Assembly: GCA_937958005.1 (NCBI GenBank)
Contig: CALGOB010000062.1
Span: 1-64,000 of the forward strand
DNA length: 64,000 bases
Source of the DNA: an uncultured Cyclobacteriaceae bacterium
GTDB taxonomy: Bacteria > Bacteroidota > Bacteroidia > Cytophagales > Cyclobacteriaceae
Direction of reading: 5' to 3'
Shown here: piece by piece, positions 1 to 64,000 of the stretch
Layout of the letters: each line of letters opens with the position of its first letter
How positions within the stretch are numbered: position 1 is the first letter of the stretch
Position numbers and translations under genes: made by a program
Notes under the pieces: generated by a model
The model's input: the letters and a program-made list of their open reading frames with translations, nothing else
Told to the model about the DNA's origin: nothing
Database searches by the model: none

Positions 1-402
1 CTATGGGCAATAATTTAATGATCGACTCAAGAGTCGGGGCGCCCGGCTAGGGGAATTAATATCCCTTAGGGATTAAATAGTGAATTCATAAGACTCAAAT
101 AGCCCTTTTTTTTACCTGCATTTCAATACATAGGCAAAGTAACAAAAAGGGGCTAGCTTGTTACTAGCAGCCATGTCAAAGCCTATAAATATAATGATGT
201 GGTTATCCCTATCCGCATTTTGGATGAGATTTCTGATGTCAGGTTAGATGGAATTAGTCATTAGCCTTTTAAGAAAAAATCATAAATAACCATTAGGTAG
301 TGGTTTAAATTCTTATTTGCAACACAGCCATAGCCTCTATTATGGTGAGTAGGAAATTTCTATTTCATCATTCGGGTCAAACTAACAAGTGTAAGCATAC
401 AA
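1..402. other. Intergenic repeat-rich stretch
   Basis: No intact gene is seen. Bases 1-87 match the segment at 24786-24896: both begin CTATGGGCAAT, carry an AGTCGGGG core and end in GGAATTAATATCCCTTAGG. Bases about 250-380 are a shortened copy of the inverted-repeat element found whole at 36451 and 38981. In between, about 157-263 reads open for some 35 codons up to a stop (including AYKYNDVVIPIRILDEIS), which looks like the tail of a lost gene; I cannot assign it. Confidence 0.6.
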
Positions 403-2229
403 TCATAATTCTAAGGCACTATAATATGCTTCTTCATAATATTTCACTAAATACTTCCAATCGAATTGCACCGAGGAGGCCTCTACTTTATTTCTATGTG
501 ATATTCTATCTCTCCTTGATAATTTCAGATATCGATACATCTGAAGGTATAGTTGATCTGCTGCAGCCTCAAATGATTTTTGATTCCTTTCTACTAGATA
601 AACACCTGATTTACTTTTATCTTTCATGTTTTTTTTGACAAAATCACCAAAACCAGAAAGGTCACTTGTAATTGCAGGGACACCACTAGCAATACATTCT
701 AACGGCGTGTATCCCCATGGCTCATAATAGCTCGGAAAAACACCTAAGTGACAGCCACGTACAAATTGGCCATACTCTAATCCAAACAATGGATTAGTAT
801 AATTGATAAAATCTGGGTGGTAAACTATTTTCACCCTATCATCCTCATGATTTACTAAATTAGACTCCCTTAAAAAATTAAGTATCTCATCTTGGTGATC
901 ATCTATTAAATTATGTGTTACCACAGAAGGAAGTTTATCTGATTTCCAAGATTGGATAGTTCTTCTATATCTCAACTTCCAGTAATCATCAATGTAATTA
1001 TTTAAAGAAGGTAAATGATGGTTCATGGTAGACGCTGCTTCAAAAAACAAAGCTTCACCTACTTGTTGCTTTATTGCCTCAACAGTATGCTTCAATTCTT
1101 CCATTAAAGCCTTAGACTGTAATGCTTCAGGGTTAATAGAATGAAAAGGTCTTTTTGTGACAAAAAACATAACAACAGTGATATCAGAGTTATCTTGTCT
1201 TAACCGATGATTTAACCTTGCCAATGCTTCAAGCGTTAAGTCATAACCTTTATTTTTATATTCGTATCTTCCTGAAGTAAAAAAGTAAAGTGTTTTATCT
1301 AAATCGAATGTATAACTTTGAAAAAAATGACCAATAGTAAATTGGTGGATTTTATTCTTATATTCTTTGTGTAAATTTTGGAACTCATGCAATGCCTCAA
1401 ACCTCTCTTTATTGATCCCATTAGGCAGAATAAAATCGGGCGCACGTCCTATTAGGTACTTACATTCTTCCGCTGTCACTTCACTAACGGTGGTAAAAAC
1501 ATGTGCACCATGAGCCGCAGCTCTTTCGATATAAACTTGCGATTCAATGTTAAAATGTGTTGCCTCTCTTTGCCAATCTTGAAAAGGAAGATGATCGTAA
1601 AACAAAGGATCATTCATAGCAAGATACCTTCCCAGAATCGTTGCATGCGTAGTGAAAATGGTTTTTATATTTATTTTATTCCTTCTAAGTGCTGGAATTG
1701 CTGTACCAGCCATCCACTCATGAAAGTGAGCTATTATCTCTCTGTAATCAGTCCCTTGACTGGCCAAAATAGTTAAAAATTGTCTAGTCATTTCGCCAAA
1801 AGCGACCACATCATTTACCAAAGCATCTTCATGGGATAAAGTAATACCATGATCATTCCAAAGATGGTACTTAATATCCCCCAATGCATTTCGTACGCTG
1901 TTCAAATCAAAAAGCACTGCCTTAGGCCTACCGGTAACCAACCAATAACCATAATGCACAATTAAACCTTGTTTATTCATTTCAGCAACAGCCATCCCAA
2001 AAGCATCCGCTGTATCTACTATTGGTTCAAATTCAGCTGCCACTTGCTGATGATCATAAGGTCCTACAAGACAATAATTACCTTTCCACTTATCACTTAT
2101 AGTAGGGGCTTTAGATCTGATAACTGTGTAGATACCACCTACCTGATTCATAACCTCCCAAGCAATTTCTACAAGTAAGGTATCTTTAATACGTTTTTTA
2201 GTGAGTTTTTTAAAGCTAGCGTTTTGCAC
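403..2229 (-). CDS. Glycogen synthase, eukaryote-type GT3 family
   Basis: Predicted to transfer glucose from a sugar nucleotide onto the non-reducing end of glycogen (EC 2.4.1.11 type, cytosolic). The N-terminus has EIAWEVMNQVGGIYTV (about 21-36), the nucleotide-sugar loop of animal and fungal glycogen synthases rather than bacterial GlgA. YYEPWGYTPLEC (about 501-512) supplies the usual catalytic glutamate, followed by GVPAITSDLSGFG. Near the C-terminus RRDRISHRNK (about 572-581) resembles the arginine cluster that in eukaryotic enzymes binds glucose-6-phosphate, so allosteric control is possible but inferred. At 608 residues it is slightly shorter than yeast or animal enzymes. The start is GTG; the next in-frame ATG lies inside the conserved N-terminal loop. 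It appears to be transcribed alone. Confidence 0.92.
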   Translation of the reverse strand: MQNASFKKLTKKRIKDTLLVEIAWEVMNQVGGIYTVIRSKAPTISDKWKGNYCLVGPYDHQQVAAEFEPIVDTADAFGMAVAEMNKQGLIVHYGYWLVTGRPKAVLFDLNSVRNALGDIKYHLWNDHGITLSHEDALVNDVVAFGEMTRQFLTILASQGTDYREIIAHFHEWMAGTAIPALRRNKINIKTIFTTHATILGRYLAMNDPLFYDHLPFQDWQREATHFNIESQVYIERAAAHGAHVFTTVSEVTAEECKYLIGRAPDFILPNGINKERFEALHEFQNLHKEYKNKIHQFTIGHFFQSYTFDLDKTLYFFTSGRYEYKNKGYDLTLEALARLNHRLRQDNSDITVVMFFVTKRPFHSINPEALQSKALMEELKHTVEAIKQQVGEALFFEAASTMNHHLPSLNNYIDDYWKLRYRRTIQSWKSDKLPSVVTHNLIDDHQDEILNFLRESNLVNHEDDRVKIVYHPDFINYTNPLFGLEYGQFVRGCHLGVFPSYYEPWGYTPLECIASGVPAITSDLSGFGDFVKKNMKDKSKSGVYLVERNQKSFEAAADQLYLQMYRYLKLSRRDRISHRNKVEASSVQFDWKYLVKYYEEAYYSALEL

Positions 2230-2351
2230 GTATGATTTTGATTAAAATATTCTAAACAAGTTCCACGAAGTGTGTTCTTCAATTTATAGTATATTGAATG
2301 TTAAAAAAAGAAATGTATCAGAAACCATACTAAATTAGAAATAATGATTAT

Positions 2352-3242
2352 CTATTTTCTGCCTTTGGATAGTCTATTGGCTATCCAAACACCAAGCAGT
2401 ATAAGTGCAATACCAAGGTAATGAATAAGTCTTAGTTGTTCCCCATCCCAAACTCCCCACAAAATAGCAACTATTGGAATAATATAAGTTACAGAACTTG
2501 TAAATACAGGATCTGTAATTTTCACTAAGTAATTAAATACAATTAAGGCAATTGCCGTTCCAACTACTCCCAATACACTAATATAATATATTCCATTAAT
2601 GACTTCTGGATTTTCTTGAATCCTCAATAATATATCTGTATTTAAAAGAATCACTATTGCAAAAGGTCCCATAAACAAAAGGCTTACACTCGTAATGGCA
2701 ATAGCATTTACTTCAGCAAGGAAGTATTTGATCGTATTCAAGTTTATACCATACATAATCGTAGCTAATACCACTAAAAACGCATAGGCATTAATACCTG
2801 CCAATCCATCTTTAGATGAACCGACAATTAAAACTGACGTTCCAATAAAACCTATCACTATTCCTATAGCAGTAGACTTTACTATTTTTTTTTGAAAGAA
2901 TAGGGCTCCCATCAGTATAACAAACAAAGGGGTTAATGCATTCAAGACACCTGTAAAGGCACTTGGCAATTCTGTTTGAGCTATTGCAAAAAGGAATGCA
3001 GGAATTAAACTACCAACTATTCCTATAATTAGTAAGAGTCCTAATTGTTTTCTTGAAAGTCCTTTTAGTTTAAAAAAAGCTATCGGTGAGATGACTAAAC
3101 TTGCGGCTATAATTCTGAGAGCACCTACCTGAATAGCACTAAGTGATTCAAGTCCTTTTTTAATCATTATAAAAGAACTTCCCCATATTAATGATAAGAT
3201 CAATAATAGCATCAATGCAAAATAACGACTGTTTTTAAGCAT
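2352..3242 (-). CDS. EamA/DMT-family transporter
   Basis: Inner-membrane drug/metabolite transporter of about 296 residues with ten hydrophobic segments in two similar halves. LLILSLIWGSSFIMIKKGL at the N-terminus is the classic first helix of EamA proteins, and the second half begins near AFLVVLATIMYGINLNTIKY. The C-terminus is basic (NRLSKGRK). Family members export amino acids or other metabolites, but the substrate cannot be read here. Its ATG lies one base after the dusB stop, so the two genes are probably cotranscribed. Confidence 0.9.
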   Translation of the reverse strand: MLKNSRYFALMLLLILSLIWGSSFIMIKKGLESLSAIQVGALRIIAASLVISPIAFFKLKGLSRKQLGLLLIIGIVGSLIPAFLFAIAQTELPSAFTGVLNALTPLFVILMGALFFQKKIVKSTAIGIVIGFIGTSVLIVGSSKDGLAGINAYAFLVVLATIMYGINLNTIKYFLAEVNAIAITSVSLLFMGPFAIVILLNTDILLRIQENPEVINGIYYISVLGVVGTAIALIVFNYLVKITDPVFTSSVTYIIPIVAILWGVWDGEQLRLIHYLGIALILLGVWIANRLSKGRK

Positions 3243-3243
3243 T

Positions 3244-4239
3244 TTAACTTATAATAATACTGTCAGAGAATTCATGAGATATTTCATCCAAAATATTAAA
3301 AATCTCCTTTGGGTCATCACATTCTACAAGCCTACTGCGAAAAGGTTTAAAATGAGGGATTCCCCTAAAATAGTTGGTATAATGCCTTCTCATTTCAAAT
3401 ACACCTTTTCTATCCCCTTTCCATTCAAGTGAAAAAGTCAAGTGCTTCTTTGTGATTTCTACCCTATCATCTATGGAGGGTGGATCCAGTTTTTTCCCTG
3501 TTGCTAAATAGTGTTTAATCTCATTAAAAATCCAAGGATAACCAATAGCAGCTCTACCAATCATGATTCCATCTACCCCATACTTCTCTTTGTATAGCTT
3601 CGCTTTTTCTGGTGAGTCAATGTCTCCATTCCCAAAGATAGGGATGTGTATATCAGGGTGGTTTTTAACTTCGGCAATAAAATCCCAATTAGCCTCTCCT
3701 TTATACATTTGTTTTCTGGTTCTTCCATGGATTGTCAATGCCTGTATCCCTACATCCTGTAGCCTTTTAGCTACTTCCACAATTTTGATAGTATCGTCAT
3801 CCCAGCCAAGCCTTGTTTTAACCGTAACCGGCCTACCCACTGCTTTGACTATCTCTGATGTCATATTCTGCATTTTAGGAAGATCCAATAAGATGCCTGC
3901 ACCTGCACCTTTGCAAGCAACTTTTTTAACTGGGCATCCATAATTTATATCAACTATCTCTGGATTAGCTGCCTCGGCAATGGCTGCTGCTTCTCTCATA
4001 GAGGCAATCTTATCGCCAAATATTTGAATTCCAATAGGTCTTTCATAATCATAAATATCTAATTTCTGTACACTTTTTGCAGCATCCCTAATAAGACCTT
4101 CTGCTGAAATAAATTCTGTGTACATGACATCTGCACCATTCTCTTTGCAGACTGCACGAAAGGGTGGATCGCTTACATCCTCCATTGGCGCCAGTAAAAG
4201 CGGAAATTCACCAATTTCTAAGTTTCCTATTTTGACCAA
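3244..4239 (-). CDS. dusB: tRNA-dihydrouridine synthase, DusB type
   Basis: FMN-dependent reductase that converts uridines in the tRNA D-loop to dihydrouridine. The TIM-barrel begins LLLAPMEDVSDPPFR; NYGCPVKKV carries the probable catalytic cysteine (C102); TVKTRLGWDD, IHGRTRKQMYKG and IPIFGNGDI are the expected FMN and substrate loops, and DGIMIGRAAIGYPWIF is the phosphate-binding end. The length of 331 residues is normal. The start codon is TTG, accepted because the conserved N-terminus (MVKIGNLEIGEFPLLLAPM) begins there. The gene is divergent from the CPBP protease gene across a 39-bp gap holding a palindromic promoter. Confidence 0.95.
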   Translation of the reverse strand: MVKIGNLEIGEFPLLLAPMEDVSDPPFRAVCKENGADVMYTEFISAEGLIRDAAKSVQKLDIYDYERPIGIQIFGDKIASMREAAAIAEAANPEIVDINYGCPVKKVACKGAGAGILLDLPKMQNMTSEIVKAVGRPVTVKTRLGWDDDTIKIVEVAKRLQDVGIQALTIHGRTRKQMYKGEANWDFIAEVKNHPDIHIPIFGNGDIDSPEKAKLYKEKYGVDGIMIGRAAIGYPWIFNEIKHYLATGKKLDPPSIDDRVEITKKHLTFSLEWKGDRKGVFEMRRHYTNYFRGIPHFKPFRSRLVECDDPKEIFNILDEISHEFSDSIIIS

Positions 4240-4270
4240 ATCTTTATTGTCTAAATTTGCAGCAAATTTA
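4231..4270. promoter_or_regulatory. Divergent promoter with palindromic -7 boxes
   Basis: The 19-bp palindrome TAAATTTGCAGCAAATTTA at 4252-4270 contains a TAnnTTTG box (Bacteroidota sigma-A -7 element) on each strand. On the plus strand TTTG at 4231 lies 17 bases upstream of the box, a good -33 match. The minus-strand -33 element is weak. The boxes overlap, so polymerase could serve only dusB or the CPBP gene at one time. Confidence 0.5.
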
Positions 4271-4278
4271 ATTCAAAT

Positions 4279-5211
4279 ATGAACAATTATCATCATAGAT
4301 TAATTCCGGACGATAAACAACCTGCTTTAATCTTCTTGATGCTTCTAGCTAGTCTTGCTGCAGGATTCTTCATTGCTGCATTCTTTGCATCATTAGCAGC
4401 ATTCCCTTTTATAGGCGAAGCAAAAGAAGCTGCAGAGATTATGATTAACCCTTCTCCAGATAAATGGTGGCCAATTATGGTCATGCAATTAACTTCTGCT
4501 TTTACATTATTCATTCTAACTCCTTATCTTTTCATTAAATATATTCTTAAAACAGAAACAAATTTTCTATTTAAGAAGCAGGACAAATTTGCTATCGCTA
4601 TAGGGGCAACAGTAATAGCCACCATATGCTTTATGATGGTTAATACCGTTCTGATTGAATGGAATAGTCAACTAGTCTTACCAGAGTTTTTAAATAGTGT
4701 AGAAAACTATATTAGAAACAAAGAGGATAGTCTAGCAGAGTTAACACTTTTTTTAACAAAATTTGAAGGGGTAGATCAATTTCTTTTTACACTAATTGTC
4801 ATTGCTGCAGTACCAGCTATAGGTGAGGAATTTCTTTTTAGAGGAATTTTACAGACTGCCATGGAAAAGTATTTAAGGAATCCGCATGCAGCAATCATCC
4901 TAACAGCTATCATTTTTAGTGCTTTTCATTTTCAATTTTACGGTTTTCTTCCAAGAATGGCACTGGGTGTGCTCTTTGGCTATCTTTTTTACTATTCAGG
5001 AAATTTAATATACCCTATGATTGCCCATTTTATTAATAATGGTCTTACCGTTACTATGATTTATCTATTTAACATCAATCAAACAGAAATTAACATAGAA
5101 AATCAGGAACCACCATCAATAATGTATGTGTTGATATTCTTGGTTATCGGAATTCTGTTTATGTTTACTTATTACAGGCTGTTTCAAAAAAAGAAATTGT
5201 ATAATGGGTAG
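4279..5211 (+). CDS. CPBP-family intramembrane metalloprotease
   Basis: Multi-pass membrane protein (about 8 hydrophobic segments, 310 residues) of the CAAX-protease/bacteriocin-processing family (ABI, PF02517-like). All three catalytic motifs are visible: EEFLFR (E183/E184), FSAFH ending in H217, and HFINN from H250. Bacterial members cleave or bind membrane substrates, some acting in bacteriocin self-immunity; the substrate here is unknown. The RiPP precursors in this window are not adjacent, so a link is speculation. The stop overlaps the next start in the octamer ATGGGTAG. Confidence 0.9.
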   Translation: MNNYHHRLIPDDKQPALIFLMLLASLAAGFFIAAFFASLAAFPFIGEAKEAAEIMINPSPDKWWPIMVMQLTSAFTLFILTPYLFIKYILKTETNFLFKKQDKFAIAIGATVIATICFMMVNTVLIEWNSQLVLPEFLNSVENYIRNKEDSLAELTLFLTKFEGVDQFLFTLIVIAAVPAIGEEFLFRGILQTAMEKYLRNPHAAIILTAIIFSAFHFQFYGFLPRMALGVLFGYLFYYSGNLIYPMIAHFINNGLTVTMIYLFNINQTEINIENQEPPSIMYVLIFLVIGILFMFTYYRLFQKKKLYNG

Positions 5212-5410
5212 TTGGCAGAAAATTTTTTCCGATGAATTAGTCTATCGGGCAGAAATTGTAAAAGCAGTTCTGGGAGAAAATGAAATAGATGCAGTCATCT
5301 TAAATAAACGTGACACTAACTATCATTGGGGCTCTCATGAAGTAATGGTCGCAGCGGATGATGTATTGAAAGCAATCAAAATCATAAAAGAAGAAATCAA
5401 TTTTGAGTAA
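5204..5410 (+). CDS. DUF2007 domain small protein
   Basis: A 68-residue cytosolic protein matching the DUF2007 'putative signal-transducing' fold: it begins with a residue pattern for an alpha/beta ferredoxin-like unit (VYRAEIVKAVLGENEIDAVILNK) and ends with DDVLKAIKIIKE. Family members resemble PII-like or regulatory domains; no ligand is proven. It overlaps both neighbours by 8 bases, implying translational coupling with the CPBP protease and cdsA. Confidence 0.8.
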   Translation: MGSWQKIFSDELVYRAEIVKAVLGENEIDAVILNKRDTNYHWGSHEVMVAADDVLKAIKIIKEEINFE

Positions 5411-6221
5411 AAATAAAGAACTTGTCAGGCGATTAATTGCAGGTATTATTGGTGCATTTGTAGTCATATTTGCCATCGCATATAATAAATGGAGTTATTT
5501 CGGAGTCTTTTTTTCCATCATGCTCATTACTCAATGGGAGTTTTATGGGTTACTAAAGGTTCAAAGTTTTCTTCCTATACGCTTATTGGGTGTTATCGTT
5601 GGGGCTATGATTTTTACCCTAAGCTTTTTAATTGAAAATGATATTATATCGGATAGGATCTATTTTATTTTATTTCCAACTGCCTCATTTATTTTTTTTA
5701 TTAAGCTTTATAAAAAAAATGACCCCAATCCTTTTACAAATATTGCCTTCTTTTTCCTTGGCATTATGTATGTGAGTATTCCTTTATCATTACTGAATGT
5801 AACTGCTTTTTTAAAAGGAGGGTATAATTATGAACTTCCACTTGGCATTCTACTATTACTATGGGCAAGTGATACAGGGGCTTATTTTGCGGGGGTTAAT
5901 TTTGGTAAAACTAAATTATTTGAAAGAGTCTCTCCTAAAAAATCTTGGGAAGGGAGCTTAGGTGGCACTATTTTAGCCATGGCCATGGCGTTTGGAATCT
6001 CTCGATATTTCATGGTGGTTGATACTCTCTCGTGGATAATCATCGCAGCTATTATCATTGTCGCTGGCACTTATGGAGATCTGGTAGAATCTATGTTTAA
6101 GCGTAGTATATTGATAAAAGATTCAGGAACCACTATTCCTGGACATGGTGGATTCCTTGATAGATTTGATGGTCTGCTACTTGCTGTCCCTTTTATAATT
6201 GTCTATTTAGAATTAATGTAA
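5403..6221 (+). CDS. cdsA: Phosphatidate cytidylyltransferase
   Basis: Makes CDP-diacylglycerol from phosphatidate and CTP, the entry point to all phospholipids; integral to the inner membrane (272 residues, about 8 helices). The signature runs from SPKKSWEGSLGG through GTYGDLVESMFKRSILIKD to PGHGGFLDRFDG, with the metal-binding aspartates in place. The start is TTG inside the octamer TTGAGTAA shared with the DUF2007 stop; no ATG occurs before the first membrane helix. The psd gene of the same pathway lies 1.4 kb downstream. Confidence 0.95.
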   Translation: MSKNKELVRRLIAGIIGAFVVIFAIAYNKWSYFGVFFSIMLITQWEFYGLLKVQSFLPIRLLGVIVGAMIFTLSFLIENDIISDRIYFILFPTASFIFFIKLYKKNDPNPFTNIAFFFLGIMYVSIPLSLLNVTAFLKGGYNYELPLGILLLLWASDTGAYFAGVNFGKTKLFERVSPKKSWEGSLGGTILAMAMAFGISRYFMVVDTLSWIIIAAIIIVAGTYGDLVESMFKRSILIKDSGTTIPGHGGFLDRFDGLLLAVPFIIVYLELM

Positions 6222-6263
6222 AACATTTAAGACTCTTCCTGTGAAATGAATTGGAATAGTCAC

Positions 6264-6293
6264 TTTGAATTACTAATCCTTTCTTTAGATTTG
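6264..6293 (+). promoter_or_regulatory. Promoter of glutamate dehydrogenase gene
   Basis: TTTG at 6264-6267, 18 bases, then TAGATTTG at 6286-6293 fit the Bacteroidota consensus TTTG-N17-20-TAnnTTTG. The box lies 42 bases ahead of the ATG. Confidence 0.6.
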
Positions 6294-6335
6294 TGTATAG
6301 AAACAACATTAATTTAAAAAGAAAACTTTAACAAT

Positions 6336-7610
6336 ATGGGTTACATTGAACCGGCTCCAATAACGGACAAGGAAAATCCTTTTGAGTCAATGATGTCAAG
6401 GTTTCACATTGCTGCTCAGCACTTGGGTCTTGATGACGAAGTTTACAATGTCCTTAAATCTCCGGAAAAGCAGGTTATTGTCAATTTACCAGTTACAATG
6501 GATGATGGCTCTATCAAAGTATTTGAAGGGTATAGAGTGATCCATTCAAATATTTTAGGCCCTTCCAAAGGTGGTATCAGATACGACATGGATGTGCATT
6601 TAGATGAAGTGAAAGCTTTAGCAGCATGGATGACATGGAAATGTGCGGTAGTGGATATTCCCTATGGAGGAGCAAAAGGAGGGATCAAATGCAATCCAAG
6701 AGAAATGTCTCGTGGAGAAGTTGAAAGATTAACACGTGCCTATGCTTCTGCTATGCACGAAGTTTTAGGGCCTGATAAAGATATTCCTGCACCTGATATG
6801 GGGACTGGCCCTGAAGAGATGGCTTGGTTAATGGATCAGTATTCTAGACAAAAGGGAACTACTATCAACGCAGTTGTTACTGGTAAGCCATTAGTTTTAG
6901 GTGGTTCACTAGGTAGAAAAGAAGCAACTGGTAGAGGGGTAATGATATCTGCACTGGCAGCCATGGAAAAACTTCAGATCAATCCTTTTAAAGCAACCTG
7001 CTCTATTCAAGGGTTTGGTAATGTTGGATCATGGGCTGCTTATCTACTAGAAGAACGAGGTGTAAAAATTTGTGGCATTAGTGATCTTTCTGGTGCTTAT
7101 TACAATAAAGAAGGGATCAAAATCAAGAAAGCCATTGACTATCGAAATGCAAACAAAGGTAGTTTAGAAGGTTTTGAAGGTGCTGAAAAAATAGATCCTG
7201 AAGAATTATTACTATTAGACGTTGATGTATTGGTCCCTGCAGCAGTAGAGGATGTAATCACTACAAAAAATGCCGATAAAATAAAAGCTAAATTAATCGT
7301 AGAAGGTGCCAATGGCCCTACTTCTGCCAAAGCAGATTCTATTATCAATGATAAAGGGATTATGGCTGTCCCTGATATTTTAGCCAACGCTGGAGGTGTT
7401 ACTGTTTCATATTTTGAGTGGGTACAGAACAGGCTAGGGTATAAATGGACTGCTGAAAGAGTAAACAGACGTTCTGACAGGATCATGAAAACCTCTTTTG
7501 GAAAAGTTTATAAGACCTCAAAAAAATATGAAGTCTCCTTAAGAATTGCAGCTTATATAGTTGCTATTGAAAAAGTAAGAGATACACTTAGATATAGAGG
7601 AGGATTTTAA
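6336..7610 (+). CDS. gdhA: Glu/Leu/Phe/Val dehydrogenase (glutamate dehydrogenase)
   Basis: Interconverts glutamate and 2-oxoglutarate plus ammonia with NAD(P) (hexameric, cytosolic). The substrate domain shows GPSKGGIRYDMD, MTWKCAVVDIPYGGAKGGI with the catalytic lysine region, and PAPDMGTGPEEMAW. The Rossmann domain has the nucleotide loop GFGNVGSWAA and the late motif VEGANGPTS. The length of 424 residues matches the family. The cofactor and exact substrate (Glu versus branched-chain or Phe) cannot be settled by eye, though the length and motifs favour glutamate. It sits between cdsA and psd with its own promoter-like box. Confidence 0.93.
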   Translation: MGYIEPAPITDKENPFESMMSRFHIAAQHLGLDDEVYNVLKSPEKQVIVNLPVTMDDGSIKVFEGYRVIHSNILGPSKGGIRYDMDVHLDEVKALAAWMTWKCAVVDIPYGGAKGGIKCNPREMSRGEVERLTRAYASAMHEVLGPDKDIPAPDMGTGPEEMAWLMDQYSRQKGTTINAVVTGKPLVLGGSLGRKEATGRGVMISALAAMEKLQINPFKATCSIQGFGNVGSWAAYLLEERGVKICGISDLSGAYYNKEGIKIKKAIDYRNANKGSLEGFEGAEKIDPEELLLLDVDVLVPAAVEDVITTKNADKIKAKLIVEGANGPTSAKADSIINDKGIMAVPDILANAGGVTVSYFEWVQNRLGYKWTAERVNRRSDRIMKTSFGKVYKTSKKYEVSLRIAAYIVAIEKVRDTLRYRGGF

Positions 7611-7623
7611 ATCATATAATATT

Positions 7624-8274
7624 ATGACCATACATAAGGAAGGAAAAGCATCGCTTTTAATAACAATCATATTCTGCTTAGTTGTTGGGGTTCTAACATG
7701 GAATTATCTAACAGCCCCTATTTCATACGTGATCTATGGGTTATTAGCGTTTCTTTTCCTCCTTATTCTCCAATTTTTCAGAAATCCTAAAGTAGAGCTA
7801 CTTCAAGATGAATCATTGGTATATGCGCCAGCTGATGGGAAAGTAGTTGTTATTGAAGAGGCGGAAGAAAATGAATTTTTAAAGGAGAAAAGAAAACAAG
7901 TCTCTATTTTTATGTCCCCCATTAATGTACATATCAATAGAAATCCAGTAAGTGGGATAATCAAATACTTCAAATATCACCCAGGAAAATACCTAGTAGC
8001 TTGGCATCCAAAATCAAGCACAGAAAATGAAAGAACGACTATCGTTTACCAAACCAATAATGGTACTCAGATTTTAATCCGGCAAATAGCTGGCGCGCTT
8101 GCAAGAAGAATCAAATGGTATATTGACAAGGATCATGAGGTAGCTCAAAATAAAGAATTTGGTTTTATCAAATTTGGTTCTAGAGTGGATCTCTATTTAC
8201 CTTTAGACGCCGAAATATGCGTTGAAATAGATCAAAAAACCAAAGGTGGGAGAACAGTAATCGCTAAGCTATAG
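7624..8274 (+). CDS. psd: Phosphatidylserine decarboxylase, short type
   Basis: Decarboxylates phosphatidylserine to phosphatidylethanolamine. This is the ~215-residue form: two N-terminal membrane helices (about 10-55), then the catalytic domain with YAPADGKVV, FMSPINVHINRNPV and the self-cleavage site FGS (G185-S186), where serine becomes the pyruvoyl group. It starts 14 bases after gdhA, so it may be read from the same transcript. Together with cdsA it gives two of the steps to phosphatidylethanolamine; pssA is not in the window. Confidence 0.94.
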   Translation: MTIHKEGKASLLITIIFCLVVGVLTWNYLTAPISYVIYGLLAFLFLLILQFFRNPKVELLQDESLVYAPADGKVVVIEEAEENEFLKEKRKQVSIFMSPINVHINRNPVSGIIKYFKYHPGKYLVAWHPKSSTENERTTIVYQTNNGTQILIRQIAGALARRIKWYIDKDHEVAQNKEFGFIKFGSRVDLYLPLDAEICVEIDQKTKGGRTVIAKL

Positions 8275-8449
8275 AAGCTAACCCTTTATCATACGAATAC
8301 TTTTTACTTTCTCATAAAGCTGTTTTTACATGAAGCTTTTAAGTTTGATTACTATTAGTGCATTGCCATGAACTGATAGTCAAGCATTTTTCTATCAATT
8401 TTCTACTGTCATCCAACTAAATTTAGATTTCAAGAAAAATCTAGCTTTA

Positions 8450-8660
8450 AATCGATGAAACAAAGATTATTTCTCAGGTTCGAAAAACACCCCTCTATCT
8501 TAAAATGGTTTTCCTGAATAGGTAGCTTTCTGTGGCGACAGTCCGATTCATTTTTTGTCGCTTCGGCAATCCGATTGATCAAAAAGAACCGCTCGACGGC
8601 GTACCGTGCCAACCCACCTAAACGCATAAAAATGAATATCTTTTTTCTCGGATACTAGTA
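8450..8660. repeat. GC-rich intergenic repeat, copy 1
   Basis: Shares AAAGATTATTTCT and ACACCCC blocks with copy 2 and a GTCCGATTCATTTTTT block with the copies near 58.2 and 61.6 kb. Then comes GACGGCGTACCGTGCCAACC, and it closes CTCGGATACTAGTA. It is far richer in G and C than the surrounding DNA. No open frame is shared among copies, so it is not a gene family. Confidence 0.65.
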
Positions 8661-8987
8661 TAAATTTACTTTTTACACAAGACAAAATTTGAGCATTTAT
8701 TCTAAGTTTTAAGAATAAGCTTTTTTACAAATAATAGAATAAGGGTAATGGCATTTAAAGTTGTTACCTTTTTATTACTTCTAGGAAAAATTTTAGTCAT
8801 AAAACTATCAAAATGATAAAATCAAGAATTTTATATAGGCAAACTTTAATAGCTCTTTAAAACATAAGTCAAATAGTCAGACTGGTTTAAAGCTCTCTTT
8901 AGAGTATGATTAAATTAAACAAACAATTAGTATTTAATTACTGGCATCCAAGTAAAACTGAAATTGAAGAAAAACTGCTCTTGATAT

Positions 8988-9287
8988 CGTTTAATCAAAG
9001 ATTATTTCTGAAGTTCAAAAACACCCCCTGTAAATCAATCGAAGGGCTGACAACTCTAGCTTTCGTCCGTTTTTTCCTTGCCGCGGGGGCGGACCCCTGA
9101 AAAAAGGACCGCGCGACGGCCGCCAAAAAAATCAACAGGGTCGCCTGGCGAATAATTTAAAGCTCCCACCCTAAACCCGGCAGCGGCCGACACGTCTCGC
9201 ACACCCCACTAAATGATCACCGCGACGGCGAACCGTGCCAACCCTCCAAAATGTATAAAAATGAAAACCTTTTTCTCGGATACTAGT
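8988..9287. repeat. GC-rich intergenic repeat, copy 2
   Basis: Same orientation as copy 1 and about 540 bases away. It carries extra GC-rich blocks (CAACAGGGTCGCCTGGCGAA, CGGCAGCGGCCGACACG) before the shared GACGGCGAACCGTGCCAACC and the terminal CTCGGATACTAGTA. TCGCCTGGCGA is a small palindrome also kept in part in the 61.6-kb copy. Confidence 0.65.
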
Positions 9288-9297
9288 AATTAATATC

Positions 9298-9471
9298 CAG
9301 GGATTCCGCTTTTAAACTTTGCGAAAGCAAAATGGATAAAAAGTTATCAGAATTGGGGAGTGATTTTCATAAAATTGTTAAAAATCAGATGGATTACTGA
9401 TGAAATCACCTCTTTTATCTGTTATTTATGTCTAAAATTAGATGATCATTTTTTTAAAAGCGGAATCCCTG
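9298..9471. mobile_element. 174-bp miniature inverted-repeat element, copy 1
   Basis: Bounded by perfect 19-bp inverted ends (CAGGGATTCCGCTTTTAAA) and flanked by a 10-bp direct duplication AATTAATATC (9288-9297 and 9472-9481). There is no coding capacity, so it must be moved by a transposase elsewhere. CAGGG ends and 8-10 bp duplications would fit ISAs1-type elements (inference). It has inserted inside another repeat: removing it restores AATTAATATCCCTTAGG, the sequence seen at 55 and 24869. A second copy is at 58523. Confidence 0.88.
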
Positions 9472-9665
9472 AATTAATATCCCTTAGGGGTTAAATGAAT
9501 TTATAAACCGTCCTTTTAAAATGGCAGTTAAATCTCAATACAAACGTCATAATGGCAGTAAAATTAAAGCAAGATGACTTAATGGTGTCATTTTGACGCA
9601 AAATCATTTATATTTCATAATGGCTTACAATTTGATATTGTGCAATTGATTAAAACAAGAAAAAA

Positions 9666-12296
9666 ATGAATTTCGATAAATACACAATAAAATCACAAGA
9701 GACGCTAAATAAGGCAACTGAGATTGCTCAAGCAGCACAACAGCAAGTGGTTGAGACAGGTCACTTATTGAAAGCACTATTAATAACAGATGAAAATGTA
9801 GTATCTTTCATTTTCAAGAAATTAGCTATAAATAATCAGCAAATCTCAGCTAAAGTAGAGGAAGTCTTATCAACTTATGCAAGGGCCACTGGTCAGCGGC
9901 CCTATTTATCTAATAATGCTGCGGCAGCGTTGCAACAAGCCGAAAATTCTTTAAAAGAATTTGACGACGAATTTGTCGCTGTAGAACACATTTTATTAGG
10001 CTTGCAAGCTGGATCAGACAAAATTGGGCAGCTTTTGAAAGAACAAGGTGTTTCAAAAAAAGATCTAATAGTCGCTATCAAAGAATTGAGAGGCAATGAC
10101 CGGGTTACTGATCAAAATGCCGAATCTAAATACAGGTCACTAGAGCGTTATTCCATTAACCTGAATGAACAAGCTAAAGCTGGAAAAATAGATCCTGTTA
10201 TTGGCCGAGATGAGGAAATCAGACGTGTTTTACAAATCTTATCCCGTAGAACCAAAAACAATCCGATATTATTAGGAGAACCTGGTGTAGGTAAAACTGC
10301 TATAGTAGAGGGTATGGCTCAACGAATAGTAGATGGTGATGTTCCTGAAAACCTGAAATCCAAGATACTGATTTCCTTAGATATGGGTCTTTTAGTAGCT
10401 GGCGCTAAATATAAAGGCGAATTTGAAGAACGACTTAAAGCAGTCATTAAAGAAGTGATAGACTCTGATGGCGAAATCATTTTATTTATTGATGAAATTC
10501 ACACACTAGTAGGCGCTGGTGGTGGAGGCGAAGGAGCTATGGATGCGGCCAACCTTTTAAAACCAGCCCTAGCAAGAGGTGAAATGCACGCCATAGGTGC
10601 AACAACTTTAAAAGAATATCAGAAGTACATAGAGAAAGACAAAGCACTTGAAAGAAGATTTCAAAGTGTCATGGTGGAAGAGCCAGATGTACAAGATGCC
10701 ATTTCTATTTTACGAGGTATCAAAGACAAGTATGAGATCCATCATGGAGTAAGGGTAAAAGACGATGCAGTAATTGCTTCTGTTGAATTATCTAACCGAT
10801 ACATATCAGATAGGTTCCTCCCTGACAAGGCAATTGATTTGATGGATGAGGCTGCTTCTAAATTACGGTTAGAAATAGATAGTTTACCTGAAGAACTGGA
10901 TGAATTACAACGCAAGATCATGCAGCTGGAAATTGAACGGGAAGCCATTAGAAGAGAAAAGGATAAAAACAAAGAGTCTATTTTAAATAAGGAAATATCA
11001 GAATTATCAGAAGTTCGAAACGAACTGAAAGCCAAATGGGAAAATGAGAAGAATGTCATTCAGGGCATCCGAAATGAAAAGGAAAATATTGAACAGTTTA
11101 AACTAGAAGCCGAAAGAGCTGAACGTGCAGGTGATTTTGGCTTAGTAGCCGAATTACGCTACGGAAAAGTGACAGAAAGTGAGAAAAAACTAGAAGAGTA
11201 CAAGGTACAATTAGAAGAAATTAAAGAGAATAGTTCTTTATTAAAAGAAGAAGTAGATGCTGAAGACATCGCAGAAGTAGTTGCTAAGTGGACTGGAATA
11301 CCTGTTAACAAGATGCTTCAGAGCGATAGAGATAAGCTCTTAAGCCTAGAAGGTGAACTAGGAAAAAGAGTTGCTGGACAATCAGAGGCTATAGAAGCTA
11401 TTTCCGATGCTGTAAGAAGGAGTAGGGCCGGATTACAGGATCCTAAACGTCCTATTGGTTCTTTTATATTTTTAGGCACTACTGGTGTAGGTAAAACTGA
11501 GTTGGCTAAAGCCCTAGCTGATTATTTGTTTAATGATGATAATGCCATGATACGAATAGACATGTCAGAATATCAAGAGAAACATGCTGTTAGCAGGCTT
11601 ATAGGAGCGCCTCCCGGATATGTGGGTTATGATGAAGGAGGTCAACTTACAGAGTCTGTGAGGAGAAAGCCTTATTCTGTAATTCTATTAGATGAAATAG
11701 AAAAAGCTCACCCAGATGTATTCAATATTTTATTGCAAGTCTTAGATGATGGTCGGTTAACAGATAATAAAGGCAGGGTTGCCAATTTCAAAAACACCAT
11801 CATTATTATGACCACCAATATTGGTTCAACATTAATTCAAGATAATTTTGAAAAAATAGAGGATTGGAACAAAGAACAAGTTATCGCAGATACTAAATCA
11901 CAAGTATTTGAGCTTTTAAAAAAATCTGTGAGGCCTGAGTTCTTAAACAGAGTAGATGAAAATATAATGTTTAGACCCTTGACGATTGAGAACCTACGAC
12001 AAATTGTAGGTATACAATTTAAGTTGATTCAAAAAAGACTTGATGAGAATGGGATCAAGCTAGAAGCATCTGATGCAGTTTTAGAACATTTAGGTAAGAT
12101 TGGCTACGATCCACAATTTGGTGCACGACCCTTGAAAAGAGTCCTTCAAAAGGAAATCTTAAACAAGTTATCCAAAGAAATCTTAACAGGGAGTGTTACT
12201 AAAGATGCTGTATTAGGAATGACTTTAAGTGAGGAAAACATTATTGAATTCATAAATTTAGATGAAATCAATATTGATGAAAATTCCATAAAATAA
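9666..12296 (+). CDS. clpB: ATP-dependent chaperone ClpB
   Basis: Hexameric AAA+ disaggregase that works with DnaK to recover aggregated proteins after heat stress. Order of parts: Clp-N repeats (about 1-145), first ATPase with GEPGVGKT (204-211) and [10 protein letters not shown], the long coiled-coil middle domain (about 405-530, [15 protein letters not shown] onwards), second ATPase with GTTGVGKT (604-611) and the ClpB C-terminal domain. The middle domain separates it from ClpA and ClpC. The length of 876 residues is normal. No heat-shock operator is obvious upstream. Confidence 0.97.
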
Positions 12297-12303
12297 CACC
12301 TTT

Positions 12304-12332
12304 GGGCTATTTAAAGATCATTTAAGTAGCCC
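12304..12332. terminator. Terminator between clpB and aroE
   Basis: GGGCTA and TAGCCC arms with additional TTAA pairing enclose a short loop, followed by ATTTATTTTT on the plus strand. It lies in the 78-bp gap between convergent genes and probably serves clpB. Confidence 0.7.
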
Positions 12333-12374
12333 ATTTATTTTTAATTCATTATTGCTGAATTTCTGACAACCCCT

Positions 12375-13115
12375 TCAAAGAGATTTCCAAATAGTCCAAG
12401 ATTCTTCTGCCTGCCCCACTAACATTTCATAACCATTTTTAATGCTCGCCCCTTGCTCTTTTCCTTTTTTAAGGAATAATGTCTCTTCAGGGTTATAGAC
12501 TAAATCGTATAAGAAATGGTTCTTTCCCAATAGTTCATATGGAATATCTGGACAATTATTCACATTTGGATAAGTTCCCAATGGTGTTGTATTTACAATT
12601 ATTTGATAATCCTGTAAGGTCAATTCATCAAGTTCATCATAAGTGATTGCATTTTCCCCCTTGTTTCTAGAAACATATTGATAAGGTATGTCTATGTATT
12701 TAAAAGCATAAGCAATTGCCTTACTTGCTCCTCCAGTACCAAGGATTAATGCTTGCATGCCTGTTGGGTTCTGAATCAAGTTTTTTAAGGAAGATAGAAA
12801 ACCCACATAATCAGAGTTAAACCCTATCAATTTACCTTTATGAATTTTAACCACATTTACAGCCCCTATCTCTTTGGCATGTGAGTCTAATTCATCTAAA
12901 TAAGGGAAAATCACTTCTTTGTAAGGAATTGTTATATTAAAGCCACAAAGATTTGGTTCTTTGTCCAACAGGTCTCTTATTTCCTTTATATTGGACAATT
13001 CAAACAGTTTATATTCGTTCCCTTCTATACCTTCTTTAGTGAACTTTTCAGAAAAGTACTTCTTAGAAAATGAATGCCCTAAAGGGAAACCAATCAAGCC
13101 ATAAACATTACTCAT
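12375..13115 (-). CDS. aroE: Shikimate dehydrogenase
   Basis: NADPH-dependent reduction of 3-dehydroshikimate in aromatic amino acid synthesis. Motifs: GFPLGHSFSKKYF (substrate), NITIPYKE with the catalytic lysine, the NADP loop GTGGASKA and NTTPLGTYP. The ATG at 13115 is chosen over a TTG eight codons upstream, because homologues begin close to the YGLIGFPLGHS motif and this start creates an 8-base overlap (ATGAGTAA) with the stop of the DUF368 gene. About 246 residues, slightly short but complete. Confidence 0.93.
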   Translation of the reverse strand: MSNVYGLIGFPLGHSFSKKYFSEKFTKEGIEGNEYKLFELSNIKEIRDLLDKEPNLCGFNITIPYKEVIFPYLDELDSHAKEIGAVNVVKIHKGKLIGFNSDYVGFLSSLKNLIQNPTGMQALILGTGGASKAIAYAFKYIDIPYQYVSRNKGENAITYDELDELTLQDYQIIVNTTPLGTYPNVNNCPDIPYELLGKNHFLYDLVYNPEETLFLKKGKEQGASIKNGYEMLVGQAEESWTIWKSL

Positions 13116-14043
13116 TACTAATTTTTGGTTTATTCCCAAGAAACTCTACTAATAAAACTAAAACAACTCCTAAGCCCATCAATAAAATTGAATAAAGAAA
13201 ATTTATATCCAAATTAGGAAAATACCATTGGTATCCCTGAACAATTTTCTCGCCTTTTTTTAGAATCAATTCCCCTGTATCAATGTTTTTCAAATACAAT
13301 TCTTCTTTCCAGGGCCAAATAATTGCTAAGGAGCCTAGTATAAATCCAGCGAGAATTGAAATGGTTTTATCGTAGAATTTATCTAACAAGAAAGAGATTC
13401 CTCTTGATAGCACCAAAAAACCTATAACCGCACCAATAACAACGGGCATTATCACTGATAAATTAAGTTCTGGCACTGCCTTAAGCATTATCAATTGATA
13501 ATTACCCAATAATATGAGAACAAAAGAACCTGATAGCCCTGGCAAAATCATACTCGCCATGGCTATAATTCCACAGATCACTAGGTAAATAGACGCATCA
13601 CTTTCACTCGCTGGCTTTATGACAGATAGTGATAAGGCCACTAGAGTACCAACCACAAATAATGCAACAGTCGTAAAAGACCATTTACCAACCTCTTTAC
13701 TTACAGAATAAATTGAAACTGCAATCAAGCCAAAGAAAAAAGACCAAACTAAAATATTGTAATTTTCAAATAGGTAATCCGCTAATTTCCCCAGTGTGAC
13801 TAAACTTATTCCTACCCCTAAAAAGAGTGTAAATAAAAACTTTAAATTAATGTGGTTAGCAAACTCTTTTAACTTAAAGCTAAAAAGAAGCCTGACAGCC
13901 TCCAAGTCAATCGATTTAAGCGAGTTAATTAAAGTAGAATAAATACCAGTAATAAATGCTATAGTTCCTCCCGAAACTCCAGGAATCACATTTGCAGCAC
14001 CTATAGCAACTCCTTTTAGGAATAAAAATATAGTTTCTCTCAA
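13108..14043 (-). CDS. DUF368 membrane protein, probable polyprenyl-phosphate translocase
   Basis: Integral membrane protein with about 9 helices. LFLKGVAIGAANVIPGVSGGTIAFITGIY near the N-terminus and its echo MILPGLSGSFVLILLG are the paired signature of DUF368 (PopT-like). Members of this family recycle undecaprenyl phosphate to the inner leaflet for cell-envelope polymer synthesis; that role is family knowledge. The start is TTG five bases after the comA-like stop. It sits in a run with aroE and the ComA-like gene, close to the exopolysaccharide cluster. Confidence 0.88.
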   Translation of the reverse strand: MRETIFLFLKGVAIGAANVIPGVSGGTIAFITGIYSTLINSLKSIDLEAVRLLFSFKLKEFANHINLKFLFTLFLGVGISLVTLGKLADYLFENYNILVWSFFFGLIAVSIYSVSKEVGKWSFTTVALFVVGTLVALSLSVIKPASESDASIYLVICGIIAMASMILPGLSGSFVLILLGNYQLIMLKAVPELNLSVIMPVVIGAVIGFLVLSRGISFLLDKFYDKTISILAGFILGSLAIIWPWKEELYLKNIDTGELILKKGEKIVQGYQWYFPNLDINFLYSILLMGLGVVLVLLVEFLGNKPKISNE

Positions 14044-14048
14044 AACTT

Positions 14049-14810
14049 TTAAGAGTCCAAGAAGTGATCAAATGTATCTCCTCTTAAACCTAATCTAATA
14101 GTTTCTAAAGGAATAACTTCATGAGGTGCTATGTTTCCGAGATTAACATTTGCCCCGCAAAGCTTAATAAACCAAACTTGTTGTTCTTTTTGAGGTGCTT
14201 CCCAGATAATTTTCTCATTTGGGATTTTAGTTAATATTTCCTGTACCAATCCTGATCTTACTTCTCCAGAAGATCTAAACAGCCCAACTGTCCCCCCTTC
14301 TCTGGCTTCCCCTATCACTTTCCATGCACCAGCATCTAGTTCTTTCTGCATTAATTCTATCCACTGATATGGAGGGATGATTTTTTCAGCATCTTTAGAA
14401 CCAACTTCTGATAAAACCGTGATATCTTTTGCAAGTGTGCGAATGTATTCACACTTCTTATCGTGATCCAAAATTATACTTCCATCAGAAACCTCTACAT
14501 GTTCAATACCATATTTATCTATTACCGCTCGGTAATCATCAAATTGGTTTCTAATAATAAAGGCTTCAAATAAAGTCCCTCCAAAATAAACTGGAATATT
14601 AGCTGATTTATATAATTCTATCTTTTCTTTTAAGTTAGATGTTACATAAGAAGTCGCCCAGCCCAACTTTACAATGTCAGTAAATTGTCCGCCAGTTTCA
14701 ATAAGGTCTTCAGCCTGTCTTATGCTTAACCCTTTGTCCATCACCATGGTATATCCTGTATTCCTTGGTTTTACAGTCCTCTCGGGTAGCTGATTAAGCT
14801 CGTAGTTCAT
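14049..14810 (-). CDS. comA: ComA-like phosphosulfolactate synthase
   Basis: TIM-barrel enzyme of the PF02679 family, which adds sulfite to phosphoenolpyruvate to give phosphosulfolactate. Visible blocks: GYTMVMDKGLSI, DIVKLGWATS, VYFGGTLFEAFI, HVEVSDGSI, SEVGSKD, EAREGGTVGLFRSSGEVR and IIWEAPQKEQQVWFI. The length of 253 residues is normal. In methanogens the enzyme starts coenzyme M synthesis. In Bacteroidota a role in sulfonate or sulfonolipid supply is plausible but unproven. No later pathway genes are adjacent. Confidence 0.85.
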   Translation of the reverse strand: MNYELNQLPERTVKPRNTGYTMVMDKGLSIRQAEDLIETGGQFTDIVKLGWATSYVTSNLKEKIELYKSANIPVYFGGTLFEAFIIRNQFDDYRAVIDKYGIEHVEVSDGSIILDHDKKCEYIRTLAKDITVLSEVGSKDAEKIIPPYQWIELMQKELDAGAWKVIGEAREGGTVGLFRSSGEVRSGLVQEILTKIPNEKIIWEAPQKEQQVWFIKLCGANVNLGNIAPHEVIPLETIRLGLRGDTFDHFLDS

Positions 14811-14874
14811 AGTATTTATTTATGACAAGAATCATTAAGTCGCAAAAATGACTAATTAAAATTAATTCTTAAAA

Positions 14875-16278
14875 CTATAGATTGTTTTTTCTGTATTGTT
14901 CAATCACCTTAAATAGTGATTTTTGTGTTTCCAGCTTCGGAAAAAAGTCAAATAGCACTACATGTTTCTCAAAATCAAGCACTAACCCTTGTTCTAAATA
15001 AGTAAATGCCTCATTGTATTTTCCATTATGAATTAAGTAAACCACTGCGCGGTAATAGAGTTCTGCATCTTCGGGGATTTCCTCTAATCCATCCAAGACT
15101 ATCTCCAATGCTTTTTCGTATTCTCCTTGATCAAAATAAATAACTGACCAATCCAGCCATATTGTTGGGATTTCAGGTGCTAGTGAAGCTACCATCGAGT
15201 AATATTCTAAACTTGACACCACATTACCTACCTTGAACTCCGCTTCAGCTAAAAACCTTACATACAAAGCATTTTCACTATCGAGGTTCATTGCTTTCTT
15301 CAGAAAATGAACTGCCTCATACCATTTTTCCTGAAAAGACATGCAAACGCCTACCCCAAACCAGGCTTCATGGTAAAACTGATCTATCTTGGAGGCTTTC
15401 TGATAATACCTAATACCAATATCATAATGTTCCATTTTTTCATAAGCAGCTCCTATACAACAATAAGTTTCAGCACTCGCTCCTTCTATTTCTAGTGTTT
15501 TTTTATAAGCATCCAGTGCCTTATTAAACTTATTGAGATTCATGTAAGCATTGCCCATATTAAAATAGGCTGAACTAAATTCATCATCAATAGCTAAGGC
15601 AAATTCATAAGCATCTATCGCTTTTTCAAAGTTGAGCAACTTGTTATACACTATTCCCAAGTTATACCAAGCATATTCAGAATAAGGATCTTTGTCAATA
15701 AATTTCTTATAATATTCCAAACTTGGTTCTAATTCACCAGTAACATCTAAACAGTAAGCTAGTTCGTATAGAGAGTTTTCATTATTTATATTGTATTCAA
15801 TTGCTTTTTTATAATAGGTAATGGCCATTTTATAATCCGAGATACTCTGATAGGCAAAACCAATGTTATAGTATACCTCATCTTTCATCTCAGCATTTTC
15901 CTCTGATCGTTTGAAATAAGCGATTGCCTCCTCAAAATTTCCCAACAAAGCACTTAGGCTACCTCTCTGCATGGTAATCTCTGGATCATTCGGTTGAAAT
16001 TTCTCGGCTTTCTCCAACAATTCCTCAGCATTTTCAAATCTACCCATTCTCATGAATACACTTGCTTTATCTAGCATGATGTCAACAGAAAATGGATATT
16101 GTACTTCAGCTTGTTTTATGGCCTTTAAAGCAAAAGGCAACTTATCTATTTCTATATAATAATTAACTATTTTACCATATTGTTCTTCTTCAAAATATAA
16201 CAGTGATTTATTTTTAAGAGACTCTTCAAATCTTCTGACTAGCTCTTTTTCTTCTTTTCTCTTAAAGTTTTCTGGCAT
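14875..16278 (-). CDS. Tetratricopeptide repeat protein
   Basis: A 467-residue soluble protein without signal peptide, made of about a dozen consecutive 34-residue TPR units. Examples are AYYNIGFAYQSISDYKMAITYYKKAIEYN-type and AWYNLGIVYNKLLNFEKAIDAYEFAL-type helices. Such repeats form a binding superhelix for protein partners. No catalytic domain is present. It lies between the ComA-like gene and the exopolysaccharide genes on the same strand, but a 118-bp gap upstream suggests its own promoter. Confidence 0.9.
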   Translation of the reverse strand: MPENFKRKEEKELVRRFEESLKNKSLLYFEEEQYGKIVNYYIEIDKLPFALKAIKQAEVQYPFSVDIMLDKASVFMRMGRFENAEELLEKAEKFQPNDPEITMQRGSLSALLGNFEEAIAYFKRSEENAEMKDEVYYNIGFAYQSISDYKMAITYYKKAIEYNINNENSLYELAYCLDVTGELEPSLEYYKKFIDKDPYSEYAWYNLGIVYNKLLNFEKAIDAYEFALAIDDEFSSAYFNMGNAYMNLNKFNKALDAYKKTLEIEGASAETYCCIGAAYEKMEHYDIGIRYYQKASKIDQFYHEAWFGVGVCMSFQEKWYEAVHFLKKAMNLDSENALYVRFLAEAEFKVGNVVSSLEYYSMVASLAPEIPTIWLDWSVIYFDQGEYEKALEIVLDGLEEIPEDAELYYRAVVYLIHNGKYNEAFTYLEQGLVLDFEKHVVLFDFFPKLETQKSLFKVIEQYRKNNL

Positions 16279-16396
16279 AAATAAATTTAAGACGTCATTA
16301 ATTGAGTTTCTATTTTTGGCTTGAAATCCCTTTACTCAATATAACAGTTTTTTAATCTAAATAATATTATCTAGGAGACATAATTTATCCACATTC

Positions 16397-17119
16397 TCAA
16401 AGTAATTCATCATTTAAAAGTCTTAGAGTTTGTAGCTTTTGATAATCTTTTGATTGTCTATATTTAAGAAATGCTGAAAGGTGTCTTTCATGGTGTATAT
16501 CGGAGCCTAAAAAATCAATTAGCTCATTTTTCATCATCCACTTAGCCATTTTCTTAATCCTAGGCGAATAGTAACCAATCAAAGATCCTGCATTTACCTG
16601 CAACAAAACATTCCTTTTCTTCAACTCAAAAAGAAACTCAGGTTGATCCGCAAGGTATTCATACCTTTCAGGGTGCGCAAATATTGGTTGGTATCCATTT
16701 GAAAACATCTCAAAAATAACTTCATCAAAAAAAGGAGGTTTATTTAAAAAAGCAGTTTCAAACAGCAAATACTTATTTCCAAACGTTAAAAGCGGCTCAT
16801 TGTTTCTAAGTTTATTTAATAAATGCTGATCCATATAATATTCAGCTGCGGCCTCTAATTCTACACGCAATCCTAGCTCTTCGATTTTTTTCTTTACCTT
16901 CTCAAGTCCTCCTAAAATAGTTGTTTGGTCATTTGGGTAAAACTCTTTAGCAATGTGAGGAGTAGTGATAATTTTTTTTATCCCTGCTTCTGAAAGCTGT
17001 TTAATGATATCAATTGAACTTTCTAGTGTTTTCACTCCATCATCAATGGCCGGGATTAAATGAGAGTGTATATCAACCTGTAAGAACGATTTACTTTTCT
17101 TCTTCAGAAAGCTGAGCAT
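16397..17119 (-). CDS. CpsB/CapC-type tyrosine-protein phosphatase
   Basis: Manganese-dependent PHP-fold phosphatase that would dephosphorylate the tyrosine tail of the Wzc-like kinase encoded just upstream. The metal-binding start DIHSHLIPAIDDGV (about 17-30), TTPHIAKEF, FAHPERYEYL and GSDIHHERH are all present. The length of 240 residues is normal. The ATG lies 6 bases after the kinase stop, so both are in one operon. The kinase/phosphatase pair normally cycles during capsule or exopolysaccharide polymerisation. Confidence 0.93.
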   Translation of the reverse strand: MLSFLKKKSKSFLQVDIHSHLIPAIDDGVKTLESSIDIIKQLSEAGIKKIITTPHIAKEFYPNDQTTILGGLEKVKKKIEELGLRVELEAAAEYYMDQHLLNKLRNNEPLLTFGNKYLLFETAFLNKPPFFDEVIFEMFSNGYQPIFAHPERYEYLADQPEFLFELKKRNVLLQVNAGSLIGYYSPRIKKMAKWMMKNELIDFLGSDIHHERHLSAFLKYRQSKDYQKLQTLRLLNDELL

Positions 17120-17125
17120 GTTTCT

Positions 17126-19507
17126 TTAAAATATCTTAAATATTGATTTTAACTTATCTTTAGGGCTTTCTTCGGCATCTTCCTCATAATAGCCATAGCC
17201 ATATCCATAACTATAGCCATAACTGCTACTTCCTGCACTTGCCAATGAATTTAAGACAACGGTTAAATTACTAAATTTGTTCAAGGCTACAAGATTATTA
17301 AGGGTCTTTACATATTCTCGTTTGGAGTAATCCGCACGCGTCACATAAATCTGTAAATCAGATCTCTTCATCACTAACACGCCATCCGTTACTAACCCAA
17401 CAGGTGGTGTATCAAATACAATGATGTCAAAACTTTCTTGTAAATTGGCTACCATCTCATCAAATCTTTTACTGAGTAATAGTTCAGAAGGATTTGGTGG
17501 CGTAGGTCCTGCTGCAATATAGGAAAGAGACTCAAGTCTTGTAGGTCTAATGCACTCCTCTATTTCATATCTGCCAATTAACACAGTACTAACCCCTTTT
17601 TCATCAATAAACTCATCCTCAAATGCTAAGTTGACTTTGGGCTTTCTCATATCTAGGTCAACTACGCAGACCCTTTTACCGGATATAGCTATAATGGCTG
17701 CTAAATTTACTCCTACAAATGTCTTTCCTTCGCCACTTACTGTAGAAGTTATTGTAATCAATTTATTATTGTTATCTGCATTTAAAAAATCCATATTAGT
17801 CCTTATAGACCTAAATGATTCACTAATTGCTGATTTGGGGTTTTCATCTATCACCATTTTAGAAACACTGATTTTTTGTTTCTTATAAACAGGGACAGCT
17901 CCTAATACTGGAACCTTGGTAAGGCCCTCTAATTCTTTTAGGCTCGTGATCGTATTTTGCATGAAATACCTAATTCCTACAAATAAAAGTGACAAAAAGA
18001 TCCCTGCTATTAAGCCACCTGCATAAACAAAGAATTTTTTAGGGTGTATGGGTGTAACAGGAGTACTTGCACTTGCTAAAATAACTGACTTATTAACAGT
18101 TCCAGCTATAGCAATCTGAAGTTCAATTTTCCGCTGTCTCAAGGAAAGAAGAAAGGTTTCTTGTAAGGAATAAACTCTTTGATTCTTATTATACTCCGTA
18201 CTTCTCCCTGGCAATTCATTAAAATCATTATTGATTGCTCTTTTTTGCTTATCAACTATTCTAAGTTGGTCTTGTAAAATCTCTTTATATTCACTGATCA
18301 AGCTTTTAGCTCCATCCCTTACATCTTTTATTTTGTAATCGAGTTGTGTAATAACTAAAGTACTTTCATTGTAAGACTCAAGTTTTTGCTTTCGCTCGGA
18401 AGTAAGAGCCGCATATTCTTGGATTTTGTTTTCAATAAGTGATGGTAATCCTTGAGCAACTAGTGGATTAATTACATCTAGGTTGCTATTCGATAACTGT
18501 TTTTCTATTTGCCTTATATTATCTAGCTTAAATCTTTTATCAACACGTTGCGAGTCAAGAACATCCAATAAATTAATTGCCTGGCTAATGTCATTTTGGA
18601 GGTTTATAGTTCTATTCTTAATAGTAAATCTTTCAAAATAACTTTCATAACCTTCCAGTTTATCATTTGTGATGTCTATCTGTTTATCTAAAAAATCTAT
18701 TTTCTGGGCAACTGTTTTATTTTTTGTCTCTTTAATATATGACAAATAAAGCGTGTCAATTGCATTGACAAAATCATTTGCTTTCTGCACATTAAAGTCC
18801 TCTAGTGAAATCCTAACTGTATTTGCCTTAAAGTTTTCTGGAGCTACGGTTACATTACTTTTCAAATAGTCAATCACCTTATCACGACTATTTAAAACAA
18901 AGTAGTATTTCCCAATACTTGATTTCTCTTGAAAATATTTAGTCTTATCTATAGAAAACTTGAAGCCATTTAAATCAACAAATTCGTAAAACTTGTTACG
19001 CTGAAGTTTCTTTCTATCTCCATTTCCAACAGCTATTTCATATGTATCATTATCTATAATTTGGATATCAATTGCTTTGTCATAGAAACTATCAGGTATT
19101 TCCCTGTATTTAACAACAAATGGAGAATTACGATAACGTTCGTCTGTTAGGTATCTACCATAATAATGGTAAGAAACATCATAATTAATCACATCAGTAA
19201 CTCTGCCAAAAAACAACTTAGATTTAAGTAATTCTATCTCTCCACTCAATCCAACGCCCCCGCCTACAGTTAATGATGGGTTAGCAAGCCCTAAAGCACT
19301 TGCTTCGCTTTCAATCTCAATTTTAATAATAGAGCTCGATTGGTAAATTGGCTTAGTATATCTTATGTATAAAAAAGTAAGCGTATTGGTAAACAACATG
19401 ATGAAGATGACCCAAATTATAGATTTTTTTAGGACTCTAAATATTTTACCAAAATCAATTTGATCCAAGGGATTAGCTGCGGCATCATTTACATTAGTCT
19501 CTTCCAA
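17126..19507 (-). CDS. Wzc-type polysaccharide co-polymerase / tyrosine autokinase
   Basis: Inner-membrane protein controlling exopolysaccharide chain length and export. A Wzz-like periplasmic region lies between two helices (about 30-50 and 490-510), with coiled coils in between, followed by a cytosolic BY-kinase: Walker A SGEGKT near residue 590, Walker A' VCVVDLDMRKPKV and Walker B IIVFDTPPVGL. The C-terminal tail is an extreme tyrosine cluster (YGYSYGYGYGYYEED), the autophosphorylation site that governs ring assembly. The fused co-polymerase and kinase is the proteobacterial-style layout. The start is TTG. Operon with the Wza-like gene 16 bases upstream. Confidence 0.95.
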   Translation of the reverse strand: MEETNVNDAAANPLDQIDFGKIFRVLKKSIIWVIFIMLFTNTLTFLYIRYTKPIYQSSSIIKIEIESEASALGLANPSLTVGGGVGLSGEIELLKSKLFFGRVTDVINYDVSYHYYGRYLTDERYRNSPFVVKYREIPDSFYDKAIDIQIIDNDTYEIAVGNGDRKKLQRNKFYEFVDLNGFKFSIDKTKYFQEKSSIGKYYFVLNSRDKVIDYLKSNVTVAPENFKANTVRISLEDFNVQKANDFVNAIDTLYLSYIKETKNKTVAQKIDFLDKQIDITNDKLEGYESYFERFTIKNRTINLQNDISQAINLLDVLDSQRVDKRFKLDNIRQIEKQLSNSNLDVINPLVAQGLPSLIENKIQEYAALTSERKQKLESYNESTLVITQLDYKIKDVRDGAKSLISEYKEILQDQLRIVDKQKRAINNDFNELPGRSTEYNKNQRVYSLQETFLLSLRQRKIELQIAIAGTVNKSVILASASTPVTPIHPKKFFVYAGGLIAGIFLSLLFVGIRYFMQNTITSLKELEGLTKVPVLGAVPVYKKQKISVSKMVIDENPKSAISESFRSIRTNMDFLNADNNNKLITITSTVSGEGKTFVGVNLAAIIAISGKRVCVVDLDMRKPKVNLAFEDEFIDEKGVSTVLIGRYEIEECIRPTRLESLSYIAAGPTPPNPSELLLSKRFDEMVANLQESFDIIVFDTPPVGLVTDGVLVMKRSDLQIYVTRADYSKREYVKTLNNLVALNKFSNLTVVLNSLASAGSSSYGYSYGYGYGYYEEDAEESPKDKLKSIFKIF

Positions 19508-19523
19508 ACCTTAGTTGTTATCA

Positions 19524-20321
19524 TTAAACAGTTCTTATTAACAATATCAATGCAATTACACTTGAAATGATACTTAAAAACGGCGTAGTATCACGTAATG
19601 CTTCATTCACTGGTCGTTTTCTAGGTTCCACATAGATTACATCATTTTCCTGAACCTTTAAAAGACCTGTTTTCATCGTAGAAATCCGACTAAGGTCAAT
19701 CTTAAAAACTTCAATTTGATTATCCACTGAATTAACCCCCCTAAGTAATCGTATATTTTGTGCTTTGCCATCAACAGGAACTCCTCCAGCTAACGCTAGA
19801 ACTTCAAGCACTGACATATTTTCATTTGATAAGGAAATAACTTGTCCTCCTGTGGCTCCCAGAACCACAACTCTCTTATTTTCAAAAAACATCTTCACAA
19901 AAGAGTCTTTGTAATACGAGTCATATTTCTTTTCAAGTTTTTCCTCAGCTTCTTGAATAGTTAAACCTTCTAGGCTCACTAAACCAACTAATGGCAATTT
20001 TATTTTACCATTCTTTTGAATTAAATACTGAAAATCTTCCCCAATACCTCCCCTTCCTTGTTGATTCCCTCCTTGAGCAAGTTCAAAATTAGGATCTACT
20101 ATTCTCTCGCCACCATTGGTAAAAACATCTATCGTAATCAAATCATCTGTTTGGAGTCTATAATTAGATTTGGTTGTTTGAACTGCGACTGCGAAATCTG
20201 ATTCAGTAAAGTCATCATCTAGCCTAAAAAGTACATCTTGCTTATAAACGTTGCAAGACCCTAAGAGGCAAAGCAAAGAGACTAGCATAATGCATTGTAA
20301 TAATTGATATTTAAAACTCAC
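19524..20321 (-). CDS. Wza-type polysaccharide export lipoprotein
   Basis: Outer-membrane export component. A signal peptide with lipobox LLGSC (lipidation at the Cys near residue 23) is followed by the Poly_export domain (NYRLQTDDLITIDVF, YLIQKNGKIKLPLVGLVSLEGLTIQEAEEKL) and an SLBB-like region (RVVVLGATGGQVISL to AGGVPVDGKAQNIRLLRG). A C-terminal hydrophobic helix (FLSIISSVIALILLI) corresponds to the membrane-spanning helix of Wza. 265 residues; GTG start. It heads the wza-wzc-cpsB operon. Confidence 0.93.
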   Translation of the reverse strand: MSFKYQLLQCIMLVSLLCLLGSCNVYKQDVLFRLDDDFTESDFAVAVQTTKSNYRLQTDDLITIDVFTNGGERIVDPNFELAQGGNQQGRGGIGEDFQYLIQKNGKIKLPLVGLVSLEGLTIQEAEEKLEKKYDSYYKDSFVKMFFENKRVVVLGATGGQVISLSNENMSVLEVLALAGGVPVDGKAQNIRLLRGVNSVDNQIEVFKIDLSRISTMKTGLLKVQENDVIYVEPRKRPVNEALRDTTPFLSIISSVIALILLIRTV

Positions 20322-20360
20322 AAAAAAGGGTTTATATTTTGAAAATCTTTTCTTCTGATA

Positions 20361-20420
20361 ATTTTATTCGATTTTAATTGATATAATCTATTCATATCCA
20401 TTAGGATAATCGAATAAAAT
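20361..20420. promoter_or_regulatory. Inverted repeat upstream of the export operon
   Basis: ATTTTATTCGATT (20361-20373) and its exact complement AATCGAATAAAAT (20408-20420) are 34 bases apart, beginning 40 bases upstream of the Wza-type gene. The spacing is long for a simple operator, so a looped operator pair or an RNA hairpin are both possible. Confidence 0.4.
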
Positions 20421-20473
20421 AATTGTAAAAAGTCTATTAAACCGCAAAGTAATTTCTACGGAAAAGTAAAAAA

Positions 20474-21625
20474 TCAAATCAACACTTCCTCCTTTGATTG
20501 ACTTTTTTTGAGTGTAGAGGAAGTAATATCTTCTATTTTCTGAAAATACCGATCAATAACAATCTGTTCATCAAATTCTGTAATTGCTCTTTTTCTGCTA
20601 TTGGTAGCAAAATCTAGTAATTTATCTTCATTTAAGTATATCATTTTCTTAAATGTTTCTGTAAGGCTTTCACAATTTCTTACTTCGCAAAGAAAGCCAT
20701 TAAAATCATCTTCAACAATATTATTACAACCTGGGACATCTGTGGCAATCATTGCCTTGCCCATACTTGCTGCTTCTAATAATGTTTTAGAGGTCCCTTC
20801 TCTATAAGATGGCAAAACAACACAATCAGCACTACCAATAAAAGGCCTCACATCATCGGTTGTCCCTAAATATTCTATGATTCCTTGAGATGAAAGTTCA
20901 TCTATTTTTTGTTTGGAATACCCTCTTTTATGAAATTCTTCAGGCTTACCTAATAATTGAAAAACTACTTCATGCCCTTCACTAATTACATTGGCTGCCG
21001 CTTTACAATATTCTTCTATCCCTTTGTCTATTAACAGTCTAGAAATCATTAAGAAAACAAATTTACTTTTCTTTGCCTCTTTGTTCATTGGTGAAAAATG
21101 GTTCGTATCCACTCCAGAACCTGGTAAAATACTGGTCTTATTTTCATCTATCCTCACTTCTTCCAAAAACAACTGCCTATCATGCATATTCTGAAAAAAG
21201 ATATGATCACTACTTTTAAATGCAAATTTATATAGTCCTTGAATTAAGCTCTTTAAAACTTTATTCCATAAGAACGTGGTGCCTAAACCACTCACATTAT
21301 TAATAATGGGAATATTTAGTTTGTTACATGCGATAGAACCATAAATATTTGGTTTTACTGTATAACTTAAAGCTATATGAGGCTTTATAATAGTCAGTAT
21401 ATCAATAAGTTGATTATAATACTTATAATCATTTAACACATTCATCCCACTGTTCTCAAGCTCTATTGAATGACACTGACACCCCATATTCTTCAGTTTT
21501 TCAACAGAATCATCAGTTGGGGCTATTGTATGCACCTCATGCCCTAAACTAATAAGTTTTTTTACAATTCCAGATCTAAAATTGTAAATATTCCATGAGG
21601 TATTTAGTAATATGACTACTTTCAC
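20474..21625 (-). CDS. Glycosyltransferase family 4
   Basis: GT-B fold sugar transferase of 383 residues. The N-terminal half begins MKVVILLNTSWNIYNFRSGIVKKL, as in capsule and N-glycan type GT4 enzymes. The C-terminal half has FLMISRLLIDKGIEEY, IEYLGTTDDVRPFI and the nucleotide-sugar motif VVLPSYREGTSKTLLEAASMGKAMIATDVPG with its EX7E pattern. No membrane helix. It probably adds one sugar to a lipid-linked exopolysaccharide unit, given the export genes downstream on the same strand. The start is GTG. Confidence 0.9.
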   Translation of the reverse strand: MKVVILLNTSWNIYNFRSGIVKKLISLGHEVHTIAPTDDSVEKLKNMGCQCHSIELENSGMNVLNDYKYYNQLIDILTIIKPHIALSYTVKPNIYGSIACNKLNIPIINNVSGLGTTFLWNKVLKSLIQGLYKFAFKSSDHIFFQNMHDRQLFLEEVRIDENKTSILPGSGVDTNHFSPMNKEAKKSKFVFLMISRLLIDKGIEEYCKAAANVISEGHEVVFQLLGKPEEFHKRGYSKQKIDELSSQGIIEYLGTTDDVRPFIGSADCVVLPSYREGTSKTLLEAASMGKAMIATDVPGCNNIVEDDFNGFLCEVRNCESLTETFKKMIYLNEDKLLDFATNSRKRAITEFDEQIVIDRYFQKIEDITSSTLKKSQSKEEVLI

Positions 21626-21750
21626 TATATTAGATAATTCTTATAATCATTTGTAAATATATTAGGAATTCCTGTGATTAAATAAATATTCTCGCCCAAC
21701 TTTGCCATAACGTAGATGAGCGAGAAAATAGTTGCGTTCAATGGTTTAAT

Positions 21751-22950
21751 ATGATAGAGACAGCAAGGGAAGTAGAAAAAGCAGTGCTGGTAGCCTTGGT
21801 TCCACAAGGACAGACAGACGAAAAAACGAAAGAGTACTTAGATGAGTTGGAATTTCTAGCACAAACACTAGATATATCAACAAGTGAGGTCTTTACTCAA
21901 AAATTAGAATCTCCTGATAGAAGGACATTTATTGGAAAAGGCAAACTAGAAGAAGTTAAAGCCAGTGTAAAAGTACATGACGCAAAAATCGTTATTTTTG
22001 ATGATGATCTAAGTCCTTCCCAACTAAGGAATTTGGAAAAAGAAATTAAAGCAAAAATATATGATAGAAGTTTATTAATTCTAGACATATTCTTAAAACG
22101 AGCAAAAACATCGCAAGCAAAGACACAGGTAGAATTAGCTCGTTATCAATACCTTATGCCAAGATTGACTAGAATGTGGACTCACTTAGAAAGACAGCGG
22201 GGAGGCACTGGCACTAGAGGTGGAGCAGGAGAAAAGGAAATAGAAACTGATAGAAGGATTATTAGAGATCAAATTACAGTTTTGAAGAAAAAACTGGAAA
22301 AAATAGAACGCCAAAGTGCTACAAGGCGCAAATCAAGATCCAATATTGTAAGAGTAGCCTTTGCCGGATATACCAATGCGGGCAAGTCTACACTCATGAG
22401 AAAATTAAGTAAAGAAACTGTTTATGCAAAAGATGAATTATTTGCTACCGTAGATTCTACAGTTCGTAAAGTGGTAATTAATCAGATTCCTTTTTTACTT
22501 TCTGATACAGTAGGTTTTATCAGAAAACTGCCTCACAACTTGATAGAGTCTTTTAAATCCACACTTGATGAAGTAAAAGAAGCTGATATCCTAATTCATG
22601 TCATTGATGTCTCTAATCCCGCTTTTGAAGAACACATAGAAGTTGTAGAACAAACTTTGACTGACATAGGCGCCACTGGAATTAAAACAATTAAGGTTTA
22701 TAATAAAATAGATGCCACCAAGGAACCAGAGCATGATGAAGATGATCTAGAGTCACCAGCCCCAAATAAGATTTTTGCAGGTGAAAAATACAATAAAAAG
22801 GATTTTTCGTTTAGAATGAGTGCCCTGGATAAAAAAGATGTCAACCAATTTAGAAAGATCCTTTATGAAGAAGTAAAAGGTAAACATTTGAAAATTTATC
22901 CGCATTATCTGGAGCCTCAGATTTACGACCCTGAAGCAATGGAAGATTAG
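21751..22950 (+). CDS. hflX: Ribosome-associated GTPase HflX
   Basis: GTPase that binds the large ribosomal subunit and splits stalled or stressed 70S ribosomes. The N-terminal HflX domain is followed by the glycine-rich linker GGTGTRGGAGEKEIETDRR. The G domain then shows G1 GYTNAGKSTL, G3 DTVGFI and G4 YNKID. The length of 399 residues is normal. The start is the ATG at 21751. It ends in a 4-base convergent overlap with the antiporter gene. Confidence 0.95.
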   Translation: MIETAREVEKAVLVALVPQGQTDEKTKEYLDELEFLAQTLDISTSEVFTQKLESPDRRTFIGKGKLEEVKASVKVHDAKIVIFDDDLSPSQLRNLEKEIKAKIYDRSLLILDIFLKRAKTSQAKTQVELARYQYLMPRLTRMWTHLERQRGGTGTRGGAGEKEIETDRRIIRDQITVLKKKLEKIERQSATRRKSRSNIVRVAFAGYTNAGKSTLMRKLSKETVYAKDELFATVDSTVRKVVINQIPFLLSDTVGFIRKLPHNLIESFKSTLDEVKEADILIHVIDVSNPAFEEHIEVVEQTLTDIGATGIKTIKVYNKIDATKEPEHDEDDLESPAPNKIFAGEKYNKKDFSFRMSALDKKDVNQFRKILYEEVKGKHLKIYPHYLEPQIYDPEAMED

Positions 22951-24233
22951 GATAAGCTTTTTTCTTCTTCTTGCTTAGAGAGCTCCTCTATTTCCTGATC
23001 CAGTTCCTTCCAGTCTTCAAAGACTAAATTCTCTGTATCAGGAATATCTTCTCCCTTGGCAATCAGTCCTCCAGACATAATAAAACTAGAGGCGAGTATC
23101 ACTATTAGTAAAATAGTTGGATTAAATCCTTCTGCTAAATTTGCCACTGGGATAGAGAAAAACAATAATACTGTAATTAAACCTCTAGGTGCAATCCATA
23201 ACTGCGGGGTAATGCTTTTTCTGACAAAAATTTTAAGCAACAAAAATCGGATAACATAAGTAGCTATCAACACTCCTAAAGCAATCAGAATAGCTGATAC
23301 ATTCGTAATTCCTGAAAAATCAAGAGTCATTCCAAAAATTACGAAGAAAAATGTACGAACCACAAACGCAGTCTCATTAGTCACTACGTGGAAATCTTCC
23401 GTAATTTCATCAAGCACTTTAGGTTTGATCAATTTCTTAAGAAAACCCTTGAAAAACACATTGTAATTATTGAGCACCAAACCAAATACCATAATGATAA
23501 GTAGAGATGATAAATGAAACGTTTTACCTATCGAATAAAGTGCAATCAAAATAGAGATAAAGAAAAATAGTTTTACTTTAGCCTCAACGCGTTGTAACAA
23601 TACTACAAGAATGTAGCTAATAACAATTGACAATACAATCGTCAAAAGAATACTTCCACTCACATCAATAATAACCTCAGACGTAGTGGTAGCATCTGCA
23701 TTACCCAGCAAGAAATAAAAAAACATAATTCCTAAAATATCTGAAAATGTGCTCTCGTAAATTAAAAATTCTTTTTTCTCTCCTATCAAACTACCTACAC
23801 TAGGAATAATAATGGCACTACTCAGGATAGATAAAGGAATCGCATATAATAAGGCATCAAAAGTATTATCAATAATACCAGAGTAATAAAAGATACCTCC
23901 TATGGCAAAAGCTGTGAGTATTAAGGAAATAATCCCTACTAAAAAAGATTTGATTAATAAAGGAGTTTTTTCTCGTTTCAGCTTAAGATCCAAAGCCGCT
24001 TCTAAAACAATCATGATTAATCCTATAATCCCTAATAATTCTAGGGCTTCCATGATGTATTTCTGCAAATCTATCTCTGCACTTTTAAGGTATTCCTGAG
24101 CTCCTATCCCTAGTCCAATAAGTAAAAGAACACTTGGTATTTTTGTTTTTTTAGAAACAAAATTGAAAAAATAAGAAATAATCACCACGGCTGAAATAGC
24201 TATTGCTTCTGTATAAGCATTGAATAAATCCAT
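22947..24233 (-). CDS. Cation:proton antiporter (NhaP/Kef-like)
   Basis: Membrane antiporter of the monovalent cation/proton superfamily: about 12 helices across 428 residues, then a short acidic and basic cytosolic tail (LEDWKELDQEIEELSKQEEE-type). The hydrophobic start IAISAVVIISYFFNFVSKKTKIPSVLLLIGLGIG matches CPA-type exchangers, and ESTFSDILGIMFF holds the acidic residue expected in the transport core. No RCK/TrkA domain is attached, unlike KefB/C. Ion specificity (Na+ or K+) is not readable. Confidence 0.88.
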   Translation of the reverse strand: MDLFNAYTEAIAISAVVIISYFFNFVSKKTKIPSVLLLIGLGIGAQEYLKSAEIDLQKYIMEALELLGIIGLIMIVLEAALDLKLKREKTPLLIKSFLVGIISLILTAFAIGGIFYYSGIIDNTFDALLYAIPLSILSSAIIIPSVGSLIGEKKEFLIYESTFSDILGIMFFYFLLGNADATTTSEVIIDVSGSILLTIVLSIVISYILVVLLQRVEAKVKLFFFISILIALYSIGKTFHLSSLLIIMVFGLVLNNYNVFFKGFLKKLIKPKVLDEITEDFHVVTNETAFVVRTFFFVIFGMTLDFSGITNVSAILIALGVLIATYVIRFLLLKIFVRKSITPQLWIAPRGLITVLLFFSIPVANLAEGFNPTILLIVILASSFIMSGGLIAKGEDIPDTENLVFEDWKELDQEIEELSKQEEEKSLS

Positions 24234-24317
24234 ATTATTTAATTCTTTTAAGTCTCTTTCAATTAATAGTCAAGTCTTCCAATGAAGATCTTGCAATATA
24301 ATTTTTTCTTATTGGTA

Positions 24318-24785
24318 TCTACTAGTATCCAAGCAAATAATTTAATGTGTTTTCCTACCCGAGACTTCTACTTTTAGGCCTTCTAGCGGGAGGATTGACT
24401 TGGTTAGTCACCCCGTCAAAAACTCGGCTGGGCCGCGATGGCGTACCAAGTGGTAATCTCAGAGAAAACGCACTGGCAGAAAGGGTAAATGGAGTACTTA
24501 AAGATGAATATTTATACAATTGCTCACCTGAAAACATTAAACAGGCCAAGCAAATACCTCATCAAACAATCAGTTTGTATAATAGTGAAAGACCTCATAT
24601 GAGTATTGGAAACCTTGTTTCTGAAAAAGTGCATGAACTGAACTTAAATACTGGTCAATTATGGAAGAGTTGTAACAAGAAAAAGAATATTATTGTAAAA
24701 CAATAACAGGACTATAAAAAATTGTAAGTTTATTGTAGGCCTATACTTTTAACCTGTAAACTTATTTTAAGACGAGACAGGATCC
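24318..24785 (+). pseudogene. IS3-family transposase remnant (C-terminal fragment)
   Basis: An open frame from about 24445 to 24706 encodes the end of an IS3 OrfB integrase: ENALAERVNGVLKDEYL, then SLYNSERPHMSIGN, the last DDE-domain motifs (the catalytic E lies in NALAERVNG). The catalytic domain upstream and OrfA are missing. Bases 24347-24444 are not transposase but GC-rich repeat-like DNA read in the same frame. The fragment is followed directly by a CTATGGGCAAT repeat. Not functional. Confidence 0.85.
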
Positions 24786-24896
24786 TATGGGCAATCATTT
24801 AATAATCAACCCAGTGCCTCCACAAGGAAAGCTTTAGCGCTCACGGAAGAGTCGGGGTGCTAGACTGGGAATTAATATCCCTTAGGAATTAAACCG
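24786..24896. repeat. CTATGGGCAAT...AATTAATATCCCTTAGG repeat, copy 2
   Basis: Shares both ends and the central AGTCGGGG with bases 1-76 but has an insertion of about 35 bases (CCTCCACAAGGAAAGC and onwards). The right end, AATTAATATCCCTTAGG, is also the target interrupted by the 174-bp element at 9298. It ends 7 bases before the next ATG, so it supplies the leader of the permease gene. Confidence 0.65.
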
Positions 24897-24903
24897 TAAC
24901 AAA

Positions 24904-27276
24904 ATGATCAAACATTATTCCTCTGTATTTTTAAAGATTCTTTCAAAGAACAAAATCCATAATACTATCAATATTCTAGGACTATTGATAGGTATTATCT
25001 CAGCGTTTGTTATTGCTAAGTATTTAGGGTATTCACTTTCTTTTGATCAATCACACCTAAACCAAGAAAGAATTTTTCAAGTTAAACTAACTGAGAGTGA
25101 AGATGGAAAGATCGTTTCCTATGAAGGACTAAGTTATAAGGGTGTCCCTTTAGCAATGAAAGAAAGTTCACCAGAAATTATTGACTACACTATTTTTAAT
25201 CAAACCGGGGAAAGGCTAATGACGGTTTCAGGTGAAAATGAAAAAAACATTAGTTTTAACGAGTACTTAATATTCACTGTAGATTCCTCATTTTTCAATC
25301 TTTTCTCCTTTAAAACCCATCTAGGAAATCAACACTTCGCTTTCCAACACCCTCACTCAACCGTTATAACTGAATCTATTGCAAAAAAATATTTTGGGAA
25401 TCAAAATCCAATAGGTAAAACAATCAAATCAAGGACATCCTGGGGTCGAGAGAAAGAATGGACTGTGACTTGCGTGTTGAAAGACATCCCAAATAACTCA
25501 AAGATTAAGTTTGATCTATTATTCTATGCACCTCAAAAAAACAATAACTTATGGGATATTCCTGTTCATAATCTATATGTTCTCACAAAGAGTCCTCCAA
25601 ACTTGGCAAAATTAACCAAGCATGTATCAGACCATCTTTCTAGCATTCCTATTTTAAAGGCTAATCATCGGAAAATTAATATTTCCCTCATTCCACTCCA
25701 AGCCTCATTAAATACTTTTGAATGGATGCTTGTATTTGTGGCCATCACAATACTAGTTCTTTCTTGGGTCAATTTCATCAACCTCTCAATTGCTCAATTT
25801 CTGAAGAGGTTTAATGAAATAATCATCCGAAAGACACTTGGCGCCACTAAAAGGCAATTAATTCAGCAATTTATCTTTGAAGCAATTGGCATAAACTTAT
25901 TGACCTTGTCAATGGCTATTCTATTGTTAATTACATTTTATGATCAACTACTATCACTAACTTCTTATCACCTTCTTTCCTTAAGTGATAATAGTTTCAA
26001 CATTAACACTGCTTTCTTTATTGTATTTACAATAGGTGTTTTACTAACTTCTTTTTACCCTGCCGTATTTCTAATAAGCGGGAAGGTTTCGGGAATATTA
26101 AAAAAAGGAAAAATCACCAAAGAAAAGAATCAAAATATCAGGAAGGGTCTTGTAATTGCTCAGTTCGCCATTTCTTCGGTTTTAGTGATTGGCATTTTCA
26201 TAATCACAGCACAGTTAGATTATCTAAAGAACAAAGAATTAGGGTTCAATACTTCTAATAAACTCGTAGTAAAACCGCCAAAAGATAAGGGCTTTAAACG
26301 GATACGCAGGATGCAGTCTTTAAAAAACAATTACGCAAAAATTCCTTGGGTTCAATACCTAACCTCTTCCTCTACCATCCCTGCACAGCCCTATCGTCAA
26401 GAAGCGAATTTTACGCTTTTAGGCTCTAAAAAAAGCAATTTACTCTATATAAATGCTGTTGACACTAATTTTATCAGCACCTATGAAATTCAAATACTGG
26501 CTGGAACCAATTTCAATGGAACCGGAGGGACATCTACCAATAGGTTCAAAGTAATCATTAATGAAGTTTCAGCAAAAGCCTATGGTTTAAATGCAAAAGA
26601 AGCTATCGGAAAAAAAGTGGTCGATGAAGAAAGCAAAGAAATATACACGATAGTAGGGGTGGTGAAAAATTATCACAAAACCACTTTAAAAGAATCAATT
26701 AGACCCATACTATTAAAGTACAACCCAAGAAAAGGATATATCACCTTGACCTTATCGCCTAGTATGCTTACCTCCATGAAACTTGCAAAATCAGAATTAA
26801 AAGAAGTCTGGCAAAATATATATCCTGATCAACCTTTTGAATGTTTCTTACTTAAAGAAAGGTTCTATCAGCAATACAAAACTGAAACTACTTTTCATCA
26901 AATTTTCAGCATATTCACTATCATATCAGTGATTTTAGCATGCATAGGCCTTTTAGGAATTTCTTTACAGGAAATATCCAGAAGAAAGTTAGAAATTGGT
27001 ATTCGTAAAACGTTTGGAGCTTCTTCTAAGGCTATTTTGATTTTATTTATAAAAAAATATCTGACCTTTATCTTCTTTGCCACTACTATTGGTATTCCCT
27101 GTGCTCATTATTTTATTGGTCTATGGTTAGAAGAATATAGTTATAGAATTGTCATAAGTTGGAAACACCTGTTAATACCTCCTTTATTTCTCACTATAAT
27201 TGCGTTGATTGCTATCTCCTTCCATATAATCCAACTAAGTTTTACTAACCCAGTCAAAATACTACGAGAAGAGTAA
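24904..27276 (+). CDS. FtsX/MacB-type ABC transporter permease
   Basis: A 790-residue inner-membrane protein with two copies of the MacB layout: an N-terminal helix (about 20-40), a large periplasmic domain, three helices (about 275-395), a second periplasmic domain, and three C-terminal helices ending in FTNPVKILREE. The helix-linked motifs IIRKTLGATKRQLIQQF and IGIRKTFGASSKAILILF are the two FtsX signatures. Such duplicated permeases are common in Bacteroidota and export or pull lipoproteins and peptides with a partner ATPase; none is adjacent. It follows directly on IS/repeat DNA, so its original promoter may be lost or replaced. Confidence 0.9.
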   Translation: MIKHYSSVFLKILSKNKIHNTINILGLLIGIISAFVIAKYLGYSLSFDQSHLNQERIFQVKLTESEDGKIVSYEGLSYKGVPLAMKESSPEIIDYTIFNQTGERLMTVSGENEKNISFNEYLIFTVDSSFFNLFSFKTHLGNQHFAFQHPHSTVITESIAKKYFGNQNPIGKTIKSRTSWGREKEWTVTCVLKDIPNNSKIKFDLLFYAPQKNNNLWDIPVHNLYVLTKSPPNLAKLTKHVSDHLSSIPILKANHRKINISLIPLQASLNTFEWMLVFVAITILVLSWVNFINLSIAQFLKRFNEIIIRKTLGATKRQLIQQFIFEAIGINLLTLSMAILLLITFYDQLLSLTSYHLLSLSDNSFNINTAFFIVFTIGVLLTSFYPAVFLISGKVSGILKKGKITKEKNQNIRKGLVIAQFAISSVLVIGIFIITAQLDYLKNKELGFNTSNKLVVKPPKDKGFKRIRRMQSLKNNYAKIPWVQYLTSSSTIPAQPYRQEANFTLLGSKKSNLLYINAVDTNFISTYEIQILAGTNFNGTGGTSTNRFKVIINEVSAKAYGLNAKEAIGKKVVDEESKEIYTIVGVVKNYHKTTLKESIRPILLKYNPRKGYITLTLSPSMLTSMKLAKSELKEVWQNIYPDQPFECFLLKERFYQQYKTETTFHQIFSIFTIISVILACIGLLGISLQEISRRKLEIGIRKTFGASSKAILILFIKKYLTFIFFATTIGIPCAHYFIGLWLEEYSYRIVISWKHLLIPPLFLTIIALIAISFHIIQLSFTNPVKILREE

Positions 27277-27673
27277 ATTAACTGTGGTTAAAAACTTGTG
27301 ATACAAACTCTTGATTGCTGACCAACATCAAAGAACTCATTTAACCAATAACAGCTCTTCACTTAACCCGAAAAATTCATTAGACTTTTAAAATAAGAAT
27401 TTGAGTAACTGAGTGACTGTTATATCAATTTAGGTTGATAAGGACATATAAGATACTTTATTCATTCGATTCTGACAAAGCGGTTTCCCGCAGGGACAAA
27501 AAACGCAAACAGATTAAGTAACCTATACCACTAAACCTACCTACAAACTTGACTTCAGTATATTCTATAGATAAAAAAGGTGCTCCTAAGAATCTGGAAA
27601 AGAGTAAAGTTCAAATGCTTTACTTTTGAGAAGCACCTATTTGGTTTTACAATTTTACTATAGCAATATTGCA
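27277..27673. other. Intergenic gap with decayed inverted-repeat element
   Basis: Bases about 27364-27420 (ACCCGAAAAATTCATTAGACTTTTAA...GAGTGACTGTTAT) match the left half of the 176-bp element at 36451. The rest is AT-rich without genes, apart from the terminator at 27579. Confidence 0.5.
27579..27638 (-). terminator. Terminator of the MscS gene
   Basis: Read on the minus strand: outer arms AGGTGCT/AGCACCT and inner arms AGTAAAG/CTTTACT, followed at once by TTTTTTAT. It begins 36 bases after the mscS-type stop. Confidence 0.7.
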
Positions 27674-28555
27674 CTAGCCATTTTTCATTGTTACAATTCT
27701 TTGAGGAAGCGGTGCAGCATAACTAGCTTTCCCTAGTGCTTCCACTATTTTCTGTCTGGTATCCCAGTAAACGTCCCAATAAACTTCGCAATCAGCATAG
27801 GGCAAAGCCAACAATTCCACTCCATTTTCCCCTAAGTTATTAACTGCTACTCTTGGAGCCGGTTCTTTTAGTACATTTTCATCTGCCGAAAGCACATCCA
27901 TTACTATTTTTTGTGCTTGGACTATATCCGTACCATATTGTATGCCGAAAGGCATATCTACCCTTAGGTTTCCTTTCGTAGTCAAGTTGGTAATGGTTCC
28001 TGAAGTTATGGCACCATTTGGAATAATTTCAGTTTTATTCTGAAAGGTTTCTAAGATAGTAACAAAAACAGAAATCTCCTTTACGAAACCTAGTTTACCT
28101 CCTGTTTCAATAAGATCTCCCACTTTAAAAGGCCTAAATACTAAAAGCATTACTCCAGCAGCCATATGTCCCAATGATCCATTGAATGCTCCACCTATTG
28201 CTAATCCTATTGCTGCTAGCAAAGCTGCAAAGGTAGCAGTTGGGATTCCTACAATACCAGCAATAGAAATGAATAATAATACTTTGAGAATAAAACCTAT
28301 TAGAGTGACTAAAAATGGTTTAAGTGTTTGGTCAACTTTTCCTTTATCAAAACCTTTACGTACTGCATTCATAACGAGCTTCACAATAAAAAGCCCAATG
28401 ATCAAAGCAATAATCCCGCCTACTATTTTTAAACCATATTGTCCTACCCCTTCTTGCACTGAACTGATTACCCCATTAAAGGAATCAATTACTACATTAC
28501 CTGTTTGTGCAGAGGCGGAAACAAGGTTTTCTGCCAGTTTTTCAGTCTGTTGCAT
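27674..28555 (-). CDS. Small-conductance mechanosensitive channel, MscS family
   Basis: Homoheptameric channel that opens under membrane tension to release solutes on hypo-osmotic shock. Three hydrophobic segments (about 37-60, 80-100, 105-130), the last being the pore helix with alternating Gly/Ala (LLAAIGLAIGGAFNGSLGHMAAG). The cytosolic beta domain starts RPFKVGDLIETGGKLGFVKEISVFVT. 293 residues, the same size as E. coli MscS. An amphipathic N-terminal extension of about 35 residues precedes TM1. Confidence 0.95.
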   Translation of the reverse strand: MQQTEKLAENLVSASAQTGNVVIDSFNGVISSVQEGVGQYGLKIVGGIIALIIGLFIVKLVMNAVRKGFDKGKVDQTLKPFLVTLIGFILKVLLFISIAGIVGIPTATFAALLAAIGLAIGGAFNGSLGHMAAGVMLLVFRPFKVGDLIETGGKLGFVKEISVFVTILETFQNKTEIIPNGAITSGTITNLTTKGNLRVDMPFGIQYGTDIVQAQKIVMDVLSADENVLKEPAPRVAVNNLGENGVELLALPYADCEVYWDVYWDTRQKIVEALGKASYAAPLPQRIVTMKNG

Positions 28556-28857
28556 ATTCTTTTTTTGATTAAGTATAAAATGATTTTACTTAAAGGAATC
28601 AAATTCATTCTTCACTAAGCCCGAATATTCTTTGAAGTAAATGATATACTCGTTGAAATTTCAACAATTATGATTGAGTATCTAAGAATCAGCTGTTTTC
28701 TATAAATATGAAACCTTAAGTTTTGATCAAAAATCTTTCTTAATCATCTATAAAGCACTTTTGGTATTCATGTGAAAATATATTCACAGGATTAAGTTAG
28801 GATTATTGTTTATCTTTCAACCTCAGAAAACCAAGGTATCATAAGAATCTAAATTGC
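28556..28857. other. Divergent intergenic region, mscS / SLC12-ATPase
   Basis: AT-rich, 302 bases, no gene. It contains the dyad TGTGA-N8-TCACA listed separately; nothing else stands out. Confidence 0.6.
28771..28788. promoter_or_regulatory. Crp-like dyad upstream of SLC12-ATPase gene
   Basis: TGTGAAAATATATTCACA has 6-base perfect arms (TGTGAA/TTCACA). It resembles Crp/Fnr-family half-sites (TGTGA) but with an 8-base rather than 6-base spacer. It is centred about 78 bases upstream of the ATG. Confidence 0.4.
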
Positions 28858-31800
28858 ATGGCAAAACAAAATAAGTTTGGAACATTTGGCGGAGTGTTTG
28901 TTCCATCTATTTTAACTATCCTGGGGGTAATCATGTATCTCAGGCTCCCAACCATAATAGGAGAAGCTGGTCTATGGGCCACTATTGGTATTATTATAGT
29001 AGCGCATATTATATCTGTCACCACAGGACTAAGTGTCTCTTCTATTGCTACTGATAAAAAAGTAGAAGCGGGAGGTACTTATTACATGATATCCAGAAGC
29101 CTTGGTCTTCCAATAGGGGGTACATTAGGAATTGCCTTGTTTATGGGGCTATCGTTTAGTGTGAGTTTATACCTGATAGGGTTTTCTGAAAGTTTTCTCA
29201 ATACCTTCGATTGGGAAATTACTAAGAATAATATTCGTCTAGTAGGATCTATTACACTCATCATTGTTACAATTATTACTTTTATTAGCACCTCTTTGGC
29301 GCTAAAAACTCAATATTTCATATTAGGTTTAATTGTACTTTCCCTCATTTCAATATTCATGGGTTTTGGAAATCATACACATGTTGCAGAAAGCCCATTA
29401 TTTACAAACCCTACTTCTACTATTCCCTTAATGACTTTATTTGGAATATTTTTTCCGGCAGTAACTGGCTTTGAAGCAGGAGTCTCTATGTCGGGTGATT
29501 TAAAAGATCCAAAAAAATCAATACCTGGTGGTTCTATTATGGCCATTGCTGTTGGTTTTACAGTCTATATAATACTGGCATTTTTCTTATCTTATACTGT
29601 GGATGCAGGCTTTCTTAACAATACGGATGGAAAAGCTCCAATGGTAGAAATAGCTCGTATTAAAGAATTAGTCATAGCAGGCATTTGGGGTGCCACACTT
29701 TCATCGGCATTAGGTAGTATTTTAGGTGCACCAAGAATCTTACAGGCTACAGCGATTGACAAAATAACACCTAGTTTTCTGGGAAAAGGATCTGAAAAAA
29801 GTAATGAACCCCGTAATGCATTGTTACTCACTTTTGCTCTTGCTGAAATCGGTATATTAATTGGTGAATTAGATGTAATTGCTAGAATTGTTTCTATCTT
29901 CTTCATTACCACTTACGGGTTCTTAAATATCAGTGCCGCTTTCGAGAAATTGACCAGTACCGATTTTCGTCCTGAGTTCAAAGTTTCACACTGGATCAGT
30001 ATTGTAGGTGCTATTGCCTGTATCATTGTCATGATCCTTTTAGATTTTGTGGCATTACTAGGAGCAACCGTACTTCTTTTTGCCTTGTTTTTCTATTTAA
30101 AGAACAAAGAACTCTCTCTTGAATCTGGTGATGCATGGAGCGGCGTTTGGGCTACACTGGTTAAAAAAGGGCTGACTAAATTAACTAAAAACAAACTGCA
30201 CAATAGAAACTGGAGGCCTAATATCATTATGTTTTCAGGTAATCCAAATACCCGAAAATACATGATCCAGATGGGCAAGGCCATTTCAGGTAAACTCGGG
30301 GTGCTCTCTGCCTTTGAACTTCAAGAGAGTGATGCTAAAATATTGGTAAAAACAGCTGCTAACCTCAAAGAAGAAGCTGATGATTCAGGTTATTTTCACT
30401 ATAAATTCAATTGCAAGGATGTCTATGCCGGGATGGACAGTGTTTCAAGGCTTTATGGTTTTTCAGGAATAGAACCCAATACCATTCTGATGGGCTGGAG
30501 CAGAAACCCGAGAAACAAAGACCAGTTTATTGACCTTTTGAAAGGCTTTGATGAAAATGGCTACAATTCCATTTTCCTAGATTATAATACTGAAAAGAAA
30601 TTTGGCAACCAAAAAACTGTAGATATCTGGTGGACTGGAAATGACAGAAATTTGTCTTTGGCCGTTAAGATTATTCAACACCTTACCTCATCAGAAATTT
30701 GGAAGGTATCCCAGACACGTTTGATGATCATTAACCCAATCAACTCAGAAGCAGAAAATATTTATAGGTCAGCCAGTGCCCTCATGAAAGATTTCAGGGT
30801 AGATGCCGATGTCAGAGTAATTAACAATGAATTAGATCCTCTTTCCAGAAAAGAAATAATAGCAGAGGAATCCAAAACAACCGATTTAGTGATTCTAGGC
30901 ATTTCAGACCGGGCTTATAGCAACCTTGGAGATCATTATGACGATATTAGTGGTATATTAGATGAAGTAGGCAGCACTATGGTTATCAATGCTTCTAAGG
31001 CATTTGAGGAACATGAGGTAATCAGGTTTAATCATACTAGTAAGGAAAATATTTCAACAGAATTTACTGACTTTAATTTACCAGAAATTAAACTTTCTAA
31101 ATATCCTGAAATAGCTGATGACATCACTTTACAACAGCAAAATGGAGCTAAGGTATTAGAACTACTTTTTAGAAAAACATTTGCCCAAACTTCTAAAGAC
31201 CGATTGTCTGCCATTGATGAAATACAACATAGAGTAGAATCTACTCAAAAGGAAGTCCTTAAAATCAACGACCTCAATGAACTTGTAAGGCGGAAAAAAG
31301 CTGTAGACAAACTGAAGAATGATACTTTCTACAAAGTAAATGCATTGCTTAAAAATGGCCTAAGTGATGAAATTCTTAAAGCTCATGAGGAGAAGTTAAC
31401 CCAAGGACTTAATTGGTATTTGGTAAGACTAAAAGAAGAAATCGCCAAATTTCCTATCAAGTTAGTAGTTAATTATCAAGCTGATGATATTAAAATAGAC
31501 CCTAGTGATAGATGGGGCTTAAGGTGGAATAAACGCTGGATGAAGTTTAAAAAGTCAATTTTTGGCATCTCATACAAGCAAGCTATCGCCTATAGAAAAA
31601 GTGCTAAATACTATCAGTACCAAAACAGGTTAGAATTCCTTAATCATTATTTAGAGCAGTTGTTATTAGAAGAAGTTTCTTTTTATGAGCAACTAAGAAA
31701 TATAACCAAAAACTTATTTGCTTATTTCGATAACTTAGAAAAGAAGTTTGATTCAGGGGATGAAAACTGGGCGGATACTTCAGTTCTTGAACAAGTCAAA

Positions 31801-33939
31801 AATGAGGTCATTCTTTTACGTGAATCTGAAAAATCATTGGACATCATCCAGCAAGGAAGGCTACAATTAGAGTATGTGAAAAATCTGCAAATTATGAATG
31901 ATCATTTATCATTAATAGATACAGATGAAATTACTTACCAAAAACTTAAGGGAGATAAATACCACAAAGAACTGGTGCAAAAAGCATCGGAGTTTCCCGC
32001 CTTGTATGATTTAAAAATCAGAAATACTTTAAATCTAATCTTGATAGAATTATCAGTAAACGCCACTCGAAATAGAATGGAGACTATTCAAGATAGTTTT
32101 ATTCAAGAGATCACGCAATTGCTGGAAAGGAAGTATTTTAAAGAGTTGGACCTTTTAGAAGAGATACTTACTAATGAGCAAGAGCTTCCACAACAAGAAA
32201 AATTTAATGCTTCACTGTCTTTAAACACGCATCTTAAGGAAGCATTTGACCATGCTCTGGAACGGATGATCCCATTAATAGAGCAGATGCCCGACAATTT
32301 AAAAATCTCCTCCATTACACAAAATGAAGAGGGTGACTCTTCAGTATCTATCCCTGTGGCAAGGATGATGGAATACTATTTCAAATCTCAGTTTCAAATA
32401 CCCATGGAAGAGGCGTTTGAGCAGTTAAGCGAATCTATCAAAAGATCCACTTACGGGGTTAAGGATATTATTAACCTGGTAGAAATTAGTTTGGAAGGTA
32501 ATCCAGAGAACAAAAATGCTAAAATAGAATCTGAAACTTTAACAGATGCACTCAAAAAAATAAAACAAGAATCCCAGACAGTCAAAGAAGACATCAAACA
32601 GTTTAAGGACATCTCTTGCGAAGCGTTAGGAGAGGTTTACAGCCCATTATCTTCAATGAAAATAGAAAAAAGTGCTTCTGAATTCTCGTCGGGACTGAGG
32701 GTATATCAAAGTAAACAAGTAATAAGCAGTTTAGGTGAACTGTGGCAAAATGGTCAATTGAAAGTTCAGAAATTGATGACAAAGATATTTTATAGCAGAA
32801 GTGAAGGAATTCTTTTTGCCAAGAAAAATAAGCACATCAATTACATACAATCCAATACCAGTAAACTACTTACTTTAAGGGAAAAAGTAAATCCAAAAAA
32901 GTCAGTTACTGCAGTACTTCCACATTTCTATGTGACATTATTCAATGGTAAGTCAAGCATTGGCAAAGATTATTGGGTCACTAGAAATATTGAAGAACAG
33001 TCATTTAAAAAAGCAGTTAAAAGATACAAAGAAGGCTATAAAGGAGGTATCATGGTCATCGGAGACCGTAATACCGGAAAGACTGTTTTCATTAAACAGA
33101 TGGCTCAAGAACTCCTTAAAAACCAACACGTTTATACTGTTTTTCCTTCATCTCAAGGAAGTAGAAGTATCGATGATTTTAATAAAGCCATAGCTAAAGC
33201 CACTCAAAAAAGAGGGGAAGCTCAACAAATCCTAGGCAGACTACCTGCAGGCAGCACCTTAGTAATTAATGATTTAGAATTATTTTGGGAAAGAAGTGAA
33301 GGTGGAAACGCAGTGATTAAACTCCTCCAACAGCTAATTAACCAATACAGTCATAAAATCCTATTCATCCTGAATACCAACCCTCAAGCCTTTAAAATCA
33401 TCAATCAAGAAAATTGCATAGAGCCATATTTTATCGAAATTATTAATATGATGTCATTTGATGCTGAAGAATTGAAAGATTTGGTAATGAAACGTCATAA
33501 ATCCAGTGGACTAGGAATAGTTTATCATGATGAAAAGGTTTTAACAGAGGTTCAGCTAGCACACCTATTCAATAAATATTTTGATTACAGCAGTGGAAAT
33601 CCTGGCACAGCATTGGGAGGTTGGTTAGCCCACATCAATAAACTGAGTAAAGGAAATTTGATTATTAATAAACCAGCTTTTCCTGCGCTTAGTATTTTCA
33701 ATGACTTAGATGAAAATTTGCAATTACTGCTTACGGAATTTGTTTATCATAAGAGACTTTCCGATGCAAGTATCGCTAAAGTCATGAAATGGAGTGAAGA
33801 ACATACAAATTCAATGATTTTATCTATGCAGCGTTCAGGCATCATTACAGAAAAAGTACCTGGGACTTATCAAATAGATCCATTTCTGCAACCTTTCCTA
33901 GTTCAAGCATTCAAGGAGAAAGGATTGTTTACTAAATGA
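28858..33939 (+). CDS. SLC12-type cation-chloride cotransporter fused to helical stalk and P-loop ATPase
   Basis: A single uninterrupted 1693-residue frame. Residues 1-416: APC-fold transporter with 12 helices, starting FGTFGGVFVPSILTILGVIMYLRLP, the hallmark of Na-K-Cl/K-Cl cotransporters. About 450-716: the SLC12 cytosolic domain with two alpha/beta units (NWRPNIIMFSGNPNTRKYM, TTDLVILGISDRAYSNLG). About 730-1330: mostly charged helices, probable coiled coil. About 1380-1560: ATPase with Walker A GDRNTGKT (1402-1409) and Walker B LVINDLE (D1472, E1474). The end looks like a winged helix (SDASIAKVMKWSEEHTNSMILSMQRSGII). Ordinary bacterial SLC12 proteins are about half this size or less. I infer an ATPase-gated ion cotransporter; ion specificity is unknown. 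Divergent from MscS, hence perhaps osmotic control. Confidence 0.85.
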   Translation: MAKQNKFGTFGGVFVPSILTILGVIMYLRLPTIIGEAGLWATIGIIIVAHIISVTTGLSVSSIATDKKVEAGGTYYMISRSLGLPIGGTLGIALFMGLSFSVSLYLIGFSESFLNTFDWEITKNNIRLVGSITLIIVTIITFISTSLALKTQYFILGLIVLSLISIFMGFGNHTHVAESPLFTNPTSTIPLMTLFGIFFPAVTGFEAGVSMSGDLKDPKKSIPGGSIMAIAVGFTVYIILAFFLSYTVDAGFLNNTDGKAPMVEIARIKELVIAGIWGATLSSALGSILGAPRILQATAIDKITPSFLGKGSEKSNEPRNALLLTFALAEIGILIGELDVIARIVSIFFITTYGFLNISAAFEKLTSTDFRPEFKVSHWISIVGAIACIIVMILLDFVALLGATVLLFALFFYLKNKELSLESGDAWSGVWATLVKKGLTKLTKNKLHNRNWRPNIIMFSGNPNTRKYMIQMGKAISGKLGVLSAFELQESDAKILVKTAANLKEEADDSGYFHYKFNCKDVYAGMDSVSRLYGFSGIEPNTILMGWSRNPRNKDQFIDLLKGFDENGYNSIFLDYNTEKKFGNQKTVDIWWTGNDRNLSLAVKIIQHLTSSEIWKVSQTRLMIINPINSEAENIYRSASALMKDFRVDADVRVINNELDPLSRKEIIAEESKTTDLVILGISDRAYSNLGDHYDDISGILDEVGSTMVINASKAFEEHEVIRFNHTSKENISTEFTDFNLPEIKLSKYPEIADDITLQQQNGAKVLELLFRKTFAQTSKDRLSAIDEIQHRVESTQKEVLKINDLNELVRRKKAVDKLKNDTFYKVNALLKNGLSDEILKAHEEKLTQGLNWYLVRLKEEIAKFPIKLVVNYQADDIKIDPSDRWGLRWNKRWMKFKKSIFGISYKQAIAYRKSAKYYQYQNRLEFLNHYLEQLLLEEVSFYEQLRNITKNLFAYFDNLEKKFDSGDENWADTSVLEQVKNEVILLRESEKSLDIIQQGRLQLEYVKNLQIMNDHLSLIDTDEITYQKLKGDKYHKELVQKASEFPALYDLKIRNTLNLILIELSVNATRNRMETIQDSFIQEITQLLERKYFKELDLLEEILTNEQELPQQEKFNASLSLNTHLKEAFDHALERMIPLIEQMPDNLKISSITQNEEGDSSVSIPVARMMEYYFKSQFQIPMEEAFEQLSESIKRSTYGVKDIINLVEISLEGNPENKNAKIESETLTDALKKIKQESQTVKEDIKQFKDISCEALGEVYSPLSSMKIEKSASEFSSGLRVYQSKQVISSLGELWQNGQLKVQKLMTKIFYSRSEGILFAKKNKHINYIQSNTSKLLTLREKVNPKKSVTAVLPHFYVTLFNGKSSIGKDYWVTRNIEEQSFKKAVKRYKEGYKGGIMVIGDRNTGKTVFIKQMAQELLKNQHVYTVFPSSQGSRSIDDFNKAIAKATQKRGEAQQILGRLPAGSTLVINDLELFWERSEGGNAVIKLLQQLINQYSHKILFILNTNPQAFKIINQENCIEPYFIEIINMMSFDAEELKDLVMKRHKSSGLGIVYHDEKVLTEVQLAHLFNKYFDYSSGNPGTALGGWLAHINKLSKGNLIINKPAFPALSIFNDLDENLQLLLTEFVYHKRLSDASIAKVMKWSEEHTNSMILSMQRSGIITEKVPGTYQIDPFLQPFLVQAFKEKGLFTK

Positions 33940-33966
33940 TTAAAGGGTATCTCTGAATACCCTTAA
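33940..33966 (+). terminator. Terminator after SLC12-ATPase gene
   Basis: TTAAAGGGTAT and ATACCCTTAA pair around a 6-base loop, then TTTTAT. It overlaps the stop codon region. Confidence 0.75.
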
Positions 33967-34026
33967 TTTTATGAAAAATTGATTTATTAGCTTCACAGAT
34001 CAGTGTATATAGTTTATTTTTGCACC

Positions 34027-34419
34027 ATGAATCTATCATCTAAGTTTATTGCCATTTTATATGTCTTTCTATTAGCTTCCTGTGAAGAAATAGATCAAAC
34101 TTTTCATTTGTACAGAGTCCAGAATCAATCTTCTGAATTGACCCTGAGGTATCAGACTGTTAATGATCACACTGAGATCACAACCACCTTAATAAGAGGT
34201 GAATTTCTCAATTTTCAGGATTATGTTCAAACAGGAGATAATGAGTTACTAAACAGCAGCGAACTGGCTTCCTTATTTCTTCTATTTGAAATCACCCAAA
34301 ACGGACAAAAAGTAGATTTTAATTTACCTGAAAAAGAATGGATCTATCTTGATGGCGGGGTTAGTTCTGATCATGGCAGAGTGCATGATTATCGGCTTGA
34401 AATAAGAGATTTGGACTAA
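34027..34419 (+). CDS. Small secreted lipoprotein, unknown function
   Basis: A 130-residue protein with signal peptide and lipobox (FLLASC), so anchored in a membrane after lipidation. The mature part is beta-rich with no motif I recognise (LYRVQNQSSELTLRYQTVND, KEWIYLDGG). The ATG at 34027 is preferred to an in-frame GTG at 34003 because it begins a standard signal sequence. Isolated gene after the SLC12-ATPase terminator. Confidence 0.7.
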   Translation: MNLSSKFIAILYVFLLASCEEIDQTFHLYRVQNQSSELTLRYQTVNDHTEITTTLIRGEFLNFQDYVQTGDNELLNSSELASLFLLFEITQNGQKVDFNLPEKEWIYLDGGVSSDHGRVHDYRLEIRDLD

Positions 34420-34537
34420 TTGTTTGATTTTGGTAAATACTTAAGTGTTAAATATTCCTAGAATAAGGATCACTATAAGCTATTTACCCGAATGAGTTTA
34501 TAGGTAATGGGGATAAATATTTGTGTGATTAATAAAA

Positions 34538-34574
34538 AATCATGCTAAATAATTCATGAAATATTAGCATGATT
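34538..34574 (+). terminator. Rho-independent hairpin
   Basis: AATCATGCTAA and TTAGCATGATT, 11-bp arms with a 15-base loop, followed by TTTTCTTG. It lies about 120 bases beyond the small lipoprotein gene. Confidence 0.65.
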
Positions 34575-34646
34575 TTTCTTGTTAAAAGTGTTTGAATTTC
34601 TGCTGATCTAACTTAAGCTATACAATAATCCCTGCTAATAGCGTAT

Positions 34647-34678
34647 AAAAACACCCAACATTGCTATGCTGGTGTTTT
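34647..34678 (-). terminator. Terminator of the minus-strand RiPP precursor
   Basis: On the minus strand, arms AAACACC/GGTGTTT with further CA/TG pairs are followed by TTTTTAT. It begins about 55 bases after the precursor stop. Confidence 0.65.
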
Positions 34679-34733
34679 AAGCATTAGAACTGAAGATAAA
34701 ATATTCGTACACTTTGATGAAAATGAACTGATA

Positions 34734-34922
34734 TTAAAAAATAATAGGGCAGCCTGGTCCACCAAACAATGAAACTGGGCAATCAGCAGGGTTAACAGTC
34801 CTAACAGGGCATGGTAAATCAACAGAAACTCTATGCCATCCTCCTTTTAATTCATTATCACCTTCTAGTTTAGTTACAAAGCTTTTAACCTTGATGTTTT
34901 CAAGCGAAATTTTCTTAATCAT
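34734..34922 (-). CDS. RiPP precursor peptide, pinensin-like leader (orphan)
   Basis: A 62-residue peptide. Leader MIKKISLENIKVKSFVTKLEG ends in a double-glycine at 27-28. The segment LxxLKVxSFVT resembles leaders of pinensin-family lanthipeptide precursors from Bacteroidota (family recognition by eye). The predicted core is 34 residues with three cysteines at 38, 48 and 58, exactly ten apart, each as CP, plus Ser/Thr at 33, 42 and 51 and many prolines. It shares the leader with the precursors at 37088 and 58775, but the cores are unrelated. No lanthionine synthetase, peptidase or transporter gene lies in the window, so any modification must occur in trans. It has its own downstream terminator, which argues for a real transcript. 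Confidence 0.75.
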   Translation of the reverse strand: MIKKISLENIKVKSFVTKLEGDNELKGGWHRVSVDLPCPVRTVNPADCPVSLFGGPGCPIIF

Positions 34923-35315
34923 GATAAAATTGTTTATAAAATCCCCTACTCTTTACAGGTTTTTCGGGCTTCACCTTCAGAGTAAAAATAGCGTTTCAAC
35001 TCTCAAAAGAAAATTTGATAGGCTACTTAAACTCGGCAAAAACGTAAAATAACGGAAATTGAGTAGGTGCCCCCTCTAGGTTTTTAGGTAGATACGCTTT
35101 AGGTATCATGATTCAACTATGAATCAATTAAGTTTATATTTTACATATTTTACCAAGAGCCTGCATAAAAAAATCACAGCTAAGTTTGAATAAAAGAAGA
35201 GTTTCAAATATCACACTATTTTAGTATGATCTAAAATGGGTACCACTATATACTTTTTCACTCTGAAAAAGTATATAAGCAAGTAAATCCCATTCAAAAG
35301 TAAAGATCAATACAA
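34923..35315. other. Intergenic, no gene seen
   Basis: 393 AT-rich bases upstream of the RiPP precursor and downstream of the EEP hydrolase gene. Besides the hairpin at 35247 nothing is recognisable. Confidence 0.5.
35247..35277 (-). terminator. AT-rich hairpin after EEP hydrolase gene
   Basis: TATATACTTTTTC and GAAAAAGTATATA are perfect 13-bp arms with a 5-base loop, about 40 bases past the stop on the minus strand. The low GC content makes it a weak terminator; a protein-binding dyad is the alternative. Confidence 0.5.
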
Positions 35316-36305
35316 TTATTCCTCTTTTACTGAAAAGCTTCCTATAATTGGTAGGTGATCACTGATTACACGCATAGACTGAGCATCATAAAAAAGTTTT
35401 ACCTCTACCTGCTTTAATTCTTTCGCCATGTGTTGGTTAGGGAGCATGTAATCAAGCCTTCTGGTTACATTATCTGCTGGATGTGTATAGATGTCATCAC
35501 CCAAAGGATCCATTAAATCATTATCACCTGTTTTTTTCAATAACAACTTAATTTCTTGACTATTGGGCGTGGCATTCAAATCTCCGACGACTAATATATT
35601 TCTAGTAGGATCATCTTGTAAAACTTGTTCAAAATGACTTTTCAATAAATTGATCTGCCCTGTTCGCATCCCTATATTTCTATCACCTCTACCTGCTTTT
35701 AAGTGAAGCCCGGTCAGTTCAAAAGAATAGTTTTTCTGCGGAAACACATCCATTGACCACATTCTGGTATTTAAGCGGTTTTGAGTTTGGACTCTTCCCA
35801 ATGTATCTACCCAATTTTCTACCGGAGTCGTTACATTTCCATAGCTATGCAAAGTACCTAAAGGAAATTTACTCATCACAACTACATTCATATACCATGT
35901 ATGACTAGGCGCATCTGCAAAGTATAAGTATCCCATATTGCCTAACGAATCTTTTGCTAATTTTCTTAAATATTTTGCACTTTCAAATTCTTGCAAAACA
36001 ACTAGGTCTGCATTGGCAGTTCTTAGAGCATTTAAGAAGGGAGAAATTCTTGGCGCCATCGTGGGACGTGGGTTATTTTCTCTATCATTTTCTATATAAG
36101 GGTCATCAAATGGATCTAAGAAATGTTCCACATTCCATGTAAGGACAGAAAATTCTTTTTGATTAGGGTATTCATAACCAGCAGGAATTACTGTCCCCTT
36201 TCTATATAATTTTTGAGCTCTAAAAACGCTCGCATTTTGATTTTTTATATTTTGACAACTAATACAAATCACTAATGAAATAATGATTATAATAATATTT
36301 CTCAT
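35316..36305 (-). CDS. Endonuclease/exonuclease/phosphatase-family lipoprotein
   Basis: A 329-residue exported protein with lipobox (VICISC, Cys near 17). The EEP fold is shown by LTWNVEHFLDP, LVVLQEFES (metal-binding Glu), ELTGLHLKAGRGD, VVGDLNATPNSQE (catalytic D/N) and VISDHLPIIG (catalytic Asp-His). Members cleave phosphodiesters in nucleic acids or phospholipids. Being lipidated, it probably acts in the periplasm or at the cell surface on extracellular DNA or lipids; the substrate is not deducible. Confidence 0.9.
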   Translation of the reverse strand: MRNIIIIIISLVICISCQNIKNQNASVFRAQKLYRKGTVIPAGYEYPNQKEFSVLTWNVEHFLDPFDDPYIENDRENNPRPTMAPRISPFLNALRTANADLVVLQEFESAKYLRKLAKDSLGNMGYLYFADAPSHTWYMNVVVMSKFPLGTLHSYGNVTTPVENWVDTLGRVQTQNRLNTRMWSMDVFPQKNYSFELTGLHLKAGRGDRNIGMRTGQINLLKSHFEQVLQDDPTRNILVVGDLNATPNSQEIKLLLKKTGDNDLMDPLGDDIYTHPADNVTRRLDYMLPNQHMAKELKQVEVKLFYDAQSMRVISDHLPIIGSFSVKEE

Positions 36306-36450
36306 GTAATGGATTCTATAAAAATTGAAGGCAAAACTAAATACCCTGCGTTATAATACAACCTTAATCGCTTAGAAAAATCAAATAGTAACACTGACTT
36401 AAAACAAGCCTTTTTCACATATTACACTCCTCATAATCTGTTTTATTTAT

Positions 36451-36626
36451 CCCGAATGATGCATTAGACTTTTAAGAGAAAATCATAAATAGCTGTTAGA
36501 TAGCTACTTAAATTCTGATTTGAAACGCAGACATAGTCTCCATTATAGTGAGTAGGAAATTAGGATTTAAGTGGCTAAATGACTGTTAGTTATGGTTTGC
36601 ATCAAATTTCTATTGCATCATTCGGG
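36451..36626. mobile_element. 176-bp inverted-repeat element (MITE-like), copy at 36.5 kb
   Basis: Begins CCCGAATGATGCATTAGA and ends TCTATTGCATCATTCGGG, which are inverted ends with one or two mismatches. Flanks are TTTAT on both sides, a possible 5-bp duplication. It differs from the copy at 38981 at 7 positions by my count and has the same length and orientation. No coding capacity. Confidence 0.8.
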
Positions 36627-36645
36627 TTTATAATAAACCATTCAT

Positions 36646-36753
36646 AAAAAAGGAGATACAATCTTCGAATCTGGTCAAAACACCAATAAAATGTATGAGG
36701 TTATTAAAGGGGCTGTTAAAATACGAAGTCCTATGAGTTCTCTAAAGCATTAG
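36646..36753 (+). pseudogene. Crp/Fnr-family regulator fragment
   Basis: About 35 codons open to a stop at 36751: KKGDTIFESGQNTNKMYEVIKGAVKI matches the cyclic-nucleotide-binding core (GDxIFxxGxxxxxMYxIxxGxVKI). It lacks the start, the rest of the beta barrel and the HTH. It begins 19 bases after the 176-bp element, suggesting that rearrangement there removed the rest. Confidence 0.6.
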
Positions 36754-37087
36754 TAGTTACAACCATTAGAGGTATTGTTTGTCTTATCAGAAAATTTTTC
36801 GGCAAAATTATCTAGCATAGATACTGACAACAAGCAAAAATCAAAGCCTATCTCATTGTTAATATGAGATTAAAACTTGTAGCAATTGAATAAAATCAAC
36901 TGATAAGTAACATTTAGTACTTTTCAGGAACTGTATCTGAAAGTATGAAGCCTAATATGAATTAGTTAAATACGCTTATGAATTGACTATTGCCAGATCA
37001 ATTATTAAAAACAATATTGTCTCTAAAATTAGTTGGATAGCTGTTGCTCCCCACCAAATATTTAAAAGTTTACCAAAAAAATACGTT

Positions 37088-37291
37088 ATGAAAAAGAATA
37101 TTTTAAAATTAGATCAGCTAAAAGTAAAGAGTTTCATTACTAACCTTGGAGTAGAAACTGAAAAGACTTTAAAAGGAGGGAGTCTTGTGCCGGATCCTAT
37201 CGGTGACAATGACGATACTTTAGACTTCCATTGTGGTAAAGGTGGAAGTGCAATATGTACACTCGGTTGTAGTAATATAATTGTTTGTTGA
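37088..37291 (+). CDS. RiPP precursor peptide, pinensin-like leader (orphan)
   Basis: A 67-residue peptide. Leader MKKNILKLDQLKVKSFITNL ends at a double-glycine (30-31). The core of 36 residues is acidic at first (DPIGDNDDTLDFH), then Gly/Cys-rich, with cysteines at 49, 57, 61 and 67 and Ser/Thr at 54, 58 and 62, a pattern suited to thioether or disulfide rings. The ATG at 37088 is chosen over upstream codons in the same frame because the leader motif begins there. A strong terminator follows 7 bases after the stop, so it is monocistronic. No modifying enzyme is nearby. It lies between two direct copies of the 176-bp element. Confidence 0.75.
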   Translation: MKKNILKLDQLKVKSFITNLGVETEKTLKGGSLVPDPIGDNDDTLDFHCGKGGSAICTLGCSNIIVC

Positions 37292-37297
37292 TAATTT

Positions 37298-37332
37298 AAA
37301 AGGTCTCATACTAATTGATATGAGACCTTTCT
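37298..37332 (+). terminator. Terminator of the plus-strand RiPP precursor
   Basis: AAAGGTCTCATA and TATGAGACCTTT, perfect 12-bp arms around an 8-base loop, directly downstream of the precursor stop. Confidence 0.8.
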
Positions 37333-37351
37333 AAAAAGCTAAAGGATAATT

Positions 37352-37895
37352 TTAAAGTTTTCTCAACTTATAAATTACTCTTTCCCCTTTGTTAAATACT
37401 TGCCCCAAAATAAGGTCTCCATTCCTGTCAATATCACCTACCACTACTGAAACAGTTTCATTCCCTATAGCTAAATTCCCAAGTTCAAAATTAAATAGAT
37501 TGGGAATTTCTACTGTCCCACTGAAATACTTTGATACCTCTACGGTATAAAGAATCTGATTTTGTCCTCCTAAAAACCGTGCTTCACTATCTACAAATTT
37601 AATCATAGATACATCAGTCAGGTTGTTATCCGTAGCTGGGTAAAGTAATTTATTCACTGCTATCAGGCTTACTGAATCAAATTCACCCCGTCCCTCTTTT
37701 TCTAACTCAACCAACCATCTTCCGGCCAAACCTTGCACGGTTGTGAATAGTGTATTGTTCCTCCCATTTTCTTCTTCTTCATCATTATCTTCATCTTCGT
37801 CATTCTGACCATCTTCTCCGTCTTGACCATCCTCTCCATTTTGGCCATCTTCTTCATCTTGATCATTTCCTTCTTGCTTGCCATCAGACTCTATC
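37352..37895 (-). pseudogene. 5'-truncated protein with acidic Gly-Gln repeats
   Basis: The open frame reaches 38077, but its first ~55 codons are the antisense of the IS1595 remnant, so the native gene is retained only from about residue 60 on. That part starts with a low-complexity acidic tract built of EDGQNG/EDGQDG units and runs of Asp/Glu, then a beta-rich region ending in VVVGDIDRNGDLILGQVFNKGERVIYKLRKL. It looks like the C-terminal part of an exported protein; I do not recognise the family. The insertion removed its signal and start, so it is probably dead. Confidence 0.6.
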
Positions 37896-38835
37896 TCATC
37901 GTTAATAAAATCTAGTGCTTCTTCAACTGATACATTCCCGATGATCAAAGCTGTATGAATCACTTGGCCAAGCTTAAATGGCTTGATGGCTTTGTCTGTG
38001 AAAAATGTAGCCATACAAAATATTGTAAGGCAAACTTGAACAGACCCGTCAATGTACTTCTTGTGGATATCAGGCAACCCCTACCAGAGGTACACTGTTC
38101 CATAAAGTCAAATTCCCACTGCTTAAAGCTTTTTACATAGTCTATTTTATGAGTACCAATAAAAAAAGGATCTCATCTACAGAATTAAGCCGTAAACTCA
38201 ACCTGAGACAGAAAACCTGCTGGTTGTTCCATAAAAAGGTAGCGCAGGCTATGAAAAGCAGTAAACTATATCCCCTTAAAGGTATTGTTGAGATAGATGA
38301 AACGGTAGTTGGCCAACAGGAAGAAGATGTGGTCGGCCGTGCTAATAAGAAAAAGAAATTAGTTATTGTAGGCATTGAGAAACAGGGTAAAGGTGTGAGT
38401 AGAATGTATGTAAAAGTAGTTCCAGGTGCTAGCGAAAAGTCTTTTAAACCCTTTTTTATCGATTATATCGATAAGGGTCGCAAATTAGGACAGATGGATG
38501 GTCAACGTATCAAACTTTTTTGGAAAATTATCCCAACCTCAAACAGGAGAAAAGTAGCAAGAAAGGTGAAAATTTCAAAGATATGCATAGGGTGATCATG
38601 ATGTTTAAGGTGCGGCCGGCTAGGTATGGCTTAAGGGAATACATCATTCAGTAATGCATTTACAAGATTACCTTGATGAATATGCATACAGGTTCAATAG
38701 GAGCTTTATGAAAGAAAACATATTCGATAACCTTATCAGTAGGGCTGTGAAAATGGCGCCAGTTCCGAAAAAAACAATGAACAAGCAATTGCTAACCCAT
38801 ACTATTGGGTTCCTTTCGTTTCAATAGGAGATCAG
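37896..38835 (+). pseudogene. Decayed IS1595-type transposase
   Basis: Three pieces in different frames reconstruct one transposase. Piece 1 (to about 38050): IPDDQSCMNHLAKLKW and CEKCSHTKYC. Piece 2 (about 38049-38540): CTSCGYQATPTRGTLFHKV completing the zinc ribbon, then TELSRKLNLRQKTCWLFHKK and the DDE start GIVEIDETVVGQQEED. After a further disruption, MHRVIMMFK leads to piece 3 (about 38650-38830): HLQDYLDEYAYRFNRSFMKE. At least two frameshifts plus in-frame stops near the start exclude activity. The terminal inverted repeats could not be located. Confidence 0.85.
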
Positions 38836-39245
38836 TCACCTGTTTATAAAACTAATCATTCAAAATACGTTTGGATCTTTTTAGAGCTTTGTGCATTGAT
38901 TTTCCTATTATTTTTAATCAAAAAGAAGATTTTAAAAATCCCTTTACACTAGTTTAAGTGCATCAGGGAATTCCCTTAAACCCGAATGATGCATTAGACT
39001 TTCAAGAAAAAATCATAAATGACTGTTAGATAGCTACTTAAACTCTGATTTGCAACGCAGACATAGTCTCCATTATGGTGAGTAGGAAATTAGGATTTAA
39101 GTGGCTAAATGACTGTTAGTTATGGTTTGCATCAAATTTCTATTGCATCATTCGGGTTTAACCATGTGTTACTATATCTCTCAGTTCTGATCACTCATCT
39201 GCTTATTTCCTATTATCTTCGTGTTAGAGATATTACTTTTTCTTT
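38836..39245. other. Stretch between IS remnant and uvrB
   Basis: A short open stretch 38818-38949 encodes a hydrophobic tail (YVWIFLELCALIFLLFLIKKK) and looks like the C-terminal membrane anchor of a lost protein; unassigned. The 176-bp element occupies 38981-39156. The last 89 bases must contain the uvrB promoter, which I cannot pinpoint. Confidence 0.45.
38981..39156. mobile_element. 176-bp inverted-repeat element (MITE-like), copy at 39.0 kb
   Basis: Same ends, length and direction as the copy at 36451. Flanks are TTAAA before and TTTAA after; no exact duplication is evident unless the ends are counted as A...T, giving TTAA on both sides. It sits 89 bases upstream of uvrB. Confidence 0.8.
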
Positions 39246-41270
39246 ATGGAATTTAAGCTTAATTCTGAGTTTCAGCCTACGGGTGATCAACCTACGGCCA
39301 TCGCTTCATTAGTTGAAGGGATTAATAATCAAGAACCTGCTCAAACCTTACTTGGGGTGACTGGATCTGGAAAAACATTTACTGTTGCCAACCTAATTAA
39401 GGAAACAAATAAACCAACCTTAGTATTAAGTCATAACAAAACGTTGGCGGCACAGCTTTATGGTGAGTTTAAAACTTTTTTCCCAGACAATGCCGTAGAG
39501 TATTTCATTTCTTACTATGACTATTACCAGCCAGAAGCATTTATTCCAACGACTAATTTATACATAGAAAAAGATTTATCTATCAACGAAGAAATCGAAA
39601 AATTACGTTTAAGTGCCACCAGTGCTCTTTTAACAGGTAGACGGGATGTCATAGTAGTGGCTTCTGTTTCTTGTATTTATGGTATTGGAAATCCTGAAGA
39701 ATTCGGGAAAAATGTGATCCATTTACAGCAAGGTGATACTATTTCTAGAAACCAATTCCTTTATTCGTTAGTAGACATCTTGTATAGCAGAACTGAAACT
39801 GAGTTTAAAAGAGGAAACTTTCGGGTGAAAGGAGATACTGTAGATATTTTTGTTGCTTATGCGGATTTTGCATACAGGATTATTTTCTGGGGCGATGAGA
39901 TAGAAACTATCCAACGAATTGAACCTGATACTGGAAAAAAGATATCAGATGAGAAAATCATCAGTATTTTTCCAGCCAATCTCTTTGTAACTGGCAAAGA
40001 ACTCATGAATACTGCCATTCATGAAATTCAGGATGATTTAGTATCGCAAGTTCAATTTTTCGAAGACGAAAGAAGGTTCTTAGAAGCCAAACGTATCAAA
40101 GAAAGAACTGAATTTGACATGGAAATGATGCGAGAAATAGGTTATTGTTCTGGAGTTGAGAATTATAGTAGGTATTTTGATAGGAGAAATGCAGGGGCAC
40201 GGCCTTTCTGTTTATTAGATTATTTCCCAGAGGACTTTTTGATGGTGATAGATGAAAGTCATGTGACTATACCACAAGTAAGGGCTATGTGGGGTGGTGA
40301 CCGAGCCAGAAAAGTAAACCTAGTAGATTATGGTTATAGACTCCCATCAGCCATGGACAACAGGCCCTTGACTTTTAATGAGTTTGAATCTTTGATCAAT
40401 CAAGTAGTCTTTGTAAGCGCCACACCTGCAGATTATGAGCTTAGAAAATCTGATGGTGTAGTAATAGAACAAATTATTAGACCTACCGGATTACTAGACC
40501 CAATTATAGAAGTAAGACCAAGCCTCAATCAAATTGATGATTTACTAGAAGAAATAGACAAAAGAATTCCGTTGGACGAAAGAATTTTAGTGACAACTTT
40601 AACCAAAAGGATGGCTGAAGAATTAACTAAATATTTAGAAAGGGCTGGTATTAAAACAAGGTATATCCATTCGGAAGTAGATACTCTGGACAGAGTTGAA
40701 ATACTTAGAGAGCTTCGTTTAGGTGTATTTGATGTTTTGGTAGGTGTGAATTTACTAAGGGAAGGCCTTGACCTACCGGAAGTGTCTCTAGTAGCTATCA
40801 TAGATGCTGACAAAGAAGGTTTTTTAAGAAATGTAAGATCATTGGTTCAAACAATTGGAAGGGCGGCAAGAAACGAAAATGGCCGTGTCATCATGTATGC
40901 AGATAGGGTAACAGGAAGTATGCAAATTGCAATCGATGAAACTAACAGAAGAAGAGCTGTACAAAGTGCTTACAACAAAGAGCACGGCATTACCCCTACA
41001 ACTGTGAGAAAATCCAAAGAGGCCATCATGGCCCAAACAAAAGCAGCAGATTCTAAGAAAGGTAGTAGGAATTATTTTATAGAAGAGGAAGAACCAAGTG
41101 TAGCAGCTGACCCTGTGGTTGCTTATATGGACAAACCAAAACTTCAAAAATTAATTAAAGACACTAAATCTAAAATGGAAAAGGCGGCAAAAGATCTCGA
41201 TTTTATGGAAGCTGCTAGGCTAAGAGATGAAATGGTGGATTTAGAAAAATTACTAAAGTCTAAGAAATAA
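39246..41270 (+). CDS. uvrB: Excinuclease ABC subunit B
   Basis: DNA-damage verification helicase of nucleotide excision repair, loaded by UvrA and recruiting UvrC. Walker A GVTGSGKT (37-44), the beta-hairpin [21 protein letters not shown] (Walker B), [10 protein letters not shown] and the helicase VI block QTIGRAARN are visible. The C-terminal UVR motif ([18 protein letters not shown] to ARLRDEM) binds UvrC. The length of 674 residues is typical. No SOS box is recognisable; Bacteroidota often lack the E. coli type. Confidence 0.98.
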
Positions 41271-41429
41271 CCGAATTAAAACAAGAAATAATAAGGGCAC
41301 ACCATAATAACGTAATACTTTTTTTCTGTTGATATGATCCATCCACCAAAGGACAACCCATGGCTTAGTCAGTCCTATAAGCAAAGTCAAAATTAGTATA
41401 TAAACAGAAATATTTAGTACGAGCAGCAT
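41253..41429 (-). CDS. Small membrane protein, 58 residues
   Basis: A short frame starting [19 protein letters not shown], then [22 protein letters not shown] and a second hydrophobic run ([15 protein letters not shown]). Two hydrophobic segments with a basic, Trp-rich connector are typical of small inner-membrane proteins and unlikely by chance. It converges on uvrB with an 18-base overlap, and starts 15 bases after the stop of the sulfotransferase-like gene region on the same strand, so it could be the last gene of that operon. Function unknown. Confidence 0.55.
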
Positions 41430-41443
41430 GAATTAAATACTCG

Positions 41444-42169
41444 CTAAACAGTTAAGTTCATCAGCTCTTCGTAACAAACTTGAGCATCTTTCAATAGAGG
41501 TTTTAACTGTTCAGGAAAAGGTTTCGTTTTAGTTTGATAAGGCTGAAATCCTGTCGATTTATGCACACTGGCATACCAATGTTTTGCCCATATCCCATCT
41601 TCTGGGCGCTTACCTGCCTGCCATTTCAACATAGTATCGCTAAAAGGAATTTGTGCAATTTCACACAACCTAGCAAGTTCCTTTTTTGGATTCTGCAAAA
41701 TCATTTTAGCATCTAGTACAACTACAGGTAAATTTTTAGATTGTAATGCTCTTACTAATTCAAGGTGTAATGAATACCCAACATCTTTCATCGTAGGGTT
41801 TGGAATTACTTCAGCAAAAGAAGGCAACATTTCTTTGGGATCTCTAGTAAGAATAACATTGACCATCTCCTCCATAAAAGAACGGTCTAAATCCAATAGA
41901 TGATGGGTCATATTCTTATAAAACAATACTTCTTTATCTGTATTGGTGAGCATCATTTTCACTACTTTTTCCCCATCAGTTTCCATAGTTTGCATAATTT
42001 GTTCTGCACTTGGATGATAAGTATTTGCATCAGAATTTTGAAGATAATACCCATAAAGTGGTTCATCATAAACCTTTGTATCACTTCTTTGAGCAAATGA
42101 ATACATCAGAGCCGTTGACACATTTCTAGGGCCAGACCAGAGACTAATTCTTGTATGTTTATTATCCAT
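41444..42169 (-). CDS. Sulfotransferase-like P-loop protein (aminotransferase partner)
   Basis: About 241 residues with an N-terminal nucleotide loop SLWSGPRNVSTALMYSFAQR, in the style of PAPS-dependent sulfotransferases, and NVILTRDPKEMLPSF as the second contact. The start is set at MDNKHTRISL because that ATG shares the octamer ATGGATAA with the stop of the upstream aminotransferase gene; an ATG seven codons earlier is possible. Plant proteins called branched-chain-aminotransferase-like combine a similar P-loop domain with a class IV aminotransferase, so the pairing here probably reflects one pathway. The reaction is unknown. Confidence 0.75.
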   Translation of the reverse strand: MDNKHTRISLWSGPRNVSTALMYSFAQRSDTKVYDEPLYGYYLQNSDANTYHPSAEQIMQTMETDGEKVVKMMLTNTDKEVLFYKNMTHHLLDLDRSFMEEMVNVILTRDPKEMLPSFAEVIPNPTMKDVGYSLHLELVRALQSKNLPVVVLDAKMILQNPKKELARLCEIAQIPFSDTMLKWQAGKRPEDGIWAKHWYASVHKSTGFQPYQTKTKPFPEQLKPLLKDAQVCYEELMNLTV

Positions 42170-43088
42170 TATTATTAATTTCAGCAACAATCAATTCCTC
42201 ATACAAATTACTCAATTTTCTGGAAAAAGGCCCAAAGGTACCCTCACCTATTATCTTACCATCTACCTTTGTAACAGGGGTTACTCCTCCAAAAGTACCA
42301 GTGACAAATGCTTCATCAGCTCCATAAACGTCAAAAAGAGAGAAATTCTTTTGGTGGCAAACTATATCATTTTGCTCACAGACTAATATAATGTTATTTC
42401 TGGTGATTCCATTCATGCAGTATTGACCAGTTGAAGTCCAAACCTCCTTACCTTTCACCATAAAAAAATTAGTGGCATTACAGGTAGAGACAAAGCCATT
42501 TACATCTAGCATAAGTGCTTCATCTGCTCCCGCTTCGATAGCTTGTATCAATGCTTGCACTTCATGTAGCTTGCTATGGCAATTCAAACGAGGGTCCAAA
42601 TAGTCTGGTGAACCCCTGCGAATTGTACTAGTAAATAAGGTAACTCCATTTTCTTTATTTTCTGGTGATGCTTTCTTATGCTCTGCAATGATCACTACAT
42701 TAGGGCCTGAGACAGTAAATCGAGGATCTTGACTAGGTGTTTTTTTAATACCTCTGGTAACCATTACTCTCACGTGTACATCACTAAACATTTTATTTGT
42801 CTCCAACACCAAATCAATCTTTTTCATTAACTCCAGTCTAGTGAAATCAAGTCGCATTCCAATAACTTTTGCTGATTGCCATAGTCTATCAAAATGTAAT
42901 TCACTAAAAACCAATTTTCCTTCATGCAACCTCATCGCTTCCCAAACTCCATCTCCTACTAAGTATCCACTATCAAATACAGAAATTTTTGCTTCGTTTC
43001 TAGGTAATAATTCTCCATTAACGAAAATTTTAATCGTTTCATTTCTTGGATCATCAATGGCATTATGAGTTCCTGTAATCATTTTCAA
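42162..43088 (-). CDS. Class IV aminotransferase (branched-chain/D-amino-acid-like)
   Basis: PLP enzyme of fold type IV, 308 residues. KIFVNGELLPRNEAKISVFDSGYLVGDGVWEAMR is the usual start. NCHSKLHEVQA holds the likely PLP lysine, GADEALMLDVNGFVSTCNATNFF is the cofactor loop, and EAFVTGTFGGVTPV binds the phosphate. The NCHSK block differs from the KSLN of standard IlvE, so the substrate is probably not a plain branched-chain amino acid. A separate canonical ilvE is at 53835. Translationally coupled to the sulfotransferase-like gene. Confidence 0.85.
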   Translation of the reverse strand: MKMITGTHNAIDDPRNETIKIFVNGELLPRNEAKISVFDSGYLVGDGVWEAMRLHEGKLVFSELHFDRLWQSAKVIGMRLDFTRLELMKKIDLVLETNKMFSDVHVRVMVTRGIKKTPSQDPRFTVSGPNVVIIAEHKKASPENKENGVTLFTSTIRRGSPDYLDPRLNCHSKLHEVQALIQAIEAGADEALMLDVNGFVSTCNATNFFMVKGKEVWTSTGQYCMNGITRNNIILVCEQNDIVCHQKNFSLFDVYGADEAFVTGTFGGVTPVTKVDGKIIGEGTFGPFSRKLSNLYEELIVAEINNNG

Positions 43089-43097
43089 TTAATTAGT

Positions 43098-43865
43098 TCA
43101 GTCATCCAAATTGATGACATATTTATTTTTCCTAAAATAAGTTGATTGTGAAATCTGAGAAGGTTTAAACCCATAATTTTCAATCAATTTATCTTTATGT
43201 TCCTTAAATTCATTGTATTCCATACCTGGGTCAAACCTTAGGGAAGTAATGAATTCATTAGGCTCAAACTTTAATCTGCATAGAAAATTTAGTTTTTCAT
43301 CAACCAGAGATTGATCTGGGATAGCAAATAATCTTACTTCTCTCTCATAAGCATAAGACTTTCTCTTGATCAATAATGTCTCTAAATGCTCTTTTGAAGG
43401 TTTTGTGATCTTAAGAGCCTTTTTGATTCTTTCTTCTTTAGGTAATTTATCTAGTTGATACTTCCATAAATAATCAACCAAGCCGTAATAGTATTGTCCC
43501 TGGTTAATTTCAGCCAGGTGTTTTAACTTATCCAACTTGGTAGTTATCCGTACTCCCATATGCCTCTTTACTATACCTTCATCATTGGGCTTTGTGGTAT
43601 ATATTTTCCATATCCCATAAGAATCACCTTCATAACTCCAACATTGTGAGAAAATTTTTTCTTTGACAGGGTTTTTGTAAGCCTTTCCGTTTTTTATCAC
43701 TTTAGCATTAAAAATCAAATTCTCTAAAGGGTCTTCCCATTTATCTGGATTCACAAATGTCATTTCTTTTTTGTCAAGCATGCCATAAAACCTATCTAGT
43801 AACTCTATTCTATAGATATAGGGGAGTTCTTTTAATTTTTTAGGTAGCGTGCTGATTCTTTTCAT
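43098..43865 (-). CDS. DUF2971 family protein
   Basis: A 255-residue soluble protein. YRIELLDRFYGMLDKKEMTFVNPDKWEDPLENL, FSQCWSYEGDSYGIWKIYTT and YEREVRLFAI follow the DUF2971 pattern (W..DP.E, C.S....MW..Y, E.E.R). Members are widespread in accessory regions and sometimes annotated as abortive-infection-like, but the activity is unproven. It stands 10 bases upstream of the aminotransferase gene on the same strand; whether they are functionally linked is unclear. Confidence 0.75.
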   Translation of the reverse strand: MKRISTLPKKLKELPYIYRIELLDRFYGMLDKKEMTFVNPDKWEDPLENLIFNAKVIKNGKAYKNPVKEKIFSQCWSYEGDSYGIWKIYTTKPNDEGIVKRHMGVRITTKLDKLKHLAEINQGQYYYGLVDYLWKYQLDKLPKEERIKKALKITKPSKEHLETLLIKRKSYAYEREVRLFAIPDQSLVDEKLNFLCRLKFEPNEFITSLRFDPGMEYNEFKEHKDKLIENYGFKPSQISQSTYFRKNKYVINLDD

Positions 43866-44221
43866 ATCAAGTTAGGGAATTGATCCTATTAACAGCAGCC
43901 AATTTAGCTATATTCCCAGATAAAAGCCTATGTTAACTACCAATTATCGAAGTAATACCAATTTAGATTTATAAGGGCGCATATCTATTAGCAAATTTAG
44001 ATTTGTGATGCGTTAAAATACTCACCATAGCGATGCTATGCTTGAATTTTTTGCCCTAGCGAGAAACCACCGCTTTGTCAAAATTAAATTCACTAAAATA
44101 TCTTATACACCCACATAAACATAAATGGGTATAAATATAAAGGAAATAAGAAAATCCTTTATAAAACAAAAAAACACCTTGAAATTATACCAAGGTGTTC
44201 TTTTGTTATGTTATTTAAAGA
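43866..44221. other. Intergenic, palindromic debris
   Basis: 356 bases without a gene. Contains CATAGCGATGCTATG (about 44031), a short perfect palindrome within AATACTCACCATAGCG..., followed by GCGAGAAACCACCGC. It has the appearance of a decayed repeat. The infB terminator lies at the right end. Confidence 0.4.
44173..44199 (-). terminator. Terminator of the rimP-nusA-infB operon
   Basis: AACACCTTG and CAAGGTGTT (9-bp perfect arms) followed on the minus strand by TTTTTTTGTTT, 23 bases after the infB stop. Confidence 0.85.
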
Positions 44222-47200
44222 CTATAAAGTTCTCTTCACTTCTCTTTCCTCAAATCCTTCAATAATATCTCCTAATTTAATGTCATTAAAGTTCTTGATA
44301 CTGATACCACACTCATAACCTTTCTTCACTTCAGCTACATCATCTTTGAATCTCTTCAATTGATTTATCTCCCCAGAAGTGACTACAATTCCATCACGGA
44401 TCAATCTTACTTGGTTATTTCTCTTCACATATCCATCGGTTACCATACAACCAGCAACCGTTCCAACTTTAGAAATCTTAAAGACTTCACGAACTTCTAT
44501 GTTACCAGTAATAACTTCTTCTACTGTAGGTGCTAGCATACCTTCCATGGCATCCTTTACATCATTGATAGCATCATAAATAATTGAGTATAGTCTAATC
44601 TCAATTTCTTCATTTTCTGCTATTCTCCTTGCTCCACCTGAAGGTCTCACTTGGAAACCAACAATTACGGCATCTGAGGCAGAAGCTAACAATACATCTG
44701 ACTCAGAAATCTGACCTACTGCTTTATGGATGATATTAACTTGTACTTCAGCTGTGGATAATTTCAATAAAGAATCAGATAATGCTTCAATGGAACCATC
44801 CACATCTCCTTTTACAATAACATTAAGTTCTTTGAAGTTACCTATTGCTAAACGTCTACCTATCTCATCAAGTGTAATATGTTTCTTAGTTCTGATACTT
44901 TGCTCTCTCAATATCTGCTCACGCTTGTTAGCAATCTCTCTCGCTTCTCTATCAGTATCCATGACATTGAATTTATCACCTGCTTGAGGTGCTCCATCCA
45001 ATCCCAGCATTTGTACAGGAGTAGATGGTCCTGCTCCTTTCATGTTTTTACCTCTATGGTCTGTCATGGCTTTCACTTTTCCATAATGAGATCCTGCTAA
45101 TATCACATCTCCTATTCTAAGTGTACCCCCTTGAACCATAATGGTAGTCACATAGCCTCTACCTTTATCTAAAGTAGCTTCTATTACCGTACCAGTTGCT
45201 TTTTTATCCGCGTTTGCTTTCAGTTCGAGTAATTCCGCCTCCAACAATACCTTTTCTAACAAGTCATCAATTCCTTGTCCAGTTTTAGCAGAAATTTCTT
45301 GGCATTGGTATTTACCACCCCAGTCTTCTACCAAAACATTATTAGCAGATAATTCTTCTCTTACTTTATCTGGATTAGCACCAGGTTTATCAATTTTATT
45401 AATAGCTATGATAATAGGGACACCTGCAACTTGCGCATGATTAATCGCTTCTTTAGTTTGAGGCATCACATTATCATCTGCTGCTACTACAATAATTACA
45501 ATATCTGTAATCTTAGCTCCACGAGCCCTCATCGCTGTAAAAGCCTCATGACCAGGTGTATCAAGGAATGAGATACGCTTATTATCATTGGTCATTACAT
45601 CATATGCTCCAATATGCTGAGTGATCCCTCCTGCTTCACCCTCTGTAACTTTCGAATCACGTATGTAATCAAGTAATGAAGTCTTACCATGATCAACATG
45701 TCCCATGATGGTAACAATAGGAGCTCTATGTTCTAAGTCTTCTGCTTTATCTTCTTCTTCTACAACATCTACCTCCTCATCAGCTGTACTAAATTCAGCT
45801 TCAAAACCAAATTCATCTGCTATGATAGTGATACTTTCTGCATCCAACCGTTGGTTAATAGATACAAACATTCCCAATCCCATGCAGGTAGATATTACAT
45901 CATTGACAGTCACTTCCATCAAAGATGCTAAATCACTAGCAGAAATAAATTCTGTTACTTTTAGTTTCTTAGAATCTTCCTGCTCTTGCTGAATCCTTTC
46001 TTCATTGGCTTCGGCTTGGGCATTTCGCTTCTCTTTTCTATATTTTGCTCTATTAGAAGTTCCTCCTTTACTACCACCACTTAGTTTAGCGAGTGTTGCT
46101 TTGATTTTATCCTGAATCTCTTTATCTGTAAGTTCTTCAGTTGGTTTCTTTCGAGAATTTCCTCGTCCTCCTTGATTTCTCCCTCCTGGACCTCTACCAC
46201 CTGGACCTCGTCCTCCTTGTCCTTGACGATTGTTAGGCCCTCCGCCTTGACGGTTGTTAGGTCCACCACCTTGACGATTATTTGGTCCTCTGTTATTATC
46301 TGAAGGTTTTCTGTCTCCACCTTCATTCGCAGGGATTCTCTTTCTAGGTCTTTTCTTCTTATCCTTGTTAGAATTGTCAGACCCTGACTTACTTTTCTTT
46401 TTCTCTTGAGGTAATTCAATCTTACCTAAAACCTTCAAACCTCTTAGAGATTCAGCCTTAGCTTCAATTACCCCGCTACCATTCTCATTTGATGGCTGCT
46501 CCTTTTTATCCTCTTTGTTATCAACAACAGGAGTATCTTGTTTTGTTTCTTTAGGAGCTTTTTCTTCTATTACTTTTTCCTTCACAGGTTCAGGTGCAAC
46601 TTCAGGCTCTTTTTCTTGAACAACCTCAGTTTTAGGTTCTTCTTTTGGTTTTTCAACTACTACTTCTTTCTTTTCGTCTTCCTTTTTGTCCTCTTTCTTT
46701 TCTTCCTCTTTCTTAGCTTCAGGTTCTGGCGTTGGCTCTTGAGCTACAGGGGTTGGCGCTTCTTCTTTTTTCACTTCTTCAACCACAGGAATAGGTTTTT
46801 CTTCAGGAACTACCTCTTTTTCCTTAGGAGTTTCTACAGGTTTTTTCTTTTTACCAGTATTCTCCAGATCAATCTTACCTACTACTTTTATCCCTTGAAG
46901 TTTTGGCCTATCACTTTCTTTTTGATCCTCTTCCACTTTTGGCTCTTCAACTTTAGCCGGTGCCTCTACTACTGGCTCAGGTGTTTTATCAGGCGCTTTT
47001 TCTTCAGCAGCAGCAGGAGGTATAGCAGGCGAAAGATTATCTTTAATCAAGATTTCTTCCTCTTCTACTTCTTTCTTTGCTTTCTCTTCTTCGCCTGCTT
47101 TGATAATTAAATTATCGGTATGTTTAGATCCTATGGTCAGACCAGATGCTTCTTCCTTATCCATGGCAGAATCAGCAAACTCTTTAGACAACATACTGAA

Positions 47201-47338
47201 TTGCTCCATGTTGATTTTAGAGTTAGGACTTGCATCTACATCAAAGCCTTTATGAGAAAGAAAGTCAACGATGGTGGATCTTCCAACGTTGAGTTTTCTT
47301 GCCACCTGGCTTAGTCTCATGGTTTTTTCTTCTGCCAT
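44222..47338 (-). CDS. infB: Translation initiation factor IF-2
   Basis: GTPase that places initiator tRNA on the ribosome. The C-terminal core is canonical: [12 protein letters not shown] (about 545-556), [18 protein letters not shown], then domains II-IV. The N-terminal half is long and disordered: an IF2-N helical motif ([19 protein letters not shown]), a Lys/Glu/Pro-rich tract, then basic repeats NNRQGGGP (three times) and [13 protein letters not shown], an RGG-box-like element followed by a second IF2-N motif. Total 1038 residues, at the long end for the family. Last gene of the operon, 39 bases after nusA. Confidence 0.97.
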
Positions 47339-47377
47339 ATAGAATATAAAATTTTAAAAATCTACTCGCTTTTTTAT

Positions 47378-48619
47378 TTATTCAAACTCTTGTTTGAGAA
47401 CATTCACTATGTTTTGAATGGTCTCTTCTTCTAAATCTGTTCTTCTCAAAAGGTCTTCCATACTCAAAGATAAGATGCTTTTTGCAGTATCTAGACCTAC
47501 CCTTCTAAATTCAGAAATTACCCAATCCTCAATTTCGTCTGAGAATTCCTCTAATACTACATCTTCTTCTTCTATCGCATCTAGCTCTCTAAACACATCA
47601 ATCTCTAAACCTACCAGTTTACTGGCCAATTTAATATTCTGACCACCTTTTCCGATAGCCAAAGATACTTGATCTGGCTTTAAGAATACAGATACTCTCT
47701 TATCTTCATCCTGAATTCTAATACTTTGGATCTTTGCAGGACTTAAAGCTCTGGAAATGAACAGGTCTGTATTATCAGTAAAATTGATTACATCAATGTT
47801 CTCATTCTGCAATTCCCTAACTATAGAATGAATCCTAGAACCTTTCATCCCTACACAAGCCCCTACAGGATCTATCCTATCATCATAAGACTCAACAGCA
47901 ACCTTTGCTCTTTCACCAGGCTCCCTAACTACATTCTTTATGGTAATTAAACCATCATAAACTTCAGGGACTTCACTTTCAAATAGTCTTTCCAAGAAAG
48001 TAGGTGATGTTCTTGATAAGATTATCCTAGGATTTCCGTTCACCATTTCAACTCTATGAACTATCGCCCTAACAGAATCTCCTTTTCTATACCTATCTTT
48101 TGAAATCTGCTCACCCTTAGGCATGATCAACTCATTCCCTTCTGCATCTATCAAAAGGACTTCTCTACTTAAAATTTGGTAAACCTCTCCTACAATAATC
48201 TCTCCAACTAATTCTTTGTATTTCTGGAATAGAATATCTTTTTCAAGATCTTTAATTTTTTGGATCAAAGTTTGTCTAGCCGTCATCACTGCCCTTCTTC
48301 CAAAGTCTTCTAACTTGATTTCTTCAGCTACCTCTTCTCCAATTTCAAAATCAGGTTCTATTTTTTGTGCATCAGTCAAACTGATTTTATCGTGATCCCA
48401 AATATCTTCACTGTTATCATCTACGATTTCCCTGAACCTCCAAATTTCTAAGTCTCCTTTATCAGCATTGATGATGATATCAAAATTATCATCAGTCTCA
48501 TACTTTTTACGGATCATAGTCCTAAACACATCCTCTAATATGCGGATCATGGTAGGCCTGTCTACATTTTTGTTCTTCGCAAACTCAGCAAATGATTCTA
48601 TTAATACTCTAGTGTCCAT
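47378..48619 (-). CDS. nusA: Transcription elongation/termination factor NusA
   Basis: RNA-polymerase-associated factor for pausing, termination and antitermination. NusA N-domain (to about 125), S1 domain (IVGEVYQILSREVLLIDAEGNELIMPKGEQI), KH1 (DPVGACVGMKGSRIHSIVREL) and KH2 (VSLAIGKGGQNIKLASKL). A short C-terminal helix-hairpin region (LLRRTDLEEETIQNIVNVL) replaces the two acidic repeats of E. coli. 413 residues. Starts one base after the rimP stop. Confidence 0.97.
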   Translation of the reverse strand: MDTRVLIESFAEFAKNKNVDRPTMIRILEDVFRTMIRKKYETDDNFDIIINADKGDLEIWRFREIVDDNSEDIWDHDKISLTDAQKIEPDFEIGEEVAEEIKLEDFGRRAVMTARQTLIQKIKDLEKDILFQKYKELVGEIIVGEVYQILSREVLLIDAEGNELIMPKGEQISKDRYRKGDSVRAIVHRVEMVNGNPRIILSRTSPTFLERLFESEVPEVYDGLITIKNVVREPGERAKVAVESYDDRIDPVGACVGMKGSRIHSIVRELQNENIDVINFTDNTDLFISRALSPAKIQSIRIQDEDKRVSVFLKPDQVSLAIGKGGQNIKLASKLVGLEIDVFRELDAIEEEDVVLEEFSDEIEDWVISEFRRVGLDTAKSILSLSMEDLLRRTDLEEETIQNIVNVLKQEFE

Positions 48620-48620
48620 T

Positions 48621-49094
48621 TTATTTGAATGATACTAATACATTTGTCTTTTCAATAGTGGAGATCGGTATAAGCAAAGCTTCTACCACTCCTTTCTTTT
48701 TGTCTTTCACTACCTCTAGGGTAATACTTGTTTCATCTACAGCGATCAACTTCCCTTCTTTCTCGCTCTTTTCGGTATTTACAACTTTAACATTTCTACC
48801 GATATTCTTTTTATACTGCCTTGGCAACCTTAAAGGATGCTCCAGACCTGCTGAAGTCACTTCAAGGTTAAATTTTCCATCTATCAAGTCAGGATTTTCT
48901 TCAAGGAAAGATGAAATTTTTCTACTAATAGAAGCGCAATCATCTATATTCAACCCATCGTCACTATCTAAGATCACAAGCACTTTAGAGTTGCCTGTAT
49001 TACCTTTTACAATAACATCTATCAAAAAAAGAGAATCTTTTTCTAATAATGCCTCTTCAGCGACAACCTTTATTTTTTCAGTAACGTTATTCAC
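48621..49094 (-). CDS. rimP: Ribosome maturation factor RimP
   Basis: Assists 30S subunit assembly. About 157 residues with the alpha/beta N-domain (FLIDVIVKGNTGNSKVLVILDSDDGLNIDDCASISRKI) and EVTSAGLEHPL, the family signature. The C-terminal SH3-like barrel follows. The start is taken as GTG at 49094 (VNNVTEKIKVV); an upstream TTG at 49136 lies inside a perfect hairpin and adds residues without family resemblance. First gene of rimP-nusA-infB. Confidence 0.92.
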   Translation of the reverse strand: MNNVTEKIKVVAEEALLEKDSLFLIDVIVKGNTGNSKVLVILDSDDGLNIDDCASISRKISSFLEENPDLIDGKFNLEVTSAGLEHPLRLPRQYKKNIGRNVKVVNTEKSEKEGKLIAVDETSITLEVVKDKKKGVVEALLIPISTIEKTNVLVSFK

Positions 49095-49113
49095 AAAAAT
49101 CTTAAACAATAAA

Positions 49114-49134
49114 AGAGGGGACTTTTGTCCCCTC
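49114..49134 (-). promoter_or_regulatory. Leader hairpin of rimP-nusA-infB
   Basis: GAGGGGAC-AAAA-GTCCCCTC followed by TTTTATTGTTT on the minus strand, between a promoter-like TAGTATTTG (about 49140-49150) and the rimP start. It looks like a terminator, so attenuation or an RNA-stabilising 5' stem are possible. Confidence 0.5.
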
Positions 49135-49260
49135 AATCCAAATACTATATTTGCAGCACAAAATTAATGTTTTAATCATTCGAAAGCAAATAAATCTTAA
49201 TTATGGTTTTCTTTTAGGAGTATCTGACTGCTGAATGAATTAAATAGCTAAACAATACAT

Positions 49261-50748
49261 ATGAGACCCGGACTAAAAGTTTATAATTCCCTCACTAAGA
49301 AAAAAGAAGTTTTCGAGGCTATCAATCCGCCATTTATTGGTATGTATGTCTGCGGGCCTACTGTATATAGCAATGTACATTTAGGAAACGTCAGAACTTT
49401 CATGAGTTTTGATGTAATTTATAGGTACTTGTCTCATCTTGATTATCAAGTAAGGTATGTTAGAAACATCACAGACGTTGGGCATTTATTGGATGATGCT
49501 GATGATGGTGAAGATAAAATTGCCAAGCGTGCCAAGCTTGAAAATCTAGAACCTATGGAAGTTGTTCAGAAATACACCAATGATTTCCATGAGGTAATGA
49601 ATATGTTCAACATCACCCCGCCAAGCATAGAACCTAGTGCCACTGGTCATATTATAGAACAAATAGAATTAATAGAAGAGCTTCTAAAAAATGGATTAGC
49701 CTATGAATCCAAAGGATCTGTCTACTTTGATGTGGAAACATATGACAAGAAAAACAACTATGGTAAACTTTCTGGCAGAAAATTAGATGAATTAATCACG
49801 AACACTAGGGTTTTGGATGGTCAAAATGAAAAAAGAAGTCCTCACGATTTTGCTTTGTGGAAAAATGCATCCAAGGAACATCTAATGAAATGGAATTCTC
49901 CATGGGGTATTGGTTTTCCTGGCTGGCACTTGGAATGTTCTGCCATGAGCACCAAATATTTAGGTGCTGAATTTGACATACATGGTGGTGGTATGGACTT
50001 AAAATTCCCGCATCACGAATGTGAGATTGCTCAAAATTATGGATCAACGGGAAAACAAGGGGCAAAGTATTGGCTACACACCAACATGCTAACTGTTAAT
50101 GGGCAAAAAATGAGTAAGTCATTAAATAATTCTTTCTTGCCTTCTGAATTGGTAACTGGTGACCATAAATTACTTGATAAAGCTTATAGTCCAATGACCG
50201 TCAGATTCTTCATGCTCCAGTCACATTATTCCAGCACCTTAGATTTCTCAAATGAAGCGCTTACAGCTGCTCAAAAAGGGTATGCAAAGATTGCCAATGG
50301 CCTTAAACTGATCAAGGACATTTCTTGGACGGCCGATGATGGCGAAAAAAATGAAAAAGCAATTAAGCAAATTAATCAGATCTGTGATAATTGCACTTTT
50401 GCTATGAATGATGATTTCAATACTGCTTTGACCATTGGACACTTGTTCAATTTATTAAAGAAGATCAACTCTATCAATACAGGCGCCTTAAAATTTGGTG
50501 AAATTGGCGAAGAAGTATTTGATAGAATGATCCATACTTTCAAAACTTTCACTCTTGATATCTTAGGGCTAGAAGAAGAGGATAGAATCAACGGCAAATC
50601 AATAATCAGTGCTTTAATTGAAATATATAAAGAGGCTAAAGAAGCAAAAGATTATGATAAGGTCGATCAGATTAGGGCTCAGATGAAAGCACAAGGTTTA
50701 GTTTTAAAAGACATGAAAAACAAGGTAGATTGGGCGTATGAAGAATAA
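49261..50748 (+). CDS. cysS: Cysteinyl-tRNA synthetase
   Basis: Class I synthetase charging tRNA-Cys. CGPTVYSNVHLGN (31-43) includes the HIGH-type motif and a zinc-binding Cys; WHLECSAMS and HHECE supply the other zinc ligands; KMSKS is at 283-287. The length of 495 residues is typical. The next gene overlaps its last 11 bases. Confidence 0.98.
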   Translation: MRPGLKVYNSLTKKKEVFEAINPPFIGMYVCGPTVYSNVHLGNVRTFMSFDVIYRYLSHLDYQVRYVRNITDVGHLLDDADDGEDKIAKRAKLENLEPMEVVQKYTNDFHEVMNMFNITPPSIEPSATGHIIEQIELIEELLKNGLAYESKGSVYFDVETYDKKNNYGKLSGRKLDELITNTRVLDGQNEKRSPHDFALWKNASKEHLMKWNSPWGIGFPGWHLECSAMSTKYLGAEFDIHGGGMDLKFPHHECEIAQNYGSTGKQGAKYWLHTNMLTVNGQKMSKSLNNSFLPSELVTGDHKLLDKAYSPMTVRFFMLQSHYSSTLDFSNEALTAAQKGYAKIANGLKLIKDISWTADDGEKNEKAIKQINQICDNCTFAMNDDFNTALTIGHLFNLLKKINSINTGALKFGEIGEEVFDRMIHTFKTFTLDILGLEEEDRINGKSIISALIEIYKEAKEAKDYDKVDQIRAQMKAQGLVLKDMKNKVDWAYEE

Positions 50749-51451
50749 CCTAAAGTTAAGTGTGCTATTTATCTTGAGTTTTATAATCTCTTTTAATCTT
50801 CTTGGTCAAGAAATTAAATCCATCTATCCAAAAAAAGAATTAAACGTTGCTTTTTTGATCGTCGACGGAGTTTATAATTCAGAGCTGATAGCGCCTTATG
50901 ACATATTCCAGCACACTATTTTTCATACCAAACCAGGCATGAAGGTATTCACTATCGCCCCCTCTTTAAAACCTATCACCACTTTTGAAGGGCTGAAAAT
51001 CACTCCTGAATATAGTTATACTAGTAGAACCTACCCTGACATAGATGTTTTAGTAGTTCCAAGCGCTGAACATAGTATGGATAGTGATTTGGAAAATAAA
51101 GGATTGATCCAGTTCGTAAAAAAAACTGGCAAGAAAGCTGATTTTGTCATGTCCCTATGTGATGGAGCATTTGTGCTGGCTAAAGCTGGACTGGCTAATG
51201 GTAAAGAGTCAACTACTTTTCCTTCAGACATCACACGATACGCAAAAACCTTTCCAAAGCTTAAAGTTCATAGAGGGGTAAGTTTTGTTCATGATGATAA
51301 TCTCTTAACTTCAGTAGGAGGGGCTAAATCTTATGACATTTCATTGTACTTGGTACATTTACTATATGGTGAAAAAGTAGCCAAAGGAGTAGCGGGTGGC
51401 TTGGTAATAGATTGGAAACTATCGGACTACAAGTATGTGATTGTGGAATAG
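50738..51451 (+). CDS. DJ-1/PfpI-family protein with signal peptide
   Basis: 237 residues. A hydrophobic N-terminal signal (LSVLFILSFIISFNLLG) implies export to the periplasm. The class I amidotransferase-like fold shows LNVAFLIVDGVYNSELIAPYDIF and the nucleophile elbow VMSLCDGAFVLAKAGL with C141. Related proteins are GATase1-type regulators or glyoxalase/deglycase-like enzymes, but an exported version may have another role. Starts inside the cysS stop (ATGAAGAATAA), so it depends on cysS translation. Confidence 0.85.
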   Translation: MKNNLKLSVLFILSFIISFNLLGQEIKSIYPKKELNVAFLIVDGVYNSELIAPYDIFQHTIFHTKPGMKVFTIAPSLKPITTFEGLKITPEYSYTSRTYPDIDVLVVPSAEHSMDSDLENKGLIQFVKKTGKKADFVMSLCDGAFVLAKAGLANGKESTTFPSDITRYAKTFPKLKVHRGVSFVHDDNLLTSVGGAKSYDISLYLVHLLYGEKVAKGVAGGLVIDWKLSDYKYVIVE

Positions 51452-51479
51452 ACTAATTCCCATCTTTAAAGTTGTTGTT

Positions 51480-51516
51480 AAAAGCCACCTTTGTTTTAAA
51501 TCAATGAGTGGCTTTT
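51480..51516 (+). terminator. Terminator after the DJ-1-family gene
   Basis: AAAAGCCAC and GTGGCTTTT arms with a 19-base loop, continuing into TTTATTTC. Confidence 0.75.
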
Positions 51517-51588
51517 TTATTTCACCAAATGCAAAAGCTTTTTCTTCAGTACCTAAAACCGTAATCAAGTAATATTTATCTTTACAAT

Positions 51589-52488
51589 ATGAAAAATTTT
51601 CCAGTATTTGCTTTACTGATCCTATGTCACGTTTTTTTTACTGCCTGTTCTGGCCAAGAACTCCCAAATAAGGATCAACTAATGAAAGATGTCAATTACC
51701 TAGCATCTGATCAGTTAAAGGGGAGAGAAACTGGTACAGCTGGAAATAAAATGGCCAGGGATTATGTAATAGCGAGATTCGAAGATTTAGGCATAAAAAA
51801 AATTGGTGATGCCTTCACTTCTGATTTTAACTTTAAAAGAAATGGCATCAAAAATAAAGGGGTAAATGTAATAGGTAAAATTGATGGTAAGGTTGATTCT
51901 TCTATTATTATCACCGCACACTACGATCACGAAGGTGTGAAAAATGGACAAATCTATAATGGGGCAGATGACAACGCATCTGGGGTAGCCGGCCTATTAG
52001 CTATTGCCAAGTATTTTATTCAAAATAAACCAAATCACAATTTGATATTTGTTGCTTTTGATGCTGAAGAAAAAGGGTTACAGGGCGCCAGGCATTTTGT
52101 GAAAAACATGCCTCTCGACATTAAAAAGATTCTTTTAAATGTTAATATGGATATGATTAGTCGAAGCGATAAAAATGAAATTTATGTGGCAGGCACTTAT
52201 CACTATCCTCAATATAAAGAAATTTTAATATCCGCTAACTCCACCTCAAACATCAAATTATTTATGGGTCACGATTCGCCAGAACTAGGACATAATGACT
52301 GGACAACCTCTTCTGACCATGGCCCATTTCATAAAGTAGGGATTCCTTTCCTTTATTTCGGTGTAGAAGATCACGCGGACTATCATCAACCAACTGATGA
52401 TGCGTCCAAAATAAACCCTGAATTCTTAGAGGGTACGACAAATTTAATTTTAGATGTTATTCTTAAAATAGATCAGGGACAAAAGTAA
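51589..52488 (+). CDS. M28-family zinc aminopeptidase lipoprotein
   Basis: Exported peptidase of 299 residues with a signal and lipobox-like FFTACSG. The co-catalytic zinc ligands appear in order: ITAHYDH, NGADDNASG (bridging Asp), FDAEEKGLQG (catalytic and binding Glu), NMDMISR and DYHQPTDD (last His). It trims N-terminal residues from peptides in the periplasm or at the surface. Coupled to the following gene by a TAATG overlap. Confidence 0.92.
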   Translation: MKNFPVFALLILCHVFFTACSGQELPNKDQLMKDVNYLASDQLKGRETGTAGNKMARDYVIARFEDLGIKKIGDAFTSDFNFKRNGIKNKGVNVIGKIDGKVDSSIIITAHYDHEGVKNGQIYNGADDNASGVAGLLAIAKYFIQNKPNHNLIFVAFDAEEKGLQGARHFVKNMPLDIKKILLNVNMDMISRSDKNEIYVAGTYHYPQYKEILISANSTSNIKLFMGHDSPELGHNDWTTSSDHGPFHKVGIPFLYFGVEDHADYHQPTDDASKINPEFLEGTTNLILDVILKIDQGQK

Positions 52489-53237
52489 TGATTGATCGCC
52501 TAAAGACCATTTTTATCACTAGGCGAAAAAGGTATGAGTCATACCTAAATCCCATTAAAGAATCACCTCAAACTCTTTTTATTATACTCTGCCAGCCCAG
52601 AAGTGGTTCTAATTTACTGCATACCTATCTGAATAGTCACCCTTCAGTTTATTCTTACGGTGAAGTGATCAGGAAGTCAATTGAAAATAATAAGATCAAT
52701 AATAACAACCCTTCTATCTACAAATTGGCATTCAAACCTCATCCAAAAACTATTAAAGCTGTCGGCGTAAAGTTGTTTTATAATTACCATGACATACCAG
52801 TCTATAAAGATTGCTTTCTGGAGGTTGTTGACAATCCAGCCATAAAAATCATTCATTTGGAAAGAGAGAATTTGCTTGATACTTTTATTTCCCTTAAAAA
52901 AGCGGAGCTGACTAATACTTGGAGTACCACCAAGAGTTCAACTCATCACAGCAGGCCTCATATTACCTCTACTGACTTTAAGCAATATTTAAAAAGAGTA
53001 AGCGCACAAAAGTCAAATATGGAGAAGTTATTTAAAGAACACCACCAACTTCATATCACCTACGAAAAACTCTTTACTAACCAAGGAAAAGTACTCAGGG
53101 AAGTTCAATCATTTTTAGGAGTAAAACAGAAGAAGTTATTTACTTTATTAAAGAAACAAGGCAATTCAGATCAAACTGAAATAGAGAATATTTCAATATT
53201 AGAGAAAATCTATAGAGAGTTCAAGAACAATAATTGA
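52488..53237 (+). CDS. Sulfotransferase family protein
   Basis: A 249-residue cytosolic protein with the PAPS 5'-phosphosulfate loop LCQPRSGSNLLHTYLNSHP (35-53) and IIHLERENLLDTFISLKKA for the 3'-phosphate. The C-terminal half is variable and determines the acceptor, which cannot be predicted; polysaccharide or lipid head group are common in this family. Translation is coupled to the M28 peptidase. Confidence 0.82.
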   Translation: MIDRLKTIFITRRKRYESYLNPIKESPQTLFIILCQPRSGSNLLHTYLNSHPSVYSYGEVIRKSIENNKINNNNPSIYKLAFKPHPKTIKAVGVKLFYNYHDIPVYKDCFLEVVDNPAIKIIHLERENLLDTFISLKKAELTNTWSTTKSSTHHSRPHITSTDFKQYLKRVSAQKSNMEKLFKEHHQLHITYEKLFTNQGKVLREVQSFLGVKQKKLFTLLKKQGNSDQTEIENISILEKIYREFKNNN

Positions 53238-53249
53238 AACAAACATCAA

Positions 53250-53738
53250 TTAGTCAATAATAAAAACTCTATTTCTTCCCTTGAGCTTAAATACTTTTCG
53301 TCTGATGGCATAAAGAAAATACCCAAAACCAATAATACTACCTGCCTGTAACCATGTCCTTTCGGTTATTTCTCCTTGATTTAAAGCATCAATCCCTAAA
53401 TACAAGGGGCCAGCTACCATAATAGAAGCACCATATTGTCCAGTATTAAATCCACCAAACCTTCTCCCTTGAATATCTATCTCTGAAATACTATCTAAGT
53501 GAATATCATAGAGTCTAAAATGAATAAGAGAATCACGAAGCCCTATGATAAGTCCTCTTACAAAATTATCGGCTCCTTTTACCTTCAATTTGATTTCCTC
53601 TCCTTCATTAAAAACAATTCTATTCTTATTGCCAATTCTAGATAAAATTAGTTTCGACTGTCCACTGCACTCCATGCAAAACAGACATAAAAAAATCACG
53701 AGGGCTATAATTAATCTAAAGTTAATTGTTGTATGCAT
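53250..53738 (-). CDS. Exported hypothetical protein
   Basis: 162 residues with a signal peptide (LIIALVIFLCLFCMECSG). The mature part has a beta-rich segment (IVFNEGEEIKLKVKG, VRGLIIGLRDSLIHF, SISEIDIQGRRFGGFNT) with two C-terminal hydrophobic stretches. The pattern of a short beta barrel that responds to D/R pairs is common in small Cytophagales proteins, but I know no function. Convergent with the sulfotransferase gene. Confidence 0.65.
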   Translation of the reverse strand: MHTTINFRLIIALVIFLCLFCMECSGQSKLILSRIGNKNRIVFNEGEEIKLKVKGADNFVRGLIIGLRDSLIHFRLYDIHLDSISEIDIQGRRFGGFNTGQYGASIMVAGPLYLGIDALNQGEITERTWLQAGSIIGFGYFLYAIRRKVFKLKGRNRVFIID

Positions 53739-53744
53739 ATAAAA

Positions 53745-53779
53745 AATCCACTTGTATTCTTAAATAATGCAAGTGGATT
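53745..53779 (-). terminator. Terminator of ilvE
   Basis: AATCCACTTG and CAAGTGGATT, perfect 10-bp arms, followed by TTTTTATATG on the minus strand. It lies about 55 bases beyond the ilvE stop and just upstream of the next minus-strand gene. Confidence 0.75.
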
Positions 53780-53834
53780 AAAAAAGTTGCCAAGATGAAA
53801 TACAATCTTGGATAAGATCTACTGAATGATCGGT

Positions 53835-54899
53835 TTACACTTTAAATATCCAATCATATTTGTCTTCAGACACGCCCGTTTTAATGTCATTTAGCGCCCT
53901 CATTAATTTACTACTTAAGTTTTGATCATTAATCTCAGGAAGGTTATAATCTGTTCCTTCAAAACCAATGGTTTTAATCGTAGCGATAGTAGCTGCAGTT
54001 CCTGCGCCAAATGCTTCTTTCAAAGAGCCATTTTTTGCCGCTTCCACAACTTCAGCAACTTTAACAGGTCTTTCTTCTACTTTAATCCCCCATTCTTTTG
54101 CCAATGTGATCACACTATTCCTTGTAATACCATTTAAGATCGTATCTCCTGTAGGTGCGGTAATCAAAGTATCTCCTATCAAGAAAAGAACATTCATGGT
54201 ACCTGATTCTTCAATGTACTCGTGAGTTTTACCATCGGTCCAGATAAGTTGGTGATAACCAGATTTTTGATTCTGTACAGCAGGGTAAAGAGAAGCAGCG
54301 TAGTTCCCAGCAGTCTTAGCAGCACCAGTTCCTCCAGCTACAGCCCTTGTATATCCAGTTTCTATTTTAACATTTACAGGTTCTGAATAATAAGCTCCAA
54401 CAGGCGCTGTAAATATCATAAACTTATAAGTTTCAGAAGGCCTGATCCCAATATATGGATCAGTCGCAAAAATAAAAGGTCTTATGTAAAGAGAAGTTCC
54501 TTTTTTACCCGGAACCCACTGCTTGTCCAGCTCCAATAATTCCTGAAGCCCTTGCATGAAAATTTCTTCTGGTAATTCTGGAATACACATCCGCACAGCA
54601 CTTTTATTTAGTCTTGCAGCATTTGCTTCTGGCCTGAAAACAAGCACCTCCCCATTTTCAGCCCTATGTGCTTTTAGTCCTTCAAAAATAGATTGGCCGT
54701 AATGTAAAGTTGCATTGGCCGGGCTAATGGATAAGTTCCCATAAGGTCCTATTTTAAAATTACCCCATTTCCCATCAGCAAAATCAGCCGAAAACATATG
54801 ATCTGAATAGACCTTACCAAATACTAAATTATCTTCATCTAATTCTGAAATCCTTGAACTAGATACTTTATTGATGTCAATATTAAGCGTGTCTATCAT
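53835..54899 (-). CDS. ilvE: Branched-chain amino acid aminotransferase
   Basis: Final step of Val, Leu and Ile synthesis. It is the 354-residue BCAT form similar to eukaryotic enzymes: SPANATLHYGQSIFEGLKAHR, YIRPFIFATDPYIG, GGTGAAKTAGNYAASL with the PLP lysine, EESGTMNVLF and ITRNSVITLAKEWG. Preceded by a good promoter. Distinct from the class IV aminotransferase at 42162. Confidence 0.96.
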   Translation of the reverse strand: MIDTLNIDINKVSSSRISELDEDNLVFGKVYSDHMFSADFADGKWGNFKIGPYGNLSISPANATLHYGQSIFEGLKAHRAENGEVLVFRPEANAARLNKSAVRMCIPELPEEIFMQGLQELLELDKQWVPGKKGTSLYIRPFIFATDPYIGIRPSETYKFMIFTAPVGAYYSEPVNVKIETGYTRAVAGGTGAAKTAGNYAASLYPAVQNQKSGYHQLIWTDGKTHEYIEESGTMNVLFLIGDTLITAPTGDTILNGITRNSVITLAKEWGIKVEERPVKVAEVVEAAKNGSLKEAFGAGTAATIATIKTIGFEGTDYNLPEINDQNLSSKLMRALNDIKTGVSEDKYDWIFKV

Positions 54900-54919
54900 A
54901 TCTGTCTAATTTTTTTTTG

Positions 54920-54951
54920 CAAAACTAGATATTTCCTAACCCGATGACAAA
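54920..54951 (-). promoter_or_regulatory. Promoter of ilvE
   Basis: On the minus strand TTTG (54951-54948), 20 bases, then TAGTTTTG (54927-54920), matching TTTG-N-TAnnTTTG, 21 bases before the ATG. Confidence 0.55.
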
Positions 54952-55105
54952 TTCTTTATATAGTATTTTATATTAATTTATTAAATAAAATAAATTAATA
55001 TAAAATACAAAATCAATTTAACGGAATATAATTTTGATTAAAACTAATTAACAATATTTTTACATTTCAATGCTTTCAATCTCAAGTTTAAAAATGACTA
55101 TAATA

Positions 55106-55573
55106 CTACCAATCAGAAAATGGCTTCTCTATCAAATTCACATTATAGTATTTTGCTTCATTAGAAACTTCTTCCAAAACCCAATCAGGTAAAACAAAAT
55201 TTTCATTCTCAAATTCCAACTCCACTTCTGCTAAAACAAGGCCTTTATTTTCACCTAAAAAAACATCTACTTCCCACAAATGAGAAGCAACTGGAATCAA
55301 ATAACGATGTTTTTCAATGCGCTTTTCTTTGCTCATTGCAAGAATATCTGAGGCCTCTTCCAGCGGTAAGTTGTATTCAAATTCAGTTCTGCTAATTCCC
55401 TCGTTTTTTCCTTTAATGGTTATGAATGCTTCTTCGCCTTTAATCCTAATTCTAACTACAGCATTCTTATTTTTTGACAAATAGGCTTGAACAGTGTGTA
55501 GAGGGGCTGGTTTATCTAATTTTTCCCAGGCACTTATATTCACTAAAAACTTTCTTTCAACCTCTTTCCCCAT
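55106..55573 (-). CDS. CYTH domain protein (triphosphate tunnel metalloenzyme)
   Basis: 155 residues starting MGKEVERKFLVN, the ExExK-type signature of the CYTH/TTM superfamily. Further strand motifs are VVRIRIKGEEAFITIKGK and WEVDVFLGENKGLVLAEVELE. Bacterial short forms hydrolyse inorganic triphosphate or are adenylate cyclase-like; triphosphatase is the safer guess. Operon with the PduO-type gene 3 bases upstream. Confidence 0.9.
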   Translation of the reverse strand: MGKEVERKFLVNISAWEKLDKPAPLHTVQAYLSKNKNAVVRIRIKGEEAFITIKGKNEGISRTEFEYNLPLEEASDILAMSKEKRIEKHRYLIPVASHLWEVDVFLGENKGLVLAEVELEFENENFVLPDWVLEEVSNEAKYYNVNLIEKPFSDW

Positions 55574-55576
55574 AAG

Positions 55577-56125
55577 TTAGGTTTTAGGGATCCAATTAAC
55601 TTCAGGCGCCTGTTGCTCCTGTCCAATTTTTCTACTGAGTACAAAAAAGTAATCTGAAAGCCTATTTAGAAACTTTAAAATAACTGCACTCACAGGTTCT
55701 TCATGATCTAAACGAATAATACTTCTTTCAGCACGTCTGGTGACCGTTCTGCATACATGTGCTAATGATACAGCACTATGCCCGCCTGGTAATACAAAAT
55801 ACTTAAGTTGAGGCAACGATTCCTCCATTTGATCAATTGCTGATTCTAACATTGTTACTTGATCTTCTGTGATTTCAGGAAGTTTGAATTTTGTATAACC
55901 TGGAACAGTTGCTAAAATAGAGCCAATAACAAATAAGATATCTTGTATTTCCTGCATGATATCTCCTCTAGAATGATTGGCTTCATGATCTCTTAACATT
56001 CCAATAAAAGAGTTAAGTTCATCAACAGTTCCATAGGCTTCAATTCTTAAATCTGCTTTTGAAACTTTCTTTCCTCCTATCAGCGATGTTTTACCTTTAT
56101 CTCCAGTTTTAGTATATACCTTCAT
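55577..56125 (-). CDS. pduO: Cob(I)alamin adenosyltransferase, PduO type
   Basis: Transfers the adenosyl group of ATP to cob(I)alamin, giving adenosylcobalamin. MKVYTKTGDKGKTSLIGGKKVSK is the ATP-binding start, and CRTVTRRAERSIIRL with FLNRLSDYFFVLSR forms the corrinoid site. The length of 182 residues is normal. No other cobalamin gene is in the window, so it probably serves salvage for B12-dependent enzymes. Confidence 0.94.
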   Translation of the reverse strand: MKVYTKTGDKGKTSLIGGKKVSKADLRIEAYGTVDELNSFIGMLRDHEANHSRGDIMQEIQDILFVIGSILATVPGYTKFKLPEITEDQVTMLESAIDQMEESLPQLKYFVLPGGHSAVSLAHVCRTVTRRAERSIIRLDHEEPVSAVILKFLNRLSDYFFVLSRKIGQEQQAPEVNWIPKT

Positions 56126-56295
56126 ATTGTCAAAATATTTAGTCTCTAAGGGAAAAAATTTCCCAGCTCTTATTGATCACAAGAGGTCTATTTTATTATG
56201 TAAACAGCCTTTTACTGGCATTCAACCATCCAAAAATTATTCCTTGACTCTCGTGCATTCGTAAGACTTAGATTGTTTATTTACAAGGTGCTAAT

Positions 56296-57009
56296 CTAAA
56301 CCAATAATTCAGATCTTCTTACATTTTCATTGATAGTATCAGATTCTACCAAACCATCCCGTAATCTTATAATTCTGTGAGAATACTCGGCAATATCCTC
56401 TTCATGAGTCACCATAATGATGGTATTTCCTTTATCATGTAGCTGCTGAAACAAATCCATAATACTATATGAGGTTTTGGAATCAAGGTTTCCGGTAGGT
56501 TCATCTGCTAATATAATAGAAGGGTTATTAACCAGAGCTCTAGCAATAGCAACTCTTTGTCTTTGCCCACCCGAAAGCTCGTTAGGTTTGTGATCAGCTC
56601 GATCTTCAAGCCCTACTCCTTTTAAAGCTTCGAATGCCATATCTTCTCTATCTGACTTACTATATCCAGCGTAAACCAATGGCAAAGCTACATTTTCAAG
56701 TGATGAGGCTCTTGGTAAAAGGTTAAATGTTTGAAAAACAAATCCAATTTCTTTATTTCGTATTTCAGCCAGATCATTTTCAGTCAAGTCACTAACATCA
56801 TTATTACTAAGTATATAGCTACCTGAAGTTGGTGTATCTAAACAACCGATAATATTCATCAATGTGGACTTGCCCGAACCCGAAGGTCCCATAAAAGCAA
56901 CGTACTCGCCTCTATTTATATCTATAGAAACTGATTTTAAAGCGTTAACTTTTTCAGTTCCCATAACATAAGTTTTAGATATTTCGTTGGTACTAATTAC
57001 CTTATCCAT
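56296..57009 (-). CDS. ABC transporter ATPase, LolD/MacB type
   Basis: 237-residue nucleotide-binding subunit. Walker [10 protein letters not shown] (41-49), Q-loop [18 protein letters not shown], signature [15 protein letters not shown], Walker [13 protein letters not shown] and H-loop MVTHEED. The leader [16 protein letters not shown] matches MacB/LolD-class ATPases that pair with FtsX-type permeases. The only permease of this kind here is the one at 24904, 30 kb away, so partnership is possible but not shown. Confidence 0.93.
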
Positions 57010-57134
57010 AAGTATTTTGAAGTTTATTTTGAAGTTTCACCTGCTGATAAAGACGGAATTTAACTTATAATTGTTTTTATGTTGAAACTATTTTTACATA
57101 TTTCGAATCAAAACAAATAAAAAGTCTTATTTTA

Positions 57135-57569
57135 ATGCAAATAATTAAATTTATATCCTTTTTTATCTTCATTATTTTATCCTCTCAAATCAATGCCCAG
57201 GACAGTTGGCATATTTTAGCAGACGTAAAGATTGAAAAAAAATGGGATGATCTATTTTTAGAAGAGCGCGATTACCCTGTTTTTGGTAAGTTACTAAATA
57301 ATGCTGCTGGTAAAGAGATAGAATTAAACGGTTATATGATTCCACTAGATGAGTTAATTGGACAGAACTATTTTGTGCTTTCCTCTTTGCCTTTTCAAAC
57401 TTGTTTTTTCTGTGGTGGTGCTGGACCAGAAACTGTAGCTGAAATTAGAACTACAGAAACTATTACTTTTACAGAGAAAAAAATAAAAATAAAAGGAAGA
57501 CTTAAACTTAATGATTCTGATCCAGTACATCTTTACTACATTTTAGAAGAGGCCAAAATCATCAATTAA
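57135..57569 (+). CDS. Small exported protein with CxxC, DUF3299-like
   Basis: 144 residues with signal peptide cleaved near AQD. KEIELNGYMIPLDEL followed by FVLSSLPFQTCFFCGGAGPE, then a beta-rich end (KIKIKGRLKLNDSDPVHLYYILEEAKII), resembles small DUF3299-type proteins thought to bind metal through Cys residues. The pair of cysteines two residues apart could bind copper or zinc; this is inference. Ends in a 4-base convergent overlap with the SemiSWEET gene. Confidence 0.65.
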   Translation: MQIIKFISFFIFIILSSQINAQDSWHILADVKIEKKWDDLFLEERDYPVFGKLLNNAAGKEIELNGYMIPLDELIGQNYFVLSSLPFQTCFFCGGAGPETVAEIRTTETITFTEKKIKIKGRLKLNDSDPVHLYYILEEAKIIN

Positions 57570-57823
57570 TCATTATACTTGAATTTATAGAAGAGAATTG
57601 TCAAGCAAAACACTAAAGTAATTACATTCGCCAAAATTACTGGAAATTCATTGATCATAGCCCCATATATCAACCATAAAATAATTCCAACTGTAAACAC
57701 TAAAAACATACTCCATGATAAGTCTTTTGTCGATTTAGTTTTTCTAATCCTTACAATTTGAGGTATAAAAGCTATAGATGTAAGAATTCCTGCCACTATA
57801 CCTATTATTTCGATGTAATCCAT
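57566..57823 (-). CDS. SemiSWEET sugar transporter
   Basis: 85 residues, three helices: half of a SWEET transporter, working as a homodimer. IGIVAGILTSIAFIPQIVRIRKTKSTKDLSWSMF contains the PQ-loop motif and the hinge proline. Related bacterial proteins equilibrate mono- or disaccharides across the inner membrane. Substrate not readable. Confidence 0.92.
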   Translation of the reverse strand: MDYIEIIGIVAGILTSIAFIPQIVRIRKTKSTKDLSWSMFLVFTVGIILWLIYGAMINEFPVILANVITLVFCLTILFYKFKYND

Positions 57824-58129
57824 CTTGTAAATTAAATTTATATATCCCTATAATTCTAGTGAATTAGATCATTTATCTTTTTTATAAATCGATATAAAAC
57901 ATCTACAATCTCAGTTCTAAAACCTTCCAACATAAAAAAGGACAATAAAGGGGTAACACTTTCCTTTCTCAAGATTTCCAAACCTTTTATCAATTTTGAA
58001 ACATTTAGTTCTTGACCCTAAATATGATTCTTTAATTCAATCTGAATCTTCAATCAAAATTACTGACATCCGACTAAATCTGAAATTTGATGAAAAGTGC
58101 TCTTAAATTGATTTAAATGAGGTTTTTTT

Positions 58130-58425
58130 AGTAGTCCTGAAATACACCGTGCCACGGCGGTCCCTTAAAAATAGAGTATTCCTAAAATAAGAAGCTTTCT
58201 GTATCGGCAGTCCGATTCATTTTTTCCATGCCGGGGTGGCGAACCACTGAAATAACGAACCACGCGGACAGTCAAAAAAATTAATGGGATCGCCCATGCG
58301 ACCTAAAACAACATGGTATCGCCATCGCAGCTCTGCCTTTTTTTTGTAGGCCAACCCTCCTAAATGGAAACCATAGATTTAACATTTTTCACTCATTTTT
58401 ATTTTCTGGGATACTAGTAAATCAA
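58130..58425. repeat. GC-rich intergenic repeat, copy 3
   Basis: Shares GCTTTCTGTATCGGCAGTCC and GATTCATTTTTT, then AAAAAAATTAATGGGATCGC and GCCAACCCTCCTAAA, and ends GGGATACTAGTA like copies 1 and 2. More diverged than those two. Confidence 0.6.
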
Positions 58426-58522
58426 AATTATATTTTTTATAAAGATTATCACGGTTGATTTTGTATACCTAACATCTGATCAACTTCTCTAGTTTAAGTG
58501 ATCTGTGAGGACACAGATCAAG

Positions 58523-58696
58523 CAGGGATTCCGCTTTTAAACTTTTCGGAATCAAAATGAATAAAAAGGTATCAGGATTGGAGAATGATTTTCATAAAAT
58601 CGTTAAGAATCGGATGAATAACTGATGAAATCACCTCTTTCATCTGTTATTTCAGTCTAAAATTAGATGATTATTTTTTTAAAAGCGGAACCCCTG
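58523..58696. mobile_element. 174-bp miniature inverted-repeat element, copy 2
   Basis: Same length and ends as the copy at 9298, with one mismatch in the inverted end (CAGGGGTTCCGC on the right). It is flanked by the 10-bp duplication ACAGATCAAG (58513-58522, 58697-58706). The two different 10-base duplications at the two sites confirm independent transposition. Confidence 0.88.
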
Positions 58697-58774
58697 ACAG
58701 ATCAAGGCGATATTTGTAAATAAAAAGCTTTAATAAATAAACCGTGATAAGGTCTATTTAAAATAATATTTATT

Positions 58775-58971
58775 GTGAAAAAGAAAATTGAATTAGAAAA
58801 TTTAAAAGTTTTGTTACTAATGTATCTAGTATAAAAGGTGGTACTGGAGTAGGTTCAGTAGCAACAAGAATTTCTAGACATCAAGATGATTGCACAGCTC
58901 TTCGGTATTGTGGAACAGCAGTACAAGGACAATTAGGCTTTTGGAAGCACTCGAATGGTGTAAATTGCTAA
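58775..58971 (+). pseudogene. Frameshifted RiPP precursor, pinensin-like leader
   Basis: GTG at 58775 opens KKKIELENLKV, which stops after a further seven codons. Starting at 58801 in another frame, FKSFVTNVSSIKGG continues to a 42-residue core with three cysteines (DDC, RYC, VNC) and a stop at 58969. Inserting one more AAAAGTT after the AAAAGTT at 58804-58810 would restore LKVKSFVT in one frame, so a 7-bp deletion between tandem copies explains the break. The core is rich in Thr, Gly and Arg, unlike the other two. A disabled or phase-variable gene. It lies 69 bases after the 174-bp element. Confidence 0.7.
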
Positions 58972-59276
58972 TAATAACATATTTAGTATTTACAACTAAA
59001 TTTAACAATCCTCCTTCTAAATCTTGAAGGAAGTTCTTCTAAATTAGAAAAACCCTAAATAATTACAAGCCCTGTAATTTGAATACATAGTATCAAACAG
59101 CAGTTTATTATCCACTAAATTACCAATATACTAATTTGTTAAATTGTGCTTATAAATATTAAATTAAAAAATCAATCATCGATTTTACCGATCTCATAAA
59201 CAATCAAACCCTAGAAATAAATAGCTTACCGAGAAATATTAGATTTTAATTAGATTCACCATATATAGGATCTAAT
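58972..59276. other. Intergenic, no gene seen
   Basis: 305 AT-rich bases. A weak hairpin TCCTTC/GAAGGA near 59015-59035 may end the RiPP transcript. Nothing else supported. Confidence 0.4.
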
Positions 59277-59612
59277 ATGGCAATAGATAAAACAAGTTTT
59301 TTTAAAGATGTGTACGAAGTAACCAAATTGATTCCCAAAGGCAAGGTTACTAGTTATGGTGCTATTGGAAATTACCTAGGTATCAAAGGAAGTGCAAGAA
59401 TGGTTGGTTGGGCAATGAATCAAGCTGGAAATTACCCTGATGTCCCTGCGCATAGGGTTGTTAACCGGAATGGGGTACTCTCTGGGAAACATCATTTTGG
59501 GGGAGACAATATGCAAAGGTTGTTGGAAAATGAGGGGATAAAGGTCGTAGATGATAAAATAGTGGATTTTAAAAGTAAATATTGGGACCCAACTGTTGAA
59601 CTAGGCCTTTAA
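59277..59612 (+). CDS. MGMT-fold alkyltransferase-like protein (ATL)
   Basis: 111 residues, only the DNA-binding domain of O6-methylguanine methyltransferase: GKVTSYGAIGNYLG, ARMVGWAMNQAG and PAHRVVNRNGVLSG. The alkyl-accepting Cys of PCHRV is Ala here (A58), so it cannot transfer alkyl groups. ATL proteins instead flag bulky O6-alkylguanine for nucleotide excision repair; most carry Trp at this place, so Ala is a variant. uvrB is in the window but not adjacent. Confidence 0.9.
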   Translation: MAIDKTSFFKDVYEVTKLIPKGKVTSYGAIGNYLGIKGSARMVGWAMNQAGNYPDVPAHRVVNRNGVLSGKHHFGGDNMQRLLENEGIKVVDDKIVDFKSKYWDPTVELGL

Positions 59613-59710
59613 CAAAGTAAATAAAAATTCATACTATTTCAGGGTCTCCCTGAATATAAAAAACCTCTGTTTAAACTGTTTTAAAGTACATTTAGAGTCA
59701 CATCAATCGG

Positions 59711-59866
59711 GTTCGCAATAAGGTGTTCTATAAGAGACCTTGTTGCCATTTTGATGAGCAACAGATAGGATGGAATCATGAAAAATAAGATTGTCAAGCT
59801 TTAATCAAACAGGGTTGGTGAGACTAAAAACGCAAGGTCTCTTGCAGAAGACCTTGCTTAGACGAA
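59711..59866. repeat. Palindromic repeat unit, copy 1
   Basis: Starts TTCGCAATAAGGTGTTCT, contains ATAGGATGGAATCATGAAAA and AAGCTTTAA, and ends GCAAGGTCTCTTGCAGAAGACCTTGC-type sequence followed by TTAGACGAA. The right hairpin has 9-bp arms (GCAAGGTCT/AGACCTTGC). The left hairpin is decayed. Confidence 0.7.
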
Positions 59867-59926
59867 GCCTTAAATAGATCAATTGATCACACTGATTATC
59901 AACTTAAACTCCCTATTTCGATTATT

Positions 59927-60173
59927 GATTTAGGCACTTAATAAATATGATGTATTGATTTCCAAAATGCCAGATTCGCAACAAGGTCTTCTGCAAGAGA
60001 CCTTGTTGTCTTTTAGAGGAGCTACAGATAGGATAGGACCATGAAAAATAAGGTATCAAGCTTTAACAACCAGGATTGCTTAGACTCAAAAAGTAAGGTC
60101 TCTTGCAGAAGACCTTGCTTAGACGAAAAGCATTTAAATAAAAAAACCATCCTACTTATTAAGTGCCTAAATC
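59927..60173. repeat. Palindromic repeat unit, copy 2, inside an 18-bp inverted repeat
   Basis: GATTTAGGCACTTAATAA (59927-59944) and its exact complement (60156-60173) enclose the second unit (59974-60128). Within it, AGGTCTTCTGCAAGAGACCT near the left end is the exact complement of AGGTCTCTTGCAGAAGACCT near the right end, and each is itself a hairpin. The whole can fold as a long stem. Confidence 0.75.
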
Positions 60174-60206
60174 AAAAAAAGCCTTCATTTACATGAAGGC
60201 TTTTTC
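60174..60206 (-). terminator. Terminator of the TonB gene
   Basis: GCCTTCA/TGAAGGC arms with a 6-base loop, AAAAAAA on one side and TTTTTC on the other; functional in either direction, 20 bases after the TonB-type stop. Confidence 0.85.
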
Positions 60207-60224
60207 TTGATAAACTATAATTCT

Positions 60225-60902
60225 TTAATTATTTAATTTAAAGAATACTGGCAATACCATTCTTACTTTTACAGGTCTACCCCTTTGTTTTCCTGGTTTC
60301 CACTTAGGCATAGATTTAATTACCCTTGCAGCTTCCTCATCACAACCCGCACCAATACCTTTGATTGATTTTACATCTGAAATAGAACCATCTTTATTGA
60401 CAACAAATTGCACAAAAACTCGACCTTCAATACCCATTCTTCTAGCTTGAGACGGGTAGTCTATATTCTTTCCTAAATATTTATACATTGCACCATCTCC
60501 ACCGGGGAAACCTGGTTTATCCTCAACAATTGTAAATATCTCGTCTACTTCTTCTTCTTCTGGTGCTTCCTCAAAAACGATGTCTTCAACAACCGTTTCC
60601 TCAGTTACCTCCACATCAAGATCAACCTCTATTTCTTCTTCTATCTCCTCTTCATCAGGCACCTCAATAATTTCAGGTAATTGTACCGGTGGGGGTGGTG
60701 GGGGTGGCTGCTCCGTAGGAGGTATATCTAAGATATCTTCAAAATCATCATCTACGCTACCTAAATCAACTAGTCCTGAGTCATCATAAGATTTATACTC
60801 AAAAGCAGTTAGTACCACTCCAAGTGTGACAGTTAAACCGATAAAATAGAATAACCACCATTTCTTATTAAGATCAGCTTTTGGATTCTTTTTTAATTCC
60901 AT
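60225..60902 (-). CDS. TonB-type energy transducer
   Basis: 225 residues: an N-terminal membrane helix (about 17-36), a proline stretch (PPTEQPPPPPPP), a very acidic linker (EEEIEEEIEVDLDVEVTEE-type), and the C-terminal TonB domain (MYKYLGKNIDYPSQARRMGIEGRVFVQFVV to PKWKPGKQRGRPVKVRMVLPVFF). It passes proton-motive force from ExbBD to outer-membrane receptors. The short form with an acidic rather than Lys-Pro linker is usual in Bacteroidota. ExbB/D are not in the window. Confidence 0.93.
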   Translation of the reverse strand: MELKKNPKADLNKKWWLFYFIGLTVTLGVVLTAFEYKSYDDSGLVDLGSVDDDFEDILDIPPTEQPPPPPPPVQLPEIIEVPDEEEIEEEIEVDLDVEVTEETVVEDIVFEEAPEEEEVDEIFTIVEDKPGFPGGDGAMYKYLGKNIDYPSQARRMGIEGRVFVQFVVNKDGSISDVKSIKGIGAGCDEEAARVIKSMPKWKPGKQRGRPVKVRMVLPVFFKLNN

Positions 60903-61031
60903 GTGCTAAATTTTTTACCTATTATAATTTCAAATATATGCAAATAATAAAACAATTGTTATTCATTTAATCCTTATTATTTACATTCAACCTTTATTTA
61001 ATGCTTAACTCCTTAAAATAGAGGAAAGAGG

Positions 61032-61409
61032 CTATTTTTTCCTCATGATCAAAAATACAAGAAAACCTATAACAACTCCTATTAGGTTGGCAATAGTATC
61101 ATATAAACTAGTATTCCTTCCAGGAATAAAGCCTTGAATAATTTCTGTTATCACTGCAATAAAGCCTACAGACATCAAAACAGTCATGACAATTCTTTTT
61201 TTGGGGATTTTAAGGAATTTTTCTTTCCAACTAGCATTCAAAAAAAGGATACTCAAAACTAAGTACATTATTACATGGATCAGTTTGTCATTAAGTTTAA
61301 ATGAGATTTCCGGTAAATCAGTCCCGGGCAGAAAGGTAGCAGAGAACAAGGCAGATATCCAAAGGATAACTGCAATTGTATAATATTTTCTATTATTGGA
61401 GATTATCAC
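61032..61409 (-). CDS. VanZ-like membrane protein
   Basis: 125 residues with four hydrophobic helices; FNDKLIHVIMYLVLSILFL-type sequence and PGRNTSLYDTIANLIGVVIGF are the two VanZ blocks (acidic and His residues in helix 2, DxxxNxxG in helix 4). In enterococci VanZ gives low-level teicoplanin resistance; in Bacteroidota the role is unknown. GTG start. Commonly found beside gcvH and sprA in related genomes, as here. Confidence 0.85.
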   Translation of the reverse strand: MIISNNRKYYTIAVILWISALFSATFLPGTDLPEISFKLNDKLIHVIMYLVLSILFLNASWKEKFLKIPKKRIVMTVLMSVGFIAVITEIIQGFIPGRNTSLYDTIANLIGVVIGFLVFLIMRKK

Positions 61410-61888
61410 GACAGAATGTTATAGTTATTTTTTTCCTTTTGACTCAAGTTTATCAAATAATTAAGTAGTCATTATGAATTACCGTCACCCGAATAAATTT
61501 ATTTTTAGAACAAAATCTTTGTTTATGCAGAATAGAAGGCTGTTTCAGAGCTTACCCCAAAACCACCCCCTACTTAGCAATTAGCTGATTTAGTGCCTTT
61601 CTGCATCGGTAGTCCGATTCATTTTTTTGTCGCTAAGGTGATCCGATTGATCAAAAAACGAATCTCAGCAACACCCGCCAAAAAAATCAACAGGGTTGCC
61701 TGGTAAACAAAATAATCCCTCTAACCAGCTATTTTGCCATGCCAACCCTCCTGTATGAAGAACTCTGTTTTTTTAAATGCCCATAGTTTAATCGGACGCC
61801 AAATTATGAATTCATAATTGCTTTAACAGGCTCAGAAAAGCAGAGTTTAGAAGAAATTTGATCTATAGAAAACCTTTCGTAATAACCT
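61410..61888. other. Intergenic with GC-rich repeat
   Basis: No gene. Bases 61540-61780 are the fourth GC-rich repeat; the remainder is AT-rich. Confidence 0.6.
61540..61780. repeat. GC-rich intergenic repeat, copy 4
   Basis: Has CACCCCC, TTTCTGCATCGGTAGTCC, GATTCATTTTTTTGTCGC, ATCCGATTGATCAAAAA (as copy 1), then GCCAAAAAAATCAACAGGG (as copy 2) and GCCAACCCTCC. It therefore links copies 1 and 2 as one family. The terminal ACTAGTA block is absent. Confidence 0.65.
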
Positions 61889-62269
61889 TTATTCTCCAAT
61901 AACTTCTTTATAAGCTGCTGCGCTCAACAAAGTTTCAAGTTGGCTCTCATCACTAATTTCAATTTTAATCATCCAGCCTTCTCCGTAAGGGTCAGAATTG
62001 ACTAACTCTGGCTCATCTTCCAGCTTGGTATTAAATTTACTTACCGTTCCAGTAAGAGGCATAAATAAATCTGAAACAGTTTTCACAGCCTCAACAGTAC
62101 CAAATATTTCAGCTTTGTCTATAGCATCCCCTTCTGTTTCAATCTCAACATAAACGATATCGCCTAATTGACCTTGCGCATAATCAGTAATACCTACTGT
62201 TGCTACATTACCTTCTACCTTAATCCATTCGTGATCCTCGGTATACTTTAATTCTTCGGGTATGTTCAT
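61889..62269 (-). CDS. gcvH: Glycine cleavage system H protein
   Basis: Lipoyl carrier that shuttles the aminomethyl group between P, T and L proteins. 126 residues; [20 protein letters not shown] start, [17 protein letters not shown] with the lipoylated lysine K63, and [20 protein letters not shown] end, all canonical. It lies 66 bases downstream of sprA on the same strand; the pairing with sprA is frequent in this phylum, although no functional link is known. Confidence 0.97.
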
Positions 62270-62335
62270 TAATTCTAAAAAATTTTGTTTTACTCTATAC
62301 TCAAAAGTAATTCGCTTTTACTTAAGTGTGAAATT

Positions 62336-64000
62336 TTATTGGGCTAAACTAAAGCGTACTTGAAAACCAAATGCTGAAGTTCTACGTTCTGGCACCGTAC
62401 CAACTCTTTGGTTATTGATAGTTCTCTCAAAATAGGCCGTTAAATCAAGTTTTTCATTGTATTTGTAATTTAACGTTGGTCTCAATTGGAAATTTGTACT
62501 TCCGCTGGTTGGTTCTGGATCATCATCTATTCTTCTTTGTATAGTTTTAGTATCACGCAATGAAAAACCAACCCTAAGAGTCAGGTCATTTTTGAGGGTA
62601 ACGGTCCTTCCTTGGATTTTAAAAGGTATTCTCAGTTTATCTTTAGTAAAACCAAAATCAACTGTCAATGTATTGTTTTTAGTCTCAGTCACTTGTGAAT
62701 TAGAAAGGTTCAAAGATAAATTTCTATCTTTTTTATAGTCAACCTTGAAAGACAATTTGCTTTTAGTTCGCAAATCGATTCCAATCAAAGGCACAAATTG
62801 TTCTGACAAGGAAATCTGATTAATAACAAATACGGGAAGCAACCTTTCTGACTCATCGTCAAATTGCGCTGTTGGATAATCAATGATGTTATTATCTAAA
62901 GATAAAGACACGTTATTGAATGATAAATTACTCACATAATTATTCACAGCATAAATAGAACGATATCCATGCTTCACATTAATGGAAGAGAAAATCTTTT
63001 TGAGTGCTGGTATTTTAGAAAGACCTGCAAAATCTAACCTCCAGTTAGGAAGTGGGATTTTCGGGAGCGGACTTGTTCTAGCTGTCCCATTGTCTTTACC
63101 TCCATATGCAGCTAAAAATGCTGGGATAAGTATATCTTGGGTAAGGACGGAATCTTCAAACGCCTGACCATCTGTTCTTTCACCATTAAGTCTCCTTCTG
63201 AACACATCTATATTTTCAACAAATTGATCAAAGGCTTTAGAGCCAAATTGATTTCCTTCATTTGTATTTTCAAATGCTGAACTAATAGAGTTAAAAGTAA
63301 TATTGAAGCTCCCAGATCTCGAGGGTGTAAATGAGGAGAATACAGTATCAATAAAATCATACCTGAAAATTTCCTGAAAATTATCTGTTACATTTCTACT
63401 AGCTTCTAGTTGGATTTTCAAGTCCTTAATAGGTTCTAAAGTTGCTTTCAAATTTAGATCTTCAGATTTAGTCTGTATAAAAGGGTTAGTAACTGGTATG
63501 CTATCTTGTAAATTCCCTCTTGCCAACCATCCATTTGCTGCTGCCCTAAATCTAATATCGGGATCTTGACTTCCCAGTATAAAACCATATCCTGGTGCCG
63601 CAAAATCATCATCAAGCCCTAATAAAAACGGTGTTTGAGAGAAGCCTGGTAAAGTAGTTGCCTCAGTAACGGCATAATTAAGTTTTATGTTTCTAACAGA
63701 CATGAGGAGTCTTAAAAAAGATTTAAGCCCTTTGTTTGCTGCAGGTGTTTTTACAGAATCAGGTTTATTGGTTGCTACAGTTGGCCTATTGGTTCGTGTC
63801 TTTCTTGCAGGTGTATTGATTTCTTTAAAAAGTTTAACCTTATTATACAGTTTAACTAGGTCAAAATCTGAAGCTAGGCTTCTATTTCTATTATTCCTGA
63901 TCACATTACCAAAGTCTTCCCGTTGCAAATTAGCTCCAGAGGTCCAATTATAAGAAGCCCCATATTGAACATTTGCATTGATCCAATTAGTTATCGGAAA
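62336..64000 (-). CDS. sprA: Cell-surface protein SprA, C-terminal part (partial)
   Basis: The frame remains open to the window edge, so only the last ~554 codons of a gene usually exceeding 2,300 are present. The fragment is made of beta-strand-rich repeats typical of the huge SprA barrel, ending KLDLTAYFERTINNQRVGTVPERRTSAFGFQVRFSLAQ, a C-terminus characteristic of SprA. SprA is the outer-membrane channel of the type IX secretion system and is needed for gliding. The apparent ATG/TTG near 63928 is internal and not the start. Confidence 0.92.
   Translation of the reverse strand, partial: FPITNWINANVQYGASYNWTSGANLQREDFGNVIRNNRNRSLASDFDLVKLYNKVKLFKEINTPARKTRTNRPTVATNKPDSVKTPAANKGLKSFLRLLMSVRNIKLNYAVTEATTLPGFSQTPFLLGLDDDFAAPGYGFILGSQDPDIRFRAAANGWLARGNLQDSIPVTNPFIQTKSEDLNLKATLEPIKDLKIQLEASRNVTDNFQEIFRYDFIDTVFSSFTPSRSGSFNITFNSISSAFENTNEGNQFGSKAFDQFVENIDVFRRRLNGERTDGQAFEDSVLTQDILIPAFLAAYGGKDNGTARTSPLPKIPLPNWRLDFAGLSKIPALKKIFSSINVKHGYRSIYAVNNYVSNLSFNNVSLSLDNNIIDYPTAQFDDESERLLPVFVINQISLSEQFVPLIGIDLRTKSKLSFKVDYKKDRNLSLNLSNSQVTETKNNTLTVDFGFTKDKLRIPFKIQGRTVTLKNDLTLRVGFSLRDTKTIQRRIDDDPEPTSGSTNFQLRPTLNYKYNEKLDLTAYFERTINNQRVGTVPERRTSAFGFQVRFSLAQ

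Follow-up and report, generated by a model that had tools for sequence, protein, structure and literature searches.

In KtrAB and TrkAH, a K+ uptake protein is controlled by a cytosolic, nucleotide-binding RCK subunit. The locus described here bears a functional likeness only to these systems: RCK subunits are Rossmann-fold ligand sensors, not AAA+ proteins, and the transporter is unrelated. AAA+ ATPases of the ORC/Cdc6, TnsC and STAND types, which act on DNA, in transposition or in signalling, have in common with it the AAA+ fold with a C-terminal winged helix, the Walker A and B motifs, the sensor-1 Asn and a conserved Arg. We know of no ATPase of these types that is covalently joined to an ion transporter. 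MscS channels enter the comparison through a partner gene at related loci, whose product matches the MscS β-domain; beside free-standing ATPases the partner has the canonical pore helix, whereas beside SLC12 fusions, unlike MscS channels, it lacks the canonical TM3 motif. SLC12 proteins (NKCC1, KCC2 and prokaryotic homologues), among which are human chloride transporters of kidney and nerve, have the same membrane domain and two-part cytosolic domain, the ATLSS motif and the K+-site Tyr, Pro and Thr. Adenine nucleotides bind the cytosolic domain of KCC1, and ATP or ADP has been found bound to the human protein; the site is that domain's own pocket, unlike the added ATPase reported here (PMC8280820).

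The window, a 64,000-nucleotide stretch of DNA from an uncultured Cyclobacteriaceae bacterium, encodes a protein in which an SLC12 transporter is followed by a predicted helical stalk and an AAA+ ATPase. As far as the searches in this analysis show, no previously described SLC12 protein has a stalk and AAA+ ATPase. Neither the joined architecture nor the AAA+–MscS pair matched a named family beyond generic AAA models, and we found no description of the fusion or the pair in the open-access literature. SLC12, ORC-like AAA+ and MscS proteins are each known; an SLC12 protein with a putative ATPase control module is apparently undescribed, and there is a substantial chance that the fusion defines a new class.

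Architecture of the fusion protein

The gene opens with ATG and runs for 1693 codons with zero internal stops; the opposite strand is stop-rich and closed. Full-length homologues of ∼1640–1820 aa recur in many independent genomes, which rules out an artefactual assembly join. The gene is a true SLC12–ATPase fusion, and on this point the sequence-only reading, which had placed an SLC12 transporter and a P-loop ATPase in one 1693-residue frame, is upheld. Its parts are as follows.

28858..33939, + strand: SLC12–stalk–AAA+ fusion gene, 1693 aa
28873..30102, + strand: SLC12 membrane domain, APC/LeuT-type, NKCC-like (residues 6–415; PF00324 and PDB alignments to NKCC1 and KCC2)
29692..29706, + strand: ATLSS, Na+-site signature in TM8 of Na+-coupled SLC12 proteins (residues 279–283; identical in the aligned NKCC1 chain)
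30145..30957, + strand: SLC12 cytosolic domain (about residues 430–700; alignment to the KCC2/KCC4 C-terminal domain)
31105..32847, + strand: predicted long-helix stalk (about residues 750–1330; AlphaFold2 models, without a recognised relative)
32875..33687, + strand: AAA+ ATPase domain, ORC/Cdc6/TnsC-like (about residues 1340–1610; Pfam, PDB profile and fold matches)
33061..33084, + strand: Walker A, GDRNTGKT (residues 1402–1409; canonical in 93/97 of the fused clade)
33259..33279, + strand: Walker B, LVINDLE (residues 1468–1474; D and E each retained in 94/97 of the fused clade)
33712..33936, + strand: predicted C-terminal winged-helix-like domain (about residues 1619–1693; AlphaFold2 model, VIA-align to ORC2)

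In the SLC12 half, Pfam AA_permease (PF00324) spans residues 12–415 (E = 6e-46). A match to TIGR00930, the K-Cl cotransporter model of NCBIfam, has E = 1e-113 yet falls under the curated cut-off. Aligned by sequence, solved KCC, NKCC and NCC structures match the fusion protein up to about residue 660; E values for NKCC1 and KCC2 are about 1e-60 to 1e-78, and the KCC2 alignment runs through the cytosolic domain to residue 658. An SLC12 domain complete with its cytosolic domain, as proposed earlier, is thus borne out by PF00324 and by the alignments to KCC2 and NKCC1. ATLSS has been named as a signature of Na+-coupled SLC12 members (PMC11641049). It is retained in 74 fused SLC12 domains, and KCC2 shows TCGAG-type residues at the aligned position. 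The TM3 Tyr, the FPAVTG of TM6 and the TM10 Tyr of the fusion align with NKCC1; ATLSS, FPAVTG, LYL and TYG are present in the window copy and in most fused homologues, and the K+-site Tyr, Pro and Thr are kept in the fused SLC12 domains. TM1 is only partly matched, reading LTILGV rather than LNI(W/F)GV. Since ATLSS and the TM3, TM6 and TM10 residues align with NKCC1, NKCC-like ion coupling is plausible, as inferred from alignment.

To describe the remainder, an AlphaFold2 model of residues 735–1693 was built from 55 homologues (mean pLDDT 87.5, pTM 0.58), and the stalk was also modelled alone (pLDDT 84.8). The stalk (∼600 residues) is predicted to consist of long helices and two small hairpins. 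Among solved structures it had no Foldseek fold match at E ≤ 0.001, its VIA-align Z scores (up to 9.7) lie in the range expected of unrelated helical bundles, and a sequence search returned chance coiled-coil matches only. The final ∼340 residues of the predicted model form an AAA+ domain with a winged helix, for which the nearest folds are Cdc6/ORC and TnsC. VIA-align gave Z 15.1 for Aeropyrum ORC2 (1w5t_C) against model residues 619–958, i.e. the AAA+ domain and winged helix (311 residues, 5.0 Å), and Z 15.5 for 7jgr_G; Foldseek matched the Cdc6/ORC-type structure 1fnn_A (E = 4e-7). Pfam AAA_22 and AAA match residues 1394–1509 with scores slightly over the gathering cut-offs, and Cdc6 is among the best domain-length matches in a profile search of PDB sequences. 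As modelled, the ATPase head is an ORC/Cdc6/TnsC-like AAA+ fold. STAND family models scored under cut-off (nSTAND_NTPase5, 21.1 bits versus 34; AAA_16, 19.7 versus 32.6), and a STAND NTPase assignment was not filed.

Much of what had been read from the letters alone is recovered here. Walker A at residues 1402–1409 and the LVINDLE Walker B are where they had been placed (the latter at 1468–1474), and an ORC-like AAA+ match was obtained with Walker residues conserved across fused homologues. The models likewise favour the proposed helical stalk of ∼600 residues and, together with the VIA-align match to ORC2, the winged-helix-like end.

Relatives, neighbours and the MscS-like partner

Searching the order, the class and the phylum by profile, along with one named collection, gave 157 loci, with known duplicates removed. 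These were gathered by ATPase homology, not by MscS; close relatives are unweighted, so the loci are not all independent. The same fusion was sought in other Bacteroidota and found: ∼75 other loci carry it, mostly in Bacteroidota and also in Ignavibacteria, Calditrichota, Acidobacteriota and Myxococcota. Flexithrix dorotheae and Fulvivirga sp. are among the carriers. At the level of the order the distribution is patchy (28/390 genomes, distant matches included), and the stalk–ATPase module was seen on none of the plasmids or phages sampled. The SLC12 domains of the fusions are monophyletic (81/81, support 0.985), and in a midpoint-rooted ATPase tree the fusions all share a single clade, distinct from the free modules of the typical MscS-paired kind. 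Unfused members within that clade are mostly contig-edge fragments or frame-split genes; probable real losses are few (L132, the L178 group, L179 and L185–L187). One old fusion is the simplest reading of both trees. A small branch of the fused clade (L178, L258, L264) has neither an SLC12 part nor a recognisable MscS neighbour, and L178 alone is full length (1122 aa). At three further loci (L156, L157, L194), the ATPase head stands alone at 413–433 aa, with no stalk and with an MscS gene directly after it.

Separate genes also exist, for SLC12 alone (∼740 aa) and for the stalk–ATPase alone (∼960–1040 aa). The window's genome itself has a second stalk–ATPase copy of 964 aa, without SLC12 and directly upstream of an MscS gene. 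The sequence-only reading had held that separate, unrelated genes for the two halves would speak against its proposal. Separate copies are indeed found, but the free-standing ATPase remains tied to an MscS gene, and a functional link is therefore supported rather than refuted.

Across the 157 loci, an MscS-like gene lies immediately adjacent to the stalk–ATPase gene on the same strand in 146 (137 downstream, 9 upstream). By form, this holds for 72/76 SLC12 fusions, 4/4 exchanger fusions and 70/77 others, the last group including fusions cut by contig ends. As MscS played no part in collecting the loci, the association does not follow from the search itself; and because the window's genome has only eight MscS β-domain genes, we estimate the probability of chance adjacency at a fraction of a percent, well under 1%. 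The distance between the ATPase and MscS genes is centred at −4 to 0 bases, a spacing like that of translationally coupled pairs, and the overlap is exactly 4 bases in 29 of the 72 SLC12 fusions with a downstream partner, which suggests that fusion and partner are coupled in translation. The reversed order, with the MscS-like gene before the ATPase gene and the ends mostly overlapping, was seen at L165, L168–L172, L174, L175 and L192.

The short downstream partner has an MscS β-domain: in L042 and L043, PF00924 scores above its cut-off. Next to SLC12 fusions the partner's length is mostly 217–265 aa, or it has shrunk to a C-terminal domain of 97–123 aa. These remnants match only positions 159–244 of a 245-position short-MscS model (best E = 3e-11). 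In the window's nearest relatives (Fulvivirga, Imperialibacter and other Cyclobacteriaceae or Flammeovirgaceae), this C-terminal domain is the sole remainder, and its gene overlaps the stop codon of the fusion. The stepwise shrinkage suggests that the C-terminal domain is the part of the partner that the module uses. Within the window, no MscS-like partner gene follows the fusion; nor was a mini-partner found elsewhere in the genome (assembly 96% complete; search without a positive control).

The module is also joined to a second transporter type, unrelated to SLC12, in at least four genomes. At L158, L159, L162 and L164, a Na+/H+ exchanger domain (PF00999, E = 7e-19 in L158) precedes the same stalk and ATPase in a protein of ∼1500 aa, and a full-length MscS gene follows. 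L163 and L167 have a similar ∼1500-aa layout in which the N-terminal part has no Pfam match; in L167 this part is a multi-helix membrane region. L185–L187 have a divergent ATPase of ∼800 aa with two further genes after it on the same strand, first one of ∼240 aa, which in L185 is MscS-like by profile, and next a Na+/H+ exchanger gene. Furthermore, a divergently oriented exchanger gene adjoins the fusion in 18 SLC12-fused loci. Two genes of the window bear on this arrangement.

22947..24233, − strand: Na+/H+ exchanger, counterpart of the divergent exchanger found by many SLC12–ATPase fusions (PF00999)
27674..28555, − strand: MscS channel gene in which each of the three MscS domains is present (Pfam); absent at this position in related loci

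In the window, the exchanger and the fusion are separated by the MscS gene, an FtsX/MacB permease and part of an integrase. This last is a fragment of the integrase core (rve_3) at 24347–24706; in relatives the exchanger and fusion genes adjoin each other. A fragment of an IS1595-type transposase lies at 38149–38595, and an open frame at 37352–38077 (− strand) contains a strongly acidic DGQNGEDGQDGEDGQNDEDEDND stretch and has no Pfam match. The divergent MscS neighbour had been offered as a sign of volume or osmotic control. It is a real gene, and the ion or osmotic context is supported; however, related loci have an exchanger in its place, so it is a local feature and was ruled out as the conserved partner. 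That partner is normally the gene directly downstream, missing here.

Opposite trends in the ATPase site and the channel pore

In the fused clade (n = 97), Walker A is canonical in 93 members, the Walker B Asp is present in 94, the sensor-1 Asn in 87 and an Arg-His pair in all 97. This conservation implies that the fused ATPase is a working one. The corresponding values for the free clade (n = 58) are 21 for canonical Walker A, 14 for the Walker B Asp and 1 for the sensor-1 Asn. In all, 25/58 free members have no Lys or Arg at the Walker A Lys position and 44/58 lack the Walker B aspartate, which means that hydrolysis cannot be a property of the whole family. In 21 of those 25 there is a Lys four residues earlier (GEKxxGLT type), possibly a relocated catalytic lysine. 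Among free-standing members, L034, L039 and L121–L129, for example, have L, M, A, N, I, T or V in place of the Walker A lysine, and the lysine of GEKxxGxT is conserved. A degenerate Walker motif across the family had been named as evidence against the earlier proposal; degeneracy is confined to the free-standing branch, and the fused branch is conserved (93/97).

The MscS partner shows the opposite pattern. A canonical (GFASQD-like) pore-helix motif is present in 47/57 partners of the free clade versus 0/89 of the fused clade, and the Gly+Ala fraction of TM3 is 0.33 versus 0.13; the short downstream partner does not have a Gly/Ala-rich TM3 pore helix. Judged from these motifs, the change is reciprocal: the fused branch keeps the ATPase site beside a partner without the canonical pore motif, and in the free branch the pore helix is canonical and the ATPase site often degenerate. 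This hints at where each branch has its working end.

Candidate roles of the module

We favour the view that the gene encodes an SLC12 cotransporter with an ATP-dependent stalk–AAA+ regulatory module that sets uptake of K+, Na+ and Cl−, and we put its probability at roughly one half. The product would be an SLC12-type Na+/K+/Cl− cotransporter with this module at its cytosolic end. Cycling of the AAA+ head between nucleotide states would answer to a cue from the cytosol (osmotic, ionic strength or energy). Where an MscS-derived subunit exists, it would be a sensor or anchor, and its C-terminal domain would take part in reading the cue. In the SLC12 branch, ATP binding, and probably hydrolysis, would set a conformation that the stalk relays to the transporter; ATP would thus regulate transport rather than power it. 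We infer the complex of module and MscS-like protein, as well as the direction of transport, the nature of the signal and ATP hydrolysis.

The module is tied to three unrelated types of ion-flux protein: SLC12 (fused), Na+/H+ exchanger (fused) and MscS (adjacent). As the family accompanies proteins of three kinds (cotransporter, antiporter, tension-gated channel), a common ion-flux control module is the best reading. Nucleotide binding by KCC1 and the module's absence from the sampled plasmids and phages also speak for it. Plesiocystis pacifica, Enhygromyxa salina and Flexithrix dorotheae, which are marine or saline organisms, are among those with loci of the module family in the named collection, and control of salt fits this. 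On the other side, the modelled winged helix could bind nucleic acid, which is a point against a switch, as are the missing MscS-like partner of the window copy, the degenerate site of many free-standing modules and the patchy distribution. Somewhat short of even odds, in our judgement, is the broader proposal of a new control class, in which an ORC-like AAA+ stalk module would plug into SLC12, Na+/H+ exchanger and MscS proteins, making their activity dependent on both ATP and osmotic state; the MscS-derived subunit would act as a sensor or as an anchor.

Other roles for the ATPase have to be weighed against a regulatory switch. It may be a remodelling or assembly factor for oligomers of the MscS-like protein and the transporter, building, dismantling or recycling them with no switching of activity. 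An AAA+ fold with canonical motifs is predicted, ClpC, ClpB and NSF are among the Foldseek and VIA-align neighbours besides ORC, and free modules pair with full-length MscS proteins having a canonical pore helix. Yet the best fold matches are switch-type ATPases (ORC/Cdc6/TnsC) and not unfoldases, 1:1 covalent attachment to a transporter is unusual for such a factor, and many MscS-paired members have a degenerate ATPase site, although remodelling should need hydrolysis. We consider this role unlikely. That hydrolysis drives transport directly, making the protein a hybrid primary-active SLC12 pump, would agree with retention of active-site residues specifically in the SLC12-fused clade. Nevertheless, the SLC12 domain keeps the Na+/K+ site residues of secondary transporters, and hence its own ion-gradient sites, which makes ATP less likely as the direct source of power; related SLC12 genes occur without the module, and the two machines are a ∼600-aa stalk apart. 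A pump therefore seems very improbable.

Equally improbable is an anti-phage or cell-suicide system, in which a STAND-like ATPase sensor would trigger ion leakage via the transporter or channel. The head is of ORC/STAND type, PADLOC gave a weak match to mads_8 (E = 5e-5), and Pfam nSTAND matches are weak and sub-cut-off. However, PADLOC gave no strong defence-family match, the sampled plasmids and phages carry none, the partners are ion-homeostasis genes, and the order and sizes of the genes around the locus are repeated from genus to genus in one family (f43), like those of housekeeping loci; these points weigh against the defence reading. Least probable, by a shade, is that fusion merely secures co-production of two independently working proteins. 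Both halves are found as separate genes, as this would have it, but a single old fusion lineage persists across several phyla with motifs conserved on both sides and few splits, and the module has also joined a second, unrelated transporter.

Under the favoured reading, that of an ATP-dependent regulatory module, the fusion points to an undescribed means by which the energy or osmotic state of the cell could bear on ion transport. A bacterial protein with the ATPase in the same polypeptide offers a natural and genetically simple test of whether and how cellular ATP controls SLC12 transport. Through the link to MscS, one gene pair would cover both arms of volume control: the uptake of salt and the release of pressure.

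What the first reader, a model, noticed from the sequence alone, without database searches (positions are those of the whole stretch)
37088..37291. Second orphan precursor between two copies of a mobile repeat
Same leader as the peptide 2.2 kb away on the other strand, but an unrelated core with four cysteines, directly followed by a strong terminator. Conserved leader with variable core suggests one enzyme set acting in trans on a scattered substrate library.
Basis: partly seen in the sequence, partly recalled or inferred. Interest (0 to 1): 0.7.

Follow-up and report, generated by a model that had tools for sequence, protein, structure and literature searches.

The report
Scattered pinensin-type lanthipeptide precursor library
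This small gene is one of about 40 scattered genes in one bacterial genome that share a start sequence but have unrelated, cysteine-rich ends, apparently all processed by a single distant set of enzymes, so one pathway could turn out dozens of different ring-shaped peptides.

Summary
Window 37088-37291(+) encodes a 67-aa precursor: a 31-aa GG leader and a 36-aa core with four Cys, followed by a hairpin. Its leader and that of the sister gene (34734-34922, minus) pass the curated cut-off of NCBIfam NF038180, pinensin-family lanthipeptide. The genome has 40 leader hits over cut-off on 27 contigs but only one lanthipeptide dehydratase, a split LanB on another contig (C10), in a C39-ABC / HlyD / LanB-N / LanB-C / LanC operon with no detected precursor on that contig. 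Leaders average 47% identity; cores 20%, the level of shuffled cores, with 8.9% Cys. A related near-complete genome (G013) has about 80 over-cut-off precursors in about 57 places and one LanB; named Fulvivirga species have 14-31. It is a class I counterpart of the prochlorosin strategy: one enzyme set, many dispersed substrates. New here: about a quarter of the precursors, the sister but not the focal gene, carry a DUF805b RNA (RF02914) about 20 nt before the ATG, with a covarying pseudoknot. The flanking 186-bp repeats are real, but gene-poor DNA explains their proximity. Modification in trans is inferred; no chemistry was tested.

The parts
37088..37180 (+). leader of the focal precursor, ending in GG (31 aa)
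   Evidence: NF038180 match at residues 6-31, 38.3 bits, cut-off 24
37181..37291 (+). core of the focal precursor (36 aa, four Cys) with stop codon
   Evidence: sequence; hypervariable across 38 paralogues
37299..37330 (+). terminator-like hairpin between converging genes
   Evidence: -16.1 kcal/mol, z -4.5
34734..34922 (-). sister precursor, same leader family, unrelated core
   Evidence: NF038180 31.3 bits, cut-off 24
34943..34977 (-). DUF805b RNA element upstream of the sister precursor, with pseudoknot
   Evidence: RF02914, 36.9 bits, gathering 35.6; pseudoknot pairs
36446..36630 (+). copy 1 of the 186-bp MITE-like repeat
38976..39161 (+). copy 2 of the 186-bp MITE-like repeat
38149..38595 (+). 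remnant of an IS1595-type transposase gene
   Evidence: PF12762 over its cut-off, about half the domain matched

Best explanation
The gene encodes one member of a genome-wide library of pinensin-type class I lanthipeptide precursors. The shared leader is recognised by the single split dehydratase on contig C10, LanB-N (about C10:88288-91209) and LanB-C (about 87272-88270), acting with the LanC-PqqD fusion (about 85389-87263). These dehydrate Ser/Thr and close thioether rings onto Cys in whatever core follows. The C39-ABC exporter with its HlyD partner, in the same operon, then cuts after GG and exports the peptide. Because recognition resides in the leader, cores can diverge freely, so one enzyme set yields dozens of products. 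Shown by sequence: leader family, number and scatter of precursors, hypervariable Cys-rich cores, a single LanB, complete enzyme domains, co-occurrence across genomes. Inferred: actual modification of this core, ring pattern, export and activity.
For: Leader profile over cut-off. 40 hits over cut-off on 27 contigs, none on C10. One LanB-N and one LanB-C in the genome. C10 operon domains: C39-ABC, HlyD, LanB-N, LanB-C, LanC-PqqD. Leaders 47% versus cores 19.6% mean identity, shuffled cores 19.1%; Cys 126/1419 in cores versus 1/1143 in leaders; all 38 analysed cores have Ser/Thr before a Cys. Of 196 family genomes, 11 of the 12 with NF038180 also have LanB-N, which is found in 29 of 196; hypergeometric p 1e-9. 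G013, near-complete: 80 over-cut-off hits in 56 places on the chromosome plus one on a second contig, one LanB, nearest hit 21.7 kb from it. Named genomes: F. imtechensis 31, F. kasyanovii 22, F. marina 14.
Against: No biochemical or expression data. Two further LanC genes (C101, C126) could serve subsets, although no dehydratase was found with them. At least four copies look decayed (no start codon), so not every locus is functional. The focal gene lacks the DUF805b RNA, so its expression is unknown. The genome is a 267-contig draft, 96% complete, so a second LanB could be missing.
Confidence: 0.85

Rival explanations
1. The focal gene is a decaying, non-expressed copy left by duplication; only a few precursors of the library are live.
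For: Four of 44 leader-bearing stretches lack a usable start codon. The focal gene lacks the DUF805b RNA and sits beside a transposase remnant and two MITE-like repeats.
Against: Its ORF is intact, with ATG, GG, four Cys and a strong hairpin after the stop. Most precursors lack DUF805b yet are intact.
Confidence: 0.1
2. The leader marks peptides for GG-dependent export by the C39 transporter only; most cores are exported unmodified or disulphide-bonded, and LanB acts on a minority.
For: GG and C39 suffice for export of unmodified bacteriocins (established knowledge). Cys could form disulphides. DUF805b also precedes other GG peptides that are not pinensin-type.
Against: The conserved block LKVKSFVT lies well before GG and is that of a lanthipeptide leader family; leaders co-occur with LanB-N in 11 of 12 genomes. 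All 38 analysed cores have Ser/Thr before Cys.
Confidence: 0.12
3. The 186-bp repeats mobilise precursor cassettes, so the library spreads as composite mobile elements.
For: The focal gene lies between two direct copies. Repeats are about five times denser per kb within 1.5 kb of precursors than elsewhere.
Against: The excess vanishes when measured per non-coding kb (p 0.07 to 0.8), and most precursors have no repeat within 1.5 kb.
Confidence: 0.06

Closest known systems
Pinensins (class I lanthipeptides; Mohr et al. 2015, cited in PMC7268733) and NCBIfam NF038180
   Same: Leader family; split LanB with separate glutamylation and elimination proteins; LanC.
   Different: The Chitinophaga, Pedobacter and Sinomicrobium genomes searched carry one leader hit each; here 40 scattered precursors, none detected on the contig of the enzymes, cores unrelated to one another.
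Prochlorosins and synechococsins (ProcM, 29 substrates; SyncM, 79; PMC10783134)
   Same: One enzyme set, many substrates scattered over the genome, conserved GG leader, hypervariable core.
   Different: Those use a class II LanM and Nif11-type leaders; this uses a class I split LanB plus LanC and a pinensin-type leader.
Class I lanthipeptides of Pedobacter lusitanus (PedA15; Bothwell et al. 2021, cited in PMC12328550)
   Same: Class I lanthipeptides of Bacteroidota; the review names PedA15.2 as cut by the C39-type protease LahT150, that is, at a GG leader.
   Different: Not read in full here; known to me as precursors that belong to their gene clusters rather than a genome-wide dispersed library.
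DUF805b RNA (Rfam RF02914)
   Same: Sister gene and about a quarter of the precursors carry it.
   Different: No link to lanthipeptide precursors was found in the held literature.

Membership tests
Pinensin-family lanthipeptide precursor (NF038180) | leader scores over the curated cut-off | tested here: met
   38.3 bits, cut-off 24
Pinensin-family lanthipeptide precursor (NF038180) | split LanB and LanC encoded in the genome | tested here: met
   C10 operon
Pinensin-family lanthipeptide precursor (NF038180) | Ser/Thr and Cys in the core able to form thioether rings | tested here: met
   four Cys with Ser/Thr before them; same in all 38 analysed cores
Pinensin-family lanthipeptide precursor (NF038180) | precursor gene beside its lan genes (typical gene cluster) | tested here: not met
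   enzymes on contig C10, this gene on C62; no precursor hit on C10. This is a feature of arrangement, not of the family profile
Pinensin-family lanthipeptide precursor (NF038180) | lanthionine-bridged product | not testable with these tools
   needs mass spectrometry
Prochlorosin-like one-enzyme library | many precursors scattered over the genome with one dehydratase | tested here: met
   40 hits over cut-off on 27 contigs, one LanB
Prochlorosin-like one-enzyme library | conserved leader, hypervariable core | tested here: met
   47% against 19.6%, shuffled 19.1%
Prochlorosin (family proper) | Nif11-type leader | tested here: not met
   no Pfam match; NF038180 leader instead
Prochlorosin (family proper) | class II LanM synthetase | not tested
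   LanM families were not searched; the enzyme associated with the leader is class I LanB
DUF805b RNA (RF02914) | gathering score reached at the sister precursor | tested here: met
   36.9 bits, gathering 35.6
DUF805b RNA (RF02914) | present upstream of the focal gene | tested here: not met
   no match near 37088

The most novel reading that the evidence does not exclude
A class I lanthipeptide system has gone through a lineage-specific explosion to dozens or more than a hundred scattered, freely diverging substrates per genome. Part of this library, together with other secreted products, is a regulon under the orphan pseudoknotted RNA DUF805b, whose unknown signal would switch a combinatorial peptide arsenal on or off.
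Probability: 0.5. Interest if true: 0.85.

Novelty: new variant of a known kind. Interest (0 to 1): 0.74.

Why it matters
One-enzyme, many-substrate lanthipeptide biosynthesis is known mainly from cyanobacterial class II LanM enzymes. A class I example with split LanB and up to about 80-130 leader hits per genome would give a second, mechanistically different promiscuous platform for making ringed peptides, and shows that mining limited to gene clusters misses most of these precursors. The link to DUF805b gives that orphan RNA a concrete set of target genes, which makes its function testable.

Tried and rejected
Repeat-driven mobility: proximity is explained by non-coding DNA. A shared TTG / TAnnTTTG promoter: 0 of 39 upstream regions against 0.4 expected. 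Finding named close relatives through the 1693-aa neighbour protein: none confirmed. Synteny through the same protein in 39 relatives: no near strain, best full-length match 44%. Papers on DUF805b or on dispersed class I libraries: none found in the open library; the paper that I recall as describing DUF805b (doi 10.1093/nar/gkx699) is not held. A weak SAM-II match in the window (32485-32532) lies inside a coding gene, below its gathering score, and was dismissed.

Full report
Observation. The ORF at 37088-37291(+) is intact: 67 aa, ATG to TGA, a 31-aa leader ending in GG, and a 36-aa core with four Cys. Its leader and that of the 34734-34922(-) ORF both exceed the curated cut-off of NCBIfam NF038180 'pinensin family lanthipeptide' (38.3 and 31.3 bits, cut-off 24). 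Neither has a Pfam match. A stable hairpin follows the stop (z -4.5). It lies between converging genes and has only a short U tract, so 'terminator-like' is the fair term. The two flanking repeats are a 186-bp element with 23-nt terminal inverted repeats, at least 40 copies genome-wide.

Counting the library. In the window's own genome (G000, 5.49 Mb, 267 contigs) NF038180 gives 40 hits over cut-off on 27 contigs, plus a few weaker ones. None lies on contig C10. The cut-off was reached in none of 14 control genomes, and 184 of 196 genomes of the same family have no match at E 0.001, so the profile is specific.

Enzymes. The genome has one LanB N-terminal protein, one separate LanB C-terminal protein and three LanC genes. 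On C10 they form an operon: C39 peptidase-ABC exporter, HlyD, LanB-N (973 aa), LanB-C (332 aa), LanC fused to a PqqD-like domain (coordinates and strand). The LanC keeps the CHG motifs of the zinc site and the C39 protease keeps its Cys motif (read from the translations against established knowledge of these families). The other two LanC genes are on C101, beside a precursor, and on C126; no dehydratase was found with them.

Leader against core. For 38 precursors the mean pairwise identity is 47% in leaders and 19.6% in cores; shuffled cores give 19.1%. Cores hold 126 Cys in 1419 residues, leaders 1 in 1143; large window ORFs have 0.4% Cys. Every analysed core has Ser/Thr before a Cys. In the listing the place labels after one dropped row are shifted by one; the statistics do not depend on them. 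A few neighbours on C264 share the start of the core (DTEDNT), which suggests local duplication followed by divergence. At least four copies lack a start codon, as expected for birth and death of genes.

Distribution. Of 196 family genomes, 12 have the leader and 11 of these have LanB-N, against 29 of 196 overall (p 1e-9). The twelfth (G180) is only 81% complete. G013 (6.1 Mb, four contigs) has 131 matches at E 0.05. Of these, 80 over-cut-off hits on the 5.8-Mb chromosome lie in 56 separate places (5-kb merging), plus one on a second contig, with a single LanB whose nearest over-cut-off precursor is 21.7 kb away. Named relatives found through LanB carry 31 (Fulvivirga imtechensis), 22 (F. kasyanovii), 14 (F. 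marina) and 10 (an Aminicenantes MAG) leaders; the Chitinophaga, Pedobacter and Sinomicrobium genomes searched carry one each. The expansion is thus mainly a property of Fulvivirga-like Cyclobacteriaceae. The only congener held (G048) has neither precursors nor LanB.

An RNA element. Many precursors have a conserved 5' element, seen by eye and identified as DUF805b RNA, RF02914. In G000, ten of the matches lie directly upstream of precursors, seven of them over the gathering score, out of ten genome-wide over that score; chance is negligible (about 1e-21 on the simple count). The sister gene in the window has one (34943-34977); the focal gene does not. The element ends about 20 nt before the ATG. 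The aligned copies support a pseudoknot: the loop trinucleotide before GAAAA pairs with the trinucleotide after GAGTA in 85 of 87 cells, with changes on both sides, and the covariation score of the whole structure is reached by 0 of 500 shuffles. Relatedness of the copies weakens the shuffle control, but sliding the partners destroys the signal. Whether Rfam or the original description already records this pseudoknot could not be checked. DUF805b copies without a pinensin leader stand before other GG-type Cys peptides, lipoproteins and secreted proteins. I read it as a regulator of secreted products; its signal is unknown.

The repeats. Within 1.5 kb of precursors the 186-bp repeat is about five times denser per kb than elsewhere, but not significantly denser per kb of non-coding DNA (p 0.07). 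Both kinds of element simply sit in gene-poor DNA. The focal gene's place between two copies is best taken as incidental.

Mechanism and limits. The best explanation is leader-directed modification in trans by the C10 enzymes, then GG cleavage and export by the C10 C39-ABC protein. Leader recognition, dehydration, cyclisation, export and bioactivity are inferred from family knowledge, not shown. No close strain was available, so core turnover at this locus is untested. The genome is a draft, so uniqueness of LanB carries a small risk; G013 makes the same point on a near-complete chromosome.

Comparison. It works like the prochlorosin system (29 and 79 substrates for ProcM and SyncM; PMC10783134) but belongs to the pinensin class I family. 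The survey of PMC7268733 looked only within seven genes of LanC and would miss these genes. I found no report of a dispersed class I library or of DUF805b with lanthipeptides in the open library; subscription papers could not be checked.

Noticed in passing
window 34943-34977 (-), and 28 further copies from five genomes in alignment A2: DUF805b RNA linked to lanthipeptide precursors and secreted proteins, with a covarying pseudoknot between its loop and its 3' end.
   Followed up: yes
G000:C172:426-462 (L304) and the ORF after it: DUF805b RNA before a GG-leader, Cys-rich 57-aa peptide of another leader type: a possible second kind of precursor.
   Followed up: no
G000:C265:29845-29901 (L051): Leader fragment whose start seems to run into the end of a 186-bp repeat, as if a repeat insertion had beheaded a precursor gene.
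   Followed up: partly
L018 1106-1182 (G000:C166): Flavo-1 RNA (RF01705, 50.6 bits, gathering 42) near a precursor, on the other strand.
   Followed up: no
window 28858-33939 (+): 1693-aa permease-like protein with a long C-terminal extension that holds a P-loop; full-length match in G019 at 44% identity, mostly N-terminal matches elsewhere.
   Followed up: no
window 37764-37885 (-): Asp/Glu-rich tract of nine-base repeats inside the ORF that converges on the focal gene.
   Followed up: no
G000:C101:14997-16759: A precursor directly followed by a stand-alone LanC without a LanB; a third LanC on C126 stands before a PAP2 phosphatase gene.
   Followed up: partly
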